Source of the DNA: a virus
Strand: one strand, 5' to 3'
Virus record (IMG/VR): IMGVR_UViG_3300007516_001784
Location: 1-64,000 of that record
Length of the DNA stretch: 64,000 nucleotides
Shown: piece after piece, positions 1 through 64,000 of the stretch
Layout of the letters: every line of letters begins with the position of its first letter
How positions within the stretch are numbered: position 1 is the first letter of the stretch
Notes under the pieces: generated by a model
What the model saw: the letters and a program-made list of their open reading frames with translations, nothing else
What the model was told of the DNA's origin: nothing
The model's database searches: none
Position numbers and translations under genes: made by a program

Positions 1-60
1 AACGAGCACGATTGTGCGGATTGCATCGACACCGAATACTATTCCAAGTGGGAAGAATAA
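1..60 (+). CDS. C-terminal end of an unknown rightward protein
   Basis: The first 60 bases read as 19 codons plus TAA, giving a hydrophilic tail ending in YYSKWEE with two cysteines. The gene starts outside the window and its function cannot be read from this piece. It is supported by an intrinsic terminator on the same strand directly downstream, and by the leftward gene that converges on it from the right. Confidence 0.45.
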   Translation, partial: NEHDCADCIDTEYYSKWEE

Positions 61-76
61 TCTTCTCACACTGAAG

Positions 77-139
77 AGTTTTCCACTCCCCCGCCCATAT
101 GGCAGTCGATGCCATAATGGCAGGGGAGGGGGGTTTTTT
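77..139 (+). terminator. Intrinsic terminator facing right
   Basis: A nested hairpin is followed by TTTTTT at 134-139. The inner stem is TATGGC (98-103) with GCCATA (111-116) and a 7-base loop. The outer stem is CTCCCCCGCC (86-95) with GGCAGGGGAG (119-128), with one mismatch. A further arm, AGTTTTCCAC (77-86), has its inverted copy at 144-153. The T-tract follows the stem only on the + strand, so it should end transcription of the gene that stops at 60. Confidence 0.7.
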
Positions 140-228
140 CACGGTGGAAAACTTTTCCGTTACCCGGTGAGACGGGGGGTGGCTTTTCCACAGGGCGACG
201 CACTTTTCAGAAGCTATCTCCTCAGGTC

Positions 229-1998
229 TTAGGCTGTGCGAGCCAGGACTGCTTCCAAACAAGCTCCCCAACTCTTATCGCTCATCGCACGCAAGCTTGC
301 TAGCTTCGCTTCCCTACTTGAAGCGACGACCCAATGGCGTAAGGAAACGTTCAACCATTTTAACCTGCGAGTACTCATGTATGTGAGTGCGAGCAGGTTA
401 TTCGTGTGTGCCGGATCGCCAAACCCGTTACTGTTAGATACGCTCACAGGTACGGGTACCAAGTTGACATGAGTCCAAATCCAATGCGGAGGTCCTTTTG
501 CGGCACCTTGTGAATACTCGTCATCAATTGATGGCATGTCAAGAATCGTTGCACAAACAGCCGTCAACCTTGCGGCAGGCGATTTTTTCAATTGTGTTTG
601 TGCAGCATGGTATGCCATCCATACAAGCATTTCATGGAACGTCTGAATTCCCGTCGTATTAGCTGGGAAGTAGTCAGAATAGTAAGTTCCAACAATACCG
701 TTAGGCATTACGGCCTCATCCATAAGGCTGACCATCTTTGAAAGCCACGAAGTGCGATGAAATCCCATTCGATGCACCTGTGCCCCCAGATACAAGCTCC
801 AAGCGAACCTTCTGTCAATCACTGCTCCGTTATGCGGATTCAAGTTGATCTGATATGCCATTGCATTAATCGACGGAGCCGTGTAACTCGGATCGTGAGA
901 CACTGCGTCCTCACGATCCGAAAATTCTGTGAATCGCGTGTTCTCAAACAGCATCACAAGATCGTCGGCAATCATAGGGTCGTGGGTATACTCCCAAACG
1001 GCTATGCCGTTTGAAGCGGCACGAATCATGTGAGCGGTGTCGATCGAGTATACGTTCCACTCATCCGCATTCGTTGATGGGCCAGGATTGAATTGCGGAT
1101 ACTGTGTGTTTCCCCATTCCCCTCTAAGGAACGTAGAAAGATCATTCTGCCATTGCCAGAAACCCGGACCAGTGATTTGCTGCACTGATGTATTGACCTC
1201 AAGGACGGTCAATTGACGGCCACGACCATCGAAGATGGCCACATTCATGCGATCCATCCATCTATTGTGTTTAAAGCGGCGTAACAGTGTGTTACCGCGA
1301 CATTGCTCATAACCGTGGTTTACGTCGATACCATTACCGCCGTGCGTGTACGCTTCCGGCTCACCAGCACCCATGCGTGGACCAATACGTGGAGCTACAC
1401 TTTCCCAGCCACCTTTTGGTTGACCTGTACGCCAAGCATTGATCCAAGCTTCATACTCGGCTAGCGAGCTAGCCTCGTAGTTTTGATTATCGACATTGGG
1501 CAAAGGAATCTTGCTCGGGCCATAGCCACGCTTAAGGGGCTGCCACGGATGATCTTCTAAATCTTCCATTCTAAGCTTGATTGCCGCCAGGGCAATCAGC
1601 TCTGGACGGCAGACAGCGAAGCGTTGAGAAATAGTGGCACGCGGCAAGAAGCTGAGGATGTCGCCAGTGTGCAATGTCAGTGTAGGTGTAATCTCGCCAT
1701 CCTCAGTGACAATTACATTGCCGTGGGGAGCGGTAATGCAAAGCGAGTCATAACGAACGATGCCACGCCACATCCACTTTCCAGCGGCGTCACGTTCAAG
1801 CGTACCATTATTGATTCGCAAAGAACAAAGAGCAACACCTTCGGTATTTTCGGTATAGACGTGAGCACCCATAAGTGCGGGCTGGCCGGAACACACAAAG
1901 CGATTGTATTTCTTGCCATTATCAAGAGGCAAAATGCAAGAGAAGTCGCCGCGATCGACGACTCCCATCACAATAGTCAAGCTAGATTGTTTACGCAT
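229..1998 (-). CDS. Unknown 589-residue protein
   Basis: I do not recognise a family. The protein is long, soluble-looking and rich in Trp, Asn and His. The first 130 residues look beta-rich, the middle is rich in glycine and aromatic residues, and the last 200 residues look mainly helical, as in alpha/alpha-barrel proteins. No signal peptide or membrane segment is visible. It is the last gene of the leftward block and its ATG overlaps the end of the small membrane protein gene by 8 bases, so the two are translationally coupled. A receptor, enzyme or virion role is possible, but nothing in the sequence decides it. Confidence 0.75.
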   Translation of the reverse strand: MRKQSSLTIVMGVVDRGDFSCILPLDNGKKYNRFVCSGQPALMGAHVYTENTEGVALCSLRINNGTLERDAAGKWMWRGIVRYDSLCITAPHGNVIVTEDGEITPTLTLHTGDILSFLPRATISQRFAVCRPELIALAAIKLRMEDLEDHPWQPLKRGYGPSKIPLPNVDNQNYEASSLAEYEAWINAWRTGQPKGGWESVAPRIGPRMGAGEPEAYTHGGNGIDVNHGYEQCRGNTLLRRFKHNRWMDRMNVAIFDGRGRQLTVLEVNTSVQQITGPGFWQWQNDLSTFLRGEWGNTQYPQFNPGPSTNADEWNVYSIDTAHMIRAASNGIAVWEYTHDPMIADDLVMLFENTRFTEFSDREDAVSHDPSYTAPSINAMAYQINLNPHNGAVIDRRFAWSLYLGAQVHRMGFHRTSWLSKMVSLMDEAVMPNGIVGTYYSDYFPANTTGIQTFHEMLVWMAYHAAQTQLKKSPAARLTAVCATILDMPSIDDEYSQGAAKGPPHWIWTHVNLVPVPVSVSNSNGFGDPAHTNNLLALTYMSTRRLKWLNVSLRHWVVASSREAKLASLRAMSDKSWGACLEAVLARTA

Positions 1999-2233
1999 AT
2001 TTCTTCTTCTTTTTTAACAGAACTCCGACATATGAGCCGACAAACAAACCAATTAAGTACGGTATAGCATGCTGCCAGTCATTCACAATCTCAATCGTAG
2101 CGAATAGACCGACTGCGGCAGTAGCCATACCCCAGAAGCCAGCACGAATCGGCCATTCCTTTTCGACGGCACTCATCCAGAGTACCCAGATAACATCTAG
2201 GCCGACGCCGACGAAAAAGAGCCACCAATTCAT
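1991..2233 (-). CDS. Small membrane protein
   Basis: The 80-residue product has three hydrophobic stretches, at about residues 3-20, 32-47 and 57-73. It ends in a run of lysines (KKKKKYA), as expected for an inner-membrane protein with a positively charged cytoplasmic tail. It lies between the peptidase gene (4-base overlap) and the 589-residue gene (8-base overlap). Size and topology would fit a holin or superinfection-exclusion protein. No muramidase is next to it, so I do not assign lysis. Confidence 0.7.
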   Translation of the reverse strand: MNWWLFFVGVGLDVIWVLWMSAVEKEWPIRAGFWGMATAAVGLFATIEIVNDWQHAIPYLIGLFVGSYVGVLLKKKKKYA

Positions 2234-2742
2234 GTGCTTAGCTTCCTCTGAACGTTTTGCAACTGTCGAATCAATGCTTGTACCTTATGCTTACTTCGTC
2301 CAGTCACAACAAGAAACCAGCGAGTTGAGGATTCGCGTTCCTCGATTTTCCAAACGCCAAGGAAAAAAGGGATCCCATATTTGACAATTGTGCCAGTAAA
2401 GGGGTCACTCAAAATAACGTCCATGTCGTCATAGCCGGTCACTGTCATGTAATGGCCGATGCCGTCTTTCATAACGACATGGACGATTGGCAGTTGGTGT
2501 TTCGCCAACGCTTTTTTAAGCTTATTGAAATTCCCATGATCACTTTGTTTAAAATCAAACCCAAGGATCTTCAAGCCATGCTCAAAATCACTCATGCCGT
2601 TCTCGGTAGCACCAAGAACAACAGCCAGTTCACGATCGGTAAAATCCAAGCCAAACTGATAGTACAAAACCGTCCTAAGGCTCGCTGGGCCGCAACTCCA
2701 GCGAGTCTGTTGCTTGAATGGTTTTACATCATGAATGATCAT
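2230..2742 (-). CDS. C39-like papain-fold cysteine peptidase
   Basis: The N-terminal motif QQTRWSCGPASL carries a likely oxyanion Gln (Q11 or Q12) and nucleophile Cys17. GHYMTVTGYDD supplies His97, and the following LSDPF supplies Asp113. These are the Gln-Cys-His-Asp elements of C39-type (bacteriocin leader) peptidases. The length of 170 residues fits a lone peptidase domain without transporter parts. There is no signal peptide, so it probably acts in the host cytoplasm. The gene overlaps the release factor by 4 bases (ATGA), so the two are made together. The substrate is unknown; a host protein or a phage protein needing maturation are both possible. Confidence 0.75.
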   Translation of the reverse strand: MIIHDVKPFKQQTRWSCGPASLRTVLYYQFGLDFTDRELAVVLGATENGMSDFEHGLKILGFDFKQSDHGNFNKLKKALAKHQLPIVHVVMKDGIGHYMTVTGYDDMDVILSDPFTGTIVKYGIPFFLGVWKIEERESSTRWFLVVTGRSKHKVQALIRQLQNVQRKLST

Positions 2743-3434
2743 TTCAGCAATTCAAACCTGCCCCTACCAATTACATCTTCAACCCTATTAGTCTTAACAC
2801 CTGTTCTGTGATCCACGGCTCGCTGGTCGATGAAGTTATAAGTTCTAATCTTTTCTGTGCGACCACCGTTGCCAACCTGTTGTCGCTTAGCGGCTGCGGC
2901 CTTAGCGTTTATCCCCGCCACTTTTTCTTTTTCAAGTCTTGCTGCGAGAACCTTGAGTGCGAGCCGCTTATTGGAGTGCTGCTCTCTCCCATCAATAGTT
3001 ACGCTAATACCAGTCGGATCGTGTCGGGCAACAACACAAGATTCTGTTTTATTGCGATGTTGACCGCCAGGACCGCTTCCCCTCTTAGTCATTATAGTCA
3101 CTTCGCTCATATTGAGCTTAGTGACTAAAGCTTCCGAAGCCAGTTGCGTCACAGCGACCGTTACGATTGAGGTCTGTCGCCTCCCCCGTTTTTCCGTAGG
3201 TGGGACTCGCTGTACGCAATGTTTGCCAGCTTCGGCAGCAAAGAGACTGGCTGCGTTCGTTCCGCTAAAAACCAGCGATATCTTCCCTAAACTCCAATCT
3301 TCGTGTTCAAGCTTGCAACCATTGCTGTTTGCATATTTAACATAGGCCAATCCAAGATTCTCGCAGAACAACTTAGAGTCTGTTCCGCCCTCACCGGCCT
3401 GGATCTCAAAGACAGACGGCGTGCGATCCGTCAA
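2739..3434 (-). CDS. Short class-I peptide chain release factor
   Basis: The protein releases nascent peptides from the ribosome. GSGPGGQHRNKTES carries the catalytic GGQ at 123-125 (numbering from the TTG at 3434). EIQAGEGGTDS at 10-20 is the usual start of release-factor domain 2. RVPPTEKRGRRQTS at 76-89 contains a P-x-T tripeptide (78-80), the RF1-type stop-codon selector, rather than the SPF of RF2. The whole N-terminal domain 1 is missing (231 residues against about 360). This frame has no ATG start: it opens with TTG or is entered by a +1 frameshift from an ATG at 3450 (see 3401-3450). A sigma70-like promoter lies just upstream. It may serve phage termination or rescue of damaged ribosomes. 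Confidence 0.88.
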   Translation of the reverse strand: MTDRTPSVFEIQAGEGGTDSKLFCENLGLAYVKYANSNGCKLEHEDWSLGKISLVFSGTNAASLFAAEAGKHCVQRVPPTEKRGRRQTSIVTVAVTQLASEALVTKLNMSEVTIMTKRGSGPGGQHRNKTESCVVARHDPTGISVTIDGREQHSNKRLALKVLAARLEKEKVAGINAKAAAAKRQQVGNGGRTEKIRTYNFIDQRAVDHRTGVKTNRVEDVIGRGRFELLK

Positions 3435-3450
3435 CGTATGAAGTTTTCAT
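3401..3450 (-). other. Candidate RF2-type +1 programmed frameshift leader
   Basis: On the minus strand an ATG at 3450-3448 opens a 14-codon frame that ends CTT (3411-3409) then TGA (3408-3406), followed by G. Shifting +1 at CTT gives GAG-ATC-CAG, which is exactly where release-factor homology (EIQAGEGG) begins. The ATG has GAG eight bases upstream as a ribosome-binding site, while the release-factor frame has only TTG. Bacterial prfB uses CUU-UGA-C in the same arrangement. Differences are a G after the stop and no AGGGGG element three bases before CTT. The shifted product would be 236 residues. Confidence 0.5.
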
Positions 3451-3488
3451 AATGTTATCTCACTAGTATGTAGCCATCGTGGCAATGT

Positions 3489-3517
3489 ATAGTAACACAT
3501 AAAGCGGCCACGGTCAA
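3489..3517 (-). promoter_or_regulatory. Sigma70-like promoter for the release-factor gene
   Basis: On the minus strand TTGACC (3517-3512) is followed after exactly 17 bases by TACTAT (3494-3489). These match the consensus at 5 of 6 and 4 of 6 positions. The predicted start near 3482 gives a leader of about 32 bases to the ATG at 3450. It occupies the 75-base gap after the barrel gene. Confidence 0.55.
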
Positions 3518-3525
3518 TAGATTTT

Positions 3526-4089
3526 TCAGAATGAATAGCCAAGCGTGAACATGAATAGGTTGCTATCCGTGGGCGGTTCGTTAATCCAGATGTCTTCGTC
3601 TTCGCCCCAGAACGTACGTCGATACATGATACCACACGTATAGTGTTCGTCAAACAGAAAATTCAGTCCCGTTTGTGCATAAGGCGAGTACGCCACGCTA
3701 CGATCGGAAAACTCTCCCGCATACGTAACGTCTACTTTTGTTTTAAGGGCGGTAGCAGAGAGCCCACCACTTACGTACACTTGAAAAGAATCGCCAAGCA
3801 TGAAGTTCTTTCGCATACCGATAGAAAGTTCTTCAATGCGTGACTTGGTGTAATTCACGGGACGATTCACGTACTGATCGTCCCGTGAAGTGTCGTCACT
3901 GACAATCAGTGAGAATTCTGGTCCGAATCCTTCTTGTCCAGCTAGGTGAGCCTGGATACCGACCGCAACTTGTTGGTCCGTTTGTTCCCAACTTTCACGA
4001 CTATCAAAGTCACGTACACCGGCCATCAAATCAACGTGAGGTTGATTAATGCTACAGGAAGCGAAAAGAAGAGCAAGTAGAAATTTCAT
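3526..4089 (-). CDS. Outer-membrane beta-barrel-like protein
   Basis: The 187-residue product begins with a short signal, MKFLLALLFASCS, with a lipobox-like FASC. The rest shows alternating strands with frequent Tyr, Phe and Gly and ends in FMFTLGYSF. A terminal Phe after alternating hydrophobic residues is the usual signal for outer-membrane barrel insertion. The size fits an 8-strand barrel of the OmpA/OmpW kind. This implies a Gram-negative host. A phage might use such a protein to alter the surface or block superinfection; that is inference. The start overlaps the end of the SLOG gene by 4 bases. Confidence 0.6.
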   Translation of the reverse strand: MKFLLALLFASCSINQPHVDLMAGVRDFDSRESWEQTDQQVAVGIQAHLAGQEGFGPEFSLIVSDDTSRDDQYVNRPVNYTKSRIEELSIGMRKNFMLGDSFQVYVSGGLSATALKTKVDVTYAGEFSDRSVAYSPYAQTGLNFLFDEHYTCGIMYRRTFWGEDEDIWINEPPTDSNLFMFTLGYSF

Positions 4090-4589
4090 ATGATTGTCTC
4101 AGGATTAAAGATGTTGATTGGCTTACCAGCCTTCTGAGCGAACCCCACCGTGTGTGCGGTTCCACCCTTTGTGCCGTTCCAATAAGCTACAAGCTCGTCG
4201 CAGGCATTCACAAGATCTATGTCGCGATCAAGCATAGCTTGAATCGCAGACGACTTATCCGTAATTTCAGCATCACTGTGAGTGTATCTCACTTCAACGC
4301 ACTTATCAAGAAGGTTCCGCAAATGCTTGCGGCCTGACACCGGCCAGAGCTTATCAAAGCTCGGAAATGGCAGGATTGCTACTACGGGGATTTCCAGGTG
4401 GTGTCCCACTTCCATCCAAAACTGGTCGATGCCATTGGCACCACCTGAATAGATGGTTACGTCGCCATGTTCGGCCTTTAGCCGCAACAATGTATCTCTC
4501 ATGTGGCGACGTATTGCCCTGTGCTTTTCGCACGGAGCGTACCCGCCTAACTTAGGAGGTCTATGACCTGTTGCTGAAAAATGTCGCAT
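4086..4589 (-). CDS. SLOG/DprA-like Rossmann-fold protein (YpsA-like)
   Basis: The N-terminal motif ATGHRPPKLGGY, the GGANGID loop (about residues 49-55) and the C-terminal WNGTKGGTAHTV are typical of the YpsA/DUF1273 branch of the SLOG superfamily. This superfamily includes DprA and LOG and binds nucleotides or their derivatives. The length of 167 residues fits a single domain. No catalytic dyad can be assigned from sequence alone. It lies 3 bases downstream of a dCMP-deaminase-like gene, so a role in nucleotide handling or in sensing nucleotide signals is plausible. It overlaps the barrel gene by 4 bases. Confidence 0.7.
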   Translation of the reverse strand: MRHFSATGHRPPKLGGYAPCEKHRAIRRHMRDTLLRLKAEHGDVTIYSGGANGIDQFWMEVGHHLEIPVVAILPFPSFDKLWPVSGRKHLRNLLDKCVEVRYTHSDAEITDKSSAIQAMLDRDIDLVNACDELVAYWNGTKGGTAHTVGFAQKAGKPINIFNPETII

Positions 4590-4592
4590 ATC

Positions 4593-5006
4593 TTATAGCT
4601 TCTCTACCACAATCCCCGCTTTGCGTAATAAGGCGAGCCCTTCGGCGAGCCTATATTCTTCGTCGTACACTACTCGCTTGATACCGGCCTGAATGATCAT
4701 CTTGCTACATTCGTAGCATGGGGAGCAGGTGACATACAGAGTAGCATCCTGCGAGCTATTTGTTGATTTAGCAATTTTCGCGATAGCATTCGACTCGGCG
4801 TGCAAGACCTCGGGCTTTGTAACTAAACCATCATCAGTTTCACATTGATTATCTGCACCGCTATAAGTGCCGTTGCATCCCTCGGCAATAATGTGACCAT
4901 CGGTCACCACAATGGCACCGACCTTCTTACGTTCCGCATAACTTAGAGCCGCTATGGCTCTAGCACAATGCATATACGCTTCATCCAGTTTTCTTTGTGT
5001 CACCAT
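4593..5006 (-). CDS. dCMP/cytidine deaminase-family enzyme
   Basis: LHAESNAI supplies the zinc ligand His69 and the proton-shuttling Glu71. CSPCYECSKMI supplies zinc ligands Cys97 and Cys100. This H-A-E plus P-C-x-x-C pattern defines the deoxycytidylate deaminase family. The length of 137 residues matches ComEB/T4 Cd-type enzymes. Deaminating dCMP to dUMP supplies the precursor for dTTP during phage DNA synthesis. No thymidylate synthase or dUTPase is in this window. The start lies 26 bases inside the end of the upstream gene. Confidence 0.88.
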   Translation of the reverse strand: MVTQRKLDEAYMHCARAIAALSYAERKKVGAIVVTDGHIIAEGCNGTYSGADNQCETDDGLVTKPEVLHAESNAIAKIAKSTNSSQDATLYVTCSPCYECSKMIIQAGIKRVVYDEEYRLAEGLALLRKAGIVVEKL

Positions 5007-5466
5007 GATATTTAATCGTTATGTTAACGGCTGCTTCGCTAATTCGCTTAAAAACAACTGCTGGAGGCGTTTCTGTGGGTTTATGATGTACTACAAACAA
5101 TTCGTTTGCCGCTTCATTCATTAACTGATTCGCTTCATGCATCTTAACCATAGCAACTTGAATTTTTACACATGCACGCAGATATTCTAGTTTAGCCTTG
5201 ACGTGATTAAAAGACTCTTGTAGTCCAGCAATGCCTCGTCTCGCAATGGTAGCTTGCGGCTCATCTACCATCAGATACTCGCCGTGTGTACTAGTTGGAT
5301 GACAATACGATATCAAAGCACCATTAATGTCTTCGGCATCAATAGCGACACCACTAAACTTATGAATGGCGAGATCAAATTCATGTGCAGCAAACTGCTC
5401 AAGACATTCCTCATCAATGAATTCTAATTCGTCTTTTGTTGACGTGTAAACATAAAACCTCATCAC
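4981..5466 (-). CDS. Unknown 161-residue protein
   Basis: No family recognised. The first 60 residues look alpha/beta and acidic (EFIDEECLEQF), the middle (about 80-125) is a long helix rich in Ala, Lys and Met, and the tail is basic. There is no signal or membrane segment. Its 3' end overlaps the deaminase gene by 26 bases and its start overlaps the next upstream gene by 4, so it belongs to the same transcript. It is likely a soluble early accessory protein. Confidence 0.7.
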   Translation of the reverse strand: MMRFYVYTSTKDELEFIDEECLEQFAAHEFDLAIHKFSGVAIDAEDINGALISYCHPTSTHGEYLMVDEPQATIARRGIAGLQESFNHVKAKLEYLRACVKIQVAMVKMHEANQLMNEAANELFVVHHKPTETPPAVVFKRISEAAVNITIKYHGDTKKTG

Positions 5467-5753
5467 ACTCTCCCTAACTTAATGAGAATGGTGAGTAACT
5501 CGTGTAACCGAATTTCAATCTCGTTCTGTTCTGTCGGACGTAGTTTTTGTGTGGCAAGACGCTTGATATGTTCTGCTGCTTGCACATCAATTGTTTTAAT
5601 AGCCATGTTCGTTTGAGCCTGTTCATTCCATCCATTAAGTAATGCTGTAGCAATACTTAATGCAAGTCCAAGTTCGGGACGACTGGCCACAAGCAATCCA
5701 AGGCCAGTCTTGATCGCGGGATTATTTAGTACGTCATTAAGTGTATCATTCAT
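5463..5753 (-). CDS. Small protein with a hydrophobic segment
   Basis: The 96-residue product has a hydrophobic stretch at about 16-42 that could be one membrane segment or an amphipathic pair. It is followed by a helical, charged C-terminal half with EIEIRLHELLTILIKLGRV at the end. No family recognised. It overlaps its neighbours by 4 and 8 bases. The layout would fit a holin-like or membrane-associated protein, but the segment is interrupted by charged residues. Confidence 0.65.
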   Translation of the reverse strand: MNDTLNDVLNNPAIKTGLGLLVASRPELGLALSIATALLNGWNEQAQTNMAIKTIDVQAAEHIKRLATQKLRPTEQNEIEIRLHELLTILIKLGRV

Positions 5754-6384
5754 ACCAATTCCATCCTGGCTCGTTCGACAGACCGAGACGCTTCAACTCT
5801 TTTTTGTTCAATTGTTTAATAGCACGAACATAACGTTTCGGAAGCAATTGCATCTTGCGTTCACCAGGAACATACCGATACTCCAGTTTCTCGGTCGGTA
5901 TCGTAAAGTATTCGCCTTCAAACCAGCAATCATTAACACGGGTATACGGACGACCATCAATCACGCACAGATCAGGATCTAGCTGTCTAGATCTCCATGG
6001 TCCTTCACGCTTCTCGCTAACACGTCGAAGAATACCTTTAGTATCATAATAATAGTGATGTGTGTAAGGACGAAGAGACATCTCGATTTCGGACACAACC
6101 TGACGATCAATGTGATCACGCAGATGCTTGCCATTGAAATTACGACAATCTGTAACGGCACAAATTTCAGAATACACTTTTGACCAGGGGCGATCAACGT
6201 TCTGCTTTAAAAAGTTGTATAGGGGAGTCAGATAATCGCGAGGACCATCGTCCCAGCCATAAAAACGCCCCTTCATGTTGTCGCGATCGGGAGCATTTTC
6301 AAGATCACGAAAACGATTCTTCTTGTAGGTATACCTCGAACGGCTATGTCCCTTGGTAATCAATTTCGCCATATCTTTACGCAT
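5746..6384 (-). CDS. Unknown basic protein, 212 residues
   Basis: The product is strongly basic and aromatic. Notable stretches are KGRFYGWDDGPRDY, RPWSKVYSEIC and a C-terminal KKELKRLGLSNEPGW. I have an impression of similar uncharacterised proteins in large phages and some bacteria, but cannot name a domain. The high Arg/Lys/Tyr content and the lack of a signal suggest a nucleic-acid or ribosome partner, as inference. The start at 6384 is supported by AAGGTG seven bases upstream; it lies 3 bases after the previous stop. Confidence 0.7.
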   Translation of the reverse strand: MRKDMAKLITKGHSRSRYTYKKNRFRDLENAPDRDNMKGRFYGWDDGPRDYLTPLYNFLKQNVDRPWSKVYSEICAVTDCRNFNGKHLRDHIDRQVVSEIEMSLRPYTHHYYYDTKGILRRVSEKREGPWRSRQLDPDLCVIDGRPYTRVNDCWFEGEYFTIPTEKLEYRYVPGERKMQLLPKRYVRAIKQLNKKELKRLGLSNEPGWNWYE

Positions 6385-6387
6385 AAA

Positions 6388-6627
6388 TTACACCTTAAAA
6401 GTCAGCTCTAGTCCACGAGGAGTTTCTACATATCTTACACGAATGTTGATAACACAGTCTTGATCATTCGTCAAGCGAGAACGCACAAACGCTGCGAGCA
6501 AAGACTTCGCAGTGTTAATAGCAGCTTGCTGAGCCAAATTAGCATTCTCGCCATTAATGACTCGGCTGCTACGGATCTTACCGTTCTTGATTGTGAACTC
6601 AGTTACATACTTAGTGTTTACTCGCAT
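6388..6627 (-). CDS. Unknown small protein, 79 residues
   Basis: A compact alpha/beta-looking protein: two N-terminal strands (YVTEFTIKNGKIRSSRVI), a central Ala-rich helix, then two strands (CVINIRVRYVE and LELTFKV). No family recognised. GAGGT lies ten bases before the ATG at 6627. It sits between the metzincin gene and the basic protein gene, spaced by 13 and 3 bases, in the same operon. Confidence 0.65.
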   Translation of the reverse strand: MRVNTKYVTEFTIKNGKIRSSRVINGENANLAQQAAINTAKSLLAAFVRSRLTNDQDCVINIRVRYVETPRGLELTFKV

Positions 6628-6640
6628 ACTTGATGATACC

Positions 6641-7354
6641 TCATTTGCAATGACTTGTCAACTGGAAACAGTCATTGCGGCCAACTTGTTGCAGACCCAG
6701 AAGATTTTTCCATGCTAGTGTTGCCTCTAATTTCGTCAATTTCGAAGACCTATTTCTGTTGCCTACAGCCGGAAACATGACTAGCTTACGAGCATCAAAC
6801 TCCGCAGGAATCATGTAAGAACCAGTAAATCCTGCCTGATCACCTATATTCAAAAAATGCGGCAAACCAAAAACGTGTCCTAGTTCATGTAGAGCGACGA
6901 CGTGAGCCATTTCAGCATCTAGCTCCAAGATCGTACGACTTAGTGCCAATAAGTTTTGACTCCAATCCCAAAAGCCAAGTATTTGAGGTGGTTGATTGTA
7001 TGGTGGGGCATGGATGTCCACAATGTGAACCCGAATGACGCCACGTTGATTGGCCATCGAATCCAGATTGAATGGAAAGGTTGCCGGTGGCTCCAATAAA
7101 ACCGCACACTCAATTGGTAGCACGTCAGCCCATTCACGAAGAGCGTTCTGAAATGCTTGACTTGTTACTGGAGCTTGAGCGACTTCCTGTGTAAAGAGAA
7201 CAAAATTGACACGCACAAAGTATGCATCAGGTTCATGTACTACGTTTACCACTTGTTCAGGTAACGCTGTAGATAGAATTCTTGGCTCGGCTTTTGGGGA
7301 TGTGGTACATGCCATCATCAAAATGGCAAACGGTCCAACCATTAACTTAATCAT
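6641..7354 (-). CDS. Secreted lipoprotein metalloprotease (metzincin-like)
   Basis: HELGHVFGLPH fits the extended zinc-binding motif HExxHxxGxxH of metzincins (matrixin-type); the residues are H156, E157, H160 and H166 when counted from the ATG at 7354. A later KLVMFP fits the methionine turn. The N-terminus MIKLMVGPFAILMMAC is a lipoprotein signal with the cysteine at residue 16. A GTG two codons earlier (7360) is possible, but GGGAGG sits seven bases before the ATG at 7354, which I prefer. The protein should be exported and lipid-anchored, so it could cut periplasmic or surface proteins. It is the first gene of the leftward operon and its ribosome-binding site lies in an inverted repeat. 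Confidence 0.75.
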   Translation of the reverse strand: MIKLMVGPFAILMMACTTSPKAEPRILSTALPEQVVNVVHEPDAYFVRVNFVLFTQEVAQAPVTSQAFQNALREWADVLPIECAVLLEPPATFPFNLDSMANQRGVIRVHIVDIHAPPYNQPPQILGFWDWSQNLLALSRTILELDAEMAHVVALHELGHVFGLPHFLNIGDQAGFTGSYMIPAEFDARKLVMFPAVGNRNRSSKLTKLEATLAWKNLLGLQQVGRNDCFQLTSHCK

Positions 7355-7359
7355 GCCCA

Positions 7360-7427
7360 CGCCTCCCGTCGAGAGTGTCCTATCGTAAGAACCACGTTAG
7401 ATTAAACTAACATTAGCACGGGAGGCG
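7360..7427 (-). promoter_or_regulatory. Leader hairpin covering the metzincin ribosome-binding site
   Basis: A perfect 10-base inverted repeat, CGCCTCCCGT (7360-7369) and ACGGGAGGCG (7418-7427), encloses 48 bases. On the minus-strand RNA the second arm contains the GGGAGG ribosome-binding site of the gene starting at 7354. An inner hairpin, GTTAG/CTAAC (7396-7400 and 7407-7411), lies in the loop. The fold would block translation unless opened, so a ligand, protein or temperature switch is possible. A DNA operator is the alternative. Confidence 0.5.
7401..7410 (-). promoter_or_regulatory. Late-promoter-like motif, leftward copy
   Basis: The minus strand reads TTAGTTTAAT, which fits the TTAGTNTAWT family of the virion module. 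It lies 47 bases before the metzincin ATG, inside the inner leader hairpin, so it may be the motif by chance of the palindrome. Confidence 0.3.
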
Positions 7428-7460
7428 GCTTAAAAAGAGGGAATATCAGTTGGCCTGTGT

Positions 7461-7470
7461 ATTAGACTAA
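7461..7470 (-). promoter_or_regulatory. Late-promoter-like motif, leftward copy
   Basis: The minus strand reads TTAGTCTAAT, one base from the TTAGTGTAAT form seen at 14537 and 25503. It would give a leader of about 100 bases that includes the whole 7360-7427 hairpin. The site is almost symmetrical, so the + strand also resembles the motif. The divergent region 7428-7602 otherwise holds a weak rightward TATAGT (7549-7554) and no clear -35. Confidence 0.45.
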
Positions 7471-7602
7471 TGATGCCGCGACAAGATATTAGCTTAGATA
7501 GCTAGTCACACTCGGCTCCGCCTATGTTCTTCTCAGCCTATGCTGAACTATAGTTACATGGTTTTAGCGGTTTGGTAAGTAAAATGATGGATTTCCCAGA
7601 AA

Positions 7603-7878
7603 ATGGAAATTAAATTAGTAACTACTGAAGAGTTGGCAACCCTTGAAGGGTCGTTACCGGATAACACTCTGGTAATGGCTTTCAAGATGGTGGCATTTGG
7701 CCCCAACACATTGGCCGAGGCAGAACGACGCGGATCAAAAATTTGTGAAATTGCTGCCCAACAGCCCATGTTTTTCATTATTGGTGAGTCACCGGAAGGG
7801 TTGAGGCAGACCATGCATGACCTCGTTGACCGCTTTTGTAACACAAGTGAAGGTAAGAACAATGAATCAACGCATTAG
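7603..7878 (+). CDS. Unknown small protein, 91 residues
   Basis: First gene of the rightward block. The product looks like a compact alpha/beta protein with a hydrophobic middle (AAQQPMFFIIGESPEGL). No family recognised and no signal peptide. The ribosome-binding site before the ATG at 7603 is weak. Its end overlaps the next gene by 17 bases, so the two are probably translationally coupled. Confidence 0.6.
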   Translation: MEIKLVTTEELATLEGSLPDNTLVMAFKMVAFGPNTLAEAERRGSKICEIAAQQPMFFIIGESPEGLRQTMHDLVDRFCNTSEGKNNESTH

Positions 7879-8158
7879 TCGTAGTAAAGATAACAAGAAC
7901 AACCTCAATTTTGTATCCATCAACACTGGCGGACACACCGCTCGTCACGCTCCAAACGAAGATCCACAAGTGCAAGTACCTCAAAAAATCACTGGCGAAC
8001 TGAAGCCGGAAGTGTCACAGGGCATCGCCAAAGCTTCACCTAATTTCAAGCCCATTACTCCTCCTGCTAAAGCAATGGACAAGATGGACGAAAAGAAGAT
8101 TATTTGCGAAAACTCAACGACGGTTACGGATAGCGAAAAGAACGACATTAAGGAATGA
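7862..8158 (+). CDS. Unknown disordered hydrophilic protein, 98 residues
   Basis: I place the start at the ATG at 7862, which has GAAGG eight bases upstream. The frame is open back to 7817, but that extension lies entirely inside the upstream gene. The product is rich in Lys, Asn, Pro and Thr with little hydrophobic content, so it is likely disordered. It may be a small adaptor or inhibitor that folds on a partner. The stop overlaps the start of the sigma-like gene by 4 bases. Confidence 0.6.
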   Translation: MNQRISRSKDNKNNLNFVSINTGGHTARHAPNEDPQVQVPQKITGELKPEVSQGIAKASPNFKPITPPAKAMDKMDEKKIICENSTTVTDSEKNDIKE

Positions 8159-8745
8159 CTTTTGTAGTCGCTAGTAGCGGTACCCCAGCTTACAGTGACA
8201 TCAGCGACATCGTTGAGGCATTGATTAACACTGAGGGCAGACGATATCCTATTCCTGGCTATGATCATGAAGATATAGCTCAGGAAGTTAGGGTTGAGTG
8301 TCTTCGTGTTTTGCCGTTTTTTGATTCTGATCGTATTGGCCCTTCGCCATACAAGTATTTGCAGACATGCGTGCGTAATTTCTTGTATAATATGCGTAGA
8401 GGTATTTGGGTACCAAATAACCCACCATGTGTTCGTTGTCCATTGTGGGATCGCATGAGACGAACATGTACTATAGATGAAATAGGATGTGATAAGATCG
8501 TGCAGTACAGAGAAAATATGGCGGCGAAGGCCGACTTACGTAGACCCTCGTCTCTTGAAGACGATGTACTAGACAATAATCAGGACGAACTAACTGATGC
8601 TATGCTACTAGATCAGAGTATTCGCGGCGTACTGCCACCTCGTCTTATTCCTTTTTATGAAAAGATGCTGGTCGGAGAAAAGATATCCGCCAGAACTAAA
8701 CGAGAAATTCGTTTGATTGTGACGGAGATTATTAACAATGCCTAA
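8155..8745 (+). CDS. Sigma-factor-like protein with a cysteine cluster
   Basis: Residues 33-84 (GYDHEDIAQEVRVECLRVLP, then YLQTCVRNFLYNMRRG) follow the pattern of sigma70 region 2, which binds RNA polymerase and the -10 element. Directly after comes a likely zinc cluster, Cys92, Cys95, Cys105 and Cys112. The C-terminus (about 145-196) is helical but has no clear region 4 helix-turn-helix. Phage proteins of this plan act as alternative or late sigma factors; a second, more complete sigma gene lies at 61011. It overlaps both neighbours (4 and 8 bases). It could also be a DNA-binding regulator that only borrowed region 2. Confidence 0.55.
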   Translation: MTFVVASSGTPAYSDISDIVEALINTEGRRYPIPGYDHEDIAQEVRVECLRVLPFFDSDRIGPSPYKYLQTCVRNFLYNMRRGIWVPNNPPCVRCPLWDRMRRTCTIDEIGCDKIVQYRENMAAKADLRRPSSLEDDVLDNNQDELTDAMLLDQSIRGVLPPRLIPFYEKMLVGEKISARTKREIRLIVTEIINNA

Positions 8746-9502
8746 GATGTTCCCTCAAGACGAGAAAGACCTTGTTATTCAACTTTCCAAGCAAGGCAAT
8801 ACTTACGTTGACATTGCCAAGATGATGGGAGAAAAATTTCCAGAATCTTGGAATAGTAAGACCGCTGCTCGTTCTGTGGCTCGCATCCTTAAGGGCAAGA
8901 ATGACGATAGCGATGACGAAAAGACTCTAGACGAGATGACACGCGATGAGCGTGCTACTTTCATTGAAAATAAGCTACAGAACACGCCACGCTTTAAGTT
9001 GGCGTTCCGCAACTTCAATGATGAAGAACGAGAAGTGTTCGTTGAAGAGTACATTAGCGTTATTAAGTCAACTGAGAGTTTGACAGAAGTAGAAGAACAG
9101 GCTTTGTTTGCTTCTGTACTAGAACTTGTTCTTGCTTTTCAAGCTCTTGCACGAAAAGAACGAGAAGAAAGATTATTTGAGCGTTCTCAAGGCGGCGAAA
9201 TTGAAGAAAACGATCCTCAGTATCGTCGTTTTGTTGATGAGAGATATCATAAAGAATACAACGCTCATATGAAGCTGTACCAACAGGGTATGGAGCAACT
9301 GAAGATGAGTCGTTCACAGCGTCTTCAGGCTGTGCGTTCGCAGAAGCAAACGCTTGTCGATCTAGCACAGGAACTTTCGTCACGTAATGCTCAAGCAGAA
9401 GTAGCAGAAGAAGTTGAGCGTCTTTCTAAGGCCAAGGATTCGGAGTTAAAGAAAATGATTGAGAGTGGTCACATTTACGGTATCTTCGAGGACTACAAAT
9501 GA
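8738..9502 (+). CDS. Probable terminase small subunit
   Basis: Residues 7-52 (DLVIQLSKQGNTYVDIAKMM and onward) look like a helix-turn-helix that could recognise packaging-site DNA. The rest, to residue 254, is highly charged coiled coil, which fits the oligomeric core of TerS proteins. The large subunit follows at 12491 with five genes between. Small terminases are poorly conserved, so this rests on architecture and location. A DNA-binding transcription regulator is the alternative. The gene overlaps the next glycosyltransferase by 4 bases. Confidence 0.45.
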   Translation: MPKMFPQDEKDLVIQLSKQGNTYVDIAKMMGEKFPESWNSKTAARSVARILKGKNDDSDDEKTLDEMTRDERATFIENKLQNTPRFKLAFRNFNDEEREVFVEEYISVIKSTESLTEVEEQALFASVLELVLAFQALARKEREERLFERSQGGEIEENDPQYRRFVDERYHKEYNAHMKLYQQGMEQLKMSRSQRLQAVRSQKQTLVDLAQELSSRNAQAEVAEEVERLSKAKDSELKKMIESGHIYGIFEDYK

Positions 9503-10443
9503 AGATTGCTATGCTGTATGCATCATGGGAGAATTTTGGAGAAACTTGGTCTACTCCAATGGGCATCAAGCAAGAATTCATTTCTCGTGGGCACGAAGTA
9601 AAGGCTTTTAACCTTTATCATGCGGATGGTGACTTCTTGCCCAAGCGTAAGGAACGTTCATATTCAAATGACTCTATCAATCGTTTGATGTTTGAATTTC
9701 GTAATGGCATCTATAAGCCAGATGTTATCTTCTTGATGGACTATGGTCCATGGGATGCGATGCAATTTGATAAACAATACTTTCCAGGCGTCGTTTTGAT
9801 TAATGAAGCTGGTGACGAACCTCAGTCACACCGTATGATGTGGCCAAAGGGACCAAGGGTACATGCGGTACTTTCTCCTGATTGGCAATGTGTGGAGCAC
9901 TACAGGCAGTTTGGTATCATGGCTGAACACTGGACGCATCACGCAGATGAGCGACTCTTTCATCCCCGTCCCGAAATCAAGGAAGAGTTTGATTGTGTTA
10001 CAACTTGTGGTCCAAGAGGCAATGGCTTGACAGAGGTTGTTAAAGCTGCTCTTGGACCACAATTTAGTAACGAACGTTACTTCTATGGTGATGATCACGC
10101 AAAGCGTTTGTGTATGGGCAAGATGGTATTTCAGCACTCACAGTATAAAGAGATTACTCGTCGCATTTTCGAGGGTATGTCCTGTGGCAAGATGGTCATT
10201 ACAGATCGTCTTCCATTAGAGACTAAACTACAAGAATTATTCATCGAAAATGAAGACGTTGTGTATTATGATTCAGCAGAGGATGCTATCGAGAAGATTA
10301 TACATTACGCCTCTAATGATGTAGAACGTATTCGTATTGCTACGAATGGCTACAATAAAGTAATGGCACGTCATACCGTTAAGCGACGAGTGGACGTGTT
10401 TGAAGAAGTGGTTAAAACAATTCAGAAAGACATAATTATATGA
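9499..10443 (+). CDS. GT-B fold glycosyltransferase (GT4/CgeB-like)
   Basis: The 314-residue protein starts with a Rossmann strand, MKIAMLYASW. Its C-terminal nucleotide-sugar domain holds RRIFEGMSCGKMVITDRLP at about 221-239, the E-x7-E-like signature of retaining GT4 enzymes. No membrane segment is visible. It would transfer a sugar from an activated donor to DNA, virion protein or host glycan; the acceptor is not evident. It lies between the probable small terminase and a secreted protein gene with 4-base overlaps, so it belongs to the packaging transcript. Confidence 0.75.
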   Translation: MKIAMLYASWENFGETWSTPMGIKQEFISRGHEVKAFNLYHADGDFLPKRKERSYSNDSINRLMFEFRNGIYKPDVIFLMDYGPWDAMQFDKQYFPGVVLINEAGDEPQSHRMMWPKGPRVHAVLSPDWQCVEHYRQFGIMAEHWTHHADERLFHPRPEIKEEFDCVTTCGPRGNGLTEVVKAALGPQFSNERYFYGDDHAKRLCMGKMVFQHSQYKEITRRIFEGMSCGKMVITDRLPLETKLQELFIENEDVVYYDSAEDAIEKIIHYASNDVERIRIATNGYNKVMARHTVKRRVDVFEEVVKTIQKDIII

Positions 10444-10961
10444 AAAGATTTCTTGTAAGCTTGATTGCTGCTATTCCCCTAGCGTTTGGTGCTATTGCGT
10501 TCACGGCACCGTCTACGACGCAGACTGGTCCGCCAGTGCCCGGACCCACTAATCCATACTGCAATTCGACTAATCTGCATCCAGTACCAGTTGGTGTATG
10601 CCCAGAAGGCTTTGCTATTGATCCGGCCTGTATGGCTAACTGTTATACGAAATTTGAAAACGATGTGCGTGAAGCTTATGATCACGCATGCATTCGGTAC
10701 GCTAGCCTGAATAATTCTTGGTCGCTTGGAATGAGTGCGGCTGTTGTTACTCACGCTCTTTGTGTTTTTGATTCCACGACTATTGAGCAAGTTATCGTTT
10801 GTGACAACACATTAGTCAGTACGGTTGTTACGCTAACTGATAATCTTAACGAGGGTCGTGCTGACGTTGCTCAGAGTCTAGCACGTTCGATTGCGGGAGC
10901 TACAGCCGCTTATCAAAGATGTATTTCTTACTGCTGCACGGTTATTGAAGATGAGCAGTGA
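10440..10961 (+). CDS. Exported cysteine-rich protein
   Basis: MKRFLVSLIAAIPLAFGAIAFTA is a clear Sec signal peptide, with cleavage likely near residue 23. The mature part of about 150 residues has a Pro-rich start and ten or more cysteines, including a C-terminal CISYCC, suggesting disulphides in the periplasm. No family recognised. It overlaps the upstream glycosyltransferase by 4 bases. A role at the cell envelope is likely; enzyme motifs are absent. Confidence 0.7.
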   Translation: MKRFLVSLIAAIPLAFGAIAFTAPSTTQTGPPVPGPTNPYCNSTNLHPVPVGVCPEGFAIDPACMANCYTKFENDVREAYDHACIRYASLNNSWSLGMSAAVVTHALCVFDSTTIEQVIVCDNTLVSTVVTLTDNLNEGRADVAQSLARSIAGATAAYQRCISYCCTVIEDEQ

Positions 10962-10973
10962 TATTTACTCGTA

Positions 10974-11783
10974 ATGACCTCTAGCGACAGACATTTGACG
11001 AATGGCGAACCCCGATGGGACTATGGCGTGCAACGCTATAAGTCCCATCGGGACGTTTTCTTTGAGCCGGGATTGATCTCAATTCTGTTCTTGGCCTGCG
11101 GTCGTTATGATGTAACAAAAAGATGTCTACTCGCGACAGTAGATTCTGTCGCTCGCAGTCCATTGGAAGTAGAATGGATCTTCATTGAAAACGGTCAATG
11201 TGAACAGAATTATAAGCTATTTCAAGAGATTAATCTTGAAAGAAAAGTAATAGTGCGTCAACGTAACTACGGTATTAATCAAGGTCTGAATCAAGCATGG
11301 GGATTGTCGCGTGGTGAGTTTTGTCTTATTCACGAAAATGACTGGGAGGTTCGCCAGAGCGTGGACTTCTTGTCGATTGCTTACGACATCATGCAAGAAC
11401 AACCTGATGTTGGTGTATTGCAATTGAGAGCAGTTCACGACCCATGTGAAAACTGGGGCCTTGGCAAACCAAAATATTTGCCATGGTCATGCAGTAATGA
11501 AATGCTTGAGAAGGCGAATGTACGTCTATGGCTTGAGAGTACGCAAACCGGCCATCATTATCAGATCGCCAATTTCCCTAATGGGTTTAATAATAATCCA
11601 GTTATCATTAGAAAAAGTCTGTATCGAGAGTGTGGACCATATCCCGAAGCGGACTTAGGATGCGACCCCCGCCACGGTGAGACTGAATATCAGGAACGTG
11701 TGGCGAAAACCGGATGTGCGACTGCACACATTGGTATTGAACTTTTTTATCATTGTGGTCAGACGACCACGAAAGCGAACTAA
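10974..11783 (+). CDS. GT2-family glycosyltransferase (GT-A fold)
   Basis: ISILFLACGRYDVTKRCL (35-52) is the nucleotide-binding start of GT2 enzymes. NYGINQGLNQAWGLSRGEF precedes HEND (120-123), in the place of the metal-binding D-x-D. No membrane segment is seen. The ATG at 10974 has no good ribosome-binding site, and a strong hairpin spans codons 13-27. A TTG just before the GT2 domain (codon 34, near 11073) is a possible alternative start. The acceptor is unknown. With the gene at 9499 it makes a pair of sugar-transfer genes in the packaging region. Confidence 0.72.
   Translation: MTSSDRHLTNGEPRWDYGVQRYKSHRDVFFEPGLISILFLACGRYDVTKRCLLATVDSVARSPLEVEWIFIENGQCEQNYKLFQEINLERKVIVRQRNYGINQGLNQAWGLSRGEFCLIHENDWEVRQSVDFLSIAYDIMQEQPDVGVLQLRAVHDPCENWGLGKPKYLPWSCSNEMLEKANVRLWLESTQTGHHYQIANFPNGFNNNPVIIRKSLYRECGPYPEADLGCDPRHGETEYQERVAKTGCATAHIGIELFYHCGQTTTKAN
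11011..11058 (+). terminator. Strong terminator-like hairpin inside the GT2 5' end
   Basis: CCCGATGGGACT (11011-11022) pairs perfectly with AGTCCCATCGGG (11041-11052). Inside it ATGGCGT pairs with ACGCTAT through one G-U, leaving a GCA loop and a one-base bulge. The stem is about 19 bp and is followed by ACGTTTTC. It fits a terminator or attenuator after the gene ending at 10961. Confidence 0.55.
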
Positions 11784-11784
11784 T

Positions 11785-12000
11785 ATGAATGTAAAACAAG
11801 GCGATCTTGTCAATGTTAATGGCGTTGAGTCCATCGTGGAAACGTCATGGGGACAAGGCAAGCACAAGATTTTCAAGCTAGTTGATGGCCGTCAAATTGC
11901 CGATCTTGATAAGCTTGTTGTTTCTGGTCAGGCGACTATTGTAGCGGCACCAATTCAGTTGGTAGCCGAAGATAAGCCCAAGAAGACATGGAACTTGTGA
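11785..12000 (+). CDS. Small SH3/KOW-like protein, 71 residues
   Basis: I place the start at the ATG at 11785, directly after the GT2 stop; the frame is open further upstream, but only inside the GT2 gene. The sequence GDLVNVNGVESIVETSWGQG, followed by FKLVDGRQIADLDKLV, looks like a small beta-barrel of SH3 or KOW type. No family recognised with confidence. It overlaps the ERCC4 nuclease by 13 bases. Such barrels often bind nucleic acid or protein partners. Confidence 0.6.
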   Translation: MNVKQGDLVNVNGVESIVETSWGQGKHKIFKLVDGRQIADLDKLVVSGQATIVAAPIQLVAEDKPKKTWNL

Positions 12001-12491
12001 AGTCTGATCTACCTAAGCTTCCGACTCTTATAGTTGATACGCGAGAGCGAATTCCTTTCGACTATGAGGGCGAAGAGGAATTTGAAGCTATTGTTCACGA
12101 GAAGTTAGATGCCGGTGACTATTCCTTAAAAGGAATGGAGCACATTATCGTCATTGAGCGAAAAGCAACCGCTGATGAGCTATTCAATAACTTCACGCAG
12201 AACAAAGATCGTATTTATGCGGAGTTTGAGCGTTTGCGTAATCACAAGATCAAGATTATAATGATTGAACAGTCTTGTGAAGATATTTGTAATCCACGCA
12301 ATTATTATGTGAATAAGAAGGGCATCAATAAGGCGAGTGTGAATATGCCCGTTGCTGTTGTAGCTGCCAATCTTAACACATTGATGTTAGAGTATGAAGC
12401 TCAAGTCATCTTTGCGGGCTCTAAAGCCCGCAGCATGACCAAGAACATTTTGCTTGCTGCATATAAATTGCACAGACAAGGTAGATTGTAA
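11988..12491 (+). CDS. ERCC4-domain nuclease
   Basis: The core motifs are LIVDTRERIPF (14-24), LDAGDYSL (40-47) and IVIERKATADEL (54-65). Together they give the D..GDY..ERKxxxD active site of the XPF/Mus81 (ERCC4) nuclease family, which cuts branched or flapped DNA with metal ions. The length of 167 residues is a lone nuclease domain without the tandem helix-hairpin-helix. It abuts the large terminase (1-base overlap at 12491). It may clear branched DNA before packaging, as T4 endonuclease VII does; that role is inferred from location. Confidence 0.8.
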   Translation: MELVKSDLPKLPTLIVDTRERIPFDYEGEEEFEAIVHEKLDAGDYSLKGMEHIIVIERKATADELFNNFTQNKDRIYAEFERLRNHKIKIIMIEQSCEDICNPRNYYVNKKGINKASVNMPVAVVAANLNTLMLEYEAQVIFAGSKARSMTKNILLAAYKLHRQGRL

Positions 12492-14533
12492 TGGGACTAT
12501 CTGCTGGTCAGATTAGACGCTTGAGCGGCTCTGTGTGGAGCACGACATTCAAACGCGAAGATATCATGCGTATCTTTGATCAGTGTGGCCCGGCACAATC
12601 CGTGTACCACATGGCCAACTTTAACTTGGCGTGGTTTGTACAGAAGGTCTTTTGTAACCAACAAGGTAAACCCTTGAAGCTACTTGCGTTTCAGCAAGTG
12701 ATGCTTCAAATGTTGTGGTCCAAGAAATTTCCTATGATTCTTGCCACTCGTGGTGCAGGTAAAACATTCATTCTAGCCCTTTACGCTTTGCTCAGAGCTA
12801 TCTTGATACCTGGATCAAAGATTGTTATTTGTGGTGCTGGCTTCCGTCAAGCCAAGCTGGTATTCAAGTATATTGAACAGCTATACGAAGCTTCGCCGTT
12901 AATCAAAGAAGCTCTAGAGCAGTGGGGTGGTCCGAAATATGGATCGGACATGGCTACGCTTCGTGTTGGCCTATCTGTGATTCAAGCTATTCCTATCGGT
13001 GATGGCGAAAAGATTAGAGGTATTCGTGCAACATGTTTGATCGCCGATGAGTTTGCGTCGATCCCAGAAGAAATCTTTGATATCGTTATTGCTCCCTTTA
13101 CTGCCGTACATGCAAACCCCGAAGAGCGTGCTGCTAATGCCGCGTTCGTGAATCGTTTAATTGGCCTTGGAGCACCAGAAGAACTGATCGCTGCGATTCG
13201 TAGCACACAGGGATTCGGTAACCAGATCGTTGTGTCTGGCACACCATCGTACAAACATAATCACTTTTACAAGCGTTATGGTGTGTACAAGATGTTCATT
13301 CAATCGAAGGGTGATGTTAAAAATCTCAAGAGGGCTTTGGAAGAAAAGCATCTTGCGGCTACTGGACGTACACAAGATATCACGGAAGATGACTTGAAGA
13401 ACGCTGAGAAGACGTGGCGTCATTACGCCATCTATCAGCTTCCTTACACTGCCTTACCAGAAAACTTCCTAGACGAAGACAACATTCGCTCTGACCGTGC
13501 TGCATTTCCAAGACATCGTTTTGCGATGGAGTACTTGGCTCAGTTTCCAGACGATACGGACGGCTTCATTAGGCGATCGTGGGTTGAAAACTCTACACCC
13601 AAAGCTCCAAATGAAGAGCCGATTTATTGCGAATTGTATGGCGACCCTCGTGCTGTTTATGTAATGGGTATTGACCCTGCTCGTTTTAATGATAACCTTG
13701 GTGTTGTCATCTTGAAGTTGACCGCTCGTGGAAAAGAGATGGTTTACTGTAATGCATGGGACAAAACCGAATTTGGTGTGTCTGCTCAAAAGATTCGCGA
13801 AATTGTGAAACGATTCAACGTCTCTTATATTGCTATAGATACTGGTGGCGGTGGCGAACCTATTCGTGAATGGCTATGCAAGAAGACAGATGATGTACAA
13901 CCGGAAGACTTCATTTGGGTAATTCCTGATCAAATGGAGAAGTTTACAGGTGATAAGTCTGGCATGGGTGCTCCGGGCAAGAAGATCCTTGAAATGGTGG
14001 ATTTTACGACTACCTGGATTTCTCAATCTGCTCACGGCGTTGCCTCGGACGTGGAACAGTGCAACATCTTGTTCCCTCACCGTGCTGATGAAGCTAGGGT
14101 CTACGATCAGTACGCTCGTCACTTTGGTGTATCTGATGTCTCGGATAGTGAAAAAGAACGTCTCCAGCAAGATATTTGGGGCGTGGACGACTGGGATGCT
14201 GAACGTGCCACGAAATCTTATGGCGAAAAGTTTGTACCTCGTATGGGTGCGATGCAACACATTAATGAATGCATCAATGAGATGTGTGCTATCATGCGTT
14301 CAGTTAGTCCTAAGGGAACAGAAAGTTTTGAACTACCTAAACTTTCCGAGCAGCCAGAAGGTCTTGACATGAGACGCCGTGACCGTTGGTCCGCTCTTAT
14401 GTTAGCTAATTATGCTGCTAAGGTTTTCATGGGTACAGGACATAAACCCAGACAGGGTACGCCCAAGACACGTACTCAAGCTGGTCGTGGATATACAAGT
14501 CGTAGTCGCCGTCGTGGGTCCGTAGGTTACTGA
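12491..14533 (+). CDS. terL: Terminase large subunit
   Basis: This is the ATP-driven DNA packaging motor and headful nuclease. Walker A is ATRGAGKT at 85-92 and Walker B is CLIADE at 182-187, with Asp186-Glu187. VVSGTPS at about 247-253 fits the coupling motif. The C-terminal RNase-H-like nuclease has Asp395 (MGIDPARF) and Asp450 (IAIDTGGG). The tail is basic (TSRSRRRGS). The length of 680 residues is within the family range. It binds the portal encoded next at 14586. Confidence 0.95.
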   Translation: MGLSAGQIRRLSGSVWSTTFKREDIMRIFDQCGPAQSVYHMANFNLAWFVQKVFCNQQGKPLKLLAFQQVMLQMLWSKKFPMILATRGAGKTFILALYALLRAILIPGSKIVICGAGFRQAKLVFKYIEQLYEASPLIKEALEQWGGPKYGSDMATLRVGLSVIQAIPIGDGEKIRGIRATCLIADEFASIPEEIFDIVIAPFTAVHANPEERAANAAFVNRLIGLGAPEELIAAIRSTQGFGNQIVVSGTPSYKHNHFYKRYGVYKMFIQSKGDVKNLKRALEEKHLAATGRTQDITEDDLKNAEKTWRHYAIYQLPYTALPENFLDEDNIRSDRAAFPRHRFAMEYLAQFPDDTDGFIRRSWVENSTPKAPNEEPIYCELYGDPRAVYVMGIDPARFNDNLGVVILKLTARGKEMVYCNAWDKTEFGVSAQKIREIVKRFNVSYIAIDTGGGGEPIREWLCKKTDDVQPEDFIWVIPDQMEKFTGDKSGMGAPGKKILEMVDFTTTWISQSAHGVASDVEQCNILFPHRADEARVYDQYARHFGVSDVSDSEKERLQQDIWGVDDWDAERATKSYGEKFVPRMGAMQHINECINEMCAIMRSVSPKGTESFELPKLSEQPEGLDMRRRDRWSALMLANYAAKVFMGTGHKPRQGTPKTRTQAGRGYTSRSRRRGSVGY

Positions 14534-14536
14534 GTC

Positions 14537-14546
14537 TTAGTGTAAT
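14537..14546 (+). promoter_or_regulatory. Late-promoter-like motif before the portal gene
   Basis: TTAGTGTAAT lies in the 52-base gap after the terminase, 39 bases before the portal ATG. A small hairpin, ATTGTA/TACAAT (14549-14566), follows it. Confidence 0.6.
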
Positions 14547-14585
14547 CAATTGTACCGCGATACAATCGGCTCCTAGGTACTTCAA

Positions 14586-17042
14586 ATGGCAAAACGCACA
14601 ACATCAACTCGCAATGTAACGCCTAGTAGAGCTTCGCCTCAAGCTATGTTAGCCGCTACCGAACGTTCAAACGCTCGTGCTGCTCGTCAAAAAACAGAGG
14701 GATACTTCTATGGTAACATGGGAGATAGTATTGAGCGTCGTCACAGTGGGTTGGACGGTTCGCCTTTTGGTGGTTTTGGCAACGGCAGTGATGCTGGCCA
14801 GGGCACAATGGGTGCTGGCTCATCTTGGAATGCACAAGGTTTTGGTAACTACTTTGGCACCGGCCTTCTTAACGGCTTTGGTCGCATGTCTGGAGGAGCC
14901 GCTGGCGGTGCGTCAGGTGGCTTTACCTATTTAAAGCGTTTCTCTTCGAACGCTGCCTTCAATCATGGCATCATCGCTCAATGTCACATGGCCTATCTTG
15001 GCTATGGTATTGTTCGCAATATTGTAGACCTATATGCCGACTTCGCCACCGAAGGTGTAGAAATTGAGCATCCCGACGCTTCTGTGCGAAATTTCTATCG
15101 TACGTGGGCTCGTAAGATTGGCCTTGAAGAGCGTTGTCATAACATGTTTCTCAATCTGTTCGTTTCAGGACAGACGTTTGTGCATCGTCGTTGGGCCACT
15201 CTTGATGAAGGCTCTAAGAGAGCAATGAAACGTTCAGAGGCTTCCGAGAATATTGGCGACACTCTGATCGTGCGTGGTAAGACACGAGATACTTCAATTG
15301 AAGCTCGCGAAAACGATTTCATTGATTGGTTCCTTTCGAAGAAGGGCAACGAATATATCAGTGATCTTACAAAGGCAGACAAGAAGGTCGTTGGCGATGC
15401 ACCGCCCTCTGCAAGCGAAGAGGGGTTGCCACAGAATACTTCCAAGCAGATTCCGTGGGGCTATACGTTTCTGAATCCGCTTCAAATGGAGATGCGAGGT
15501 CGCAAGATTCGTGGTGACTCATACTGGGTCATGGCCCTAGATAAGCGTGATGCCCTTGATGTAGCTCGCGGCCTTGGCATGCGAAGTTCTCAGGATTTGG
15601 GGACGACCGAAGTGAATATCCCTCGTGAGTTTCTCACTCGCATGAATTCATATCAAGGTCCCGGTTCTGGTTATTCTGCCGAGATCAAGCTTACAAAAGA
15701 AGAGTTGAGTGTCGTTCAGGCACCCGGTAAGTTTGATTGGTTTGACTGGGCCGTACCGTTTGTCTACCCGGCTCTACAAGCCTTGTACTTCAAGGACTGT
15801 CTACGCTCGATGGAAATTCGTGCATGTCAGTCTATCATTAATGCCGTTTTCTTGTATAAGCTTGGTAATCTCAAAGAAGGTTTTCCAGCAGAAGATGAAC
15901 ACTTTGAGCGTCTAGCAGACATGTTGCAGATGCCTGGATCGGTCATGAATATTCTATGGAATGATCAGATTTCAGCCGAAGTGATTCAACCAAAAGTTGA
16001 AGGTATTTTTGACATTGACAAGCACAAGTCGGCTGATCACGATATCATGACCGCACTAGGCGTTCCTGAAGTCTTGACTGGTGGTGGCGGTGGAAGTTTT
16101 TCGAATTCGTTCATTGCGGTATCGACCGTATTAGAACGTCTTGAATCCTATCGTAATCAAGTTAAAGACTGGCTCATGGGAGAAATGAAGATCGTCGCTG
16201 ATGCGATGGGATTCCAAAAACTACCCACTATTAGATTTGGCAGAACAAGTCTTCAAGATGAGAAGGCTTATCAAGCTTTCGTCACTGGTCTTTATGACCG
16301 TAACATTTTGTCTGCCGATACACTTCTTCGTCAAGCTGATACAACTGTTGATACAGAGGTAGCCAAGCTGAAGGAAGAAAACAATCTTCGTGAACAGGGC
16401 GTTCTTGAAATGCGTGGACCGTTTGTCAAGTCAGACAACAAGGACGGCGTTCCTCAGCCACCGCCAAAGCCGGTCGCACCAACAGGTATTGACGGCAAGA
16501 AGACTCCAAAAACACCCAATGGTCGTCCCGCTGGAACGCCAACTGGCCCGACTGGAAAACAAGACAACCCTCGCAAGCCCAAGGGGCAGGGAATTGCCAA
16601 GCTTTCGAAGCTATTAGAATTGCACGATGAACTTTCTGAGCATGGTCGTTCTATCTTGGCTCGCCTAGAAGAATTCGTCGGCGACAGATATCTTCAAACA
16701 AAAGCAAAAGATAATCCTAATCTTAAGCATTTAAAGCAACTCAAGCTTGAAGAGCGTGAACGCCTGGAACAGATGATTTACAATGTGTTTAGTCACATGC
16801 CCGCTCCTGATAGCGATTCTCCGCTGAGCGACGATTTTATTGTAAACATGTTGCGTTCTGACGCCGCTGAGACAGTTAAGGTAGATGTACTTAATATCTA
16901 TACTGACAAGGTTGCTCAGTATAGCAAGTCGTTTGGTAAAACTCCTACTCGCGAGATGCGACGCCAGTTTATGGTGTCTGCTTGGACTCAAAAAGCAATC
17001 AAACAACACGTAGCACAAAAACCTGATGCACTGAGAGTATAG
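14586..17042 (+). CDS. Portal protein
   Basis: The 818-residue protein forms the dodecameric DNA entry ring of the head. It follows the terminase directly. Residues 60-115 are very Gly-rich. The fold core begins at about 130 (GIVRNIVDLYADFATEGVEI), and QTFVHRRW and the later EVLTGGGGGSFSNSFIAVST are typical of portal clip and wing regions. Residues 635-675 form a Pro/Lys-rich linker, followed by a helical C-terminal domain of about 140 residues that is extra relative to small portals. The assignment rests on location and motif pattern. Confidence 0.85.
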   Translation: MAKRTTSTRNVTPSRASPQAMLAATERSNARAARQKTEGYFYGNMGDSIERRHSGLDGSPFGGFGNGSDAGQGTMGAGSSWNAQGFGNYFGTGLLNGFGRMSGGAAGGASGGFTYLKRFSSNAAFNHGIIAQCHMAYLGYGIVRNIVDLYADFATEGVEIEHPDASVRNFYRTWARKIGLEERCHNMFLNLFVSGQTFVHRRWATLDEGSKRAMKRSEASENIGDTLIVRGKTRDTSIEARENDFIDWFLSKKGNEYISDLTKADKKVVGDAPPSASEEGLPQNTSKQIPWGYTFLNPLQMEMRGRKIRGDSYWVMALDKRDALDVARGLGMRSSQDLGTTEVNIPREFLTRMNSYQGPGSGYSAEIKLTKEELSVVQAPGKFDWFDWAVPFVYPALQALYFKDCLRSMEIRACQSIINAVFLYKLGNLKEGFPAEDEHFERLADMLQMPGSVMNILWNDQISAEVIQPKVEGIFDIDKHKSADHDIMTALGVPEVLTGGGGGSFSNSFIAVSTVLERLESYRNQVKDWLMGEMKIVADAMGFQKLPTIRFGRTSLQDEKAYQAFVTGLYDRNILSADTLLRQADTTVDTEVAKLKEENNLREQGVLEMRGPFVKSDNKDGVPQPPPKPVAPTGIDGKKTPKTPNGRPAGTPTGPTGKQDNPRKPKGQGIAKLSKLLELHDELSEHGRSILARLEEFVGDRYLQTKAKDNPNLKHLKQLKLEERERLEQMIYNVFSHMPAPDSDSPLSDDFIVNMLRSDAAETVKVDVLNIYTDKVAQYSKSFGKTPTREMRRQFMVSAWTQKAIKQHVAQKPDALRV

Positions 17043-17044
17043 TT

Positions 17045-17054
17045 TTAGCGTATT
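17045..17054 (+). promoter_or_regulatory. Late-promoter-like motif (C variant)
   Basis: TTAGCGTATT differs from the main form at one base. It lies just after the portal stop and 78 bases before the next ATG. A 7-bp hairpin, GTGCTGT/ACAGCAC (17081-17102), sits in the leader. Confidence 0.5.
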
Positions 17055-17132
17055 GTACATTACGGACAAAGCTACTGTCGGTGCTGTCCCAACACACAGC
17101 ACGAAGAATATTAGCTGTTCTAAGGATAAACA

Positions 17133-17906
17133 ATGAATTACGAGCAAGCATTCCGCAATATGGCCAAATCTCTGAATACCGGAGATATGAGCCTAGATCA
17201 AATCGGTCAGACGCCTGAGTCTCGCCCGCGTCAGGTTTACGTACCTTCTGATTCGATCACGGAAGGTTTTATTAGTGGTAGTATTGCTGGTCAGGTGTCG
17301 CCTAGACTGTTAGACAAGAAGGATCACTTTCCAGTCTTTACAGAAACTCAAGCACGTTCCAGTATGTCACGAGCAATGCAGTTGACAGAAGTTCCTGTCT
17401 GGTATAGCGGCAACATGGATGATCTTCGAAGAGAGGTCTATATGGGGATTGCCAAGGTCCATCCTGATCTTGTAGACATTGAAGTTAATGTTCCCGCGTC
17501 ACGTATTGTTGCCCTGTCAGACGGCATGACACCAGCCGAACAGAGCAAGAAGTCTATTGACAATCCAGCCGACGTTCAGAAGACTTTGGTTCCTGGTGTC
17601 AAGCGTCCAACCATCACGACTGCCGACGTTTTGAAGGTGTGTGAGAATGACGACATGCGTGTTGCAATTGCTGGCAAACTTCTAGAATGCATCGAAAATC
17701 AAGAAGCTGATATTGCTGGTGCCAAGAAGATGGCTCAAGTTCTTTTAAAGAAGGGCTTGAGTTCCGAGGAGTTCGATTTGCTTAGCACTTACTTGCAAAG
17801 TGATATTTTGCGTGAACTGATGTACAATTCAAAGTCTAACGCATCGACGGAAGTACGTCGTCGTGCCCTTCTAGACCGTTTGAAGCCAGAAAACAAAAAT
17901 GACTGA
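17133..17906 (+). CDS. Unknown head-module protein, 257 residues
   Basis: The N-terminal 80 residues look extended and polar, and the C-terminal half (about 165-250) is helical and charged. No family recognised. It sits between portal and protease with its own late-promoter-like motif, so it is probably made late. It may be an internal head protein, portal-associated factor or assembly chaperone. AAGGAT lies about eight bases before the ATG. Confidence 0.65.
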   Translation: MNYEQAFRNMAKSLNTGDMSLDQIGQTPESRPRQVYVPSDSITEGFISGSIAGQVSPRLLDKKDHFPVFTETQARSSMSRAMQLTEVPVWYSGNMDDLRREVYMGIAKVHPDLVDIEVNVPASRIVALSDGMTPAEQSKKSIDNPADVQKTLVPGVKRPTITTADVLKVCENDDMRVAIAGKLLECIENQEADIAGAKKMAQVLLKKGLSSEEFDLLSTYLQSDILRELMYNSKSNASTEVRRRALLDRLKPENKND

Positions 17907-17930
17907 AAACCAAGAAGAAGGTGAAGTAAA

Positions 17931-18170
17931 ATGTCAGCTCCTCTAAATTCTGGATTCAGTAACAACATCAACGTGATGCAGCTTCGTTCTAGTGGAACAA
18001 GTTTACAACGTGTGACTGATCGTACTATCGGCAACATCACTTCGCTTGCAACAGATCCGCCGTCTCCTCCGGGACTGGCACGTACTGTCATTGGCACGAA
18101 GGTAGATACTGATGGCGGCGTTGCTCACGACAATGAAACTACTGTAGAATTCACAGAAGGTGGCAACTAA
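17931..18170 (+). CDS. Unknown small protein, 79 residues
   Basis: A Ser/Thr/Asn/Gly-rich, low-hydrophobicity protein with PPSPPG in the middle, probably largely unstructured. No family recognised. AGAAGGTGAA lies upstream of the ATG. Its stop shares a base with the start of the His-rich gene (18170), so the two are coupled. It may be a small head-associated peptide. Confidence 0.6.
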   Translation: MSAPLNSGFSNNINVMQLRSSGTSLQRVTDRTIGNITSLATDPPSPPGLARTVIGTKVDTDGGVAHDNETTVEFTEGGN

Positions 18171-18580
18171 TGTGGAAACGTGAATATTTGTCCCGCAATC
18201 GCGGGCTGCAAGCTGATATATTCAGCGACGCAATGAAGGCCGCTGGTGCAAGTCCCGTCATTGCCGACACCCATCATTCCATTTTAAAGCCAAAGAATGT
18301 GCCCGTTTGGAATCATCGTCCAGCGACGCCAGCAGAAGAAGCTCTTTATATGGGTACGCACATTCATGCGGAATCTAATCCTCTTGGATTACATACTCAC
18401 GTTAAGGGTGGTAAATTAACTGGTGGACATAGCCACGGACCTCAAAATCGTTTTGGCGGACATCATCACAAAAAAGGTGCAATTGAAATATCTGTTTTGA
18501 TTGACGGTTCGCACATTCATGAGGCTGGTCGTAATTACCCGAACGGTGATCACGAGCACTGCCCTGAGAATTTTGGCTGA
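18170..18580 (+). CDS. Histidine-rich HxH-repeat protein
   Basis: The 136-residue protein has 16 histidines, most in six HxH units (HIH, HTH, HSH, HHH, HIH, HEH) between residues 63 and 132. Gly and Asn turns separate them, and a cysteine follows the last. In phage tail spikes such as T4 gp12, HxH strands coordinate a metal ion inside a trimer; here the density of units is much higher. A metal-binding beta-rich fold is therefore likely. The place between portal and prohead protease suggests a head or neck component. The first 60 residues are helical and polar. No family name can be given. Confidence 0.65.
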   Translation: MWKREYLSRNRGLQADIFSDAMKAAGASPVIADTHHSILKPKNVPVWNHRPATPAEEALYMGTHIHAESNPLGLHTHVKGGKLTGGHSHGPQNRFGGHHHKKGAIEISVLIDGSHIHEAGRNYPNGDHEHCPENFG

Positions 18581-18593
18581 GTCTAACCGACTT

Positions 18594-18603
18594 TTAGTTT
18601 ATT
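18594..18603 (+). promoter_or_regulatory. Late-promoter-like motif close to the protease start
   Basis: TTAGTTTATT lies only 9 bases before the ATG at 18613. If it works like the other copies, the transcript would be nearly leaderless or the real start would be downstream, so this copy is weaker evidence. Confidence 0.35.
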
Positions 18604-18612
18604 GGTTATGGG

Positions 18613-20499
18613 ATGAAATACAAAACCCAGTTATATTCGAAAGCGACGCTTCTCAAGCCTCAGACTGATAAGTTTAAGTCTGTTGCTTCGTCGCTAAAGG
18701 ATAAGTACGGCTTTGATCTAAAGCCGCAAATGGATCTTTTGTATCTTGAATCGTGTCTTGTTTCCGCTGGCATTCGAGCCGGTGTTAACGATAACGATGA
18801 CATCTTCACTCGTGAAGAGTGTTGGGCTGCTCGTCACACACCTGTATTGAAGCCCTTTAATTGGCAGCATCAGGACAAGGATATTGTTGGGGTCATTTAT
18901 ACGGTTCAAGCCCGTGATCTCAATGGAAACGTTCTTGATATTCATGACGAGAATGTACCAGAAAACGACTTCGATCTTTGGACAGAAGCCGTTATCTTCC
19001 GCTTGATTCATCCAGAACGTGCCCGCGAGGTTGAAGCTCGTGCGAAGGCAAATGATCTGTTTGTTTCTATGGAAGCTTGGTTTGACGATTACAGCTATGG
19101 ACTGTACGGCAGTAATGGACTGTCGAAGATCGTCGCCCGCAATGAGAAAACCTCTTTCCTTGATAAGCACTTGCGTGCCGCCGGGGGAGCAGGAAAATAT
19201 TATGATCCTGAGTTGGGTCAAGATATGCGAATTGGTCGCGTCTTACGTTCTATTACGTTTGGCGGATGTGGTTTGGTTGACCACCCAGCAAATAAACGTT
19301 CTGTTATCACGTCTGTTGATGTGATGTCAAGCGTAGCTGAGCAAGATCAGATTGAACTATTTCTGCAACAACTAATGGAATCGGAAGCAAATCCTTCACA
19401 GGAGTTAGCCGTAATGAACACACAAGCAAATGTAAATCAGCCTAATGTTGAGACGGCTATCGAATCCGTACTCGACAAGCGTGATCAGGTAGCTGCAAAG
19501 GCAGCCGCAGAGAAGGCATTGCAGGCCCGTGCAACTACAGCAGAAGTAACGAGCAAAGAACTCGAAGCTAAGAATGCTGAGTTGAACAATGCCCTCGAAG
19601 TCAAGAGCCAAGAAGTCCAGTCTTTGAACGATCAAACTGCCGCGTACGACGCTGCTGTTAAGAAGTTGGTCGAAGAGCATGTGACTGCTGGTGCGACGAA
19701 TGACGTACCGCCTGAGATCTCTAAGATCGACTTGGCGAAGACTGGTGCGGACGCTTTCGCTGCAAAGATAGCTTGGATTTCGCAATCGCGTGCAGCTCTC
19801 GCCGCTCGTGCCGCTCGTGCTGATGAGCTTGAAGCCAAGCTTGCCGAAGCGGAACTAGTCGTGCGTGAACAGGACGTTCGTTCACTTCTGAGTGATGTAA
19901 TGTCAGAAGAAGCAGTTGAAGCTTTTGTTGCTCATGCTACCAAACTCGATAATGACGGTTACTTGCAGTGGCGTGACATGCAGGAACTAATGGTCATTGA
20001 GGTTGCGAAAGCAGCGACGACAAGCACAGAAGATGAAGATGAAGATGAAGATGCTCCTGTCGCTAAGAAGGGCAAGATGCCGTTCCCGCCCAAGAAAGGT
20101 AAGGAAGCTAAGGCTGCCAATCCTTTTAGGGCTCTTCTAGAAAAGTATCATTCAGAGAGTACTGCCAATCCCGACACAAGTGTCGTGACTAATGGCGATC
20201 CTCTGATCAACTTCCCAGCCGGTACTGGCATCAACAGTGGTGTCAACTCTGGGCAGTTAAAGAATCCTCGTTACAAGATCGCTGGTGGTGCTGCCGGGAA
20301 CGACCCTTCGAAGGTGCTGGAAACAGCTAAGCCCAAGAATGGCGTTTCTCTTGCCGGTGCTTCTCAAGCTGGTAGCGATGGAGAGGCCGTTAACCCATTC
20401 CGCGTTCTCGCGAGCTTGGTAACGGATTCTAAGCAAGAGAGTGAAGATAATGAAACCCAGCCTAAGGCTCAAAAGCCCGGCTTTGACCCAATTCAGTAA
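18613..20499 (+). CDS. Prohead protease fused to scaffold
   Basis: Residues 1-230 are a prohead serine protease: WQHQDKDIVGVI gives His86, FVSMEAWFDD gives Ser152, and FGGCGLVDHPANKRSV is the usual end of this domain. Residues 285-450 are Ala/Glu/Lys-rich coiled coil, as expected of a scaffold. An acidic run (EDEDEDEDAP, about 477-486) and a Lys-rich stretch follow, and the last 130 residues are polar. Two NPFR motifs (NPFRALL and NPFRVLA) repeat near the end. The protease should cut itself and the scaffold during head maturation. It precedes the decoration and major capsid genes. Confidence 0.8.
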   Translation: MKYKTQLYSKATLLKPQTDKFKSVASSLKDKYGFDLKPQMDLLYLESCLVSAGIRAGVNDNDDIFTREECWAARHTPVLKPFNWQHQDKDIVGVIYTVQARDLNGNVLDIHDENVPENDFDLWTEAVIFRLIHPERAREVEARAKANDLFVSMEAWFDDYSYGLYGSNGLSKIVARNEKTSFLDKHLRAAGGAGKYYDPELGQDMRIGRVLRSITFGGCGLVDHPANKRSVITSVDVMSSVAEQDQIELFLQQLMESEANPSQELAVMNTQANVNQPNVETAIESVLDKRDQVAAKAAAEKALQARATTAEVTSKELEAKNAELNNALEVKSQEVQSLNDQTAAYDAAVKKLVEEHVTAGATNDVPPEISKIDLAKTGADAFAAKIAWISQSRAALAARAARADELEAKLAEAELVVREQDVRSLLSDVMSEEAVEAFVAHATKLDNDGYLQWRDMQELMVIEVAKAATTSTEDEDEDEDAPVAKKGKMPFPPKKGKEAKAANPFRALLEKYHSESTANPDTSVVTNGDPLINFPAGTGINSGVNSGQLKNPRYKIAGGAAGNDPSKVLETAKPKNGVSLAGASQAGSDGEAVNPFRVLASLVTDSKQESEDNETQPKAQKPGFDPIQ

Positions 20500-20510
20500 G
20501 GAGAGCAAAC

Positions 20511-20996
20511 ATGGCACTACAACCTAGTCGTCAAGTTTTCCAGACATACGTAGAAGGTACGTCATCTGGCGTCGCTGAACGCGGTGGAATCATGTCGTTC
20601 GTTCCTGGTGTTGCTGGGCTTGTAGCCTATGCTAACGCGGCTGCCGTTTCCGGTCAGCTTGTCCAACCGCTCGGTCTTCTTTTGGATGATGTTGAAAACC
20701 TCAACTATTACAATCATCCTGAATACCGTCAGCGTAACGTTGTGCCTCAGGGCAGCGTTGTGGGCATCTGCACGGAAGGTGAGTTCTGGACTGACTTTGT
20801 GGAAACGACTGGTCCGGGAGCAATCTCGGCTGGCACGTACGCCCCAGGTGATGTCCTTTACCTCGCCGACAACGGACAGGTATCGCGTAACAACGGAACG
20901 TTCAACAATGGTGCTACTGCTAAGCGTTTTGTAGTTGGTAAGGCCCTGTCTGCCCGTGGCAGCGACGGATTCCTAAAGGTCCGTATTGATCTCTGA
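20511..20996 (+). CDS. Capsid decoration-like protein A
   Basis: The 161-residue, beta-rich protein lies immediately before the major capsid gene, with AAGGAG upstream, where head decoration or stabilisation proteins are common. It resembles the protein encoded at 23337: shared elements are GLLLDDVENLN against GLQLNDIENVN, a central VGICTEGEFWTDF against VGVATQGDFLTDW, and an ending FLKVRIDL against FIKVRVDM. The two are paralogues. The role is inferred from place and size. Confidence 0.65.
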   Translation: MALQPSRQVFQTYVEGTSSGVAERGGIMSFVPGVAGLVAYANAAAVSGQLVQPLGLLLDDVENLNYYNHPEYRQRNVVPQGSVVGICTEGEFWTDFVETTGPGAISAGTYAPGDVLYLADNGQVSRNNGTFNNGATAKRFVVGKALSARGSDGFLKVRIDL

Positions 20997-21010
20997 TAAG
21001 GAGCACAGAC

Positions 21011-22048
21011 ATGAATTTCCAACGTTATCCGCAAGAAGCAATTGATGCACTACGTGCTACGGCTCACGCCGATAGTGAAGTACGTGCAAAGGCCCAGAAG
21101 GCGTTCGCTGCTGAATTGCAGTGGCCGCTCCGTCAGGGCGTGTTTGATCGTGACAACCTAGGTGGTATTTACGAGAAGCAAGTTCTCGCACCGGGTGCCC
21201 AGGCCAACTATCCTCTCGACTTCGTGAAGCCGGGCGATGAAGATCAATTCATTGCCTTCGCGATGCCGAAGCAGGGTCGTGTTCCTGAGCGTCACGTTGA
21301 AGGCGACGAGCTGTGGGTTCCGACCTTCCAGATCGCCAATTCGATTGACTGGTCATTGAAGTACGCAAAGGAAGCACGTTTCGACGTGATCATGCGTGCG
21401 ATCCGTGTGTACGAAGCTGGCTTCGTCCGCAAGATCAACAGTGACGGTTGGCGTACGATCCTTGGTGCGGCTGATGGCCGTGGCATGGTCGTAACGGCAA
21501 ACGGAGCAGCTCCGTTCACGGGCTCGACGCTCACTCCGACTGCGGCTGCTGGACAGTTCACGAAGGAACTGATCAGCCGTATGAAGACGGCAATGACTCG
21601 TGGTGCAGGCGGCAACGGTAACAGCGGTCGTCTGACCGACGTTTACCTGTCGATGGAAGCAATGGAAGACATTCGCGGGTGGGACGTGGATGAAATCGAC
21701 GAGTTCACTCGTCGTGAGATCTTCGTTTCGAAGGAATACGGCCTAGCTCAGATCTATGGCGTTGTTCTGCACGAAATGACCGAGTTCGGTGAAGGTCAGG
21801 AATACGAGAACTTCATTAAGACGACTCTCGGTCGTGCCCACCAGACGGTCAACTCTGTCACCTTGAAGGAGTTCGCCATTGGTTTGGACTTGAGCACGAT
21901 GGACTCATTCGTGATGCCGATTCGTGAAGAGTTGCAGACCTATGAAGACCCGGCCCTCTATCGCGAGCAGCGTGCGGGCATCTTCGGATGGATGGAGCAC
22001 GGCTTTGCCGTTCTCGATCCTCGCCGCGTGGTGATTGGCGAGTTCTGA
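21011..22048 (+). CDS. Major capsid protein (HK97-type)
   Basis: The 345-residue product follows the protease-scaffold and decoration genes in canonical order. Codon choice is visibly more GC-rich than in its neighbours, which fits high expression. EQHVEGDELWVPTF-like strands, the long helix FDVIMRAIRVYEAGFVRKI and the C-terminal RREIFVSKEYGLAQIYGVVL fit an HK97-fold subunit. There is no separate delta domain, as the scaffold is encoded upstream. AAGGAG precedes the ATG, and a strong terminator follows at 22075. Confidence 0.85.
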   Translation: MNFQRYPQEAIDALRATAHADSEVRAKAQKAFAAELQWPLRQGVFDRDNLGGIYEKQVLAPGAQANYPLDFVKPGDEDQFIAFAMPKQGRVPERHVEGDELWVPTFQIANSIDWSLKYAKEARFDVIMRAIRVYEAGFVRKINSDGWRTILGAADGRGMVVTANGAAPFTGSTLTPTAAAGQFTKELISRMKTAMTRGAGGNGNSGRLTDVYLSMEAMEDIRGWDVDEIDEFTRREIFVSKEYGLAQIYGVVLHEMTEFGEGQEYENFIKTTLGRAHQTVNSVTLKEFAIGLDLSTMDSFVMPIREELQTYEDPALYREQRAGIFGWMEHGFAVLDPRRVVIGEF

Positions 22049-22074
22049 TATTCGCTAGTCGATGAATGATACAT

Positions 22075-22105
22075 GGGCGGCGGCTGTAAGCCGCCGCCCA
22101 TTTCA
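22075..22105 (+). terminator. Hairpin terminator after the major capsid gene
   Basis: GGGCGGCGGCT (22075-22085) pairs perfectly with AGCCGCCGCCC (22089-22099) around a GTA loop, followed by ATTTCATT. The T-tract is broken, so termination may be partial. A late-promoter-like motif starts at 22106. Confidence 0.75.
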
Positions 22106-22115
22106 TTAGTGTATT
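22106..22115 (+). promoter_or_regulatory. Late-promoter-like motif after the capsid terminator
   Basis: TTAGTGTATT directly follows the capsid terminator and lies 21 bases before the ATG at 22137. The expected transcript start falls just before the ribosome-binding site AGAAGG (22123-22128). Confidence 0.6.
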
Positions 22116-22136
22116 ATCTATCAGAAGGCGGAACAT

Positions 22137-23009
22137 ATGGCTGGCGAAACAAAAATTCTCACTGTCGGTCAAGCTGCATCAGCCCTAGACATCTTTCTAT
22201 CCGCTAACGGTGCTCCTGTTAGTGGACAATATGTAGGGTTTAGGCTATTTGACGCTGCTAATGCTTCCGCCGTTAGCGGCGTTGCACTTAATCCTGAACT
22301 AGGACATTATACTGGTTCTGGCTTAATTCCCCCTGGTTATCAACTAGGTAGTTGGCATATTGATTGGACGATCGTTACGCAGACAAATTCAGTAGTCTTT
22401 GCAAGCGAACCATTTCAAGTCCAAGATGTATTAGTTTCTATTGGCTTTGCACCGCCAACAGATAAGACATCGACAATCTATGATGCTGTACGTATTGACA
22501 TTGGCGATCCCGAAGGTCATATCTTTGATGATAACTTTTTGCAGCACGTGCTTGTAAAAGCTGTTCGTAGACTGAATCAAGCCTTGGGGCTTTCGCGAAC
22601 ATCTAGACCTCAAGGAATCCCCGGTGGATTTGGTGGTCCTAAGATCCAGGTCGCTGAACTTACAGTCGATGTTGAGGCTGGTACTATTGAGCCCAACAAT
22701 GATGAATTGTGCGACTTGATTATTCTTCAAATGGAATACATCATTATCACTGCTGAGACATCTGCACTCAAGAGACTTGGGGCGTCTTTTGCTTCTGGTC
22801 CATTTGCAACTGTTGTAGGTGGTATTGGCAATGAAGGTATTTCGGTGACAAATGCCGACGGCGTGACGGTCAACATTAGTACTGGTCGTCTACAGTTCCG
22901 TACGACACTTCAACGTTTGGACGTTGAGACACGTAAGGAAGAACTTGAAACAGCAATTAAGCGTTTCTTGGGTCGTCAGACGGGGAATTACGGAAAATTG
23001 GTGTATTAG
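22137..23009 (+). CDS. Head-tail connector/adaptor-like protein
   Basis: The first 95 residues look like an Ig-like beta domain (LTVGQAASALDIFLSANG). Residues 108-150 (TSTIYDAVRIDIGDPEGHIF then LQHVLVKAVRRLNQAL) match the helical core of gp6-type connectors, which stack under the portal. The C-terminal helix includes RKEELETAIKRFLGR. It is the first gene after the capsid and is followed by other neck genes, which supports the call. The fusion with an Ig-like domain is unusual for a connector. Confidence 0.6.
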   Translation: MAGETKILTVGQAASALDIFLSANGAPVSGQYVGFRLFDAANASAVSGVALNPELGHYTGSGLIPPGYQLGSWHIDWTIVTQTNSVVFASEPFQVQDVLVSIGFAPPTDKTSTIYDAVRIDIGDPEGHIFDDNFLQHVLVKAVRRLNQALGLSRTSRPQGIPGGFGGPKIQVAELTVDVEAGTIEPNNDELCDLIILQMEYIIITAETSALKRLGASFASGPFATVVGGIGNEGISVTNADGVTVNISTGRLQFRTTLQRLDVETRKEELETAIKRFLGRQTGNYGKLVY

Positions 23010-23014
23010 ACACG

Positions 23015-23353
23015 ATGCTAGTTCATTGCAAAACCCCCCGTGGTGTACTGTATATCAATAACGAACCTATTTACGGTAGAGAAGATATGCACGATCCAGT
23101 TGATGTACCTTTTCAAGTCTATGAAAAGTGCAAAGATGCACTTGAAGACGCTACATATCGCGAGGGTTATCTTCGTGATAAGTTCGGATGGAATCAAGGT
23201 GAGATTGCGTTCACATATAGCGAATTGAAATGGCTACCTGAAAATACACTTCGTAAAATCGCCAAAGGAATTGGAACGAACGCCAAGAGAACTACTAAGA
23301 AGCAATTGGTACAAGATATTACACGAGCCCTTAGAGATGTCATTAAGACCTGA
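23015..23353 (+). CDS. Unknown neck-region protein with a SAP-like end
   Basis: The 112-residue protein has a C-terminal LPENTLRKIAKGIGTNAKRT stretch, then TTKKQLVQDI. This looks like a SAP or Rho-N-type helix-extension-helix that can bind DNA. The N-terminal half has short strands around CKTPRGVLYINNEPIYG. It begins 5 bases after the connector gene and overlaps the next gene by 17 bases. It may help DNA retention or neck assembly; no family can be named. Confidence 0.6.
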   Translation: MLVHCKTPRGVLYINNEPIYGREDMHDPVDVPFQVYEKCKDALEDATYREGYLRDKFGWNQGEIAFTYSELKWLPENTLRKIAKGIGTNAKRTTKKQLVQDITRALRDVIKT

Positions 23354-23909
23354 TCGTCAGACTCAGCAAGTCAACATTGATTTTCCTTGTCCATGGACAC
23401 AGGAACGTGGTGGTGTTTTGGGTTGGGCTCAGGCTTCTGGCATGTACTACCTTGAGTATGCTTTTGATCCTAGTGGTGTGCATATTGCCGGTTTACAACT
23501 CAATGATATTGAGAATGTTAACATGACTCGTCAACCGTTTCAGCAGTACATTCGTAATATCGACATTCCATTCGCCATAGTTGGAGTTGCCACCCAAGGT
23601 GATTTTTTGACTGATTGGATATATCCAGTTGGAGCTATCAATCAAGGAGATATCGCATACGCTGGTCCAAGCGGCATGATCACGAACTCGTCAACTTTCG
23701 GAGGCGAAGTGATTGGCAAGTTCATTGGCGTTTTGATTCCGAAGCCGCACTGGGTAACTTTGCGTGGTATGGGATTCTCTCGTCAATACATCGACACCTC
23801 TAAGCATTCCAAGCCACTGATCTGGGAGAATAATCCAGCGGACGCTATTCGTTTAGCTACGCCGGGCTTTATCAAGGTTCGCGTTGATATGGGAGCTAGC
23901 CTAAAATAA
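23337..23909 (+). CDS. Capsid decoration-like protein B
   Basis: I place the start at the ATG at 23337 (MSLRPDRQTQ); the frame is open upstream, but that part lies inside the preceding gene. The 190-residue product is a paralogue of the protein at 20511, with shared GLxLxDxENxN, the central GDFLTDW and the ending FIKVRVDM. It has an extra stretch of about 25 residues before the end. Having one copy on each side of the capsid and connector genes suggests two related decoration or neck proteins with different positions in the particle. Confidence 0.65.
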   Translation: MSLRPDRQTQQVNIDFPCPWTQERGGVLGWAQASGMYYLEYAFDPSGVHIAGLQLNDIENVNMTRQPFQQYIRNIDIPFAIVGVATQGDFLTDWIYPVGAINQGDIAYAGPSGMITNSSTFGGEVIGKFIGVLIPKPHWVTLRGMGFSRQYIDTSKHSKPLIWENNPADAIRLATPGFIKVRVDMGASLK

Positions 23910-24448
23910 TGGTCAATCTTACTCCTAATCAAGACTTCTCGACAGCAAGCGGCATTATCAATGTTGGCTTTATGGAGTCTGTCTATCACTCGTTTATGAG
24001 TGAGGCGTTCGTTGATTTAGGTCGTCCAGTAACCTTTCATTTGCCGCCGACCAAAGAACAAGACGTGCAGACTCAATCTCAGCCCGCACCTCAACAATTT
24101 AATCCTTTCTTTTCAAGAGTGCCTGTGCCTAATACTAATACTCGTGGTACAGGCGTCAAAGTCACGCCACGCGACGTAACGTACAAAGCTCAGATCGTAG
24201 TTGGTCCAATCAAGAACGATTTGCGTTTAACTGGCATGGGTTGGCTCGATGATAATGAAGCTATGATTACTGTTGTAGTTGAAGCACTAGAACATGTTTT
24301 AGCTGCACTTGCTGTTTCTATTGAAGGACGAAGATATACAGTTGTCGAAACTCGTCCTATAGGATTTTCTGTTCGTAGATATCTAATGGTCAAGCTACGC
24401 GAAGTACAAGAATCACAGCCGCCGTCAACAAACTTAACGGTGGGATAA
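23909..24448 (+). CDS. Probable neck/head-completion protein
   Basis: The 179-residue protein has a Pro/Gln-rich loop (about 47-70) and a C-terminal half of strands and one Ala-rich helix (EALEHVLAALAVSIEGRRY). No named family is recognised. Overlap of one base with the gene before and position between connector and tail genes support a neck role. It could be a head-closure or tail-terminator protein. Confidence 0.55.
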   Translation: MVNLTPNQDFSTASGIINVGFMESVYHSFMSEAFVDLGRPVTFHLPPTKEQDVQTQSQPAPQQFNPFFSRVPVPNTNTRGTGVKVTPRDVTYKAQIVVGPIKNDLRLTGMGWLDDNEAMITVVVEALEHVLAALAVSIEGRRYTVVETRPIGFSVRRYLMVKLREVQESQPPSTNLTVG

Positions 24449-24475
24449 AGAAGTGCAGTATACGAAAGGCAACTA

Positions 24476-25501
24476 ATGGGACTTGAGTATAAATTACGAA
24501 GTCTTTTGAAGCTCAATCTCAAATTGTTCTTGGATATGCATTTTCTGAGAGAATCTTCTTTTATTAATGTAGCATCTGGTCAATTGTTTTATGATAATTC
24601 CGACATGAGCGTTCTGCTGGCTGATACTACAGCAGATGACACGTTATTTGGTCTGTCAGATGGACAAGTATGGCAATCACCATTCAGACAATTTGTCTAC
24701 GAATCTGGTGTTCCTCTTGACGGTACGAATGTTGGCACTTCTCCTATAGTTGCTTCCGGCGTCTATATTGAGGGTGCTTTTAGACCAACGAACGATCCTC
24801 AATTTGGCCACACAATCGACTTTATCAATGGTCGCGTGATCTTCAATTCGCCGCAGTCTCTTGATTTGCAAGTCAATGCAGAATATTCCGCACGTCAAGT
24901 ACGTATCGGTTTCGAGCACGACTTTAATCAACAGTTCAGCAAAGGATATCTTGAAAGCAAGTACGGTACGAATCCATTAACGTCAATGCAACTAGTGTAT
25001 CCTTCTGGAATATTCCAACCATTTCCAGCCGTCTTCATTGAAGTAGACAATCGTACAATGACGCCGTACGAGCTTGGTAACCGCAGTGCTATTATCAAGG
25101 ACAAGGTTATTCTGCATATTTGGGCATTGGATGATTTGCAACGAGATAATATCGTAGATATCTTGACTTCGCAGTGGCGTAAGGCCATTCCGATAATCAA
25201 CTTCAACCGTGCTCCATTACCGCTCTCAGGGATTTACAACACTCTATCTCCTGAGTATGTGCCATATCAGGAAATGCTCAGAAATAACAAGTTAATTACT
25301 ACCGTTGGTTCTGGCGTGCCAGTTATTTACACTGCCTATATCACCGATATTGAAGCCAACAACATTAATGTGGCTCAAGAGTACGAACGTGCTATTGTAA
25401 CGTACGAAATTGACGTGTATTTGAATGCCCCAACCACGCCCCTAGGTAGTTACTTTGGGCCTATTTCGACGATCCCGACCATTGAAGGGCCGATCTTCTA
25501 G
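24476..25501 (+). CDS. Neck/tail-completion protein, 341 residues
   Basis: A beta-rich protein with long strands and several SGV/SGI tripeptides. QSLDLQVNAEYSARQVRIGF and TAYITDIEANNINVAQEYER stand out. The size and the place just before the major tail protein suggest a tail-terminator or head-tail joining protein; no family is recognised. The ATG at 24476 lies 28 bases after the previous stop, with AAAGGC upstream. A late-promoter-like motif follows its stop. Confidence 0.55.
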   Translation: MGLEYKLRSLLKLNLKLFLDMHFLRESSFINVASGQLFYDNSDMSVLLADTTADDTLFGLSDGQVWQSPFRQFVYESGVPLDGTNVGTSPIVASGVYIEGAFRPTNDPQFGHTIDFINGRVIFNSPQSLDLQVNAEYSARQVRIGFEHDFNQQFSKGYLESKYGTNPLTSMQLVYPSGIFQPFPAVFIEVDNRTMTPYELGNRSAIIKDKVILHIWALDDLQRDNIVDILTSQWRKAIPIINFNRAPLPLSGIYNTLSPEYVPYQEMLRNNKLITTVGSGVPVIYTAYITDIEANNINVAQEYERAIVTYEIDVYLNAPTTPLGSYFGPISTIPTIEGPIF

Positions 25502-25502
25502 T

Positions 25503-25512
25503 TTAGTGTAAT
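25503..25512 (+). promoter_or_regulatory. Late-promoter-like motif before the major tail gene
   Basis: TTAGTGTAAT overlaps the previous gene's end region and lies 82 bases before the ATG at 25595. The leader holds AGCGAC/GTCGCT (25526-25549), the palindrome ACTTTGCAAAGT, and CCCTA/TAGGG (25570-25583) just before the GGAGG ribosome-binding site. Confidence 0.6.
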
Positions 25513-25594
25513 CTACTGATGAGAAAGCGACTAAGGTACCACTGTCGCTAATCGTAACTTTGCAAAGTACCCTATACGTAGGGAGGAATGAAAC

Positions 25595-27001
25595 ATGACG
25601 AACAATAGAGTCTTCTGGGCAATTGAGCAGCTTGCTTTAAAGGCAAACTCTTCACCCGCTACAAGCGGCGTGGCTGCTTTTAATGCCCGTAACTATGCTA
25701 CAGGTGCTATTGCATCGGGCGTAAACGAAGTGGGAGCACTATGGGAAGTGCCCCGTGGCGTACAAAGTGCCGGTATGAGCACGAAGTTTAATCTACAACA
25801 GGTTTTCCAACTTGGTCAGATTGAGCTTTACGAATATTCAGAACGTCAACCTGACATCGAAATGACAATTTCGAAGTGTGTTGATGGAACTAAGCCGTTG
25901 TTCTTGATGGTGACTGATCCGGCTGGCACGGACATCACTTCTAAGACGGCGAACTTCCGTGTTGACGTTGCCTTCCAAATTTTCCCAGATACGAAGTTCC
26001 GTGCAACTGGTAAGCCTGTGTCGATTTGCACTGGCTCTGGTATGTATCTGTCGAACATCTCGTACACCTATCCGATTGATGGCTTCGTAACAGAAGACAT
26101 CACGTTGGTTGGCAACGATAAGATTTGGGGATCTTTCATCAACGTATCTGGCGTCACTGCCGGTAACGGCGGAACAGAACAACTTCTTTCGTTCCCGACT
26201 CCTGGCTTCAACGGCAACGTAGATCCGAATGCTCCCACTGGCGGACCTTCTGGTGTCTTTGGTCACGACGGTAACACGTCCCCACTCGTTGAGGGTGGAG
26301 CGTTTGAAACTGCCGGTGGTGCTGACAGATTCGGTGTTATTGTGGTTGGTTCTGGTGTAGCTCGTCGTGAAGAAGTGGACATCAGTCACTCGATCTTGCC
26401 GCGAGACATTCCGGGTATCATCACACCTAACATTTCGGGTATCAATGCTGCATATATCAATGGTGGCTTCGGTTCTCAGGGGCCTGGAACTGCTTCTGCC
26501 TTCACTCAGTTGATTGCTGACTCGAATACGGATTACATTGCGGAACACATTCAGACGATCACCGTTTCCTTCTCGATTGCCCGCAAGGACATTTTCGAGC
26601 TTGGTAGCAAGCGTCCGTTCGTGAAGGTGCCGGAATATCCTCTCGAAGCAACGGCCAGCATTGCCGTTATCACTGCTCAGGGTGACCTAGTGGATGCAAC
26701 GTCGCAGATCGACTGCGGGCCTGATAACACAAGAGAAAGCAACACAATCATCATCCGTACTTGCGACGGTCTCCAGGTTGACCTGGGTGACTCGAACCGC
26801 TTGACGGGCGTTGAGGTTGCTGGTGGCGAAGCTGGTGGTGATAACATGACTGTCACGTATAACTACTCAAGCTTCAACAACTTCTACGTGTCGCATGACT
26901 TCTTCCAGCCGAACCACCGTGTGGTGATCTTCGGAACAGGCAGAAGCCGCTTCAACGTAGGTAAGCCGCCGTTCTTGAGAAGCGACATCGGTCTCTTCTG
27001 A
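25595..27001 (+). CDS. Major tail tube protein
   Basis: The 468-residue protein has a structured leader, a strong GGAGG ribosome-binding site and GC-rich codon choice like the capsid gene, all signs of high expression. SNISYTYPIDGFVTEDITLV and the later RKDIFELGSKRPFVKVPEYP fit beta-sandwich tail tube subunits. Residues 205-265 are a Gly/Pro-rich insertion that could be a surface domain. It comes before the chaperone and tape measure genes. No second sheath-like gene is present. Confidence 0.7.
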   Translation: MTNNRVFWAIEQLALKANSSPATSGVAAFNARNYATGAIASGVNEVGALWEVPRGVQSAGMSTKFNLQQVFQLGQIELYEYSERQPDIEMTISKCVDGTKPLFLMVTDPAGTDITSKTANFRVDVAFQIFPDTKFRATGKPVSICTGSGMYLSNISYTYPIDGFVTEDITLVGNDKIWGSFINVSGVTAGNGGTEQLLSFPTPGFNGNVDPNAPTGGPSGVFGHDGNTSPLVEGGAFETAGGADRFGVIVVGSGVARREEVDISHSILPRDIPGIITPNISGINAAYINGGFGSQGPGTASAFTQLIADSNTDYIAEHIQTITVSFSIARKDIFELGSKRPFVKVPEYPLEATASIAVITAQGDLVDATSQIDCGPDNTRESNTIIIRTCDGLQVDLGDSNRLTGVEVAGGEAGGDNMTVTYNYSSFNNFYVSHDFFQPNHRVVIFGTGRSRFNVGKPPFLRSDIGLF

Positions 27002-27013
27002 TATCCGTTGGTG

Positions 27014-27051
27014 GGCCGTGATAGGAGCAGGGGGTAAGTCCTGTCACGGTC
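27014..27051 (+). other. Stem-loop after the major tail gene
   Basis: GGCCGTGATAGGA (27014-27026) pairs with TCCTGTCACGGTC (27039-27051), 13 bp with two G-U pairs and a 12-base loop. No T-tract follows, so it is more likely an mRNA-stabilising or processing structure than a terminator. Confidence 0.5.
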
Positions 27052-27107
27052 TGCTGACTTACAATTTGATCAAGGTGCAAGGCTCCCGCTAGGCGGGTGG
27101 TTTAGGA

Positions 27108-28343
27108 ATGGAGAACATGGGATGCACCAAAAGTGCGTCCCTTTTTCGTATGTCGGTACAGGAAAAAATTCAGCAGATTCTTTGGGATAAACGCTATTTG
27201 TGTATTCCCGAAGAATATACTCAATCGGGCATTGAATATGTTCTAATCAAGGACATGACGATAGAGGATCGCAACATCTATGCTTTCGTGCAGCGTCGCG
27301 AATTAGCATTAGCTCGTAAGCAGGGTGTCCAGACGGAAGTCGAACTATTATCTGCTGCAAAGGTCGTTGGACTATGGACTGCGGAAGATGATCTCGTGAT
27401 CGCCAAAGCGGATGAGCACATCGAGTTTCTTGAGGCCGAAAAAAAGGCACAACGATTCTTAGCACGTAAAAAATCCCTCCAAGTCCAGATTGACGCTACG
27501 CTCGAAAAGAAACGAGTCACGCAATCTAAGCGTAACGAGTACTTCATTAATAGTGCGGAGTACTATGCGAGCGAGATAGCCGCCAACACTCTTGTGCGTC
27601 GTGTCGCCCACAACTTAGATGGCACGGTACTGTGGCCCACAGACGCATCTTTCCTCTTTTCAAAGCAATATCATCATAGCTTTGTTATTTATATCACGAA
27701 TGCAGTACTGTCCGAAGGCATTCTGCCTATCGACGAAATTCGTGAAGTTGCTCGTTATCCAGAGTGGCGTTTAACGTGGGTCTTGCAGCGTGAAAACTTA
27801 CATGCTGTTTTTAATCGCTCTGTTGGTGACTTGACTATCAATCAAAAACTCCTTATTTATTGGAGTCGCATTTATGATTCTGCATTCGAATCTGCTGAGC
27901 CACCCTCATCAGACATTGTAAATGATGATGACAAATTTGATGCATGGCTAGCTAATCGTGAACTTGCCAGTAAAGAGTCGCATGACACAAAGCGTCTTGG
28001 AGCGAAAGATCATAATGAGAGAATGCAGGTACTTGATGGCGAATACAGTCAAACCTGTAATTGTGGTGCGAAAGCCAAGAACGTTGGCAAGGGACTTGGT
28101 GAGCGTACACAACATGGTGTGGCTTGTCCATGGGGTACATTCCGTCGATACACAGTACAAGAACGTGAACAGATTGCACGACAAATCTATTCTCGTAATT
28201 CAGATCGCGTGAGAACTATTATTGAGAATGAACAACAGACCGTGATTGCTAAGGGTGAAGTTGAAGAACATCATCTACGTGGTACAAAGACACGCCACAT
28301 GTTAGGCATGAAAACGGACATAGTGTCTATGCATAAAAAATGA
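27108..28343 (+). CDS. Tail assembly chaperone-like protein, 411 residues
   Basis: Residues 85-180 (GLWTAEDDLVIAKADEHIEF and a long charged helix) match a similar module in the product at 28891 (GMWTDEDDRIM), including the later NSAExxA motif. The C-terminal part contains a likely zinc site (CNCGAK and VACPWG) and a Lys/Arg-rich helix. It lies between the major tail and tape measure genes, where chaperones coat the tape measure. Two starts are possible: ATG at 27108 with GGTGG seven bases upstream, or ATG at 27150 just after a terminator-like hairpin. Confidence 0.6.
   Translation: MENMGCTKSASLFRMSVQEKIQQILWDKRYLCIPEEYTQSGIEYVLIKDMTIEDRNIYAFVQRRELALARKQGVQTEVELLSAAKVVGLWTAEDDLVIAKADEHIEFLEAEKKAQRFLARKKSLQVQIDATLEKKRVTQSKRNEYFINSAEYYASEIAANTLVRRVAHNLDGTVLWPTDASFLFSKQYHHSFVIYITNAVLSEGILPIDEIREVARYPEWRLTWVLQRENLHAVFNRSVGDLTINQKLLIYWSRIYDSAFESAEPPSSDIVNDDDKFDAWLANRELASKESHDTKRLGAKDHNERMQVLDGEYSQTCNCGAKAKNVGKGLGERTQHGVACPWGTFRRYTVQEREQIARQIYSRNSDRVRTIIENEQQTVIAKGEVEEHHLRGTKTRHMLGMKTDIVSMHKK
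27119..27146 (+). terminator. Terminator-like hairpin in the chaperone 5' end
   Basis: GGGATGCAC (27119-27127) pairs with GTGCGTCCC (27133-27141) through one G-U, with loop CAAAA, then TTTTT at 27142-27146. It lies within codons 4-13 of the frame from 27108 and just before the alternative ATG at 27150. It could lower chaperone and tape-measure expression relative to the major tail gene. Confidence 0.6.
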
Positions 28344-28894
28344 AAAAGCAAAATCAATCACTAGATCAGTTAAGTAAAAGTCTAGATCGTAGATCTCGTC
28401 ACTTGATGGTGCAGACCTTACAGAGATTTGAAGACTCTTTTCCAGACGTAGACAACACACGTCAAGGACAGGTTTTTAAAGCGGATCTTCGCAATATGTT
28501 TAATGATGTCATGCGTGCCCAAAGGGACGAATTAAACGATTATGAAGTTGAGTATCGTCCTCTACGAATGACAGATAATGGCACTTTAGCTATGACTCAA
28601 TCTTTCATGCAGACGGTGCAGAAGGTTGAATTTGGCTCTAGAGGTTCTGTACCATTCATGAAAATCTATTCTAGTACCGAGTACTCTCGTGTCTTAGACG
28701 CAATTCGTATCGAGTTTGATGCTGGCGTTCTACATTACAACACACCCCAAGAAGTGATATTAGAAGTCGTTGGTGCTCATGATTGCGTTAGTGTATTAAA
28801 TGTCATGGACCGATACCGTCTTCATGAGAAGACGGGATTGATCTATCGTGAATGGCGGAGCAAGGTTGTTAAAGTATATCAGGAGCAAGGATGA
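28340..28894 (+). CDS. Unknown tail-module protein, 184 residues
   Basis: A helical, charged protein starting KKQNQSLDQLSKSLDRRSRH. The C-terminal half carries strands and an EVVGAHDCVSVLNVMDRYRL helix. No family recognised. It overlaps both chaperone-like genes by 4 bases, so it is translated with them and probably takes part in tail assembly. A late-promoter-like motif lies inside its coding sequence at 28788. Confidence 0.6.
   Translation: MKKQNQSLDQLSKSLDRRSRHLMVQTLQRFEDSFPDVDNTRQGQVFKADLRNMFNDVMRAQRDELNDYEVEYRPLRMTDNGTLAMTQSFMQTVQKVEFGSRGSVPFMKIYSSTEYSRVLDAIRIEFDAGVLHYNTPQEVILEVVGAHDCVSVLNVMDRYRLHEKTGLIYREWRSKVVKVYQEQG
28788..28797 (+). promoter_or_regulatory. Exact late-promoter-like motif inside a gene
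   Basis: TTAGTGTATT matches the main form exactly but lies inside the coding sequence, 94 bases before the ATG at 28891. It encodes part of SVLNV. It may be an internal promoter or a chance match. Confidence 0.25.
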
Positions 28895-29637
28895 TCACGG
28901 AGAGAGCATTTCGAGCGGTAGACCGCTTTGGGGCACAAATGGACTTTACGGTCTCTACCCCCACACTAGCGATTGAAAATGAAGGCGATCGTCAGTATCG
29001 TATTGCCTATAGTCAATCTTTAACACAAGGCGTCTTTCCACGCAACAAGATGCGTGAAGTGATGCGTTCACATGGTATGTGGACTGATGAAGATGACCGC
29101 ATTATGCGTGAAGAGGTAGCTAACTTAGCTATTTTGCAAATGGAGCTTGAACAAGCTCAACTCAAAGGTAAGCACGAGCAATGTCTTGAAGCTGCAAAAA
29201 AGATGCGTAAGCATCGTTATCGCATGTGGGAACTTTTCATGATTCAGCAGAGCGTGTATATGAATTCTGCCGAAGGTATTGCCGAGCTTGTTAAAGCCGA
29301 AGCTATCATGGCGGCATGCACTATGATTAAAGCTACTGGTCAACGTTATTGGGCAACGTACACTGACTTTGTTCGTGAACGTGACGAGAGCACACAATCA
29401 ACTGTTTACATTAAAGCGGTAGAAGTACAGAATGGTCTATTGCTTGAAATGCGTGACACGATCGAAGAAGGTCATGCAGAGAACAGATATCTCAAGGACG
29501 CAAAACAAGCAATGTTTGATCGTGACATTGAGGAACGTGTAGAAGCAGAGCTTGCATCACGCAAGCAGAAGGCATTAGAGCAAGCCGATGACAATGGGAC
29601 TGGATTGGACAATCGAGCTGATCAACCCTCTGAATAA
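28891..29637 (+). CDS. Tail assembly chaperone-like protein, 248 residues
   Basis: Residues 45-150 share a module with the 411-residue protein at 27108: GVFPRNKMREVM, then GMWTDEDDRIM, a long charged helix, and NSAEGIAELVKAEA. This pattern occurs in phage proteins near the tape measure that act in tail assembly. The last 30 residues are acidic and disordered. It overlaps the gene before by 4 bases and the next by 44-50 bases. The function is inferred from position and the shared module. Confidence 0.6.
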   Translation: MITERAFRAVDRFGAQMDFTVSTPTLAIENEGDRQYRIAYSQSLTQGVFPRNKMREVMRSHGMWTDEDDRIMREEVANLAILQMELEQAQLKGKHEQCLEAAKKMRKHRYRMWELFMIQQSVYMNSAEGIAELVKAEAIMAACTMIKATGQRYWATYTDFVRERDESTQSTVYIKAVEVQNGLLLEMRDTIEEGHAENRYLKDAKQAMFDRDIEERVEAELASRKQKALEQADDNGTGLDNRADQPSE

Positions 29638-30244
29638 GCTGACGATTCACGCCGATAGAGCGTGGGAACGCAGCATGAAAGAGATTGATCAGTGGATGCG
29701 AAAAGAACTTATTCCTGCCATGGTTTATGGTGGAATGGGTATCGTTGGCATTGGACAAACAGATTTCTATCGGTATATTACTAGTGCTCGCGGCCTTAGT
29801 GAACTTGGTATCGAAGCGTCGGAACCGCCTAAGCTTTTGAAGGCTTATGCTACTACGGCTTTCAAAATAGTAGTAGGCAAAAAGCAAATCATTTTACAGT
29901 TTGGTAATTATGCTAAACTGAAAGCCGCAACGCCACATCCAGCAAATGGTACTGGCAATCTTCATATCGACTCATGGTTAGAATGGGTTGAAGGCAAGGA
30001 AGTCAACAGAGGCTTTGTTCCGCGTTCCAAGCTTGATAAGAACGCGTCGAAATCAATTCGTTTGGGAGATCCGCTTGGTGGCCTAATGCTTCCTCGTGGA
30101 GCATATGGTAGCGTAGGGTTGTGGCGATTTCCAACACAACTAAGAAGCTATGAACAAAAATGGGTGACACAGAATATCGCCGTGATTCAAGAGTTGATCA
30201 CTAAAAAGATGTTATCTGTCTTCATTATGAAGTTGGTGACGTAA
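29588..30244 (+). CDS. Unknown tail-module protein, 218 residues
   Basis: A mixed alpha/beta protein that starts within the previous gene (ATG at 29588 or 29594) and shares one base with the tape measure start. Residues 8-50 are amphipathic helix, and the rest has strands with GLMLPRGAYGSVGLWRFPTQ near residue 180. No family recognised. Position directly before the tape measure suggests a minor tail or tail-completion protein. Confidence 0.6.
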   Translation: MTMGLDWTIELINPLNKLTIHADRAWERSMKEIDQWMRKELIPAMVYGGMGIVGIGQTDFYRYITSARGLSELGIEASEPPKLLKAYATTAFKIVVGKKQIILQFGNYAKLKAATPHPANGTGNLHIDSWLEWVEGKEVNRGFVPRSKLDKNASKSIRLGDPLGGLMLPRGAYGSVGLWRFPTQLRSYEQKWVTQNIAVIQELITKKMLSVFIMKLVT

Positions 30245-33200
30245 TGGCTAGCAGAATAGAACTCGAAGCAATCTTAAGATTTGTTGGCGTTAGGATTAAT
30301 GCCAATGTATTTAGTAACATTAGTCGTGCGGCTGCCGGTATGCCTGGGCCTGTACAGCAATTCAATCGTCACTTAAATCAGAGTGTCAATGCCGCCAATA
30401 ATGTTAATCGTTCTGTTCGTGGCATTAATTCTCAGTTGAGTGGTAGTGAAAAAGCGGCTCGTTTGTTCCTTCAGCGTATGGCTCAGTTTGCTATTCTGTT
30501 GCCGACGTTCGCCACTTTAAATAAGAGTATTCAGGGTGGTGTGAAGTTCTTATTTGAATTTGATGCAATCATCAAGGATATCATTCGTACCGATATTAAT
30601 GTGATGACTGGTAAGTTTGATGAGATTGCTAAAAGTGCTTTTGCATTGTCTAAAGAATTTGGAAGTAGTGCGATTGTCGCGGCAGAAACAATCAAGACAT
30701 ATGTGCAGGCTGGTAATAGTCTAAAAGAAGCTAATGAGTTAGCTCGTTTGTCAATTCTTGCTACAAAAGCATCTACCCTAGACGCTGCTCAAGCTGTTGA
30801 GTTTTTACTTTCTGCTAGTAAGCAGTTCGGACTTGAGGGTGAAGCTCTCGCTAATTCTCTTGACGCTCTTGTAAAAGCGGAAGACTTGACCGCTCTTGAA
30901 GCTCGTGACATTGCCGACGCTTTTAGAACTGGCGGTAACTCTCTTGCTGTATTTGGCAAGGATATTAATGACTCAATCGGTTTGATTTCTGCTTTGCGTG
31001 AACAAACACGTAAGTCAGGTAATGAAATTGGTACGTTCTTTAAGACGTTACAGACACGTATCTTTGCTGCTGGCGAATCACGTTCGGCAGTTGAAGGTCT
31101 TCGCGTCTCTGTTCAAAATCTTGATGGTAGTCTACGTCCCACGCTTGCTGTTTTGAATGATTTGCAGAGGGCATTTTTTGGCGTAGAGGGCGGTGCCAAG
31201 GGATTATCTGAGGGAGAACAAGCTAATGCGGCTAAGGCTATTGCTGGCGTACGTCAGTTTGAAGAATTGATTGGTACTCTAAAGTCTCTTGATCGTGCTA
31301 ATGAGATTGCTGCCGAATCATCTAATGCGGCAGGTACAGCACGTGAAAAGGAAGCGGTTGATGCAACCAAGCTTCAACGTCGCTTGGACGAATTGATTGT
31401 CGCTGGACAAGAATTGTCACAGTCTCTTGGTAATGCGGGTGCTACTGATTTTTTCAAGAATGCTTTAAAGAGCGTGACCGGCCTTGTGGACGGTATGACC
31501 CTGATTGTTACTCTTCTTGATAAATTCAAGGTTCCCATCTTACCGATTTTAGCTCCTCTTGCTGCCAAAGGTCTTGATACCGTTTTTGGTCTTGGGCTCA
31601 CGGGTGGTAGACCTGGAAGTCCTGGTGGACGTGGGGGCGGAGGCGGAGGCGGAGGCGGAGGCGGAGGCGGAGGCGGAGGAGGTCCGCTTGGATTAAACAC
31701 TGCTGATCTTGCTGCCAATACTGCTGCATTAAAGCAGTTAACTGGCGTGGTTTCAGAGCTTGTGCAACATATTAAAATGGCATCTGGTGCCTACAGCAAT
31801 CAAGCAGCCGCATCGCAGTTGGCTATTGCGGCAACCAATGTACAAACAAGGACCGTAGAGGTGCAAGCTCAAGTCACACGAGAAGCGACATCTGCTACGC
31901 AAGCGTTTACGCAACGCATGAGGGCAGCTCTCACCACTCCGATTGGCGGTACAGGCAGGGGAGTGGGAGCTGGTAGTGGCGTTAGGACTGCTGCCATTTT
32001 TGCTGCGTTAACGATTGCCGGTTCGGCAGTTACATCTGGTCTTAATCATCTTGCTGATAACCTTGGATCACAAAGTCCTGTTGCTTCGTCATTAACTAAA
32101 ACAACAAGTGCTGCTGTACAAATGGGAATTCAATTTGCTGTCTTCGGACCACTAGTCGCTGGAGTTGCGGCTTCGTTTGGAGCACTTTGGGACGCTGGAT
32201 CGCGTTTTGTTAATACGATGGGAGATATGAACGACGCTTCCAAGGACAACATTAAGCTAATGGTAGATAGTGCTAAGGAGGGTGCTGGCCTTGATAAGGT
32301 TGGTAGGTCTTCGGAAGCTGCTGCCGCATTCGGCACTGCATTGGAAGGTCGAGCTAAGCAAAACGTTAACTACGATCAGGTTTTCAAGTCAGCATTTGAT
32401 AGTATGGATACTGGTACAAAGAAGCTGATTGGTAGTTCGGCTGCACTTAAAGAAGTGTATTTGACGAATAGTCGTGTTATCAATACAACAGTAACAGATT
32501 CATTTACTGGTGCTTCAAAGGTCGTTTCAAGTTACGTTAAGGGTGCTGGTGCCGATCTAATTAAGCAGTGGGCTTTTCAAGAAAGCGGAGCTATTAAGAA
32601 TCAAGAAGCTCTTGATCTATTGCGTGCATCGTATGATTCAACTGGTAATAGTACATATGTTTATCGTGATCAGCAAGACCTGATTGAACAAGCTTATGGT
32701 AGACTGGCTGTCGGTGCTGCTGATGCCGCTAAGCAAGTTGAATTTTTAAGATTAACGTTTGAAGATATGAAGGATCTGCAAAGTCTTATCGCGGCTGCTC
32801 AAGACGTGAATTCTATTAATCGTGATGTTTTGAATCAATCAAAGAAGCCAGAAGACTTGGCACAGGGTATTGACGCACTATCTCAGACGGCTCAAAACGC
32901 CAAGTCAGATCTGGCCAATGCTCAAAAGGCTTTTGAAGATCTACTATCTACATTGCAATTTGCTGGTGCCGACATATCACAATTGGGTGCTTTCTCAAGC
33001 ATGGAAGAGGCCAAAAAGTTTCTCGGTGACATTGGTGCATTACTTTCAAAGCCCAATAATGGTGCTGCAATCGCAAGTTTTCTTGGCGATAAAGACATGA
33101 CGGACCCGCAGAAGAATTTTGCAAAAGAGTATATCAAGATTGAAGAAGATCGCATTAAGGCTACTTTGACAGCCAAAGAAGCTGAGGCTGCCTTTAGCGG

Positions 33201-35634
33201 CGAAGCATATAGGCGTAATCTAGAAGAGGCAAAGGCTCAAAAAGAAGCCGCCGTTAAGGCTGCCGATTCACTTGGCAAGTTCCGTTCGGCACTGGCTAAG
33301 GTAGGAGCCCAGGCCGCCGCCAGTGGTGATACTAATCTCACTGGAGCAATCTCAGGTCTCAAGAGTGAAGATGTGCGAAAGGCTTTGGCTGGCGGTACAG
33401 ATCTTCCTAAGGTCTTGCAAGAAGTGATTGCGTCTACTTTCGTGAATGGAGTAAAGAGAGCCGAAACAGATCTTTCACAGGTTGCCGATGAATTGGCGGC
33501 TTCAATTGCCCCCATTACAAATAGAATGCAAGAGCTTCGCGACGAAATAGCCGCTCTTGGAAACGTTGCTACGAACACAGAGAAGGCGTCTAAGAAGGCT
33601 GAACTACAGCAAGAGCTTGCCGCTAAGGCACTTGAAAAGCAAAATGTAGAGCAGGATGCCTTCGTAAAGAGTCTTGAAGGTTTGCAGAAGCTGACGACTG
33701 AAGAAAAGAAGGCACAAGAAGAAGCTGCAAAAGCAGAGGCTGAACGTATCAAGAAGACTCAAGCTCTCACTGATGCCACAAGAGGATTCGCCAACTCTAT
33801 TGATGATGTTAACAGAAGCTTTGAAGAATTCTCGAAGCAACGCATCGACAATCTTGCAGAGAAGCAGGCCGGTGCCTATGATGAAGTGAAGTCCGCTCAA
33901 CAGGGCGTCATCAGTGCTACGGCAGACTTGTCGAATGCATATGTCGAGTATATTTCAGCCATCATCCAAGTTAACGGCGTTATTGCCGAAGCTAAAATTA
34001 AGTCCAATCTACTTGGTCGCGACATTGGTATGCTGAACGGCAGCATTGTTTCTTTTCAAGATAAGCTTGGTTCTCTCGATAACGCATTCACAAGCGTTCT
34101 CGACGATGCCAACATGCAACTAGAACAACGAATTGGTCTAGAGAGACAACTTGCAGAACAGACTCTATCGTTCTTGCAGCAAGCTCAAGATCAAATCACG
34201 AGTGCTGGTATCAACATCTTTGGACAATCAGCTCAAGAGAATCAGGGGCTCCAAAAGGGCATTGCGGGCTTGACCTATGTAGCTGAGAAGCTCGGCGGAT
34301 CATTCCAGAACTTCCTGGGAATGGACTCACAGGAGATTGCCGGTCTATCGCAAGAGCTACTCAACTTACCAGTTGATTTCCGCAAACAACTCCTTGACGC
34401 CCTATCATTCCTTCCAAGCTCTACCTCGATTGGTGGCTTTAGTGCCGATCAATTGAAGCAAGCTATTGGACAAGTTGGTGCGGGCGTAGCTCCAGAAGAA
34501 GGTTTACCAGCCATCTCTGAACTCACCGCTCAGCAAGTGGAGCAACTTAAGATCCTAGGACAGCTTACTATGGAAGAGGCTAAGCTGCAACTTAGTCAGG
34601 TCTTAACTGCACAGAAGCAGCTTGAAAAAGCTCAAGAGCAATTGGATATTTCCAAGCTTCAAGAAGAGCGTGCTCGTGAAGGATTTGAAATTGTACGTCT
34701 AGCGGTACTTGATGAAATGGCGGTTATAGACCAAGCCAATATAGAGCGTCGTGAACTATTGCAGAAGGTGATTGAAGCTGATAATGCTAATTCATTACAC
34801 GAGATTGATACACAAGCTCAGTTGTTTGCTGATCAAAACAGAGTTTTTGGTGAAGTTGGAGACGCTGTTGTTGCTGGTATAGCACAAGCTGTTAATGCTA
34901 AAATTGCTATGATTGAATCTAGAACATCGTTTGATAACTTGAATCAAGCAGAGAACTTTGGTAATCAGGCTAATGGATTTATCCCGAATTTCGCTAATGG
35001 AAACTTGTCTCCTGGCGAAGCTGCCGGTATTTTGCGTGCAGCGGCTCGTGAAAAGAAGATGATGCCGAATGGTGCTAACTTGGCTATTGCCAATGACCAC
35101 GAAGCTATTATTCCGATGTACAAAAACTTTGCTGGTGGTAACGATCAAGGTAGTTCAATTGCTGCTAGCATCAATAGTATTCGTACAATTGATCAAACTA
35201 TGGTTGCTGCGATTGCTCGTTCTGTTCAAAGTACACTTTCGCAAATTACAACAAACAGTGGTAGTGAGCAATCTCTTGACAAGATTGCCGGATTGTTAGT
35301 AGATCTCAATACAAGCATTGGACAAGTGCGTGATTCAAGTATTGCTATTAAGACGAACACGGCTGGTCTTGCTGCTACTACTGGTAGCAGAACGACCGGT
35401 GCTCCGTCTACTGCTGGTGGACAAGAAATCAACATCAATCTACAGACAAATCAACAAAGCACTGTGCAAATTACTGGACTTGAGAACTTGCGTGATCAAT
35501 TGAGAGCGGCATTGTCTGAGACAACAGATAGACAAGTTGCCAAGCAGATTGAAGCATTGATGGTACAACTTGACCCTGTGTTCCAAGCATTGAATGAACG
35601 CGGTATTGTCAACTCGTTCGGGCAGTCGAGATAA
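30244..35634 (+). CDS. Tape measure protein
   Basis: This 1,796-residue protein sets tail length and fills the tail tube. Using about 0.15 nm per residue, the tail would be near 270 nm; that is an estimate. Residues 60-290 (ARLFLQRMAQFAILLPTFAT, ASTLDAAQAVEFLLSASKQF) are the TP901-type N-terminal domain. Residues 410-510 hold hydrophobic segments and a run of 17 glycines encoded by a hexanucleotide repeat. Hydrophobic helices recur at about 575-650. Long coiled coil covers 850-1250. NGFIPNFANG at about 1578 is a motif I know from other large-phage tape measures. Confidence 0.92.
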   Translation: MASRIELEAILRFVGVRINANVFSNISRAAAGMPGPVQQFNRHLNQSVNAANNVNRSVRGINSQLSGSEKAARLFLQRMAQFAILLPTFATLNKSIQGGVKFLFEFDAIIKDIIRTDINVMTGKFDEIAKSAFALSKEFGSSAIVAAETIKTYVQAGNSLKEANELARLSILATKASTLDAAQAVEFLLSASKQFGLEGEALANSLDALVKAEDLTALEARDIADAFRTGGNSLAVFGKDINDSIGLISALREQTRKSGNEIGTFFKTLQTRIFAAGESRSAVEGLRVSVQNLDGSLRPTLAVLNDLQRAFFGVEGGAKGLSEGEQANAAKAIAGVRQFEELIGTLKSLDRANEIAAESSNAAGTAREKEAVDATKLQRRLDELIVAGQELSQSLGNAGATDFFKNALKSVTGLVDGMTLIVTLLDKFKVPILPILAPLAAKGLDTVFGLGLTGGRPGSPGGRGGGGGGGGGGGGGGGGGPLGLNTADLAANTAALKQLTGVVSELVQHIKMASGAYSNQAAASQLAIAATNVQTRTVEVQAQVTREATSATQAFTQRMRAALTTPIGGTGRGVGAGSGVRTAAIFAALTIAGSAVTSGLNHLADNLGSQSPVASSLTKTTSAAVQMGIQFAVFGPLVAGVAASFGALWDAGSRFVNTMGDMNDASKDNIKLMVDSAKEGAGLDKVGRSSEAAAAFGTALEGRAKQNVNYDQVFKSAFDSMDTGTKKLIGSSAALKEVYLTNSRVINTTVTDSFTGASKVVSSYVKGAGADLIKQWAFQESGAIKNQEALDLLRASYDSTGNSTYVYRDQQDLIEQAYGRLAVGAADAAKQVEFLRLTFEDMKDLQSLIAAAQDVNSINRDVLNQSKKPEDLAQGIDALSQTAQNAKSDLANAQKAFEDLLSTLQFAGADISQLGAFSSMEEAKKFLGDIGALLSKPNNGAAIASFLGDKDMTDPQKNFAKEYIKIEEDRIKATLTAKEAEAAFSGEAYRRNLEEAKAQKEAAVKAADSLGKFRSALAKVGAQAAASGDTNLTGAISGLKSEDVRKALAGGTDLPKVLQEVIASTFVNGVKRAETDLSQVADELAASIAPITNRMQELRDEIAALGNVATNTEKASKKAELQQELAAKALEKQNVEQDAFVKSLEGLQKLTTEEKKAQEEAAKAEAERIKKTQALTDATRGFANSIDDVNRSFEEFSKQRIDNLAEKQAGAYDEVKSAQQGVISATADLSNAYVEYISAIIQVNGVIAEAKIKSNLLGRDIGMLNGSIVSFQDKLGSLDNAFTSVLDDANMQLEQRIGLERQLAEQTLSFLQQAQDQITSAGINIFGQSAQENQGLQKGIAGLTYVAEKLGGSFQNFLGMDSQEIAGLSQELLNLPVDFRKQLLDALSFLPSSTSIGGFSADQLKQAIGQVGAGVAPEEGLPAISELTAQQVEQLKILGQLTMEEAKLQLSQVLTAQKQLEKAQEQLDISKLQEERAREGFEIVRLAVLDEMAVIDQANIERRELLQKVIEADNANSLHEIDTQAQLFADQNRVFGEVGDAVVAGIAQAVNAKIAMIESRTSFDNLNQAENFGNQANGFIPNFANGNLSPGEAAGILRAAAREKKMMPNGANLAIANDHEAIIPMYKNFAGGNDQGSSIAASINSIRTIDQTMVAAIARSVQSTLSQITTNSGSEQSLDKIAGLLVDLNTSIGQVRDSSIAIKTNTAGLAATTGSRTTGAPSTAGGQEININLQTNQQSTVQITGLENLRDQLRAALSETTDRQVAKQIEALMVQLDPVFQALNERGIVNSFGQSR
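31636..31677 (+). repeat. Seven tandem GGCGGA units in the tape measure gene
   Basis: The hexanucleotide GGCGGA is repeated seven times without interruption and encodes Gly-Gly pairs inside a 17-glycine run at about residues 463-479 of the tape measure. Copy-number changes would keep the reading frame. Confidence 0.95.
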
Positions 35635-35636
35635 TC

Positions 35637-37154
35637 ATGGCCGACCTAATCTCTATCGTTACTCAACCACCGCAGTCAGCGGTTGAAGTCTTCTACAATG
35701 GACAGAAGATTGTACCCGCTCCGTTTATTGATTGGACGGTCGAATCACAGTTCCGAAATGATGGAACTCGTGTATCCAATGTTAATAGATTGACGTTGAC
35801 GGGCACCACGCTTATTGTACCTTCGGGTAGTTATGAGCAGATGTATCTTAAGCAGCAAGCATTACGCGATGTTTTCTCTGAGGATTATCAAGACTTTGTA
35901 ATTCTTGCTGGCCCCGGCAATAAGACCTTGCCACTTGGAGCAATCATTGCTTCTGGTTTACGTCCTCGTATTAACAGTATCAATATCGCACCTGATACTC
36001 AAGTACAAAGATTTGACTGGACGATCGAGATGCAGGATCTCGTTGCCGCTTCCGGTGTAAGTGGCATCACCTCTAGTCTTAGCAATCAGTGGTCTTTTCG
36101 TGAAGATCAAGATACATGCACTCTTCGTGTAACTCACCAAGTAAATGCTGAGGGACCTGAAAACGAACCAGATAAGTTTGCACAAGCTATGGCTGCCGTT
36201 AAGCCATTACTTGGTATTGACAAACTTCCTCTAGATATTCCATACTTTGCTCAACCAAACTTCTCTGGTTTGTTTGGTATGACACATCCATCACTTCTTG
36301 GTGGTGGACCCGTTTTCGAGGTTTCTGTTCAGCGTGAAGAAGTGGCGGACATTGCCAATGGTAGCTATTCTGTTACCGAACAGTTCACAATTGTAAGTGG
36401 TGTACCATTTTACTTCACTTCTAAGACAGAATCTTTTCAAGAAGATGCTAATGGAATTGCCGAAGTAACGATCGCTGGTTCCGTACAGGGACTTGGACGC
36501 ACTCTCACTCCTTTGGACGCAGAGGGTGGCGTAGGTTACTTTAGAGCAGCATCTGGATTTGCTAATTATGTTCGTCCTCAACTTCCATGGACTGCCTCTG
36601 GCGTTTACATACGTTTCAAGAGCGGTAGTGGTGGTGCTGGCGGTAGCGGACTTGCTCTCAATAACCCGACGGCGTTTTCGATCTCGCAGAATAAGTGTCG
36701 TGGGTCGATTGACTTCTCGATTACATACACTGATAATCCAAACGCTAATTTGCCAAGTGGTATTGCTAGTAAGACATCAAATGTAAATATTGTTGAAGGT
36801 ACAAGAGTACAAGTTAGTCATCCTGTTCCGTTTCGTCGTCTTGGTAGTATTATCCAAGACATCAAGACGACTACAGATGGTAGCATTAACATTCAGTGTC
36901 AGGCTGTTGCTAAAAATACTGGTAACAACACAATAGATACTAATTTGGCAATTGCATTTGTGCAAAATGAAATCAATAGACTCAAAGACATTTATGCCAA
37001 CACTGCGAATTTTGTTACGTTACGAATTACGGGCCTAAATCAACAGACGAGCGATATTGAGCGTAGCTGCAATGTTACTCTTGAATACGCCTTTACGATT
37101 GATCTTGCGACAGTGCAAGCGGTTGGATCTACAATCACGCTAAGGACTTTGTAA
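35637..37154 (+). CDS. Tail-tip/distal tail protein, 505 residues
   Basis: Beta-rich protein immediately downstream of the tape measure (2-base gap), where distal tail proteins are encoded in siphoviruses. It starts with a strand-turn pattern (VEVFYNGQKIVPAPFIDWTV) and has several SGV/SGI tripeptides. VTIAGSVQGLGRTL and VTLEYAFTIDLATVQAVGST stand out. No precise family recognised, so the role is from position. Confidence 0.6.
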   Translation: MADLISIVTQPPQSAVEVFYNGQKIVPAPFIDWTVESQFRNDGTRVSNVNRLTLTGTTLIVPSGSYEQMYLKQQALRDVFSEDYQDFVILAGPGNKTLPLGAIIASGLRPRINSINIAPDTQVQRFDWTIEMQDLVAASGVSGITSSLSNQWSFREDQDTCTLRVTHQVNAEGPENEPDKFAQAMAAVKPLLGIDKLPLDIPYFAQPNFSGLFGMTHPSLLGGGPVFEVSVQREEVADIANGSYSVTEQFTIVSGVPFYFTSKTESFQEDANGIAEVTIAGSVQGLGRTLTPLDAEGGVGYFRAASGFANYVRPQLPWTASGVYIRFKSGSGGAGGSGLALNNPTAFSISQNKCRGSIDFSITYTDNPNANLPSGIASKTSNVNIVEGTRVQVSHPVPFRRLGSIIQDIKTTTDGSINIQCQAVAKNTGNNTIDTNLAIAFVQNEINRLKDIYANTANFVTLRITGLNQQTSDIERSCNVTLEYAFTIDLATVQAVGSTITLRTL

Positions 37155-37155
37155 C

Positions 37156-37716
37156 ATGGTTAATTTCCCCACCCTGGAATGGATTCAGCAAAGTCTCGTC
37201 ATTGATCCTTCTGGCTTCCGTCAATTGAAGCAGCCAGTCAATGGTTTTATTCGTAATGTTGATACGGGTGCGGGTGGGGTTCTAGATTTTGGTAGCATCA
37301 ATACTACCGGCTCTGGTGCTATCAGCGATACTAAGCTAGTGTACGCACGTATTTCAAGCATGGGTGATGCCAGTGGCGTATACAACATGCGTTTCTTTGT
37401 CACCAACGCTTCGTCTTTTACTGCTGGAGCGTACAGATTACTAGAACTCAAGAGCTTGCACTTCATTCCAAATATCATGTTGGACTCTGGTGCAAACAAT
37501 ACACCGACAAACGTTCCAACGAATGCGAACTTCTTTGGTACGATTCAGACTCCTCATTGGCAGTCTGGTCAACCTTGGATGTCTGGCTTATTAGACGTGG
37601 ACGTTAGTCAATATGCTTATCTCGCCGTTGAAGCCGGTGTAAGCGTACCAATTGGAACCAAGGGCGGTGCTGGTGCGGGCACATTTCGTTATCGCCTAAT
37701 GTTCGATTTCTCATGA
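37156..37716 (+). CDS. Tail protein, 186 residues, paralogue of 37887
   Basis: The C-terminal end reads YAYLAVEAGVSVPIGTKGGA and finishes with FRYRLMFDFS. The product at 37887 ends with the same layout (YLNLILPIGFPLGSFG to LRFGLVFNYW). The two are probably paralogues. The protein looks entirely beta, without signal or enzyme motifs. It begins 1 base after the previous stop. It is probably a small tail-tip or fibre-attachment protein. Confidence 0.6.
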   Translation: MVNFPTLEWIQQSLVIDPSGFRQLKQPVNGFIRNVDTGAGGVLDFGSINTTGSGAISDTKLVYARISSMGDASGVYNMRFFVTNASSFTAGAYRLLELKSLHFIPNIMLDSGANNTPTNVPTNANFFGTIQTPHWQSGQPWMSGLLDVDVSQYAYLAVEAGVSVPIGTKGGAGAGTFRYRLMFDFS

Positions 37717-37725
37717 AAAGATGTT

Positions 37726-37908
37726 ATGAATTTGTCTGATGACATCGTACTGAAAAAGGCTGGCGAACCAGAGGAGAACAAACTCCCCGTGGGAATCTAT
37801 GTCATCACGTTTGACAATAGATTAGTATTTGTACGTCGTTTTGCTGGACGTTTTGTACCCGTATCAGCACAGGAACAAGAAGAGCTATGTCAACAATTTC
37901 GCCTCTAA
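37726..37908 (+). CDS. Unknown small protein, 60 residues
   Basis: A small protein with strands IYVITFDNRLVFVRRFAGRF and an acidic helical tail (AQEQEELCQQF). It lies between two paralogous tail genes and overlaps the second by 22 bases. No family recognised. The gap-free packing and same-strand context support it as a real gene. Confidence 0.55.
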   Translation: MNLSDDIVLKKAGEPEENKLPVGIYVITFDNRLVFVRRFAGRFVPVSAQEQEELCQQFRL

Positions 37909-38528
37909 TTCGCGTCTTCTCTTGGGACGTAGCAGAGATTGCGAGCCCAGTAGGTCATCGCACAGTTCCTGGTGGTTCATTCGCTTTCAAGCACATGGTC
38001 TCGTCTGGCTGTATGACGGCAGATCCATTGAATCCTGCAACGACATCTGGAGTGCTACTTTTCGAGGGCACAAAGTTTGACCTTACGAATTTGCCGCTTC
38101 CACCGCATTTGGCTTCTAAGCCAGCTTGCTTAACGTTTAATCTTGCGAATAGTGGCGTTGCTGTATCCGACCTGAGTTTGTTCTTGATTGACGACTCTGC
38201 TTTAAGGGCTGGCGTTTGGAGCGGTGCTGGATCGGGCATTGTTCAGATAATGCAAGGTGGATCAAGCTGGCTATACAATTTGTCTATGCCGTCAGGCTCA
38301 AGTCCAGTCTTGACCACAAGCATTCCAAGCATTCCAAATGTACGTCGTCAAGACGGTACAGCGGCACTCGCTGCACAGGACGATCTCAATTCGTCTGAGT
38401 TTGTATACCTAAACCTCATATTGCCGATTGGCTTTCCACTTGGTAGCTTTGGAGTATGTGGATCTGGCTTATTGAGATTCGGGTTAGTGTTTAATTATTG
38501 GGCCAATGACTATCTTCTATCTTTTTAG
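37887..38528 (+). CDS. Tail protein, 213 residues, paralogue of 37156
   Basis: Beta-rich protein related to the 37156 product by the C-terminal pattern Y-L-x-P-x-G-x-x-G-x-G-x-x-R-x-x-L-x-F. It has many Ser/Gly residues and two SGS/GSG stretches in the middle. No enzyme motif. Its stop lies inside the next late-promoter-like motif. Probably a minor tail-tip component. Confidence 0.6.
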   Translation: MSTISPLIRVFSWDVAEIASPVGHRTVPGGSFAFKHMVSSGCMTADPLNPATTSGVLLFEGTKFDLTNLPLPPHLASKPACLTFNLANSGVAVSDLSLFLIDDSALRAGVWSGAGSGIVQIMQGGSSWLYNLSMPSGSSPVLTTSIPSIPNVRRQDGTAALAAQDDLNSSEFVYLNLILPIGFPLGSFGVCGSGLLRFGLVFNYWANDYLLSF

Positions 38529-38534
38529 TGTATT
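38525..38534 (+). promoter_or_regulatory. Late-promoter-like motif overlapping a stop codon
   Basis: TTAGTGTATT overlaps the stop codon of the gene ending at 38528. A hairpin, TAGTGGGT with GCCCACTA around CAAGA, follows within 12 bases, and the ATG of the next gene is at 38594. Confidence 0.6.
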
Positions 38535-38593
38535 CCATAGTGGGTCAAGAGCCCACTAGTCAAACGTTTGATTTCTTCGAAGGAGGCCATAAC

Positions 38594-38779
38594 ATGGCAA
38601 CTGTTAATTTTACAAGTAGCACGAACAACGCCAACGCTGTGTTGTGGAGCTTAGGAACGAAGCTGGAAAAGCATTCTGATCGTGATGGCGTTACGGTATC
38701 CCGTGGCGGTCTGATCAGTGCTATCAACAACCTCGGTGTCGGCGTTACTGCGGCTAATCCTTTCACTATCCTTGGATGA
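38594..38779 (+). CDS. Small abundant-looking protein, 61 residues
   Basis: Start at the ATG at 38594, which has a near-perfect AAGGAGG nine bases upstream; the frame is open further upstream to 38528 but without a ribosome-binding site. The product is polar (TSSTNNANAVLWSLGTKLEK) with a Gly-rich end. With its own promoter-like motif, leader hairpin and terminator it forms a single-gene unit, which suggests high expression. It may be a tail tip or head-exterior protein; no family recognised. Confidence 0.6.
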   Translation: MATVNFTSSTNNANAVLWSLGTKLEKHSDRDGVTVSRGGLISAINNLGVGVTAANPFTILG

Positions 38780-38805
38780 GTGAAAATCGCTGACTGCTAA
38801 GGCAG

Positions 38806-38834
38806 AGCCCGCTTATGCGGGCTTTGTCGTTTTT
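38806..38834 (+). terminator. Intrinsic terminator after the 61-residue gene
   Basis: AGCCCGC (38806-38812) pairs with GCGGGCT (38817-38823) around TTAT, followed by TTGTCGTTTTT ending at 38834. It directly precedes the late-promoter-like motif at 38833. Confidence 0.75.
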
Positions 38835-38842
38835 AGTGTATT
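38833..38842 (+). promoter_or_regulatory. Late-promoter-like motif after a terminator
   Basis: TTAGTGTATT shares its first bases with the terminator T-tract and lies 53 bases before the ATG at 38896. A leader hairpin around AGCG-TTT-CGCT follows. Confidence 0.6.
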
Positions 38843-38895
38843 TCTGACATGAGGCATAGCGTTTCGCTTAGCCTTTGGTGCAAGGGGAACTGTAT

Positions 38896-39360
38896 ATGGT
38901 TGACGCTTCGTTTGAATACGAGGGCAATTTTGGCTCTCTTAAAGTGGTTACCCACTTTGATACTACGCATGTCATTAGCTGTATCAAGCATGACGGCGAG
39001 CACTTTCGTTTAGGCGGCACAGCCGTAAATGAAGTCGCGGTCCACGAAGGCGTCATCCTCAATATTCCTCTTTCCACTTTTCGAGCGTTTACATCTAACG
39101 GTCAAGCTTTTGATAGCCGTGGTGTTTTATCTCCAGAAAATTGGAGCGACGCCGATCTGCACTGTTATGTGCATGAGTATTATCCACTCGATATGGAGGG
39201 CAAGGAGCCAGAGTGGTTTGTGGCTAGTCGTTTATTGCAGAACGCCCATCGCATTTTCGTGAATCTTGACGTACTTGATGGTGGTGGCAATTTGATTAAG
39301 AGATATAGAATGTCTCCATTTACTGGAGAGCATGTAGTATTGGAGTACGTCAATGGTTAA
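38896..39360 (+). CDS. Unknown tail-module protein, 154 residues
   Basis: Start at the ATG at 38896, with AAGGGG nine bases upstream; a TTG in frame at 38875 is less likely. The product has strands and His/Asp/Glu residues (HVISCIKHDGEHFRLGGTAV) and a Trp-rich middle. No family recognised. It overlaps the large tail protein by 8 bases, so it may act with it, for example as an assembly helper or small tip protein. Confidence 0.6.
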   Translation: MVDASFEYEGNFGSLKVVTHFDTTHVISCIKHDGEHFRLGGTAVNEVAVHEGVILNIPLSTFRAFTSNGQAFDSRGVLSPENWSDADLHCYVHEYYPLDMEGKEPEWFVASRLLQNAHRIFVNLDVLDGGGNLIKRYRMSPFTGEHVVLEYVNG

Positions 39361-42300
39361 TTTTCTAGATGATGGATCATTGATTGGTTTGTGGCCGCTA
39401 AACGAACCTAGTGGTGCGGCAATCTTTTTGAATTACTCTCCAGCTAGATCACGTTGCCCAAGCGGTATTTCTTTTGATTTTCATGTTGCTCAAGCAGAAA
39501 ATTCAAATAGTACGCAAGCTAAATCGTTGTGGCCAGGAACAACAAGCGTTTTTAATCCTGGCTCTGGTACTGTGTATAATGGGTATATGGTACAGGGATA
39601 TTGGAAGCTTGGTGCTAACTCTGCACCATTCAGTAAATATCTTGTTATGGGAAATGGCTGTTCTCAGACTCGTGCTCAGACACTTGCACCAAATATTAAT
39701 CAAAGCGGCATTACCGTTGGCATTTGGATTTACCCTAACAGTAACGGCTATTTGAATTATCTTGCAGACGCAAATACAGCGTCTTATAACGGACAAACCG
39801 AAGGGTTACGCTGTCATGCTTTGTATGCCCAGAAACAATTTGCATCAGTTGGTGGATGGCAAATCGGAGTTTCTGGTAATTTGCAGCAGGCTGCACAAAA
39901 TGGTTCCGTACAAAACAATCAGCAGCTAGTAGCTTATGCTAGCATTGAGAGAACAACTGGTTCTCCAACTGTCATCAAGACGCCTATTGAGTCTGGTAGA
40001 TATACGCACATTGCTTTTTCATATCGTTATATTAATGGTACCGCTGATGAGGTTGTGCTATACAAAGATGGTCGTGTAGCGGCTAGCGGTACAAGCAATA
40101 CTGGTGCTGGAGGTAGCAGCTCCACAAGTCTTGGCAATTCAACTCTTGTAACTCGTGCTCTTACTATTGGCGGTGGCGATAACGCCAATACTGGGACCAA
40201 TAACTATGGTGGCACCACTGGTTGGAATCATTTAGTCTCAGGAGCTTATTTATTCAGAAGAGTTCTTCATGAGGGCGAGGTATTGGATCTACATAGTGGA
40301 TCAACTTTGCAACCATTACAAGACAATATTGATAAGCCAATTAAGGTAGAACTTACTGATCCTCAATTACTTGCTCACTATCCATTTAGATCAGTTGGAT
40401 GGCCCGATGTTACAAAAAATCATAGACCGTTGATTTCAGTAACAGACGAAGGACCAACTCTTGGTTACATTCCTGTTCCCGGTCCATTTAAGGGCGGTGG
40501 AATGCTGCATAATGGAACGAACTCATTTGAGCATTTTGTTGCTACTAGTGGTTTGATATATGAGATGTTGTCTGGTAGAAGCTGGAGTATTGGCATTTTT
40601 GCTGGTCCAGTTAATAGCAACAACAGATCAAACAATATGATTGTGTCGATGGGCTCTGTATCTGCCGCTACTGTCACCGATCCTACTGTAATTAGTCAAG
40701 CGACGTTTGGTTTTGTATTGACACAAAACACTAATGCTCCAGTTACAACACGTTTTGAAGCATATCCATTGGGAGATTTGACAGACGATATTTATAGAAT
40801 TGATACAACATCAAGCGGCCTGTATAATGGAGTTGTTCATCATCATGGTATTGCTTATGATGATTCGACTAAAGGTATTGCTGTTTATCTAGATGGTGTA
40901 CTTCAAGGTAGTGGCATTCTTAAGCATTCGCTTACAGATCAACTGATTAGAGTTGCTGGTAGTGGATATCCATTAATGTTTGCAAATGGAGTTGCCAGTA
41001 CCATTAGTAATCAAGCAAGTCATGGTACGTTAGCTGCTGGTGGACAAGATACATTTCTTGGCCCTATTACTATTGTAGGTAGAGCGTTGTTGCCGCAAGA
41101 GTTTATGTATCTTGCACAAAGTGGTATTGATACGACTCCATTGTGGCGAACAATTCATGATACTCGACTGGTTGGTTATTGGCCTTGCTCCGATTATAAG
41201 ATAGATGACATTATTGTTGAAGATAGGGCTAGAGTTTGGAATATCTTTCCTGGTAACTTGACTAGAGGAGAGACTGACGTTAGATGGAATATCTATGCGT
41301 CTAATCCCTTGATTAGTGAATTTGCTACTCGTGGTACTATAGAGGCACTTTCAAGTTATGGTAATCTTGGTATTACATCAGGTGTATTTGGTGTACATGG
41401 ATTGAGTCCTGGCACGGCTGTTGTTTCAAATGCTACATCTGCTAGATCATCTATTGGTAATCTCTGTCAAAGATATAAGCCGGTCAATGAGGAATGTGAC
41501 ACGACTCCGCAGAATGCAATTGGTGATTTTGTTTTGAGCTATGAAGTGACTCCAAGTGGTCGTATCCCTAATACACCATTTGGTTTAACTGCCAATGCTA
41601 CTAAATTTGAAGCTAATTCAACGCTCAGTCTTTATGGTAATATGGGTGCCGGTACAACGGACGGAGAGTTGAGATCTTTCTTAACAACCGTTAATGAAGC
41701 ACAGGGCTCCGGTGTATCTTTGGTATTTGCCTCTAGAGTAGGTACTTATGGAGCAAACACAAACTACGTGTCTTTGGTGTCTGGAGTGGTACCATTTGGT
41801 GTTCCAAGTAAGATTTTGTTTCATACGAAATTTGATTCTCCATATGACAATAGCGATACACTAGGATCAACTCCATTAACAGTCACGCTTTGGATTAATG
41901 GCGTCGTTGTGCAGCGTAGACGCATGACTTCTGCAAGTGCAAGAGTGTGGGCTCCTGGTGGGACTGATAGTACCTCAGACAACTACCTCTTGCAATTTGG
42001 TGGAGAGGCTGGCAATGACACTTTTACAACTCAAATTGCAAGAGATGGCGGATTGGGAGATATTTATATGCGAGAAATGTTCCTCATGAGAGGAACGTTT
42101 GATACAGGTGAAATTCAAGCACTTGCTGTTAGTGGTATTCAGGTACCAACTATTACTGGATATACGCCGACACTTACCAAGACTCAAGTTGTTATTGGTG
42201 ATAATAATCTTGAAGGATACTGGCGATTCAATGGAGATGTACAGTATTCTGGTATTCGAGATTTGAGTCTTAAGGGAAATGATTTAGATCCTCTTGGTCA

Positions 42301-44158
42301 AAAGAATAACATTAACGGCGTTTCTTCTGCCGCAACACGAACTCTTAAGTTTTTGTCTGGACCATTAGCTAATTCAGATCTTGGAGTTCAATGCAGTGGC
42401 ATTACATATGCCGGTCAGAGTAATGGCTCGACTAATCTTGTACCGCCATTTGCCGTCTCGGGAGTTGCTTTTGATTCTCCTCAAAATGGATTTTCTGTTG
42501 GCTTTTTAATGTCAAAGAGAAATTCGCCAGCCGGTAATACGCAAGAAACTATGCTTTGTTATGGCACAGTAGGTGCTAATGGTGCTACGAATAGTATAGT
42601 AGACTTCAATAAAGGATGGACTATTTATGCTGACGAAACCAACAACATCAAAATGTTGGTATCTGTTGGTGGTACATCCTACTTTAAAAACCTTTCCAAT
42701 GCAGCACAATCAGGACAGATTGTATGTGGCTCATTTGACGGTGCGTCAATTTATTCTGATTTGACTCGTTTCAATAATTACGAATTTGGTAACTCTAAAC
42801 CACCACGTATTGATTTTTGGAGTCATTATTGTTGGACATATGATTCATCTAGCAAAGAGTTAGTCTGTTATGTGAACGGACAAGAGGTTGATAGAAAACC
42901 AACTCAATATGATGTTGATCCGCTTAATGGCGGCCCTCCGTCTGGATTGAATCCGTTGATTCCTGTCAATCCTGCGGCACGCATGATTACGTTCTTCTCG
43001 CCTCAAATGTCTGCACCATGGGACTTTAGTGCTTCCAATCTTAATGATGAAAATACTATTTTGACAGATGTGTTCTACTTTTCTCGTACACTTTCTGAGC
43101 CTGAAGTTAGATACATTTCTCAAAATGGAATTGACGACTCTCAACGTATTACCGTCAGCGGCCTTATTGGTGGATACGTAGTAGGATCTGATGTTGGATC
43201 TGGCTTAATTGGCGGTTACCAACGTGGACAAGACTCTGTGTCTGGTATTATTGGTGCGATGAGCTTTGGTGCTTTTGATGCATCCGGCATTATTGGTGGA
43301 TATGTTTCTGGTGTGATGTTTGAAAGCACTGTTTCTGGTGTTGTTGGTGGTTACATTCATGGATATGATTTTGGCTCTGGTATAATTGGTGGCTATATCA
43401 TAGGTACTGGATCAGTTAGTGGAATTTTTGGTGGATTCGTACTTGGTGGATTGCGTGGTAGCATGCAATTCGATGGTGGCTTTACAGTACAGGCCATTGC
43501 CGCTCAAGATTTCGATTCACAACTTGTAATTCGTCAGGCAACAAACGCTGACTTTGATGCTAAGATAGTCATCTTTCAGGTAGAGACGGGACCACTTGTT
43601 GATATCATTACGCCTAACGCTACAGTCAGTGGAGTGACGGCACCATTCAATCAGTACTTTGTTGGTGCTGCATCTGGTACACAAGGTAAGTCGATTGTAC
43701 AAGCACGCTGGACATTTGGAGATTTAACACCCGCCGTTACAGTTCCGGAAAGTGGTGCCGGTTTCTATCCCAATCAGCATTACTATGCTAGTAGTGGTTT
43801 CTTTATTGCCAAGTTTGAGGCCATTGATTCTAATGGTCTTCATGGCTCAGCTACACGCATCATCAATGCCACTTCTGGTATTAGTCCTGTTATTATTAGC
43901 GTGTCTGGTGTACCTCGTTCTGGAAATGCAGCTTTGATTGTAGACTTCACAACAACTGTCGATAATTTGCCACCTGGAGTTGCGATCAACGCCAGTTTGT
44001 TGAATTTTGATGATGGGCAGTCTACGATTACATTTAACCCAACTCACGTTTATTCTGAACCGGGTACTTATAAGCCGATTTGGTGTGTACGTGATTCTCG
44101 TGGTGTGATTTGGTGTGATAGCTTGGAAGCCGGTAACGACTTCTTGAAAGAGATCTAG
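39353..44158 (+). CDS. Large modular tail protein with LamG-like and PKD domains
   Basis: A 1,601-residue surface protein. Four tandem modules start with similar strands: LIGLWPLNEPSG (about 10), LLAHYPFRSVGWPD (about 338), LVGYWPCSDYK (about 605) and LEGYWRFNGD (about 952). Each looks like a concanavalin/LamG-type sandwich, a fold that binds sugars or proteins. Residues 1269-1369 are seven copies of a 14-residue SGIIGGYxxG repeat. Two PKD-like domains end the protein (WTFGDLTP and LLNFDDGQ). About 40 Ser-Gly pairs occur, well above chance. It is a likely receptor-binding or tail fibre protein. The start overlaps the gene before by 8 bases. Confidence 0.75.
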   Translation: MVNFLDDGSLIGLWPLNEPSGAAIFLNYSPARSRCPSGISFDFHVAQAENSNSTQAKSLWPGTTSVFNPGSGTVYNGYMVQGYWKLGANSAPFSKYLVMGNGCSQTRAQTLAPNINQSGITVGIWIYPNSNGYLNYLADANTASYNGQTEGLRCHALYAQKQFASVGGWQIGVSGNLQQAAQNGSVQNNQQLVAYASIERTTGSPTVIKTPIESGRYTHIAFSYRYINGTADEVVLYKDGRVAASGTSNTGAGGSSSTSLGNSTLVTRALTIGGGDNANTGTNNYGGTTGWNHLVSGAYLFRRVLHEGEVLDLHSGSTLQPLQDNIDKPIKVELTDPQLLAHYPFRSVGWPDVTKNHRPLISVTDEGPTLGYIPVPGPFKGGGMLHNGTNSFEHFVATSGLIYEMLSGRSWSIGIFAGPVNSNNRSNNMIVSMGSVSAATVTDPTVISQATFGFVLTQNTNAPVTTRFEAYPLGDLTDDIYRIDTTSSGLYNGVVHHHGIAYDDSTKGIAVYLDGVLQGSGILKHSLTDQLIRVAGSGYPLMFANGVASTISNQASHGTLAAGGQDTFLGPITIVGRALLPQEFMYLAQSGIDTTPLWRTIHDTRLVGYWPCSDYKIDDIIVEDRARVWNIFPGNLTRGETDVRWNIYASNPLISEFATRGTIEALSSYGNLGITSGVFGVHGLSPGTAVVSNATSARSSIGNLCQRYKPVNEECDTTPQNAIGDFVLSYEVTPSGRIPNTPFGLTANATKFEANSTLSLYGNMGAGTTDGELRSFLTTVNEAQGSGVSLVFASRVGTYGANTNYVSLVSGVVPFGVPSKILFHTKFDSPYDNSDTLGSTPLTVTLWINGVVVQRRRMTSASARVWAPGGTDSTSDNYLLQFGGEAGNDTFTTQIARDGGLGDIYMREMFLMRGTFDTGEIQALAVSGIQVPTITGYTPTLTKTQVVIGDNNLEGYWRFNGDVQYSGIRDLSLKGNDLDPLGQKNNINGVSSAATRTLKFLSGPLANSDLGVQCSGITYAGQSNGSTNLVPPFAVSGVAFDSPQNGFSVGFLMSKRNSPAGNTQETMLCYGTVGANGATNSIVDFNKGWTIYADETNNIKMLVSVGGTSYFKNLSNAAQSGQIVCGSFDGASIYSDLTRFNNYEFGNSKPPRIDFWSHYCWTYDSSSKELVCYVNGQEVDRKPTQYDVDPLNGGPPSGLNPLIPVNPAARMITFFSPQMSAPWDFSASNLNDENTILTDVFYFSRTLSEPEVRYISQNGIDDSQRITVSGLIGGYVVGSDVGSGLIGGYQRGQDSVSGIIGAMSFGAFDASGIIGGYVSGVMFESTVSGVVGGYIHGYDFGSGIIGGYIIGTGSVSGIFGGFVLGGLRGSMQFDGGFTVQAIAAQDFDSQLVIRQATNADFDAKIVIFQVETGPLVDIITPNATVSGVTAPFNQYFVGAASGTQGKSIVQARWTFGDLTPAVTVPESGAGFYPNQHYYASSGFFIAKFEAIDSNGLHGSATRIINATSGISPVIISVSGVPRSGNAALIVDFTTTVDNLPPGVAINASLLNFDDGQSTITFNPTHVYSEPGTYKPIWCVRDSRGVIWCDSLEAGNDFLKEI
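43157..43459 (+). repeat. Seven 14-residue SGIIGGYxxG repeats
   Basis: The coded sequence repeats SGIIGGYxxGxxxx seven times (six of 14 residues, one of 17) at residues 1269-1369 of the large tail protein. The DNA copies have diverged, so this is an old repeat kept by selection. A solenoid or polyglycine-like rod, or a glycine-zipper membrane element, would fit. Confidence 0.85.
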
Positions 44159-44160
44159 AC

Positions 44161-47100
44161 ATGAATATTCTAGTGTCAGATGGCATTGTAGTTAGCGGCG
44201 TGGGAGTGCCGCTGAATGGCATTGCGTTCCCTTCTGGTCAGTTTGGATTTGGTGTACCGGGTTCTCAACTCGCTGCCTTCTTGTTGTCAGCAAATGCTGC
44301 GTTTGGTTTCAATGTCACGCCTCATAATTTACAAACAGAATGGGTACCAATTGGGCCTCCTGAAACTTTTCATGGAGCTAGTGGACAGTTACCTGAAATT
44401 GGCAAGCCAATAGAAGTGTTCATTGGTGATTTCTATTTCCGTGGAAGTGTAGTTCATTCGGATTATACGACTGGCATGGGAGGAACTGTCGTCAACATCA
44501 CTCTTGAAGACGATCGTCGTAATTTGCGTCGTGTCAAAATTCATACGGAAGATCTTGGACAAAGTGTTCCAAGTGGAGTGGTTTCCGTCGCGAGAGCATT
44601 CCGTATTTTGAATGGTCTTGAAGACATCAATGGTAATCCATCGGAACCGCTTGTAAAAGAATATGATCGTATTTTGCAATTTGGTGGCACGTACGACCAA
44701 ATCTTGGCTGCAATCGACCTCACCTATAACGAAGGCAATTCATCTGTTCCGGTCTCTATTCTTCCAACTGTAGAACAGATCGAGAAGAACGTTGGCGGTA
44801 CAGTCAGAGCTATACGTTTTCAGTTCAACCTTGATCCTTTAGATGATGTATTGTCACGTATTCTTTTAGATACTGGTTACGACTGGTACTGGAATATGGA
44901 CGCTCAGCGTGTATCTCTCATCAACAAGAAGATTCAGTTTGATATCAGTGAAGCTGAAATTCTGAACTTGGTGTCGAAATTTGGTAGCCAGTCTGGCTTA
45001 AACGAAACTAAGCAACTTGGCTTTGGTCATGACGTTGTGCCGGATCCTACACGTTTTCGTGTTCTTGGCGGTCACCAAGAAGGCTTCATTAATTCTGAAT
45101 TACTTAGTCCGATTGACGGAATGGAAACGTCCGCACTTGATGGGAATGTTGTGTTCTCAAAAGCTTGGGACAAGTTGAGCGTTGGCTTTTATGATGCCGA
45201 TGGATACTTTCGTACGTACATGCCCACTGAGAAAGAGTTACAGCTTGCACTTGCTGGTATTGAGCAATGGACGTACTACAAAATCTATCAAACGCCTAGC
45301 GGTACGGCCAATCCACCGGGGTATGGCTTTCCGCCCGACAATGGTTCTATTGCCGCTCAAAATTCATCGTTCCAAAGTCGCTTAGATCCGAACATGCCGC
45401 TCGCCGGTATTGCTACTGGTGCAGCCGAATCTGGTCTACGAGTGATCAGTAATCGTAGAGATCAAGAGCAAAACTGGGTTATTGCATTCTTCAATAGAAT
45501 TCGTGACCACGCTTCGCGTCACTATGGTCGTTCGTATGTGGTTGAAGGACTACTATACAATCAAGCCTCTGGCTTGTTTCATCTTGTTGACGCTGCCTGG
45601 GCGAACGTTGAAAATCAAGTACAAGGCTATTCGCTGTCTGCTTCTGGCACCGTGACTACGAGTGGCGTATTCTTTGAAGATTACGAGATTAATCGCGATC
45701 TCGGGCCCGTGAGTCCATTCGTGACCGAAGACTTTAGAGTGCGTGCGTATTGCGTACTGCCACAAAGCACTGTGTACGGTCCACTTGGAGATGACAATCC
45801 AGCGAGCTTTGCCAATTGGACAGAAGACGCACCGCCATTTAATCCAAGTGGTGATGGCAGACACTATATTCCCGTGACATTGCAAGACGTTGGAGATCGT
45901 GTAATAGATCCGCACAGCGAAGCAGATCTTTACGGTTTCGAGTCATATCCCAAGGGAACATTACTGTGTCAATTGCCGATTAATGCTGGTCCATCTGGCG
46001 GCATTGTCAATGACGGCATTATCTTTAACTTGGCGACGATGTTGACTACTATCAACAAGTTGACTGGTTCTGGATTACTAGACATTATTAATCCATCTCA
46101 GGTATTGAATGTGTACGACGCACTTTCTGGCGTCGCAATTCCCGTACAGTCTCGTCTTCGTTATGGACAAACATATCCAAGTCAGTGGGTTTTGGGCGAT
46201 CTTCATTATGAACGTCACGAAGATATACAGCTAGATGATCAGTTTGTTCCGTGGGCATTCTCTCCCGAGGGCAATCAAACGTCGCTGGCTATTATGACAG
46301 ATCGTGCTATTCGTCGCGTAGAAGGCAAGATTGTTCCCAAGTCTTCTTCTCGTTATGCTGACTTCCAGCAAGTTGGACTCCCGCTCTTGTCGTTTGATGC
46401 ATTTGCGGAACAAAACATTGGTCCTTCTGGACTGTACGGCGAAATTTCGCACGGCGTCAGTGAACTCAATATCAGTTTTGGCATCGACGGCTTCGTTACA
46501 CGTTACAAGATTCAGTCGTATTATCCTAAGTTTGGTCGCGAGGCCCCGCTTGGCGAGAGAGTTCGTGCCCAGCTCAATGGCATTCTGAATCCGATCGACT
46601 TTGCCGACTTGGCACTACTTGATCCCAATCCAGATAGAGCCAGTAATCCCACGTTGCCGGGCGACGTATTTGCTCCGCCAATCTTCTTCGATGGAGAGCA
46701 GAACGCTGTTCGCGTGACTATTACAGAAGTCAACAACATTTTCTCTCTTTCAAGCATACCGGGAACGGCAGTCGATGAACGCTATCGTGGTATTGATCAA
46801 CATCAATACACGAAGCCAACTACAGCACTTGACTCATCCAATATTGATTTCCGCGAAGGTGCAATTTGTATTGATGGCTTCTTGAACATTGATGATCAGG
46901 CTGTTTATCATACAGATAATTTTGAGTTACCCGATGGCAACATAATTTTGAGATACTTTACTCAGGGGCGTCCGTTTGCTAATGGCACAATTGTGCAAAT
47001 TGAACGTGTCAACGCTGACAATACTGCTAACTATGATGTAACGATTGTTGGTGGCACGAATGACAGAGCGGTATTTGATCTACCCGTCTTAAATGGCTCT

Positions 47101-47466
47101 ATTGTTGTTGGCCAGAAGACTACGCTTGCCGCTCAGGGTAATGCTAAAATTACTCCTGGCAATTCTGATGGTACTGTTTATCTGAATGGCACAGCATCAA
47201 GTGCCGCTGGTGTCGTGCCAGTTGAAATTGTTATTATGGCCAATCAGGGTACTCCACTTGCTAAGGCTATTTGCCGTCAACTTGATTACAATGGTCAAGT
47301 CATTACGTCTGGCGTGTTGTATTCTGAGGTTGTTCCAATTCCCTTTCCTCAATTTGCTGCGTCTGGTGACAGAGGATTCTTGGCCGCTGCCGTTGTTCCA
47401 AGTGGTGCCACTGAAGTAACTGTTAACTTTATCGAAATCGTCAAACCAGCTTTCCATAGGTTCTAA
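44161..47466 (+). CDS. Tail hub/tip protein, 1,101 residues
   Basis: Starts 2 bases after the large tail protein. The first 120 residues (IEVFIGDFYFRGSVVHSDYT) resemble the beta-barrel opening of tail hub proteins. Residues 220-300 (DVLSRILLDTGYDWYWNMDA) contain a phage-hub-like helix-strand element. The rest is beta-rich with a terminal Ser/Gly-rich domain. No lysozyme or peptidase motif was found. It probably closes the tail tube and carries the receptor proteins. Confidence 0.65.
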   Translation: MNILVSDGIVVSGVGVPLNGIAFPSGQFGFGVPGSQLAAFLLSANAAFGFNVTPHNLQTEWVPIGPPETFHGASGQLPEIGKPIEVFIGDFYFRGSVVHSDYTTGMGGTVVNITLEDDRRNLRRVKIHTEDLGQSVPSGVVSVARAFRILNGLEDINGNPSEPLVKEYDRILQFGGTYDQILAAIDLTYNEGNSSVPVSILPTVEQIEKNVGGTVRAIRFQFNLDPLDDVLSRILLDTGYDWYWNMDAQRVSLINKKIQFDISEAEILNLVSKFGSQSGLNETKQLGFGHDVVPDPTRFRVLGGHQEGFINSELLSPIDGMETSALDGNVVFSKAWDKLSVGFYDADGYFRTYMPTEKELQLALAGIEQWTYYKIYQTPSGTANPPGYGFPPDNGSIAAQNSSFQSRLDPNMPLAGIATGAAESGLRVISNRRDQEQNWVIAFFNRIRDHASRHYGRSYVVEGLLYNQASGLFHLVDAAWANVENQVQGYSLSASGTVTTSGVFFEDYEINRDLGPVSPFVTEDFRVRAYCVLPQSTVYGPLGDDNPASFANWTEDAPPFNPSGDGRHYIPVTLQDVGDRVIDPHSEADLYGFESYPKGTLLCQLPINAGPSGGIVNDGIIFNLATMLTTINKLTGSGLLDIINPSQVLNVYDALSGVAIPVQSRLRYGQTYPSQWVLGDLHYERHEDIQLDDQFVPWAFSPEGNQTSLAIMTDRAIRRVEGKIVPKSSSRYADFQQVGLPLLSFDAFAEQNIGPSGLYGEISHGVSELNISFGIDGFVTRYKIQSYYPKFGREAPLGERVRAQLNGILNPIDFADLALLDPNPDRASNPTLPGDVFAPPIFFDGEQNAVRVTITEVNNIFSLSSIPGTAVDERYRGIDQHQYTKPTTALDSSNIDFREGAICIDGFLNIDDQAVYHTDNFELPDGNIILRYFTQGRPFANGTIVQIERVNADNTANYDVTIVGGTNDRAVFDLPVLNGSIVVGQKTTLAAQGNAKITPGNSDGTVYLNGTASSAAGVVPVEIVIMANQGTPLAKAICRQLDYNGQVITSGVLYSEVVPIPFPQFAASGDRGFLAAAVVPSGATEVTVNFIEIVKPAFHRF

Positions 47467-47467
47467 T

Positions 47468-49405
47468 ATGATATTAGTTTCTGGGTCTCCTCCTTATGAG
47501 TATGAATCTACTCTTCCAGTAAGGGCGGCCAATCCGTATACAACAACAGACGGCATTGGTGCGTCTGGTATATTACTGGAACAAGCTGAGTTTGTTATTG
47601 CGGCAGAGCTACGTAAGTTTTCTATTTCGCCTCATGATCCTTCTATTTTGCCAGACTATTTTACTTACACCAACACTAATGTTGCACCGTCTGGTCCATA
47701 TGAACCAAAATCTGATGGTAGCACCGTTAACAATCTGTTGAATCCGACTGTATTGTGCGTTAACAAAATTGAAGATTTACGTAACGCACTAGATTCTCTT
47801 TTTGCGGCATATGCCTTTGATACATTTGCTAACTATAAGTTTTTAGCTAGGGGTGACGTTCATAAAAGCGACTGGATTAGGCAGGCATTTCCACATAGCC
47901 CCAGCGGACACAATCCAATAGATTACTTTGGTAATCCAACAACTATTGGTGACTATCTCAGGCCATTGCCAGATATTGGACAGAATTTTGATACTGATCA
48001 ACATTATCTTGGCGGATCTGGAGTTCTTCTTGATATTGATTTTGCTGAGGTAATTTTTCAGCCCTATCCTTTTACTAGATTTACTAGTTTTGGTAACATG
48101 CAACCTGGAAGTCAACAATTTCTTGTTCAGTGTTCGCCATTGTTTCCTGCTTTTCAAAAGACTGATGGTAATGTTATCTCTACTAATGGCAGAGAACCTA
48201 CCAGGGCAGAAATTGAACAGTTCAACTCTAGTAGAGTTGCCGCCGACGCCTCACATGTTTCTTCTGGCTTTGTGCGATTAGATGGATATTGTTTACATCC
48301 TTCTAGCACTTACATGCTTGCACAATACACGGGTGAAAACTTTACACCATCTAATACAAATGACTTTGATTATTATACTGGAGAGCCGCGTTATGTTACA
48401 TTAGGTGGGCCAATTCCCATCAATGATAATTCATTAAGAGCTTTTATTGCCCCTCATGTAGCTGCTTCGGGTGTTTATCGTTTTGTTGTTAAAAACAGTA
48501 AAGCGGCGTTTCCAAAAACTGCCGTCGAATCTGGCATTGTTAGTATTTTTCCACCAGAAAATATTACATATCCTACGACTACTAACAGTGGTTTTGGTTA
48601 TCATGTTTTTGATGATGCTATTTGGATTACATCTAATTCAGGTGGGTCAACTCTAGATGGCCGCCCATCTGGACTCGCTGTCATGTCACCATTTACTGGA
48701 CATATGATGTGGGTATCTAAAGCGGAAGATGCAAATAAATGGGGTACGTCACGTGGACTTGCTCAAACTGGCACATCTTTGTATAGAGTTCAAAGAAATG
48801 TTTCTGCTGCTGCTGTTAATTTTACACAATATGATAGTGCAACATTAGACGAGCTATCTGTTACCAGCTCTGCATATGGTGGTGGTACCGGGCAATCAGT
48901 AGATCTATTTTTTGATGGCACTAACTATTGGATGACAAATACTCTTGTTGACTTCTATTATAGATTTGATGCTGCATTTGGATATACCGATGTACAAGTT
49001 CCTGCTCGTGGTGGGCGACGTGGTGCTTATATTAATGGTAAGTTGCTTGGATTTGGTGACACTGCTTCGGGTGGCATGACTAGTGGTATTGTTGAGTGGA
49101 CTTTTGCCGGTGGATCAACTACAGTAGTTGCAACTAAAAAAGTGAATGGTGCTCCATTTATTGGTAACAGGGCGTTTGGCGTTGTACATGACATGATTGA
49201 AGTGACTGGTGCTTCTCATGTTACTAATGGAACTTGGGCACTTGTCTCTTGGGGTACAACCTTTGGCAATCAAGATATTTACTTGGTACGATTAGAAGAG
49301 GCAGCTACAACCTGGGAAATATTAGCCTTCTATATTTTGGCACGAACACAAACAACTATTAGCGTTGGCTCTCTTTTAGACATTACATACATACCGATAC
49401 CTTAG
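47468..49405 (+). CDS. Tail-tip protein with beta-propeller-like end
   Basis: The 645-residue protein begins 1 base after the hub gene. The last 270 residues show repeated strand patterns (GTSLYRVQRNVSAAAVNFTQ, VDLFFDGTNYWMTNTLVDFY) spaced at about 40 residues, as in beta-propellers. The first 300 residues are rich in Pro, Tyr and Asn and may bind the hub. No enzyme motif. The role in attachment is inferred from position. Confidence 0.6.
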   Translation: MILVSGSPPYEYESTLPVRAANPYTTTDGIGASGILLEQAEFVIAAELRKFSISPHDPSILPDYFTYTNTNVAPSGPYEPKSDGSTVNNLLNPTVLCVNKIEDLRNALDSLFAAYAFDTFANYKFLARGDVHKSDWIRQAFPHSPSGHNPIDYFGNPTTIGDYLRPLPDIGQNFDTDQHYLGGSGVLLDIDFAEVIFQPYPFTRFTSFGNMQPGSQQFLVQCSPLFPAFQKTDGNVISTNGREPTRAEIEQFNSSRVAADASHVSSGFVRLDGYCLHPSSTYMLAQYTGENFTPSNTNDFDYYTGEPRYVTLGGPIPINDNSLRAFIAPHVAASGVYRFVVKNSKAAFPKTAVESGIVSIFPPENITYPTTTNSGFGYHVFDDAIWITSNSGGSTLDGRPSGLAVMSPFTGHMMWVSKAEDANKWGTSRGLAQTGTSLYRVQRNVSAAAVNFTQYDSATLDELSVTSSAYGGGTGQSVDLFFDGTNYWMTNTLVDFYYRFDAAFGYTDVQVPARGGRRGAYINGKLLGFGDTASGGMTSGIVEWTFAGGSTTVVATKKVNGAPFIGNRAFGVVHDMIEVTGASHVTNGTWALVSWGTTFGNQDIYLVRLEEAATTWEILAFYILARTQTTISVGSLLDITYIPIP

Positions 49406-49411
49406 TGTATT
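49402..49411 (+). promoter_or_regulatory. Late-promoter-like motif before the last tail gene
   Basis: TTAGTGTATT overlaps the stop of the gene ending at 49405 and lies 81 bases before the ATG at 49493. The leader contains GAAC/GTTC arms flanking AGCGAAGC. Confidence 0.6.
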
Positions 49412-49492
49412 AATATGTAGCATTGATATGACATCATAGCCGAACAAAGCGAAGCGTTCTTTTGATAGCTGAGCTTAACAAGGATAATTAAC

Positions 49493-50152
49493 ATGGTAAG
49501 CGGAATTCGTTTTTTTGCATGCTCTGGTGCTATGGGCGGGACGCCCAGTACACGAGCAACACCCAATCTTGAGATTTTCAATCTCGAAGCTGGAGCTACA
49601 AATAACCCCAATCGTATGGGCTTTTTTGGACTTGCTGGTGCTCCAAATAGTGCTGTAATTGTTGGTCAGTACCAAGATCGTACACATCGTTGTGACGAGA
49701 CTGGTGTTGACTTCGGTACGATGATCAACGTTAAGTTTACGGGAGCAAGCACTGCTAGTGTATCTGGCGTGCCATTTACAGCCGGTCTCACTAATATTCC
49801 TTCGACTTCTGGCACTCTCTTGTGTCGTTTTATCGACCCAAATAACACGGCTGTGATCACGCAGAATGCAACATTCAGTGCCATTAGCTTGACGCCTGGA
49901 TCTGGTACTCCAAACGTTGCCGATCTCGTGAGTGCTGGTATTTTGATCAAGGCCGCTCAACTTCAAGATACGCAAGGCTTTGCTGGAAATGCTTCGTGGC
50001 AAAATATCGACAGTAGCGGCTCTGCACTAGCTCTTGAAACTCAGTTGAGTGCTCAATCAGTTCATGACTACCATCTTATTATCAGTGGTACGCCGACTGC
50101 TGCTGGACGTAAGATCAACTTTGCGTACTTGTTATTGTTAGAGTATTTGTAA
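49493..50152 (+). CDS. Unknown late protein, 219 residues
   Basis: A Gly/Ala/Ser/Asn-rich beta protein with AAGGA eight bases before its ATG and its own promoter-like motif. It ends INFAYLLLLEYL, with a hydrophobic strand as in trimeric fibre ends. TSGTLLCRFIDPNNTAVITQ is a typical strand pair. It is the last gene of the virion module. It may be a fibre tip or head fibre; no family recognised. Confidence 0.6.
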   Translation: MVSGIRFFACSGAMGGTPSTRATPNLEIFNLEAGATNNPNRMGFFGLAGAPNSAVIVGQYQDRTHRCDETGVDFGTMINVKFTGASTASVSGVPFTAGLTNIPSTSGTLLCRFIDPNNTAVITQNATFSAISLTPGSGTPNVADLVSAGILIKAAQLQDTQGFAGNASWQNIDSSGSALALETQLSAQSVHDYHLIISGTPTAAGRKINFAYLLLLEYL

Positions 50153-50203
50153 GCAACGTCTAGAGGCGTTAAACTCTATCTTGATGCGTGGCAACATTTT
50201 TCG

Positions 50204-50233
50204 ATAGACGAGTCTATGTCTGTTGGTCATAAT
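50204..50233 (+). promoter_or_regulatory. Sigma70-like promoter with overlapping operator-like repeat
   Basis: TAGACG (50205-50210) is 17 bases before CATAAT (50228-50233), matching the consensus at 4 and 5 of 6 positions. A perfect inverted repeat, ATAGAC-GA-GTCTAT (50204-50217), covers the -35 box, as a repressor site would. It precedes the replication module and has no late motif. Confidence 0.45.
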
Positions 50234-50264
50234 GTAGTGTCAATCACGAAGATGATTTTCACTC

Positions 50265-50732
50265 GTGGACATGATCAATATGCTGGCATTCTCTTCAAAA
50301 CATCCATTTGTTCCTAATCCTGCGAAGGATCCGACCGCTAGTCGTTGGATTGCCTCCCTCTCTGACGGTACAACCGTTTTCGAGGACGTTACGCCAGGAG
50401 AACGAACGGCCTGGGTTCGTCTTAGCGAGTACGTTAAGGTTCATAAGTTCAAGCTTACGAATCTACGACTAGAAGCGTACGGTCGTCGTGTTGTACTTAT
50501 GCCTTATCGAGACGATAGTGGCAATCCCCAGATTAATGGCTACTGGCAATCTAAGAAGGCTGGGGCATTACTGAATGCAACACAGGTCGACCAGATTAAT
50601 TGGGTTGGCATTGGCCTGATTAAAGGTCGCGAAATTCATGTGACGTGGATTGATCATGCTGGCAACGTCTCCTACGAAATAAAGCCGTATAGCGAGACTA
50701 ATCTCGCGTGCATAGTGAACGACGCAGTATGA
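50265..50732 (+). CDS. Unknown protein at the head of the replication module
   Basis: The 155-residue product has strands and basic residues (KFKLTNLRLEAYGRRVVLMP) and a C-terminal IHVTWIDHAGNVSYEIKPYS. No family recognised. Start could be GTG at 50265, ATG at 50271 or ATG at 50280; none has a strong ribosome-binding site. It is the first gene after the sigma70-like promoter. Its stop overlaps the next ATG by 4 bases. Confidence 0.6.
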   Translation: MDMINMLAFSSKHPFVPNPAKDPTASRWIASLSDGTTVFEDVTPGERTAWVRLSEYVKVHKFKLTNLRLEAYGRRVVLMPYRDDSGNPQINGYWQSKKAGALLNATQVDQINWVGIGLIKGREIHVTWIDHAGNVSYEIKPYSETNLACIVNDAV

Positions 50733-51166
50733 AGTACAAGTCGATTACAACGCCCGAAATTGAGCATGATGAAGCCAATATTCTCACGGAGATGCTGTGG
50801 CTGAATCGTGATCTACGATCAGACATCTTCCCGTGGCGTGGCGACAACGGCAAAGAGTGGGGTCGATTCGTCTCGGCCTTCAAGAAGCTCATGGGGCCAT
50901 CGTTTGGCCTATCCTCCGAGCAACTTGCTTTCTACGTTTTCAAGTGTAAGCCGCACTACATAAATCCACCAGAGTTTGCCAAGATGGCTGTCGTAGCCCG
51001 CAAGCTGTTTAGACGCTATAACATAGACGAAGTATGTAGACTCTATTCCGATCAACGCCGCGAGTCCATGAAACCCGGACTTGAAAAGGCATCATACAAG
51101 CAAGAAAAACCGAAGTCATTCCTGACTTTTTTGAAGGAGCTAGAACGTGGCGAAGTCAAAGACTGA
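50729..51166 (+). CDS. Unknown helical protein, 145 residues
   Basis: Start at the ATG at 50729, overlapping the previous stop by 4 bases; an upstream in-frame ATG at 50708 lies inside the previous gene. The product is mostly helical and basic (AKMAVVARKLFRRYNIDEVC). It overlaps the RecA-like gene by 20 bases. Position suggests a replication or recombination accessory factor, such as a loader; that is inference. Confidence 0.6.
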   Translation: MKYKSITTPEIEHDEANILTEMLWLNRDLRSDIFPWRGDNGKEWGRFVSAFKKLMGPSFGLSSEQLAFYVFKCKPHYINPPEFAKMAVVARKLFRRYNIDEVCRLYSDQRRESMKPGLEKASYKQEKPKSFLTFLKELERGEVKD

Positions 51167-52313
51167 TAAGCAGCCCAATGTTCCCGCACAAGTTTCGCTT
51201 GAGTTCTTTAGTGGTGAGCTAAGCAACGAAGAAACGGGCGTGTACGTTGTTGGTGCCAACGCAATGGAAGATCCGCCGGGTAATGAAAGTGGATCGTATA
51301 CTCTAGACTACGACCTAGTTGTTCCATTTCCAGCGGGTCGTATTACCGAACTTTATGGAGATGAGGGTACAGGCAAGACAACTATCATTCTTGAAATTAT
51401 AGGAAGAGCGTTATCTACTGATCCGACTAAGCGATGCATGTTTGTCAATATGGAGAAGAGCTTGAATGTTTCTCTCATGAGGACGATTCGTAGTCTACGT
51501 CCATTCGTGGAAGAGGCTGTTTCGAAAAAGAATGATTGTCGTTTTTGGATCGTCAATACTACAAATGGCGAACAAGCTCTTGAGGCAATGCGTCAGTTTG
51601 CTGCCATGTGTCCAGGTGGCATTGCTGCTCTTGACTCTATTGATGCGGCACAACCCGAGACTGTTTTGTCTGGTGCTATTGGCGAGAACCGAGTTGGTAA
51701 TCATGGTAAGTTAATGTCTGATGCTATGCGTAAACTTATCGGTGTAGCCGAACAGAACAATGTTGCGTTAATCTTTACCAATCAAACTCGTAGCAAGATT
51801 ACGTTGTATGGTGATCCAACTACAACGCCGGGTGGTGCTGCCGTTGCATTCTATGCGTCTCAACGTATTCGTCTTAAGAAGCCAACTAAGGCAGATATGA
51901 TTACGATGGCGGATGGTCAGATTATTGGCAAGCTGATCAATTATAAGGTGGTCAAGAACAAGTTTGCACCAGAGGGGGCAGAAAATGCCATACCTCTACT
52001 CTATAATAGCGGTATTTTTCGCGAGCAAGAACTTGTGATTCAGTGCTGCAACTTTGGTATCTTGCGTTTGGGTGGCAAGGGTGGCAAACAAGTTTATTTG
52101 CACAAGCTAGATCGTGCCACCAATGAATTTGTCAAGAAAGATGCTACGGAACTAGATGGTATGTGGATGTCTCAATTCAATGCGTCACGCAAACTATTGC
52201 TTGACCCGGCATTGACGCTTAAGCTTGATCAAGAGTTAAAAGCATTCCTTAAGACGGACGGACGCCATGATGCTTTAGATGATATTACAGATGAAGTTTC
52301 TGACCCTCAGTAA
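51147..52313 (+). CDS. RecA-like recombinase
   Basis: The protein binds single-stranded DNA and pairs homologous strands using ATP. Walker A is GDEGTGKT at 71-78. AALDSIDAAQP at about 164-174 is the Walker B region. Downstream, ENRVGNHGKLMSDAMRKL, LIFTNQTRSKI and TTPGGAAVAFYASQRIRL match the RecA signature and DNA-binding loops. At 388 residues it is slightly longer than bacterial RecA, with a short N-terminal extension. It overlaps the next nuclease gene by 35 bases. Confidence 0.88.
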   Translation: MAKSKTDKQPNVPAQVSLEFFSGELSNEETGVYVVGANAMEDPPGNESGSYTLDYDLVVPFPAGRITELYGDEGTGKTTIILEIIGRALSTDPTKRCMFVNMEKSLNVSLMRTIRSLRPFVEEAVSKKNDCRFWIVNTTNGEQALEAMRQFAAMCPGGIAALDSIDAAQPETVLSGAIGENRVGNHGKLMSDAMRKLIGVAEQNNVALIFTNQTRSKITLYGDPTTTPGGAAVAFYASQRIRLKKPTKADMITMADGQIIGKLINYKVVKNKFAPEGAENAIPLLYNSGIFREQELVIQCCNFGILRLGGKGGKQVYLHKLDRATNEFVKKDATELDGMWMSQFNASRKLLLDPALTLKLDQELKAFLKTDGRHDALDDITDEVSDPQ

Positions 52314-52713
52314 AAAAGAAGTGCGTCTTGAGATTCTGCCGAGTAAGTATCCTGTTCGGTCCAGAACTCACTCTAAGTCTATAGGTCAGTACAATCTGGG
52401 ACGTGCTATCCGTTCTATTTATGGTATGCAAGCTTTAGTTTTAGAAGAGTTTCCTATTCCAGAAGAAAGACTTTTTCTTGACTTTTATATGCCACACAAC
52501 AATCTTGCATTTGAGTTTCATGGCGTACAACACGACAGTTTCAACAAATTCTTTCATGGCGATAAAGATGGCTTCGAGCGTTCAAGGGGCAGAGATCAAC
52601 GTAAGCGAGACTGGTGCGTGCTCAATAAAATCCTATTGATCGAAGTGCGTGACACACTTTCTACTGATGAACTCAAAGATTTGATTCAATCGAACAGGGA
52701 AGACGATGAGTAA
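52279..52713 (+). CDS. Vsr-like PD-(D/E)XK nuclease
   Basis: FLDFYMPHNNLAFEFHGVQH, then RDQRKRDWCVLNKILLIEVRD, follows the restriction-endonuclease fold of Vsr and similar phage-encoded nucleases: Asp, Glu and His near a strand, then RDxxK and a strand-helix. The length of 144 residues is a lone domain. The start may be at 52279 or 52291, both inside the RecA-like gene. It sits between RecA and DnaB genes. It might process recombination or replication intermediates, or be a free-standing homing-type nuclease. Confidence 0.65.
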   Translation: MILQMKFLTLSKKEVRLEILPSKYPVRSRTHSKSIGQYNLGRAIRSIYGMQALVLEEFPIPEERLFLDFYMPHNNLAFEFHGVQHDSFNKFFHGDKDGFERSRGRDQRKRDWCVLNKILLIEVRDTLSTDELKDLIQSNREDDE

Positions 52714-54208
52714 TATTGCCGCCGAGCAGGTCTTTTTGGCCGGGGTTATTGCGAACCCAACCAAACTATTTGATTATCTAGACTATCTAGATGATACAGA
52801 TTTTCAGCACTCAGCCACGAAGATGACATTCGAGGCTTTGCGTTCGTTGGTTCTGAATAAGGAAGCAACTAACATCACGAAGTCCAAGCTGGTAGCGGAG
52901 GCCAAAGCTCTTGGTCACCAGAACTATCTATCAGCCACCAAGGATGGGGCGTGGATTGATGAACTCTATAGGGAAAAAGTTGGTGAACAAGAACTAACCG
53001 ACCTCTTCCTGGAGATTAAGCGTCAGACACTTAAAGGTAGTTACAGGCGTGCCTTTGAAGACACCAACAACTATCTGACAACTACGTCTGATCCTTTGTC
53101 GATCATGATTGGTAAGGTCGAAGATGCGATCATTAGCCAAGTCAATACACTTGATCGTGGCGAAAACGCTCCTGTACTCCTGACCAAAGGCATTTTCGAG
53201 TTCATTGACGCACTCGCGAACGACCCTGGAAATTTAGGAATAGATTTGGGTTTCCCAATATGGCAAGATCGTGTGGGTCAATTCAGAAACGGGTCTGTAA
53301 CTTTTGTGGTGGCTACAGCTAAGGCTGGTAAGTCGCAGTTTGCGTTACGTGCAGCTCTCAATACAGCCCGGAAAGGACTGCCGGTCATCTTGTGTGATAG
53401 TGAACTTAACAAGAATGATCAACAGATTCGTCTTGTGGCTTTGATGGCTCGTGTACCATTCCAGTACATTGAAACTGGTTTTTGGAAGATGACCCCAGAG
53501 CAGTTGAAGTTTCATGGAGTAACTGATGAGCAGCAGATTTCGCACATTATGGAATGTGGTCGCCGCATTCGTGACCCTGAGTTACGTGAGCGTGTTTTGG
53601 CCTTACCCATTACGTACCAATCTATTTCGGGCATGGATGTATCTGCCGTCATTCCGCATCTACGTCGCTGGATTCTAAAAGACGTTAAGCCAGACCGTAC
53701 TACAAAGAATGCACAGTGTTTAGTCGTCTACGACTACATTAAGTTGGCGACCGTTTCTGAACTTAAGGCTAATCATAATTTAGCTGAGTGGCAGATGCAC
53801 GGCATCAACGTAGCGTTGTTACATGACACCATGAAGAAGTATAATATTCCTTGTCTGGCGTTTGGCCAGACAAATAATGAGGTTGACGAAGGCATCAAGT
53901 GTGTTGCTGGTGGTAAGCGTATTAGCGAAAACGTTACGTCGGTGAGTTACCTTAAAAGAAAGACAGATGATGAAAGAGCGTTTGACGGCAATGGTTCTCA
54001 CTATTTACGTGTATTTGTTACACGTTATGGTGCGGGTACACCGATTGGTCACATCAATTTTGACGCTGATTTGAGTTGTGGTGACTTCAAAGAGATCGGC
54101 CTTAGTACCGTGAACTTCAATGAAGAGCGTCAAAAGCGGTTAGATCAGTTTAAGAAGAGTCGTGACGTAGCCTCCAAGAGAAAGGGTACCGATGATGAAG
54201 ATGACTGA
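52706..54208 (+). CDS. Replicative DNA helicase (DnaB-like)
   Basis: The 500-residue protein unwinds DNA at the fork. The first 110 residues match the helical DnaB N-terminal domain (AAEQVFLAGVIANPTKLFDY). Walker A is ATAKAGKS at 203-210. CLVVYDYIKL carries the Walker B aspartate, and AFGQTNNEVDEG fits the later helicase motifs. It overlaps the nuclease gene by 8 bases and the primase by 17, so helicase and primase are made together. The last 40 residues are charged. Confidence 0.9.
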   Translation: MSNIAAEQVFLAGVIANPTKLFDYLDYLDDTDFQHSATKMTFEALRSLVLNKEATNITKSKLVAEAKALGHQNYLSATKDGAWIDELYREKVGEQELTDLFLEIKRQTLKGSYRRAFEDTNNYLTTTSDPLSIMIGKVEDAIISQVNTLDRGENAPVLLTKGIFEFIDALANDPGNLGIDLGFPIWQDRVGQFRNGSVTFVVATAKAGKSQFALRAALNTARKGLPVILCDSELNKNDQQIRLVALMARVPFQYIETGFWKMTPEQLKFHGVTDEQQISHIMECGRRIRDPELRERVLALPITYQSISGMDVSAVIPHLRRWILKDVKPDRTTKNAQCLVVYDYIKLATVSELKANHNLAEWQMHGINVALLHDTMKKYNIPCLAFGQTNNEVDEGIKCVAGGKRISENVTSVSYLKRKTDDERAFDGNGSHYLRVFVTRYGAGTPIGHINFDADLSCGDFKEIGLSTVNFNEERQKRLDQFKKSRDVASKRKGTDDEDD

Positions 54209-55247
54209 AAACGAAAAAGGGGCTTTACGTAATCACGCAAATCGCAACATTACTTATCTACTTGATAAGCTTGCAATCAACTATACCGATCGTGGAGATG
54301 GTCTTATTCAGTCGTGTTGCAAGTGTCAACAACATGGTGGAGATCGTGATAATCCCACCGCCTTTAGTTGGCGTCCAGGTCTCGGCAGGTGGGTGTGTTG
54401 GACTCATCACTGCGAAGAGTCACGAGGCAACGACATTTTTGGTCTTGTAAGTAGCATTCTCGGCACCAATTTTCTCGGCACCTCTAAGTGGATTCATGAT
54501 CGTCTATCTGAGAAGAGTATTGACGTAACTCAAGTCGTAGCCCCGCCCGAGAATCTTTATCGTGGAACGGCACTTCATACACATGAACCACTCAAGGAGG
54601 ATAATCTGCGTTTCTTGCAGATGGATCCCGAGTACCTGATTAAGCGTGGCTTTAGCAAGGAAGTGCTAAGAGATTACAACGCTGGATTGTGGCAACGTCC
54701 TGGAACATTCATGCATGATCGTGTAGTGTTTCCGATTCGAGACCATGATGGATTCTTGGTTGGCTATAGTGGCCGTACTATTCATTCAGAGAAATACTTC
54801 ACTGAGAAGGGTACCGAGTATCGCAAATGGATTCATGGTCGCAACTACAATCTATGGCCAAAGCGTGGCGAACTTTTGATTAGTTCATTACTATTCAATC
54901 TTAATAGAGCAAAGCGTTTTATGGGTCAGCAGAAGAAGATGATCGTAGTAGAGGGGCCGCTTGATGGCATGAAGCTGGAAATGTCCGGCATTCATAATTG
55001 GGTAGCGACCCTCGGAACGACATTTTGTGCCAACCACAGAACTCTATTGGTTAAGTATGGCATTACTGACGTGTACGTCGCTTATGATGATGATGAAAAC
55101 GATGCCGGTGACAGGGGACTCACGAGACTTAAGCGTGTTGTTGGTGACATCTTTAACGTTCATCAAGTTGATCTTAATGGATCGCACGACTGCGGCGAAC
55201 TTCCTATCGAACAACTTCAACTCATTTTCAAGGGTGTAGGATGCTAA
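54192..55247 (+). CDS. DNA primase (DnaG-like)
   Basis: Makes RNA primers at the fork. A zinc-binding domain has CCKCQQHGG at 42-50 and CWTHHC at 69-74. The Toprim catalytic core has IVVEGPLDGMKLEM with Glu254 and AYDDDEND with Asp299-301. At 351 residues it lacks the C-terminal helicase-binding domain of bacterial DnaG. ATGs at 54192, 54195 and 54201 are all possible starts, all inside the helicase gene. It overlaps the next nuclease by 7 bases. Confidence 0.85.
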   Translation: MMKMTENEKGALRNHANRNITYLLDKLAINYTDRGDGLIQSCCKCQQHGGDRDNPTAFSWRPGLGRWVCWTHHCEESRGNDIFGLVSSILGTNFLGTSKWIHDRLSEKSIDVTQVVAPPENLYRGTALHTHEPLKEDNLRFLQMDPEYLIKRGFSKEVLRDYNAGLWQRPGTFMHDRVVFPIRDHDGFLVGYSGRTIHSEKYFTEKGTEYRKWIHGRNYNLWPKRGELLISSLLFNLNRAKRFMGQQKKMIVVEGPLDGMKLEMSGIHNWVATLGTTFCANHRTLLVKYGITDVYVAYDDDENDAGDRGLTRLKRVVGDIFNVHQVDLNGSHDCGELPIEQLQLIFKGVGC

Positions 55248-56209
55248 AACTCAAATCATGTTCACCTAGCCGTATCAAGACGTACGACATGTGTAAGTTT
55301 AAATACTGGCTTACCTATAATTGTCCTGGTCTAAAGCTTAAGACAAATTGGGGGGCGGTACATGGATCTTTGTTGCATGATGTCTTGGAGAATCTTGCTA
55401 ATGAAAATGATACAGATTGGATGAGTCGTCTGTACAGGGGGTATGCTGGTGAACTTGCTACGTTAGACCGCAAGGGTCAGCCTGAGATTATGGAGTCACC
55501 TCTAGTCTGGGCGAAGACTAAAGATTATCATGACAAGAAGCCTTACTGTGATACCTGTCCATATAAGCAGGGCGATATATGTGGCATCTCTAAAGAGAAG
55601 CTTGATGATCTAACGGGCTGTCCACGGAACCTGTTTGATGGTTCAGTCAGTATGCTTGAGACGACCATCAAGAAGTATAGAAATGGCATTTGGGACAAGA
55701 TGCTTCGAGACGCGAAGGGCGTTCCTATCGGCACTGAGTACTCATTTAATATCAAGCTTACAGGCACGGACGTTCCTCTGATCGGCATTATGGATCTCGT
55801 GATCGAAGAAGATCCCGAAACGATTCACATCATTGACTATAAGAGTGGTGCTTGGGTACAAAATTATGCTGAGTGTCGCGAAGACATTCAAGTAAAGATC
55901 TATTCAATGGCGAGCCGTAAGGAGTTCATTGAAGACGTGAACAACAAGGGATACAAATACAAGAATGTCATGTTGACTTTCGACTACTTTACCAGCACCC
56001 CCATTACTATCGCTTTTACAGCGGAAGAGGATGCTGAGACGGAAATTTCGACAGTTAAAAAGATTCATGAGATTGAAAACACTAATTGGATTGATCGTAT
56101 TGTTCGTAGTAACGAAGACTTCTCTCAGCGTTGGGCTTGGAAGTGTAAGTCGCTTTGCGATACGGAAGTGTGTGCGTCTAAGTGGACGGGAAAGTTCAAG
56201 GCGGAATGA
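55241..56209 (+). CDS. Cas4/RecB-like exonuclease with two cysteine clusters
   Basis: PD-(D/E)XK exonuclease: LLHDVLE at about 45-51 (His46), GIMDLVI with Asp185, IIDYKSG with Asp199-Lys201, and QVKIY at 217-221 as the RecB Q-x3-Y motif. Cys18 together with Cys302, Cys306 and Cys311 has the spacing of the Cas4/AddB iron-sulphur cluster. A second group, Cys103, Cys106, Cys114 and Cys127, could bind zinc. With 322 residues it is larger than most Cas4. It probably resects DNA ends for the RecA-like recombinase. Its stop overlaps the protease start by 4 bases. There is no CRISPR array nearby. Confidence 0.82.
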   Translation: MLKLKSCSPSRIKTYDMCKFKYWLTYNCPGLKLKTNWGAVHGSLLHDVLENLANENDTDWMSRLYRGYAGELATLDRKGQPEIMESPLVWAKTKDYHDKKPYCDTCPYKQGDICGISKEKLDDLTGCPRNLFDGSVSMLETTIKKYRNGIWDKMLRDAKGVPIGTEYSFNIKLTGTDVPLIGIMDLVIEEDPETIHIIDYKSGAWVQNYAECREDIQVKIYSMASRKEFIEDVNNKGYKYKNVMLTFDYFTSTPITIAFTAEEDAETEISTVKKIHEIENTNWIDRIVRSNEDFSQRWAWKCKSLCDTEVCASKWTGKFKAE

Positions 56210-56784
56210 TGGCACGAATTTCAAAAGATCTGATTGACGCATACTTTCAATATGGCGTTGACATTACCAATCGAAAAGTGTTCCTGTTTGACGACGTTGA
56301 TGCCAGCAGTATTGGTGCTGTCATTAAAGGTCTATATTTAATGGAGTCTCAATATTCAAATAAGCCAATTGAACTTTTTGTAGGCTCGTTTGGTGGATCT
56401 GAATATGATATGTTTGCCCTATATGATGTATGTCGTACATTAGTGAGTCCCATTTATACTACAGCCATTGGCAAGTGTATGTCTGCGGCACCACTGCTTG
56501 TTGCCGCAGGCGAAAAAGGATATCGCTATGCTACTCCCAATACCTTTTTCATGGTTCATGAGTCATGGGAAGAATTTGGTGCCAAAAGAGTTGATGAGCT
56601 TGAATTGGACTTAAGGCACTATAGAGTTATGGGATCCAAGTGGGGTGAATTGATGGGTAAACACAGTAACAAAACTCCTAAGTTTTGGCTAGGTCTTTGT
56701 AAAAAATCTGGCGACACTTACTTTGACGCCGAACAGGCTTTAGAGTGGGGTTTGATTGATCACATTTGGGATGAGAAGGAGTGA
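56206..56784 (+). CDS. ClpP-like serine protease
   Basis: GKCMSAAPLLVAAG gives nucleophile Ser93, FFMVHESWEE gives His118, and KSGDTYFDAEQALEWGLID gives Asp170 and the closing ClpP signature (counted from the ATG at 56206). Length (192 residues) equals one ClpP subunit. No partner ATPase is in the window, so it may use host ClpX or ClpA, or act without one. The true start is probably 56206 or 56209, as ATGATG overlaps the previous stop; an earlier in-frame ATG at 56182 lies in the nuclease gene. A separate prohead protease exists, so head maturation is not its likely task. Confidence 0.85.
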   Translation: MMARISKDLIDAYFQYGVDITNRKVFLFDDVDASSIGAVIKGLYLMESQYSNKPIELFVGSFGGSEYDMFALYDVCRTLVSPIYTTAIGKCMSAAPLLVAAGEKGYRYATPNTFFMVHESWEEFGAKRVDELELDLRHYRVMGSKWGELMGKHSNKTPKFWLGLCKKSGDTYFDAEQALEWGLIDHIWDEKE

Positions 56785-56785
56785 T

Positions 56786-57466
56786 ATGTCGAAATCAGTA
56801 GTACGTATTATGTGTTGGAAACGCTCACACGTTACCGAATTGGTCATGAATAGGAGTCAGGAGCAGAAACTTGAATCGGATATTCCTAAGATGAAGAAGG
56901 TGTGTCCTAATTGTAAGCCAGAACATTCTGCCATTACGATTGTGGGTGGTGCAACAGTGTTTAGTCCAGCGAAAGGCTATCGTTGCGAGCATGGTCACTT
57001 GAGTCTAATCTCGACGCTCGGCGAGCAACTAAACGTCTGTTTTGGCCCCAGTCATGATGAATTTGTAAACGTTGCAGGATCGCTGGCCGACTTGCCGAAT
57101 CTGGTTGACGAGGGTCACATTGCGTGTAATCATGTAGTGGATGGAAAGATGTGCGACTGTAAGCTAACCGCTATTGATGACTTTGTTCTGAATTACCCGT
57201 CGTCTCCTGGTATCAAAACCAGAACTCGTATTGGTGATTTGTGGGATCGTCATGGTATCGAGCCGGTACGTACAGGCAACTATGACGGACGGGGCGGCTA
57301 TAATGATAGTCGTTCACAGAAAGCTAACAACTATCGGTTGGCTCGTATGAGCAGGGCACGCAATACGTCGAAGGACCGTCAGCCCGGCAAGACAATCAAT
57401 AAGGCCACGAAAACAGATTACGGACATCGCAACAAGTCGTCCGTAAATCCAGACAGACTCAAATGA
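56786..57466 (+). CDS. Unknown zinc-finger-like protein, 226 residues
   Basis: Start at the ATG at 56786, one base after the protease stop, with AAGGAG eight bases upstream. KVCPNCKPEH (about 38-47) with a later CEHGH and CNHVVDGKMCDC could bind zinc twice. The last 80 residues are very basic and disordered (GRGGYNDSRSQKANNYRLAR), as in nucleic-acid-binding tails. It overlaps the polymerase gene by 4 bases. It may be a single-stranded-DNA or primase helper; no family recognised. Confidence 0.65.
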   Translation: MSKSVVRIMCWKRSHVTELVMNRSQEQKLESDIPKMKKVCPNCKPEHSAITIVGGATVFSPAKGYRCEHGHLSLISTLGEQLNVCFGPSHDEFVNVAGSLADLPNLVDEGHIACNHVVDGKMCDCKLTAIDDFVLNYPSSPGIKTRTRIGDLWDRHGIEPVRTGNYDGRGGYNDSRSQKANNYRLARMSRARNTSKDRQPGKTINKATKTDYGHRNKSSVNPDRLK

Positions 57467-60400
57467 ACTTCACTCACCTAAACGTTCACTCGAAGGCGTC
57501 GATGCTATATGGATCGGCCAACGTCAAAGACATCATCAAGTGTGTCAAAGACTTGGGGCAAACGTCCGTCGCACTAACAGACTATTCCAATCTTTTTAAT
57601 GCGATTGAGTTTTACAAGCAGGCTAAGACTGCTGGACTAAAGCCTATTCTTGGCGTTGATATTTTCTTCTGTGAGGACGCTGAGCAGCTACGTATTCAAA
57701 AGGTGCGACAAGTTTCGCATTTGATTCTGTTGGCGGAGACGGACGAAGGTTGGAAGAATATCGCGAGGATTGTTTCGGAGGCGAATAGCGAAGCTAACTA
57801 TTATTACAATCCCCGTGTTGACTTTAAGTTGCTTGAAAAGTACAAAGAGGGTGTGATTTGTTTGACTGGCGGTAGTCTTGATGGTGTGATTGCAAAGCAC
57901 CTGTATGATAAGCCCACTGAGGGTAGCAATGACGTTGAGCCCGCAGCTATTTTTAAGGCCGAGGGCATGGTACGTCGCTTCTTGAAGATCTACGATCAAT
58001 CTCATTTCTTCCTCGAAGTGCAATCTACTGGCTTAGTGCAGCAAGAACAGATCAATAGTCGCTTGCGTACTATGGCACTCAAGTATGGCATTAAGACCGT
58101 GGCGACCGGCAACGTTCACTACGTTCATCAGCATGACGCGGAGTCTCATAAGACGTTGCTAGCTATGAGCGAGAACGCTTACAGTAAGCTCACGTACACT
58201 GATTTTTCGCACGAAGAATACTACATCAAGTCTCGCGAGCAAATGCTTGCGGCTGGTCTACAAGAAGCTGAGCTTGACGTTACGAATGAGATTGCTGAGC
58301 GTTGTAACGTCACGATTGACATTAACAAGAGACGCTTACCTAAGTACGCTTTCGTGCCAGATGGCAAGACTTCTGATGAGTATTTGGTTGAGATTGCCAA
58401 CGATGGTCTTTCTCGTATTCTCAAGGTTGCTGGATCAGAACAAGACTATCAGGATCGTCTCGATCGTGAATTGAATGACATTCGCGAAATGGGGTTCTCT
58501 GACTACTTCCTTATCGTTCACGACGTGATCTCGTGGATTCACAGCAAGGAAATCTTACTCGGGCGTGGCCGTGGCTCTGCTGGTGGTAGCCTTGTGAGTT
58601 ACGCCCTCGGGATTACCGACATTGATCCACTCCAGTACGGCTTGATTTGGGAACGCTTCCTGAACAAGGGACGTGGTGGATTGCCTGACATCGACACGGA
58701 CGTGCCACGTTCGAAGCGTCAGAAGGTCTTGGAGTATGTTCGTAATCGCTTCGGTGCTGGCAACGTTGCTCAGCTTGTAACCTTCAATGGTTTGCAAGCG
58801 AGAGCCGTGCTCAAGGAAGTGTTTCGTGTGTATAACATGCCGTTCGATGAGGCTAACAAGATCACCGCGTTGGTTCCTGCGAAGAACGACGAGCACGTTG
58901 CTATCAGTCTAGACGAGGCTATCGAGTCCGTCAAGGAACTCAAGGAATACGCCGAGAAGTACAAGCCATGGTTCACCATCGCTCGTGCCCTCGAAGGTTG
59001 CTACAAGTCAACCGGCTTGCACGCCGCTGCCGTTGTGATCTCGGACGTTCCGTTCGACGAGAGTGCCTATCCGTTGACTCGTTCAAAGGATGGCGATCTA
59101 ATTTTCGGCTGGGACATGAACACGGTCGATTCTTTGAATCTGCTTAAGCTGGACATCTTGGGCTTGAACACTCTTGATGACATTCAGGTGACCATGGATT
59201 TGGTTGCTGAGCGTCGCAAGATTGATATTGCTCGTGCTTCCATGCCTTTGGATGATCCGGTTACTTATGCTATGATTGGCCAAGGGTTTACAGTTGGTGT
59301 TTTCCAGATCGAAAAGCAGCTTGGTAGAACATGGAGCAAGAATCTGAGGCCGGAAAGTATAGAACAGCTAAGTGACTTATGTAGTATTATTCGTCCTGGT
59401 CCGCTTGACTCTGGTATGGCAACTCAATATCGCGACGTGAAGATGAAGGGGGCGGATCCGACCTATATTCATCCTGCTCTTGAGCCTATTCTCAAGAACA
59501 CCTATTCAGGTCTTTTATATCAAGAACAGGTAATTGAGATCTGTCGTGTACTTGCTGGCATGTCTTTGATCGACGCCGACAAGGTGCGTAAGGCGATGGG
59601 CAAGAAGAAGCCCGAAGAGATGAAGAAGTGGGAGCAGGTGTTTATTACTGGGTGCAGTAAGAGTGGCATAGACCCTGACATTGCCTTGGCTATCTGGAGC
59701 TACATTGATAAGTTCGCGGGGTATGGATTTAACAAATCTCACGGTGTCGGTTATGCTTTGATGGCGTATGAGACCGCTTATCTCAAAGCCAACTATACGG
59801 TTGAGTTCTTGTGTGCTAAGCTTTCGAATTCAGACGGCGAAGCCGAGAAACTGAGTGGTTTGGTGTACGATGCCAAACTATTTGGTATCGAAGTCACACC
59901 GCCTCGTGTTACGCACGCAAATAAAGACTTCGATGTGGTCACAGACAGGCATATCGCTTTCGGTCTCACAGCCCTCAAGGGTGTTGGTGTGGCCGCTGTA
60001 GGCGACATGATCAAGTTATCGAAGGGCCTCAAGACTTTCGACGAGATCATCTGGAAGTGGGCGACCACCAAGAGTAAGGTGACGAGTGCCACTATGATGG
60101 CGTTCATTAAAGGTGGAGCACTTGATGACGTGCAAGAAAATCGCGTTCGTGGCATTTCACGTTTGAAGTTGCTTGATAATTTGACCGAGAAGGAACGCGA
60201 GACTGTGACGCAGTTGATGCAAATTGAAACTGATGTCACTGATTGGGTGCGTTTCGTGAAATCATTGTCCGATGACAACAAGGTTGATCAGATTAAAGAG
60301 AAATATGGCGTGACAATTCCGAACGTACGTCGTCGTGCTACAATTCGTGAGCTATTACAAGAGTACGATGCTGGCGAACTCTTTGATAGTAAGGCTCAAC

Positions 60401-60750
60401 GCATTGCCTGGGAGCAGTTTTATCTTGGTATTTCACTTAGTGGTAGCGAAGCCGACATCTACAAAGCCCGCCACAAGTGCGTGGACCTAGTGAAGAACGC
60501 CTCTGCTGATATGGCTTTCGAGATTGCCGTATGTGTTGATAGCGTACGTCAAATTACAACCAAGAAGGGTGATGACATGGCCTTTGTGACGGCTCGTGAC
60601 AATACCTATCAAATGGACAACATCGTCGTTTTTCCAAGAACATTTGCTCTATCTAAAGGGCTCTTGGAATCTGGCAATGTCATTCGCATTAAAGGTAAAG
60701 TTGATGATCGTGGCTCACTGATCGCTGACGTTGTGGAAAGACTTAAATGA
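57463..60750 (+). CDS. DNA polymerase III alpha-like (family C) polymerase
   Basis: The phage replicative polymerase. Residues 1-215 are a PHP domain (FTHLNVHSKASMLYGSANVK, then LGVDIFF). LLGRGRGSAGGSLVSYALGI at 366-385 and PDIDTD at 408-413 hold the palm motifs, with two catalytic aspartates. GYGFNKSHGVGYALMAYETA is the C-family fingers motif. An OB-fold-like end covers about 1000-1095. At 1,095 residues it is close to bacterial DnaE. Family C is used by some phages in place of families A or B. No clamp or clamp loader is visible in this window. Confidence 0.95.
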   Translation: MNFTHLNVHSKASMLYGSANVKDIIKCVKDLGQTSVALTDYSNLFNAIEFYKQAKTAGLKPILGVDIFFCEDAEQLRIQKVRQVSHLILLAETDEGWKNIARIVSEANSEANYYYNPRVDFKLLEKYKEGVICLTGGSLDGVIAKHLYDKPTEGSNDVEPAAIFKAEGMVRRFLKIYDQSHFFLEVQSTGLVQQEQINSRLRTMALKYGIKTVATGNVHYVHQHDAESHKTLLAMSENAYSKLTYTDFSHEEYYIKSREQMLAAGLQEAELDVTNEIAERCNVTIDINKRRLPKYAFVPDGKTSDEYLVEIANDGLSRILKVAGSEQDYQDRLDRELNDIREMGFSDYFLIVHDVISWIHSKEILLGRGRGSAGGSLVSYALGITDIDPLQYGLIWERFLNKGRGGLPDIDTDVPRSKRQKVLEYVRNRFGAGNVAQLVTFNGLQARAVLKEVFRVYNMPFDEANKITALVPAKNDEHVAISLDEAIESVKELKEYAEKYKPWFTIARALEGCYKSTGLHAAAVVISDVPFDESAYPLTRSKDGDLIFGWDMNTVDSLNLLKLDILGLNTLDDIQVTMDLVAERRKIDIARASMPLDDPVTYAMIGQGFTVGVFQIEKQLGRTWSKNLRPESIEQLSDLCSIIRPGPLDSGMATQYRDVKMKGADPTYIHPALEPILKNTYSGLLYQEQVIEICRVLAGMSLIDADKVRKAMGKKKPEEMKKWEQVFITGCSKSGIDPDIALAIWSYIDKFAGYGFNKSHGVGYALMAYETAYLKANYTVEFLCAKLSNSDGEAEKLSGLVYDAKLFGIEVTPPRVTHANKDFDVVTDRHIAFGLTALKGVGVAAVGDMIKLSKGLKTFDEIIWKWATTKSKVTSATMMAFIKGGALDDVQENRVRGISRLKLLDNLTEKERETVTQLMQIETDVTDWVRFVKSLSDDNKVDQIKEKYGVTIPNVRRRATIRELLQEYDAGELFDSKAQRIAWEQFYLGISLSGSEADIYKARHKCVDLVKNASADMAFEIAVCVDSVRQITTKKGDDMAFVTARDNTYQMDNIVVFPRTFALSKGLLESGNVIRIKGKVDDRGSLIADVVERLK

Positions 60751-60962
60751 ATTACGAATACGATTTTGAAGATATTGGTCTCACGGAAGATCAACGCAAA
60801 CTTGTTGAATTGGGTATGGCAAAGGTTGAAGATCTTAATGTCATCATCAAGAAAGCAATTAACGCACGATCAAAAAACGGCTGGGAACCACTTTATCCAT
60901 TCTCTGTACCGCTCATGTGGTTTAGACGAATTCCTCCCACACAAAAACGAAAAACTAAGTGA
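60747..60962 (+). CDS. Unknown small protein, 71 residues
   Basis: Starts at an ATG overlapping the polymerase stop by 4 bases (ATGA). The product has an acidic N-terminus (NYEYDFEDIGLTEDQ), a helix, and a basic end (RRIPPTQKRKTK). No family recognised. Direct coupling to the polymerase suggests a small replication accessory protein. Confidence 0.6.
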   Translation: MNYEYDFEDIGLTEDQRKLVELGMAKVEDLNVIIKKAINARSKNGWEPLYPFSVPLMWFRRIPPTQKRKTK

Positions 60963-61010
60963 CAGTTATGTTGATTGGTGATATCATAATGATGGATAGA
61001 GGACTTAGAT

Positions 61011-61670
61011 ATGATGGTTGATGTACCTGACGACACAGTAGCACAGATTCTTGAACAGTATCATCCCTTTGTTCGCTACATTGCTAAACGTGCCTGTTGC
61101 TCATCTGCGACGCTTGATGTCAACGACTTGTATCAGGTTGGAGATATGGCTGTTTTACGAGCGGTTAAAGCATATGATCCTTCATCTGGCACTAACATCA
61201 AGTCGTTTGTTACAAGCTCCATTCGAAACGCGATCTTTAACGAGGCGGCTCGTTTTCTTGGTGTATTGACAGTTGATTTTAGAACGACTGCCTTGGCGTC
61301 TATGGCGGCAAAATTGCACGAAAAAGGACAAAGTGACGAAGAGATTGCAGTTGCGTTAACTAACAAGTATGGTCGCAATTTCGATGCAGATCATGCTCGC
61401 GACTTGCATATCACCTATAGTCGTAGACACTATACACAAGTCCAAGAAGATATCACGGTAGACGGCATTGAGAATGATTTCTCGATCAAGGATCTATTAG
61501 ACAGTGTTGTAAAGGACGAGACAGATCGTATCATCCTTTATAGACGCATACTGGGGGGTCTCTCTGTAGAACAGATAGCGGCCATTCTTCATATTTCAAG
61601 AAGGGCGGTTTCCAAAAAAGAGACCTGTCTTAAGACCAGAATCAAGCGAGCCCTTGAGAACGCGACATAA
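61011..61670 (+). CDS. Alternative sigma70-family factor
   Basis: Directs host RNA polymerase to phage promoters. Region 2 is at about 35-80 (DLYQVGDMAVLRAVKAYDPS, then SFVTSSIRNAIFNEAAR). A region-3-like part follows (KGQSDEEIAVALTNKYG). Region 4 is a helix-turn-helix at about 182-210 (GLSVEQIAAILHISRRAVSK). At 219 residues it is like SigF/FliA-type factors and lacks region 1.1. AGAGGA lies eight bases before the ATG. It is the best candidate for reading the TTAGTNTAWT motif, but nothing direct proves that. Confidence 0.85.
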   Translation: MMVDVPDDTVAQILEQYHPFVRYIAKRACCSSATLDVNDLYQVGDMAVLRAVKAYDPSSGTNIKSFVTSSIRNAIFNEAARFLGVLTVDFRTTALASMAAKLHEKGQSDEEIAVALTNKYGRNFDADHARDLHITYSRRHYTQVQEDITVDGIENDFSIKDLLDSVVKDETDRIILYRRILGGLSVEQIAAILHISRRAVSKKETCLKTRIKRALENAT

Positions 61671-63475
61671 TGTATAAGAAACGAATTCTATTTGTTGGTG
61701 AAGCTAGTTTTTTGAGTACTGGTTTTTCAACCTACTATCGTGAGTTGTTGCCTCGATTAGCCGCTACAGGCAAGTATGAAATTGCTGAGCTTGGCTCGTA
61801 TGCACGTCAGGATGATCCTCGTGTACAAGAGTTTATTGCTGGTCGTTGGCGTTTTTATGGCGTGATGCCAACCACTGATGAAGAGAATCGAGTTTTTCAA
61901 CAGCCAAGTCCGCACCCACGTACACGCGGACAAAACACTAATCAGTTTGGTGAACACAAGTTTGCTTACGCTCTTGTTGATTTTAAGCCGGATATCGTTA
62001 TTGATATTCGTGACTGGTGGATGCTTGAATTCCAAGAACGTAACATCTTTCGCTCATGGTACAAGTGGCTTGTAATGCCAACGGTTGACGCTGAACCTCA
62101 ACAAGAAGAGTGGATTCAGTCATATGAAAACGCCAACATGGTTTTGGCGTATTCGGATTATGGCATTCATACGTTGCGTCGCCAATCTTCGCTAGCTACA
62201 AACGGCAAGCGTGCCATGAAGATTTTCCCGAAGCCGATGCGTCCTGGCGTAGACATTAACTCTTTCAAGCCAACTGACAAGAAGACGAGTCGCGAACACT
62301 GGAATTTGGCCGCTGACGTACCTATTATTGGTACCGTTATGCGTAATCAAAGTCGCAAACTCTATCCCGATCTTATTGACGCTTTTGCGTTAATGAAGAA
62401 TAAGTATAAGGGCGAGTCACAAGTTGACAAGGCTGTATTACTCATTCATTCGTGTTGGCCAGACAACATGCATTCATATGACTATCCTCGTCACGTAGCA
62501 CGCCTAGATCGTTATGAGTGGATGGCCAATCATCATAAGGGCATTCGCGGTAGCGTCTTGCAATCTCTCTATTGTCATTCTTGTAAGCAGCCGTCTGTCA
62601 CTTTTGCCGCCAACCTCTTTGGTCGTCCGGTTCAAGAAGGACGCATTAAGCTACCGTGCTGTTATTGCGGCAAGACGGACGCTTCGCCGCCGAGCACGAG
62701 TGTTGGCTTCGACCGCAACGATCTAGCTAAGCTATACAATCTGATGGATGTTTACGTTCAGTGTTCTATTTGTGAAGGCGACGGCATGCCTATTCAAGAA
62801 GCCAAGGCTTGTGGTGTCCCAGCCTTGGTTATGGATTACACCGCCATGCGAGAGAAGGGCCGTTACCCTGATTACTCTCATTTCAAGGAATCTGATATCA
62901 ATGAACGTAATTATACGTGCCACAAGGGTGGTGAAGTAATTAACGTTGATAGATACTATTATGAACCTGAAACTTCATGCAAGAGGGCGTTGCCTGATAT
63001 CGCTGATCTAGCACTTAAAATGCGTAACATGATTAAGGATCCAGTGCGTCTAGCGGCACTTAGTAACGAGGCTCGTGAATGCGTTGAAGAAAACTACAAC
63101 TGGGATGAGTTGTGGCATCAGTGGGAGTACGTGTTGGATAATGTCAAAATTTTGGATCGTGCCGATACATGGGATAGTCCCATCGCTCAGATTGACGAAG
63201 TGCGTAGCACTCCTGTTCCGGCTAACCTGAGCGATGAGGAGTTTGTGAATTGGCTATACTTGAACATTCTTAAGTATCCTTCGGTGGATACCGAAGGGGC
63301 CAAGATGTGGATCTCTCACATTCAACAGGGCGTAACACGCGATCAACTCATGCAGCAATTTGTCTCGATCGGTAATCAGCAATCAAGTGCTAGCAAGATG
63401 CGTGATCAAGTGCGACTTGAAATGAGTGATAAGCTGTCGGCTTTGCCGACGAAGAAGTCGCAGGAGTTTGTATGA
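61670..63475 (+). CDS. GT4-type glycosyltransferase with zinc ribbon and DUF4214-like tail
   Basis: The 601-residue protein opens with ILFVGEASFLSTGFSTYYRE, a Rossmann start. CEGDGMPIQEAKACGVPALV at about 367-386 is the donor-binding E-x7-E region of GT4 enzymes. Between them CHSC (about 301) and CCYCGK (about 328) form a zinc-ribbon insertion. Residues 521-565 (FVNWLYLNILKYPSVDTEGA, then WISHIQQGVTRDQLMQQFV) match the DUF4214 pattern, often found on surface-linked and glycosyltransferase proteins. The acceptor is unknown. It overlaps the sigma gene by one base and the next transferase by 4. Confidence 0.78.
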   Translation: MYKKRILFVGEASFLSTGFSTYYRELLPRLAATGKYEIAELGSYARQDDPRVQEFIAGRWRFYGVMPTTDEENRVFQQPSPHPRTRGQNTNQFGEHKFAYALVDFKPDIVIDIRDWWMLEFQERNIFRSWYKWLVMPTVDAEPQQEEWIQSYENANMVLAYSDYGIHTLRRQSSLATNGKRAMKIFPKPMRPGVDINSFKPTDKKTSREHWNLAADVPIIGTVMRNQSRKLYPDLIDAFALMKNKYKGESQVDKAVLLIHSCWPDNMHSYDYPRHVARLDRYEWMANHHKGIRGSVLQSLYCHSCKQPSVTFAANLFGRPVQEGRIKLPCCYCGKTDASPPSTSVGFDRNDLAKLYNLMDVYVQCSICEGDGMPIQEAKACGVPALVMDYTAMREKGRYPDYSHFKESDINERNYTCHKGGEVINVDRYYYEPETSCKRALPDIADLALKMRNMIKDPVRLAALSNEARECVEENYNWDELWHQWEYVLDNVKILDRADTWDSPIAQIDEVRSTPVPANLSDEEFVNWLYLNILKYPSVDTEGAKMWISHIQQGVTRDQLMQQFVSIGNQQSSASKMRDQVRLEMSDKLSALPTKKSQEFV

Positions 63476-64000
63476 AATTACTATTCACTGGCCCGCTATT
63501 GGATTTTAGTGGATTCGCTCATGCCTCACGTATCTTTCTGCGTACGCTCTTGCAAGATGATAATATTGTCGTGACAGCACGGGCACTCAAATACGATCAG
63601 CTAGACGTTGGTCAGGCTTTCAAGCCAGACGCTTGGCTATCCGCCGTTCTCGCAAGAGACTTGCAGGACGTTGATGTAGCCATTCAGATGACAACGTGTA
63701 ATGTCGAGGCTGTACCAATTCCTGGCATCCTGAATGGATTGTATACGTTCTTAGAAAGCAGTCATATGCAGTTGTCTTGGGTAGCCAAGGCTAATGAGTT
63801 TGACTTCTTGATGGTGCCATCTAAATCTAACGCAGAAGCGATGTTTAACTCTGGCGTGGTTAAGCCTATTGTTGTGTGCGGTCTTCCATGTGACGAAGAT
63901 GTATACGCCAAGCAGTACGAGCCGTACACTCTTGAGCACGCTGGCGACCGCACGGTGTTCTACAACATCTGTCAGTTGAGTAACAAGAAGGGGATTGACG
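63472..64000 (+). CDS. Glycosyltransferase, N-terminal part, cut by the window end
   Basis: An open frame runs from the ATG at 63472 (overlapping the previous stop, ATGA) to the window end, 176 codons without a stop. It opens KLLFTGPLLDFSGFAHASRI, a Rossmann-like start with the same S-G-F pattern as the gene before. FLMVPSKSNAEAMFNSGV, PIVVCGLPCDEDVY and a final NICQLSNKKGI resemble GT4-type acceptor domain and hinge strands. The donor-binding half lies outside the window. Confidence 0.7.
   Translation, partial: MKLLFTGPLLDFSGFAHASRIFLRTLLQDDNIVVTARALKYDQLDVGQAFKPDAWLSAVLARDLQDVDVAIQMTTCNVEAVPIPGILNGLYTFLESSHMQLSWVAKANEFDFLMVPSKSNAEAMFNSGVVKPIVVCGLPCDEDVYAKQYEPYTLEHAGDRTVFYNICQLSNKKGID

Follow-up and report, generated by a model that had tools for sequence, protein, structure and literature searches.

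To our knowledge, recoding control of bacterial-type release factors is known for RF2 only. The bacterial RF2 gene, prfB, uses a +1 programmed frameshift at a site in which an SD-like stretch is followed by CUU-UGA-C (PMC12421855, PMC3711429). In all genomes surveyed in 2025, the stop codon at the prfB site was one that RF2 can read, and no programmed frameshift was found in prfA (PMC12421855). According to a 2016 review, an in-frame UGA after which the gene continues in the same frame had not been found in RF2 genes, and the UAG counterpart in RF1 genes was also unknown (PMC5009743). Among viruses, the class-I release factor gene of Mimivirus and Megavirus (R726/mg280) has a +1 shift at CUU-UAG-C or CUU-UAA-C together with a readthrough stop, as shown in E. 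coli (PMC3521657). Release factors 1 and 2 are listed among the genes of huge phages in a paper that does not mention frameshifting (PMC7162821).

Here we analyse a stretch of viral DNA of 64,000 nucleotides (the window), which is part of a virus record of 91,428 bases (IMG/VR IMGVR_UViG_3300007516_001784). We suggest that it encodes an RF1-type phage release factor lacking domain 1, that the full-length product is made via a +1 frameshift, and that the stop codon at the shift site serves as a gate when termination is slow; we put the probability of this reading at about 0.8. A leader frame of 14 codons on the minus strand (3406..3450), MKTSYVDGSHAVCL, opens with ATG and ends at CTT TGA. Its letters from 3450 to 3406 are ATG AAA ACT TCA TAC GTT GAC GGA TCG CAC GCC GTC TGT CTT TGA. 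The release factor body lies in the +1 frame (2739..3407, minus strand). It starts with GAG at 3407-3405, stays open until TGA at 2741-2739, and provides 222 residues after the shift, comprising RF1 domains 2-4 with a PPT selector and GGQ. The proposed shift site is TGT CTT TGA G (3405..3414, minus strand), with CTT at 3411-3409 and TGA at 3408-3406. A preliminary description of this DNA had reported such a 14-codon frame with release factor homology from GAG in the +1 frame, and had stated that the homologous frame has no ATG and only a TTG; we confirm both points. This TTG (3432..3434, minus strand) is the sole start-type codon in the release factor frame before the conserved part, and we do not favour it as the start.

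The initiation signals proposed earlier are less clear. The ribosome-binding site at the ATG at 3450 is present and weak (dG -3.5), since an equally good one is found at 22% of random places; the TTG at 3434 has no SD sequence (+0.4). The sigma70-like promoter exists as a match to 9 of 12 positions (TTGACC-17-TACTAT, 3489..3517, minus strand). It is a candidate only, because such sites are not above chance, with 2 found in the scan vs 1.8 expected. At the shift site, the window resembles prfB in having CTT before an early in-frame stop and the body in the +1 frame. It does not have the SD-like AGGGGG three bases 5' of CTT, where GCCGTCTGT precedes CTT, nor the C after the stop, where G is found; both departures had been pointed out beforehand. 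A small inverted repeat, GACGG-N8-CCGTC, was found by a terminator scan just 5' of TGT CTT TGA (3415..3432, minus strand) and is a possible 5' stimulator of the shift. As a measure of chance, the window contains 1285 short ATG frames of 5-40 codons, of which 27 (2.1%) end at CTT-stop. At this rate the window taken alone is modest evidence, and it is the conservation in relatives that carries the case. A tRNA search of the window, as a source of a suppressor tRNA, found none, and stop usage in its 54 ORFs (TGA 28, TAA 20, TAG 6) does not suggest UGA avoidance.

Two neighbouring genes may be mentioned here. The stop codon of the release factor gene overlaps the ATG of a downstream C39-peptidase-like gene (ATGA, 2739-2742, minus strand), and due to this overlap the two genes may be translationally coupled. 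Directly upstream is a gene for an outer-membrane beta-barrel-like protein (3526-4089, minus strand), an unusual cargo for a phage.

By sequence, the nearest family of the window protein is RF1. Its Pfam PCRF match is restricted to profile positions 98-194, and because the match begins only at position 98, domain 1 of RF1 is missing. In line with this, the scores are below the cut-offs for a full-length RF1 with domain 1 (185 vs 423 bits for prfA, 196 vs 400 for PRK00591). The RF-1 domain PF00472 is matched with an E value of 7.5e-24, and GGQ is present. PPT aligns with PVT of Thermus thermophilus RF1, a PxT selector, and GGQ, the Gln before PPT and the Thr after it all align with RF1 as well. 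A PxT selector assigns recognition of UAA and UAG, and RF1 does not read UGA. We therefore agree with the preliminary description that the RF1-like selector makes self-sensing at UGA unexpected. The Ile-His of the RF1 motif GRIHTS is Arg-Gln in the window protein, so its stop specificity could differ from that of RF1. For the 222 residues that follow the shift, AlphaFold predicts the RF1 fold (pLDDT 87), with a TM score of 0.83 and 41% identity to ribosome-bound RF1, and the nearest structures are RF1. The first strand in the model is formed by residues 2-4 after the shift, i.e., the predicted fold begins at the shift point. The product is expected to be a class-I release factor of RF1 type with domain 1 absent, and release at UAA and UAG is predicted from its sequence. 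We also considered PrfH/RFH and rejected it, since the score is 73 bits against a cut-off of 167 and RtcB is absent from the window's record.

What we call the window layout is a body with no internal stop and a short ATG leader whose stop, passed by a +1 shift, lies immediately ahead of the motif E-I-Q/R-x-G-x-G-G. Besides the window and its twin contig L002, this layout is present in at least 18 diverged viral genes, among them five added by a further scan (L335, L341, L346, L348, L397). Their identity to the window is 40-52%, and the five added genes share 42-51% identity with L191. All their leaders end at NTT-stop; 21 of the 22 shift sites in these genes are CTT-stop and one is GTT (L195), while TGT stands before the slippery codon in 13 of the 22 (TGT-CTT-stop), the same as in the window. 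When all stops able to feed the release factor frame are counted, with CTT not required, 12/18 are CTT vs 2.1% expected from the window's short frames, for which a P value is a guide only because the sequences are related. In 17 of the 18 genes, the release factor frame contains no ATG, GTG or TTG from its last stop up to the shift site. The exception is L335, with one TTG, and a few genes carry a start-type codon after the shift site, inside the body. The leader ATG of these relatives mostly has a strong SD. L397 is nearest to the window in form, with the leader MKTNRRCL, then CTT TGA G, then ESLVVEIQFGEGG. The preliminary description had looked to relatives for a kept CTTTGA with an upstream ATG or, against its proposal, for a clean in-frame start, and on both counts the relatives support an RF2-type +1 programmed frameshift. 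At the level of sequence, the layout, its conservation in diverged phages and the relatives' want of another start are established.

These comparisons bear on whether translation simply starts at the TTG at 3434, so that the ATG leader and CTT-TGA would be incidental. The TTG is there and the frame is open from it, and TTT GAG encodes Phe-Glu of the conserved hydrophobic-Glu-Ile stretch, so that V-F-E-I and V-C-L-E-I fit the family equally well. However, this TTG has no SD, and TGT-CTT-stop in the window is the relatives' consensus. In the relatives of this layout, a start codon before the site is lacking, and an ATG with an SD opens a leader that terminates at CTT-stop. We consider a TTG start improbable. 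It predicts the N-terminal peptide MTDRTPSVFEIQ / MTDRTPSVFEIQAGEGGTDSK, and a shift predicts ...GSHAVCLEIQAGEGGTDSK with a product that begins MKTSYVDG from the leader. A one-base shift early in a gene also resembles an indel, as would arise by sequencing or assembly error or in a decayed gene. Though L002 adds no evidence over the leader, where it is identical to the window, it has the same site and an open body at 97% identity. Furthermore, the layout is kept in diverged phages, family layouts occur in isolate genomes and GGQ is retained in all 201 family genes listed. Error or decay is thus extremely improbable, and we return to the frameshift as the preferred reading.

In our tree, a quick one in which many forks are weak, the window is found in a group of 13, comprising 12 window-layout genes and L193 (SH-aLRT 98). 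Since L027, which also has the layout, is placed elsewhere, more than one origin of the layout is possible. Other members of the window's group are interrupted differently, by an in-frame TGA within the leader (L192) or, within the body, by an in-frame TAG (L193) or a CTT-TGA (L350); only L336 is uninterrupted. The points against a +1 shift in the window are L336, the lack of an SD-like stimulator, G after TGA, the weak leader SD and the TTG in the release factor frame. From their sequences, L185 (huge phage LR756511), L194, L197 and L210 seem to require two +1 shifts in a row; the double site of L185 is CTT TAA C, 15 codons, then CTT TGA C. The peptides encoded between the two shifts resemble each other in L185 and L194, and a codon-position test of this frame gave 6, 4 and 6 differences at positions 1, 2 and 3.

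The wider family was collected by scans of IMG/VR, GTDB genomes and a phage collection, followed by two-part HMM classification. It has at least 201 distinct genes, or 139 after clustering at 80% identity; the loci are related, and because each scan gave its best 80 loci, these counts are not prevalences. The body changes frame by +1 in 90 of the 201 listed genes, and every one of the 90 switches at CTT-stop, with TGA at 68 sites, TAG at 20 and TAA at 2. An SD-like stretch stands before the site in 75 of the 90. The base after the stop is C at 64 of these sites and G, the base found in the window, at about 19-20. The sites are mostly 31 codons after the EIR motif. Another 86 genes have the same frame on either side of in-frame stops, and 11 of these have two. 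The commonest in-frame stop is GGY-TGA at the place of a conserved RF1 Trp, as judged against the ordinary RF1 genes L006 and L016. The other 25 listed genes are these two, six with a plain ATG (L103, L116, L228, L318, L320, L321), one that is unclear (L115) and 16 of the window's layout or group.

Several features of these interruptions are worth recording. The genes with two in-frame stops are from large phages (L034, L187, L188, L209, L211, L215, L216, L219, L221, L222, L231), and the stops, which lie near codons 36-41 and 49, are often TGA CTA/CTG or TAG CTG. GGY-TGA at the RF1 Trp position is found in many of L032-L104 and in L113, L114 and L117; its carriers are a large freshwater phage clade and sequences of Gemmobacter, Thalassospira and Sphingomonas. 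It resembles UGA readthrough in which no RNA structure is conserved: with 23 ungapped sequences, RNAalifold found no SECIS-like or other consensus structure 3' of the in-frame UGA. Chromosomal members with CTT-TGA or CTT-TAG +1 sites (L108, L111, L112, L121, L123, L127-L132) belong to Myxococcota and Actinomycetota, several of them in isolates. Across the family, isolates carrying chromosomal members include Nannocystis, Minicystis, Gemmobacter and Thalassospira. Since isolate chromosomes carry the family layouts, these are not metagenome assembly errors. The neighbours of the chromosomal copies mostly have no Pfam match.

Other explanations were examined across the family and rejected. Reinitiation at the site would call for a start in the second frame, and an ATG lies near the stop in that frame in only 1/86 genes with in-frame stops and 11/90 frame-changed genes, which speaks against it; any start-type codon is there in 6/86 and 35/90. 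A change of genetic code, with UGA as sense throughout, does not agree with the terminase and helicase genes found in carriers, which have no inner stops. Association with RtcB, as for PrfH, is not seen, RtcB being found in 1 of 29 carrier records.

By analogy with prfB, we infer how the site would work. Ribosomes would start at the ATG at 3450 and proceed through the 14-codon leader. If termination at UGA is slow, peptidyl-tRNA-Leu would slip from CUU to UUU, and the ribosomes would go on at GAG 3407 into the release factor. The stop would thus be a gate, with the factor produced during slow termination at this stop. Slippage itself, its efficiency and its purpose are inferred. Because the factor has RF1-type recognition residues, UGA sites would report mainly the activity of host RF2, as the preliminary description had proposed; reading of UGA would then fall to host RF2, and both host RF1 and the product would read UAG.

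What the gate senses is less certain. The mix of stops in the family is compatible with sensing of the host, with a fixed low yield and with a factor able to read every stop, and across the family genes no link was seen between the recognition motif and the stop codon of the site. We tentatively favour a gate on host termination. If instead the frameshift serves classical autoregulation, the product would terminate at its own site, reading UGA or all stops, as RF2 does in prfB. The mixed stops would suit a factor that reads all three, as would the recognition loop altered at RF1 Ile-His in the window's group; yet the product retains P-P-T, Gln and Thr of RF1, the nearest structures are RF1 and RF1 does not read UGA. 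We regard autoregulation as rather unlikely. The frameshift could also be real and sense nothing, the stop holding the yield of a factor harmful in excess at a fixed low level. Single and double +1 shifts and one or two in-frame stops share only a low expected yield, and the type of stop codon varies. A weak start or promoter would suffice for this purpose, however, and the CTT-stop and SD-like elements have been retained as in prfB, which suggests that the speed of termination matters. We consider a fixed yield unlikely. Returning to a gate on host termination, it is possible, if short of an even chance, that there is a large family of RF1-type phage release factors gated by recoding of one or two stops, which senses host termination (RF2 at UGA, RF1 at UAG) or the state of the ribosomal A site, with the phage factor made when host termination fails. 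The modes of recoding in such a family, proposed equally tentatively, would be a +1 shift, either single or twice in succession, or readthrough of in-frame stops, one or two per gene, and chromosomal members would occur in Myxococcota, Actinomycetota and Alphaproteobacteria.

In nearly all listed relatives, a stop has to be slipped past or read through, which suggests a widespread and apparently undescribed form of control. RF1-type phage genes with CTT-TGA, CTT-TAG, CTT-TAA, in-frame stops and two stops per gene are a natural experiment on the stop-gating of release factor genes, and the family makes it testable who competes at the stop. It also suggests that phages may read the state of translation termination in the host. 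Ordinary gene calling splits such interrupted genes or overlooks them.

We found no report of recoding in this RF1-type phage family in the open-access literature (subscription papers and preprints were outside the scope), and its control by recoding is likely to be new. RFH/PrfH is similar in being a class-I release factor with GGQ and without domain 1 (PMC1586002, PMC6514570), but the window protein reaches only 73 of the 167 bits and has an RF1-type PxT loop. It shares domains 2-4, the PxT selector, GGQ and the fold (TM 0.83) with prfA, which differs in having domain 1 and no programmed frameshift (PMC12421855). The closest viral parallel is the Mimivirus/Megavirus gene, a viral release factor gene with a +1 shift and readthrough; its product, however, belongs to the eukaryotic/archaeal eRF1 family of amoeba viruses and has no common ancestry with the bacterial-type factor of the window. 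With prfB, the window shares a release factor gene with a +1 shift at CTT-TGA near the start, and the SD-like stretch three bases upstream and the C after the stop are shared by the wider family only. The window differs from prfB in its RF1-type product without domain 1 and in its site without these two elements, whereas relatives differ in their use of TAG, TAA, double sites or in-frame stops. Finally, the selector is SPF in prfB and PPT in the window, so that reading of UGA by the gene's own product, as in prfB, is not expected from the sequence.
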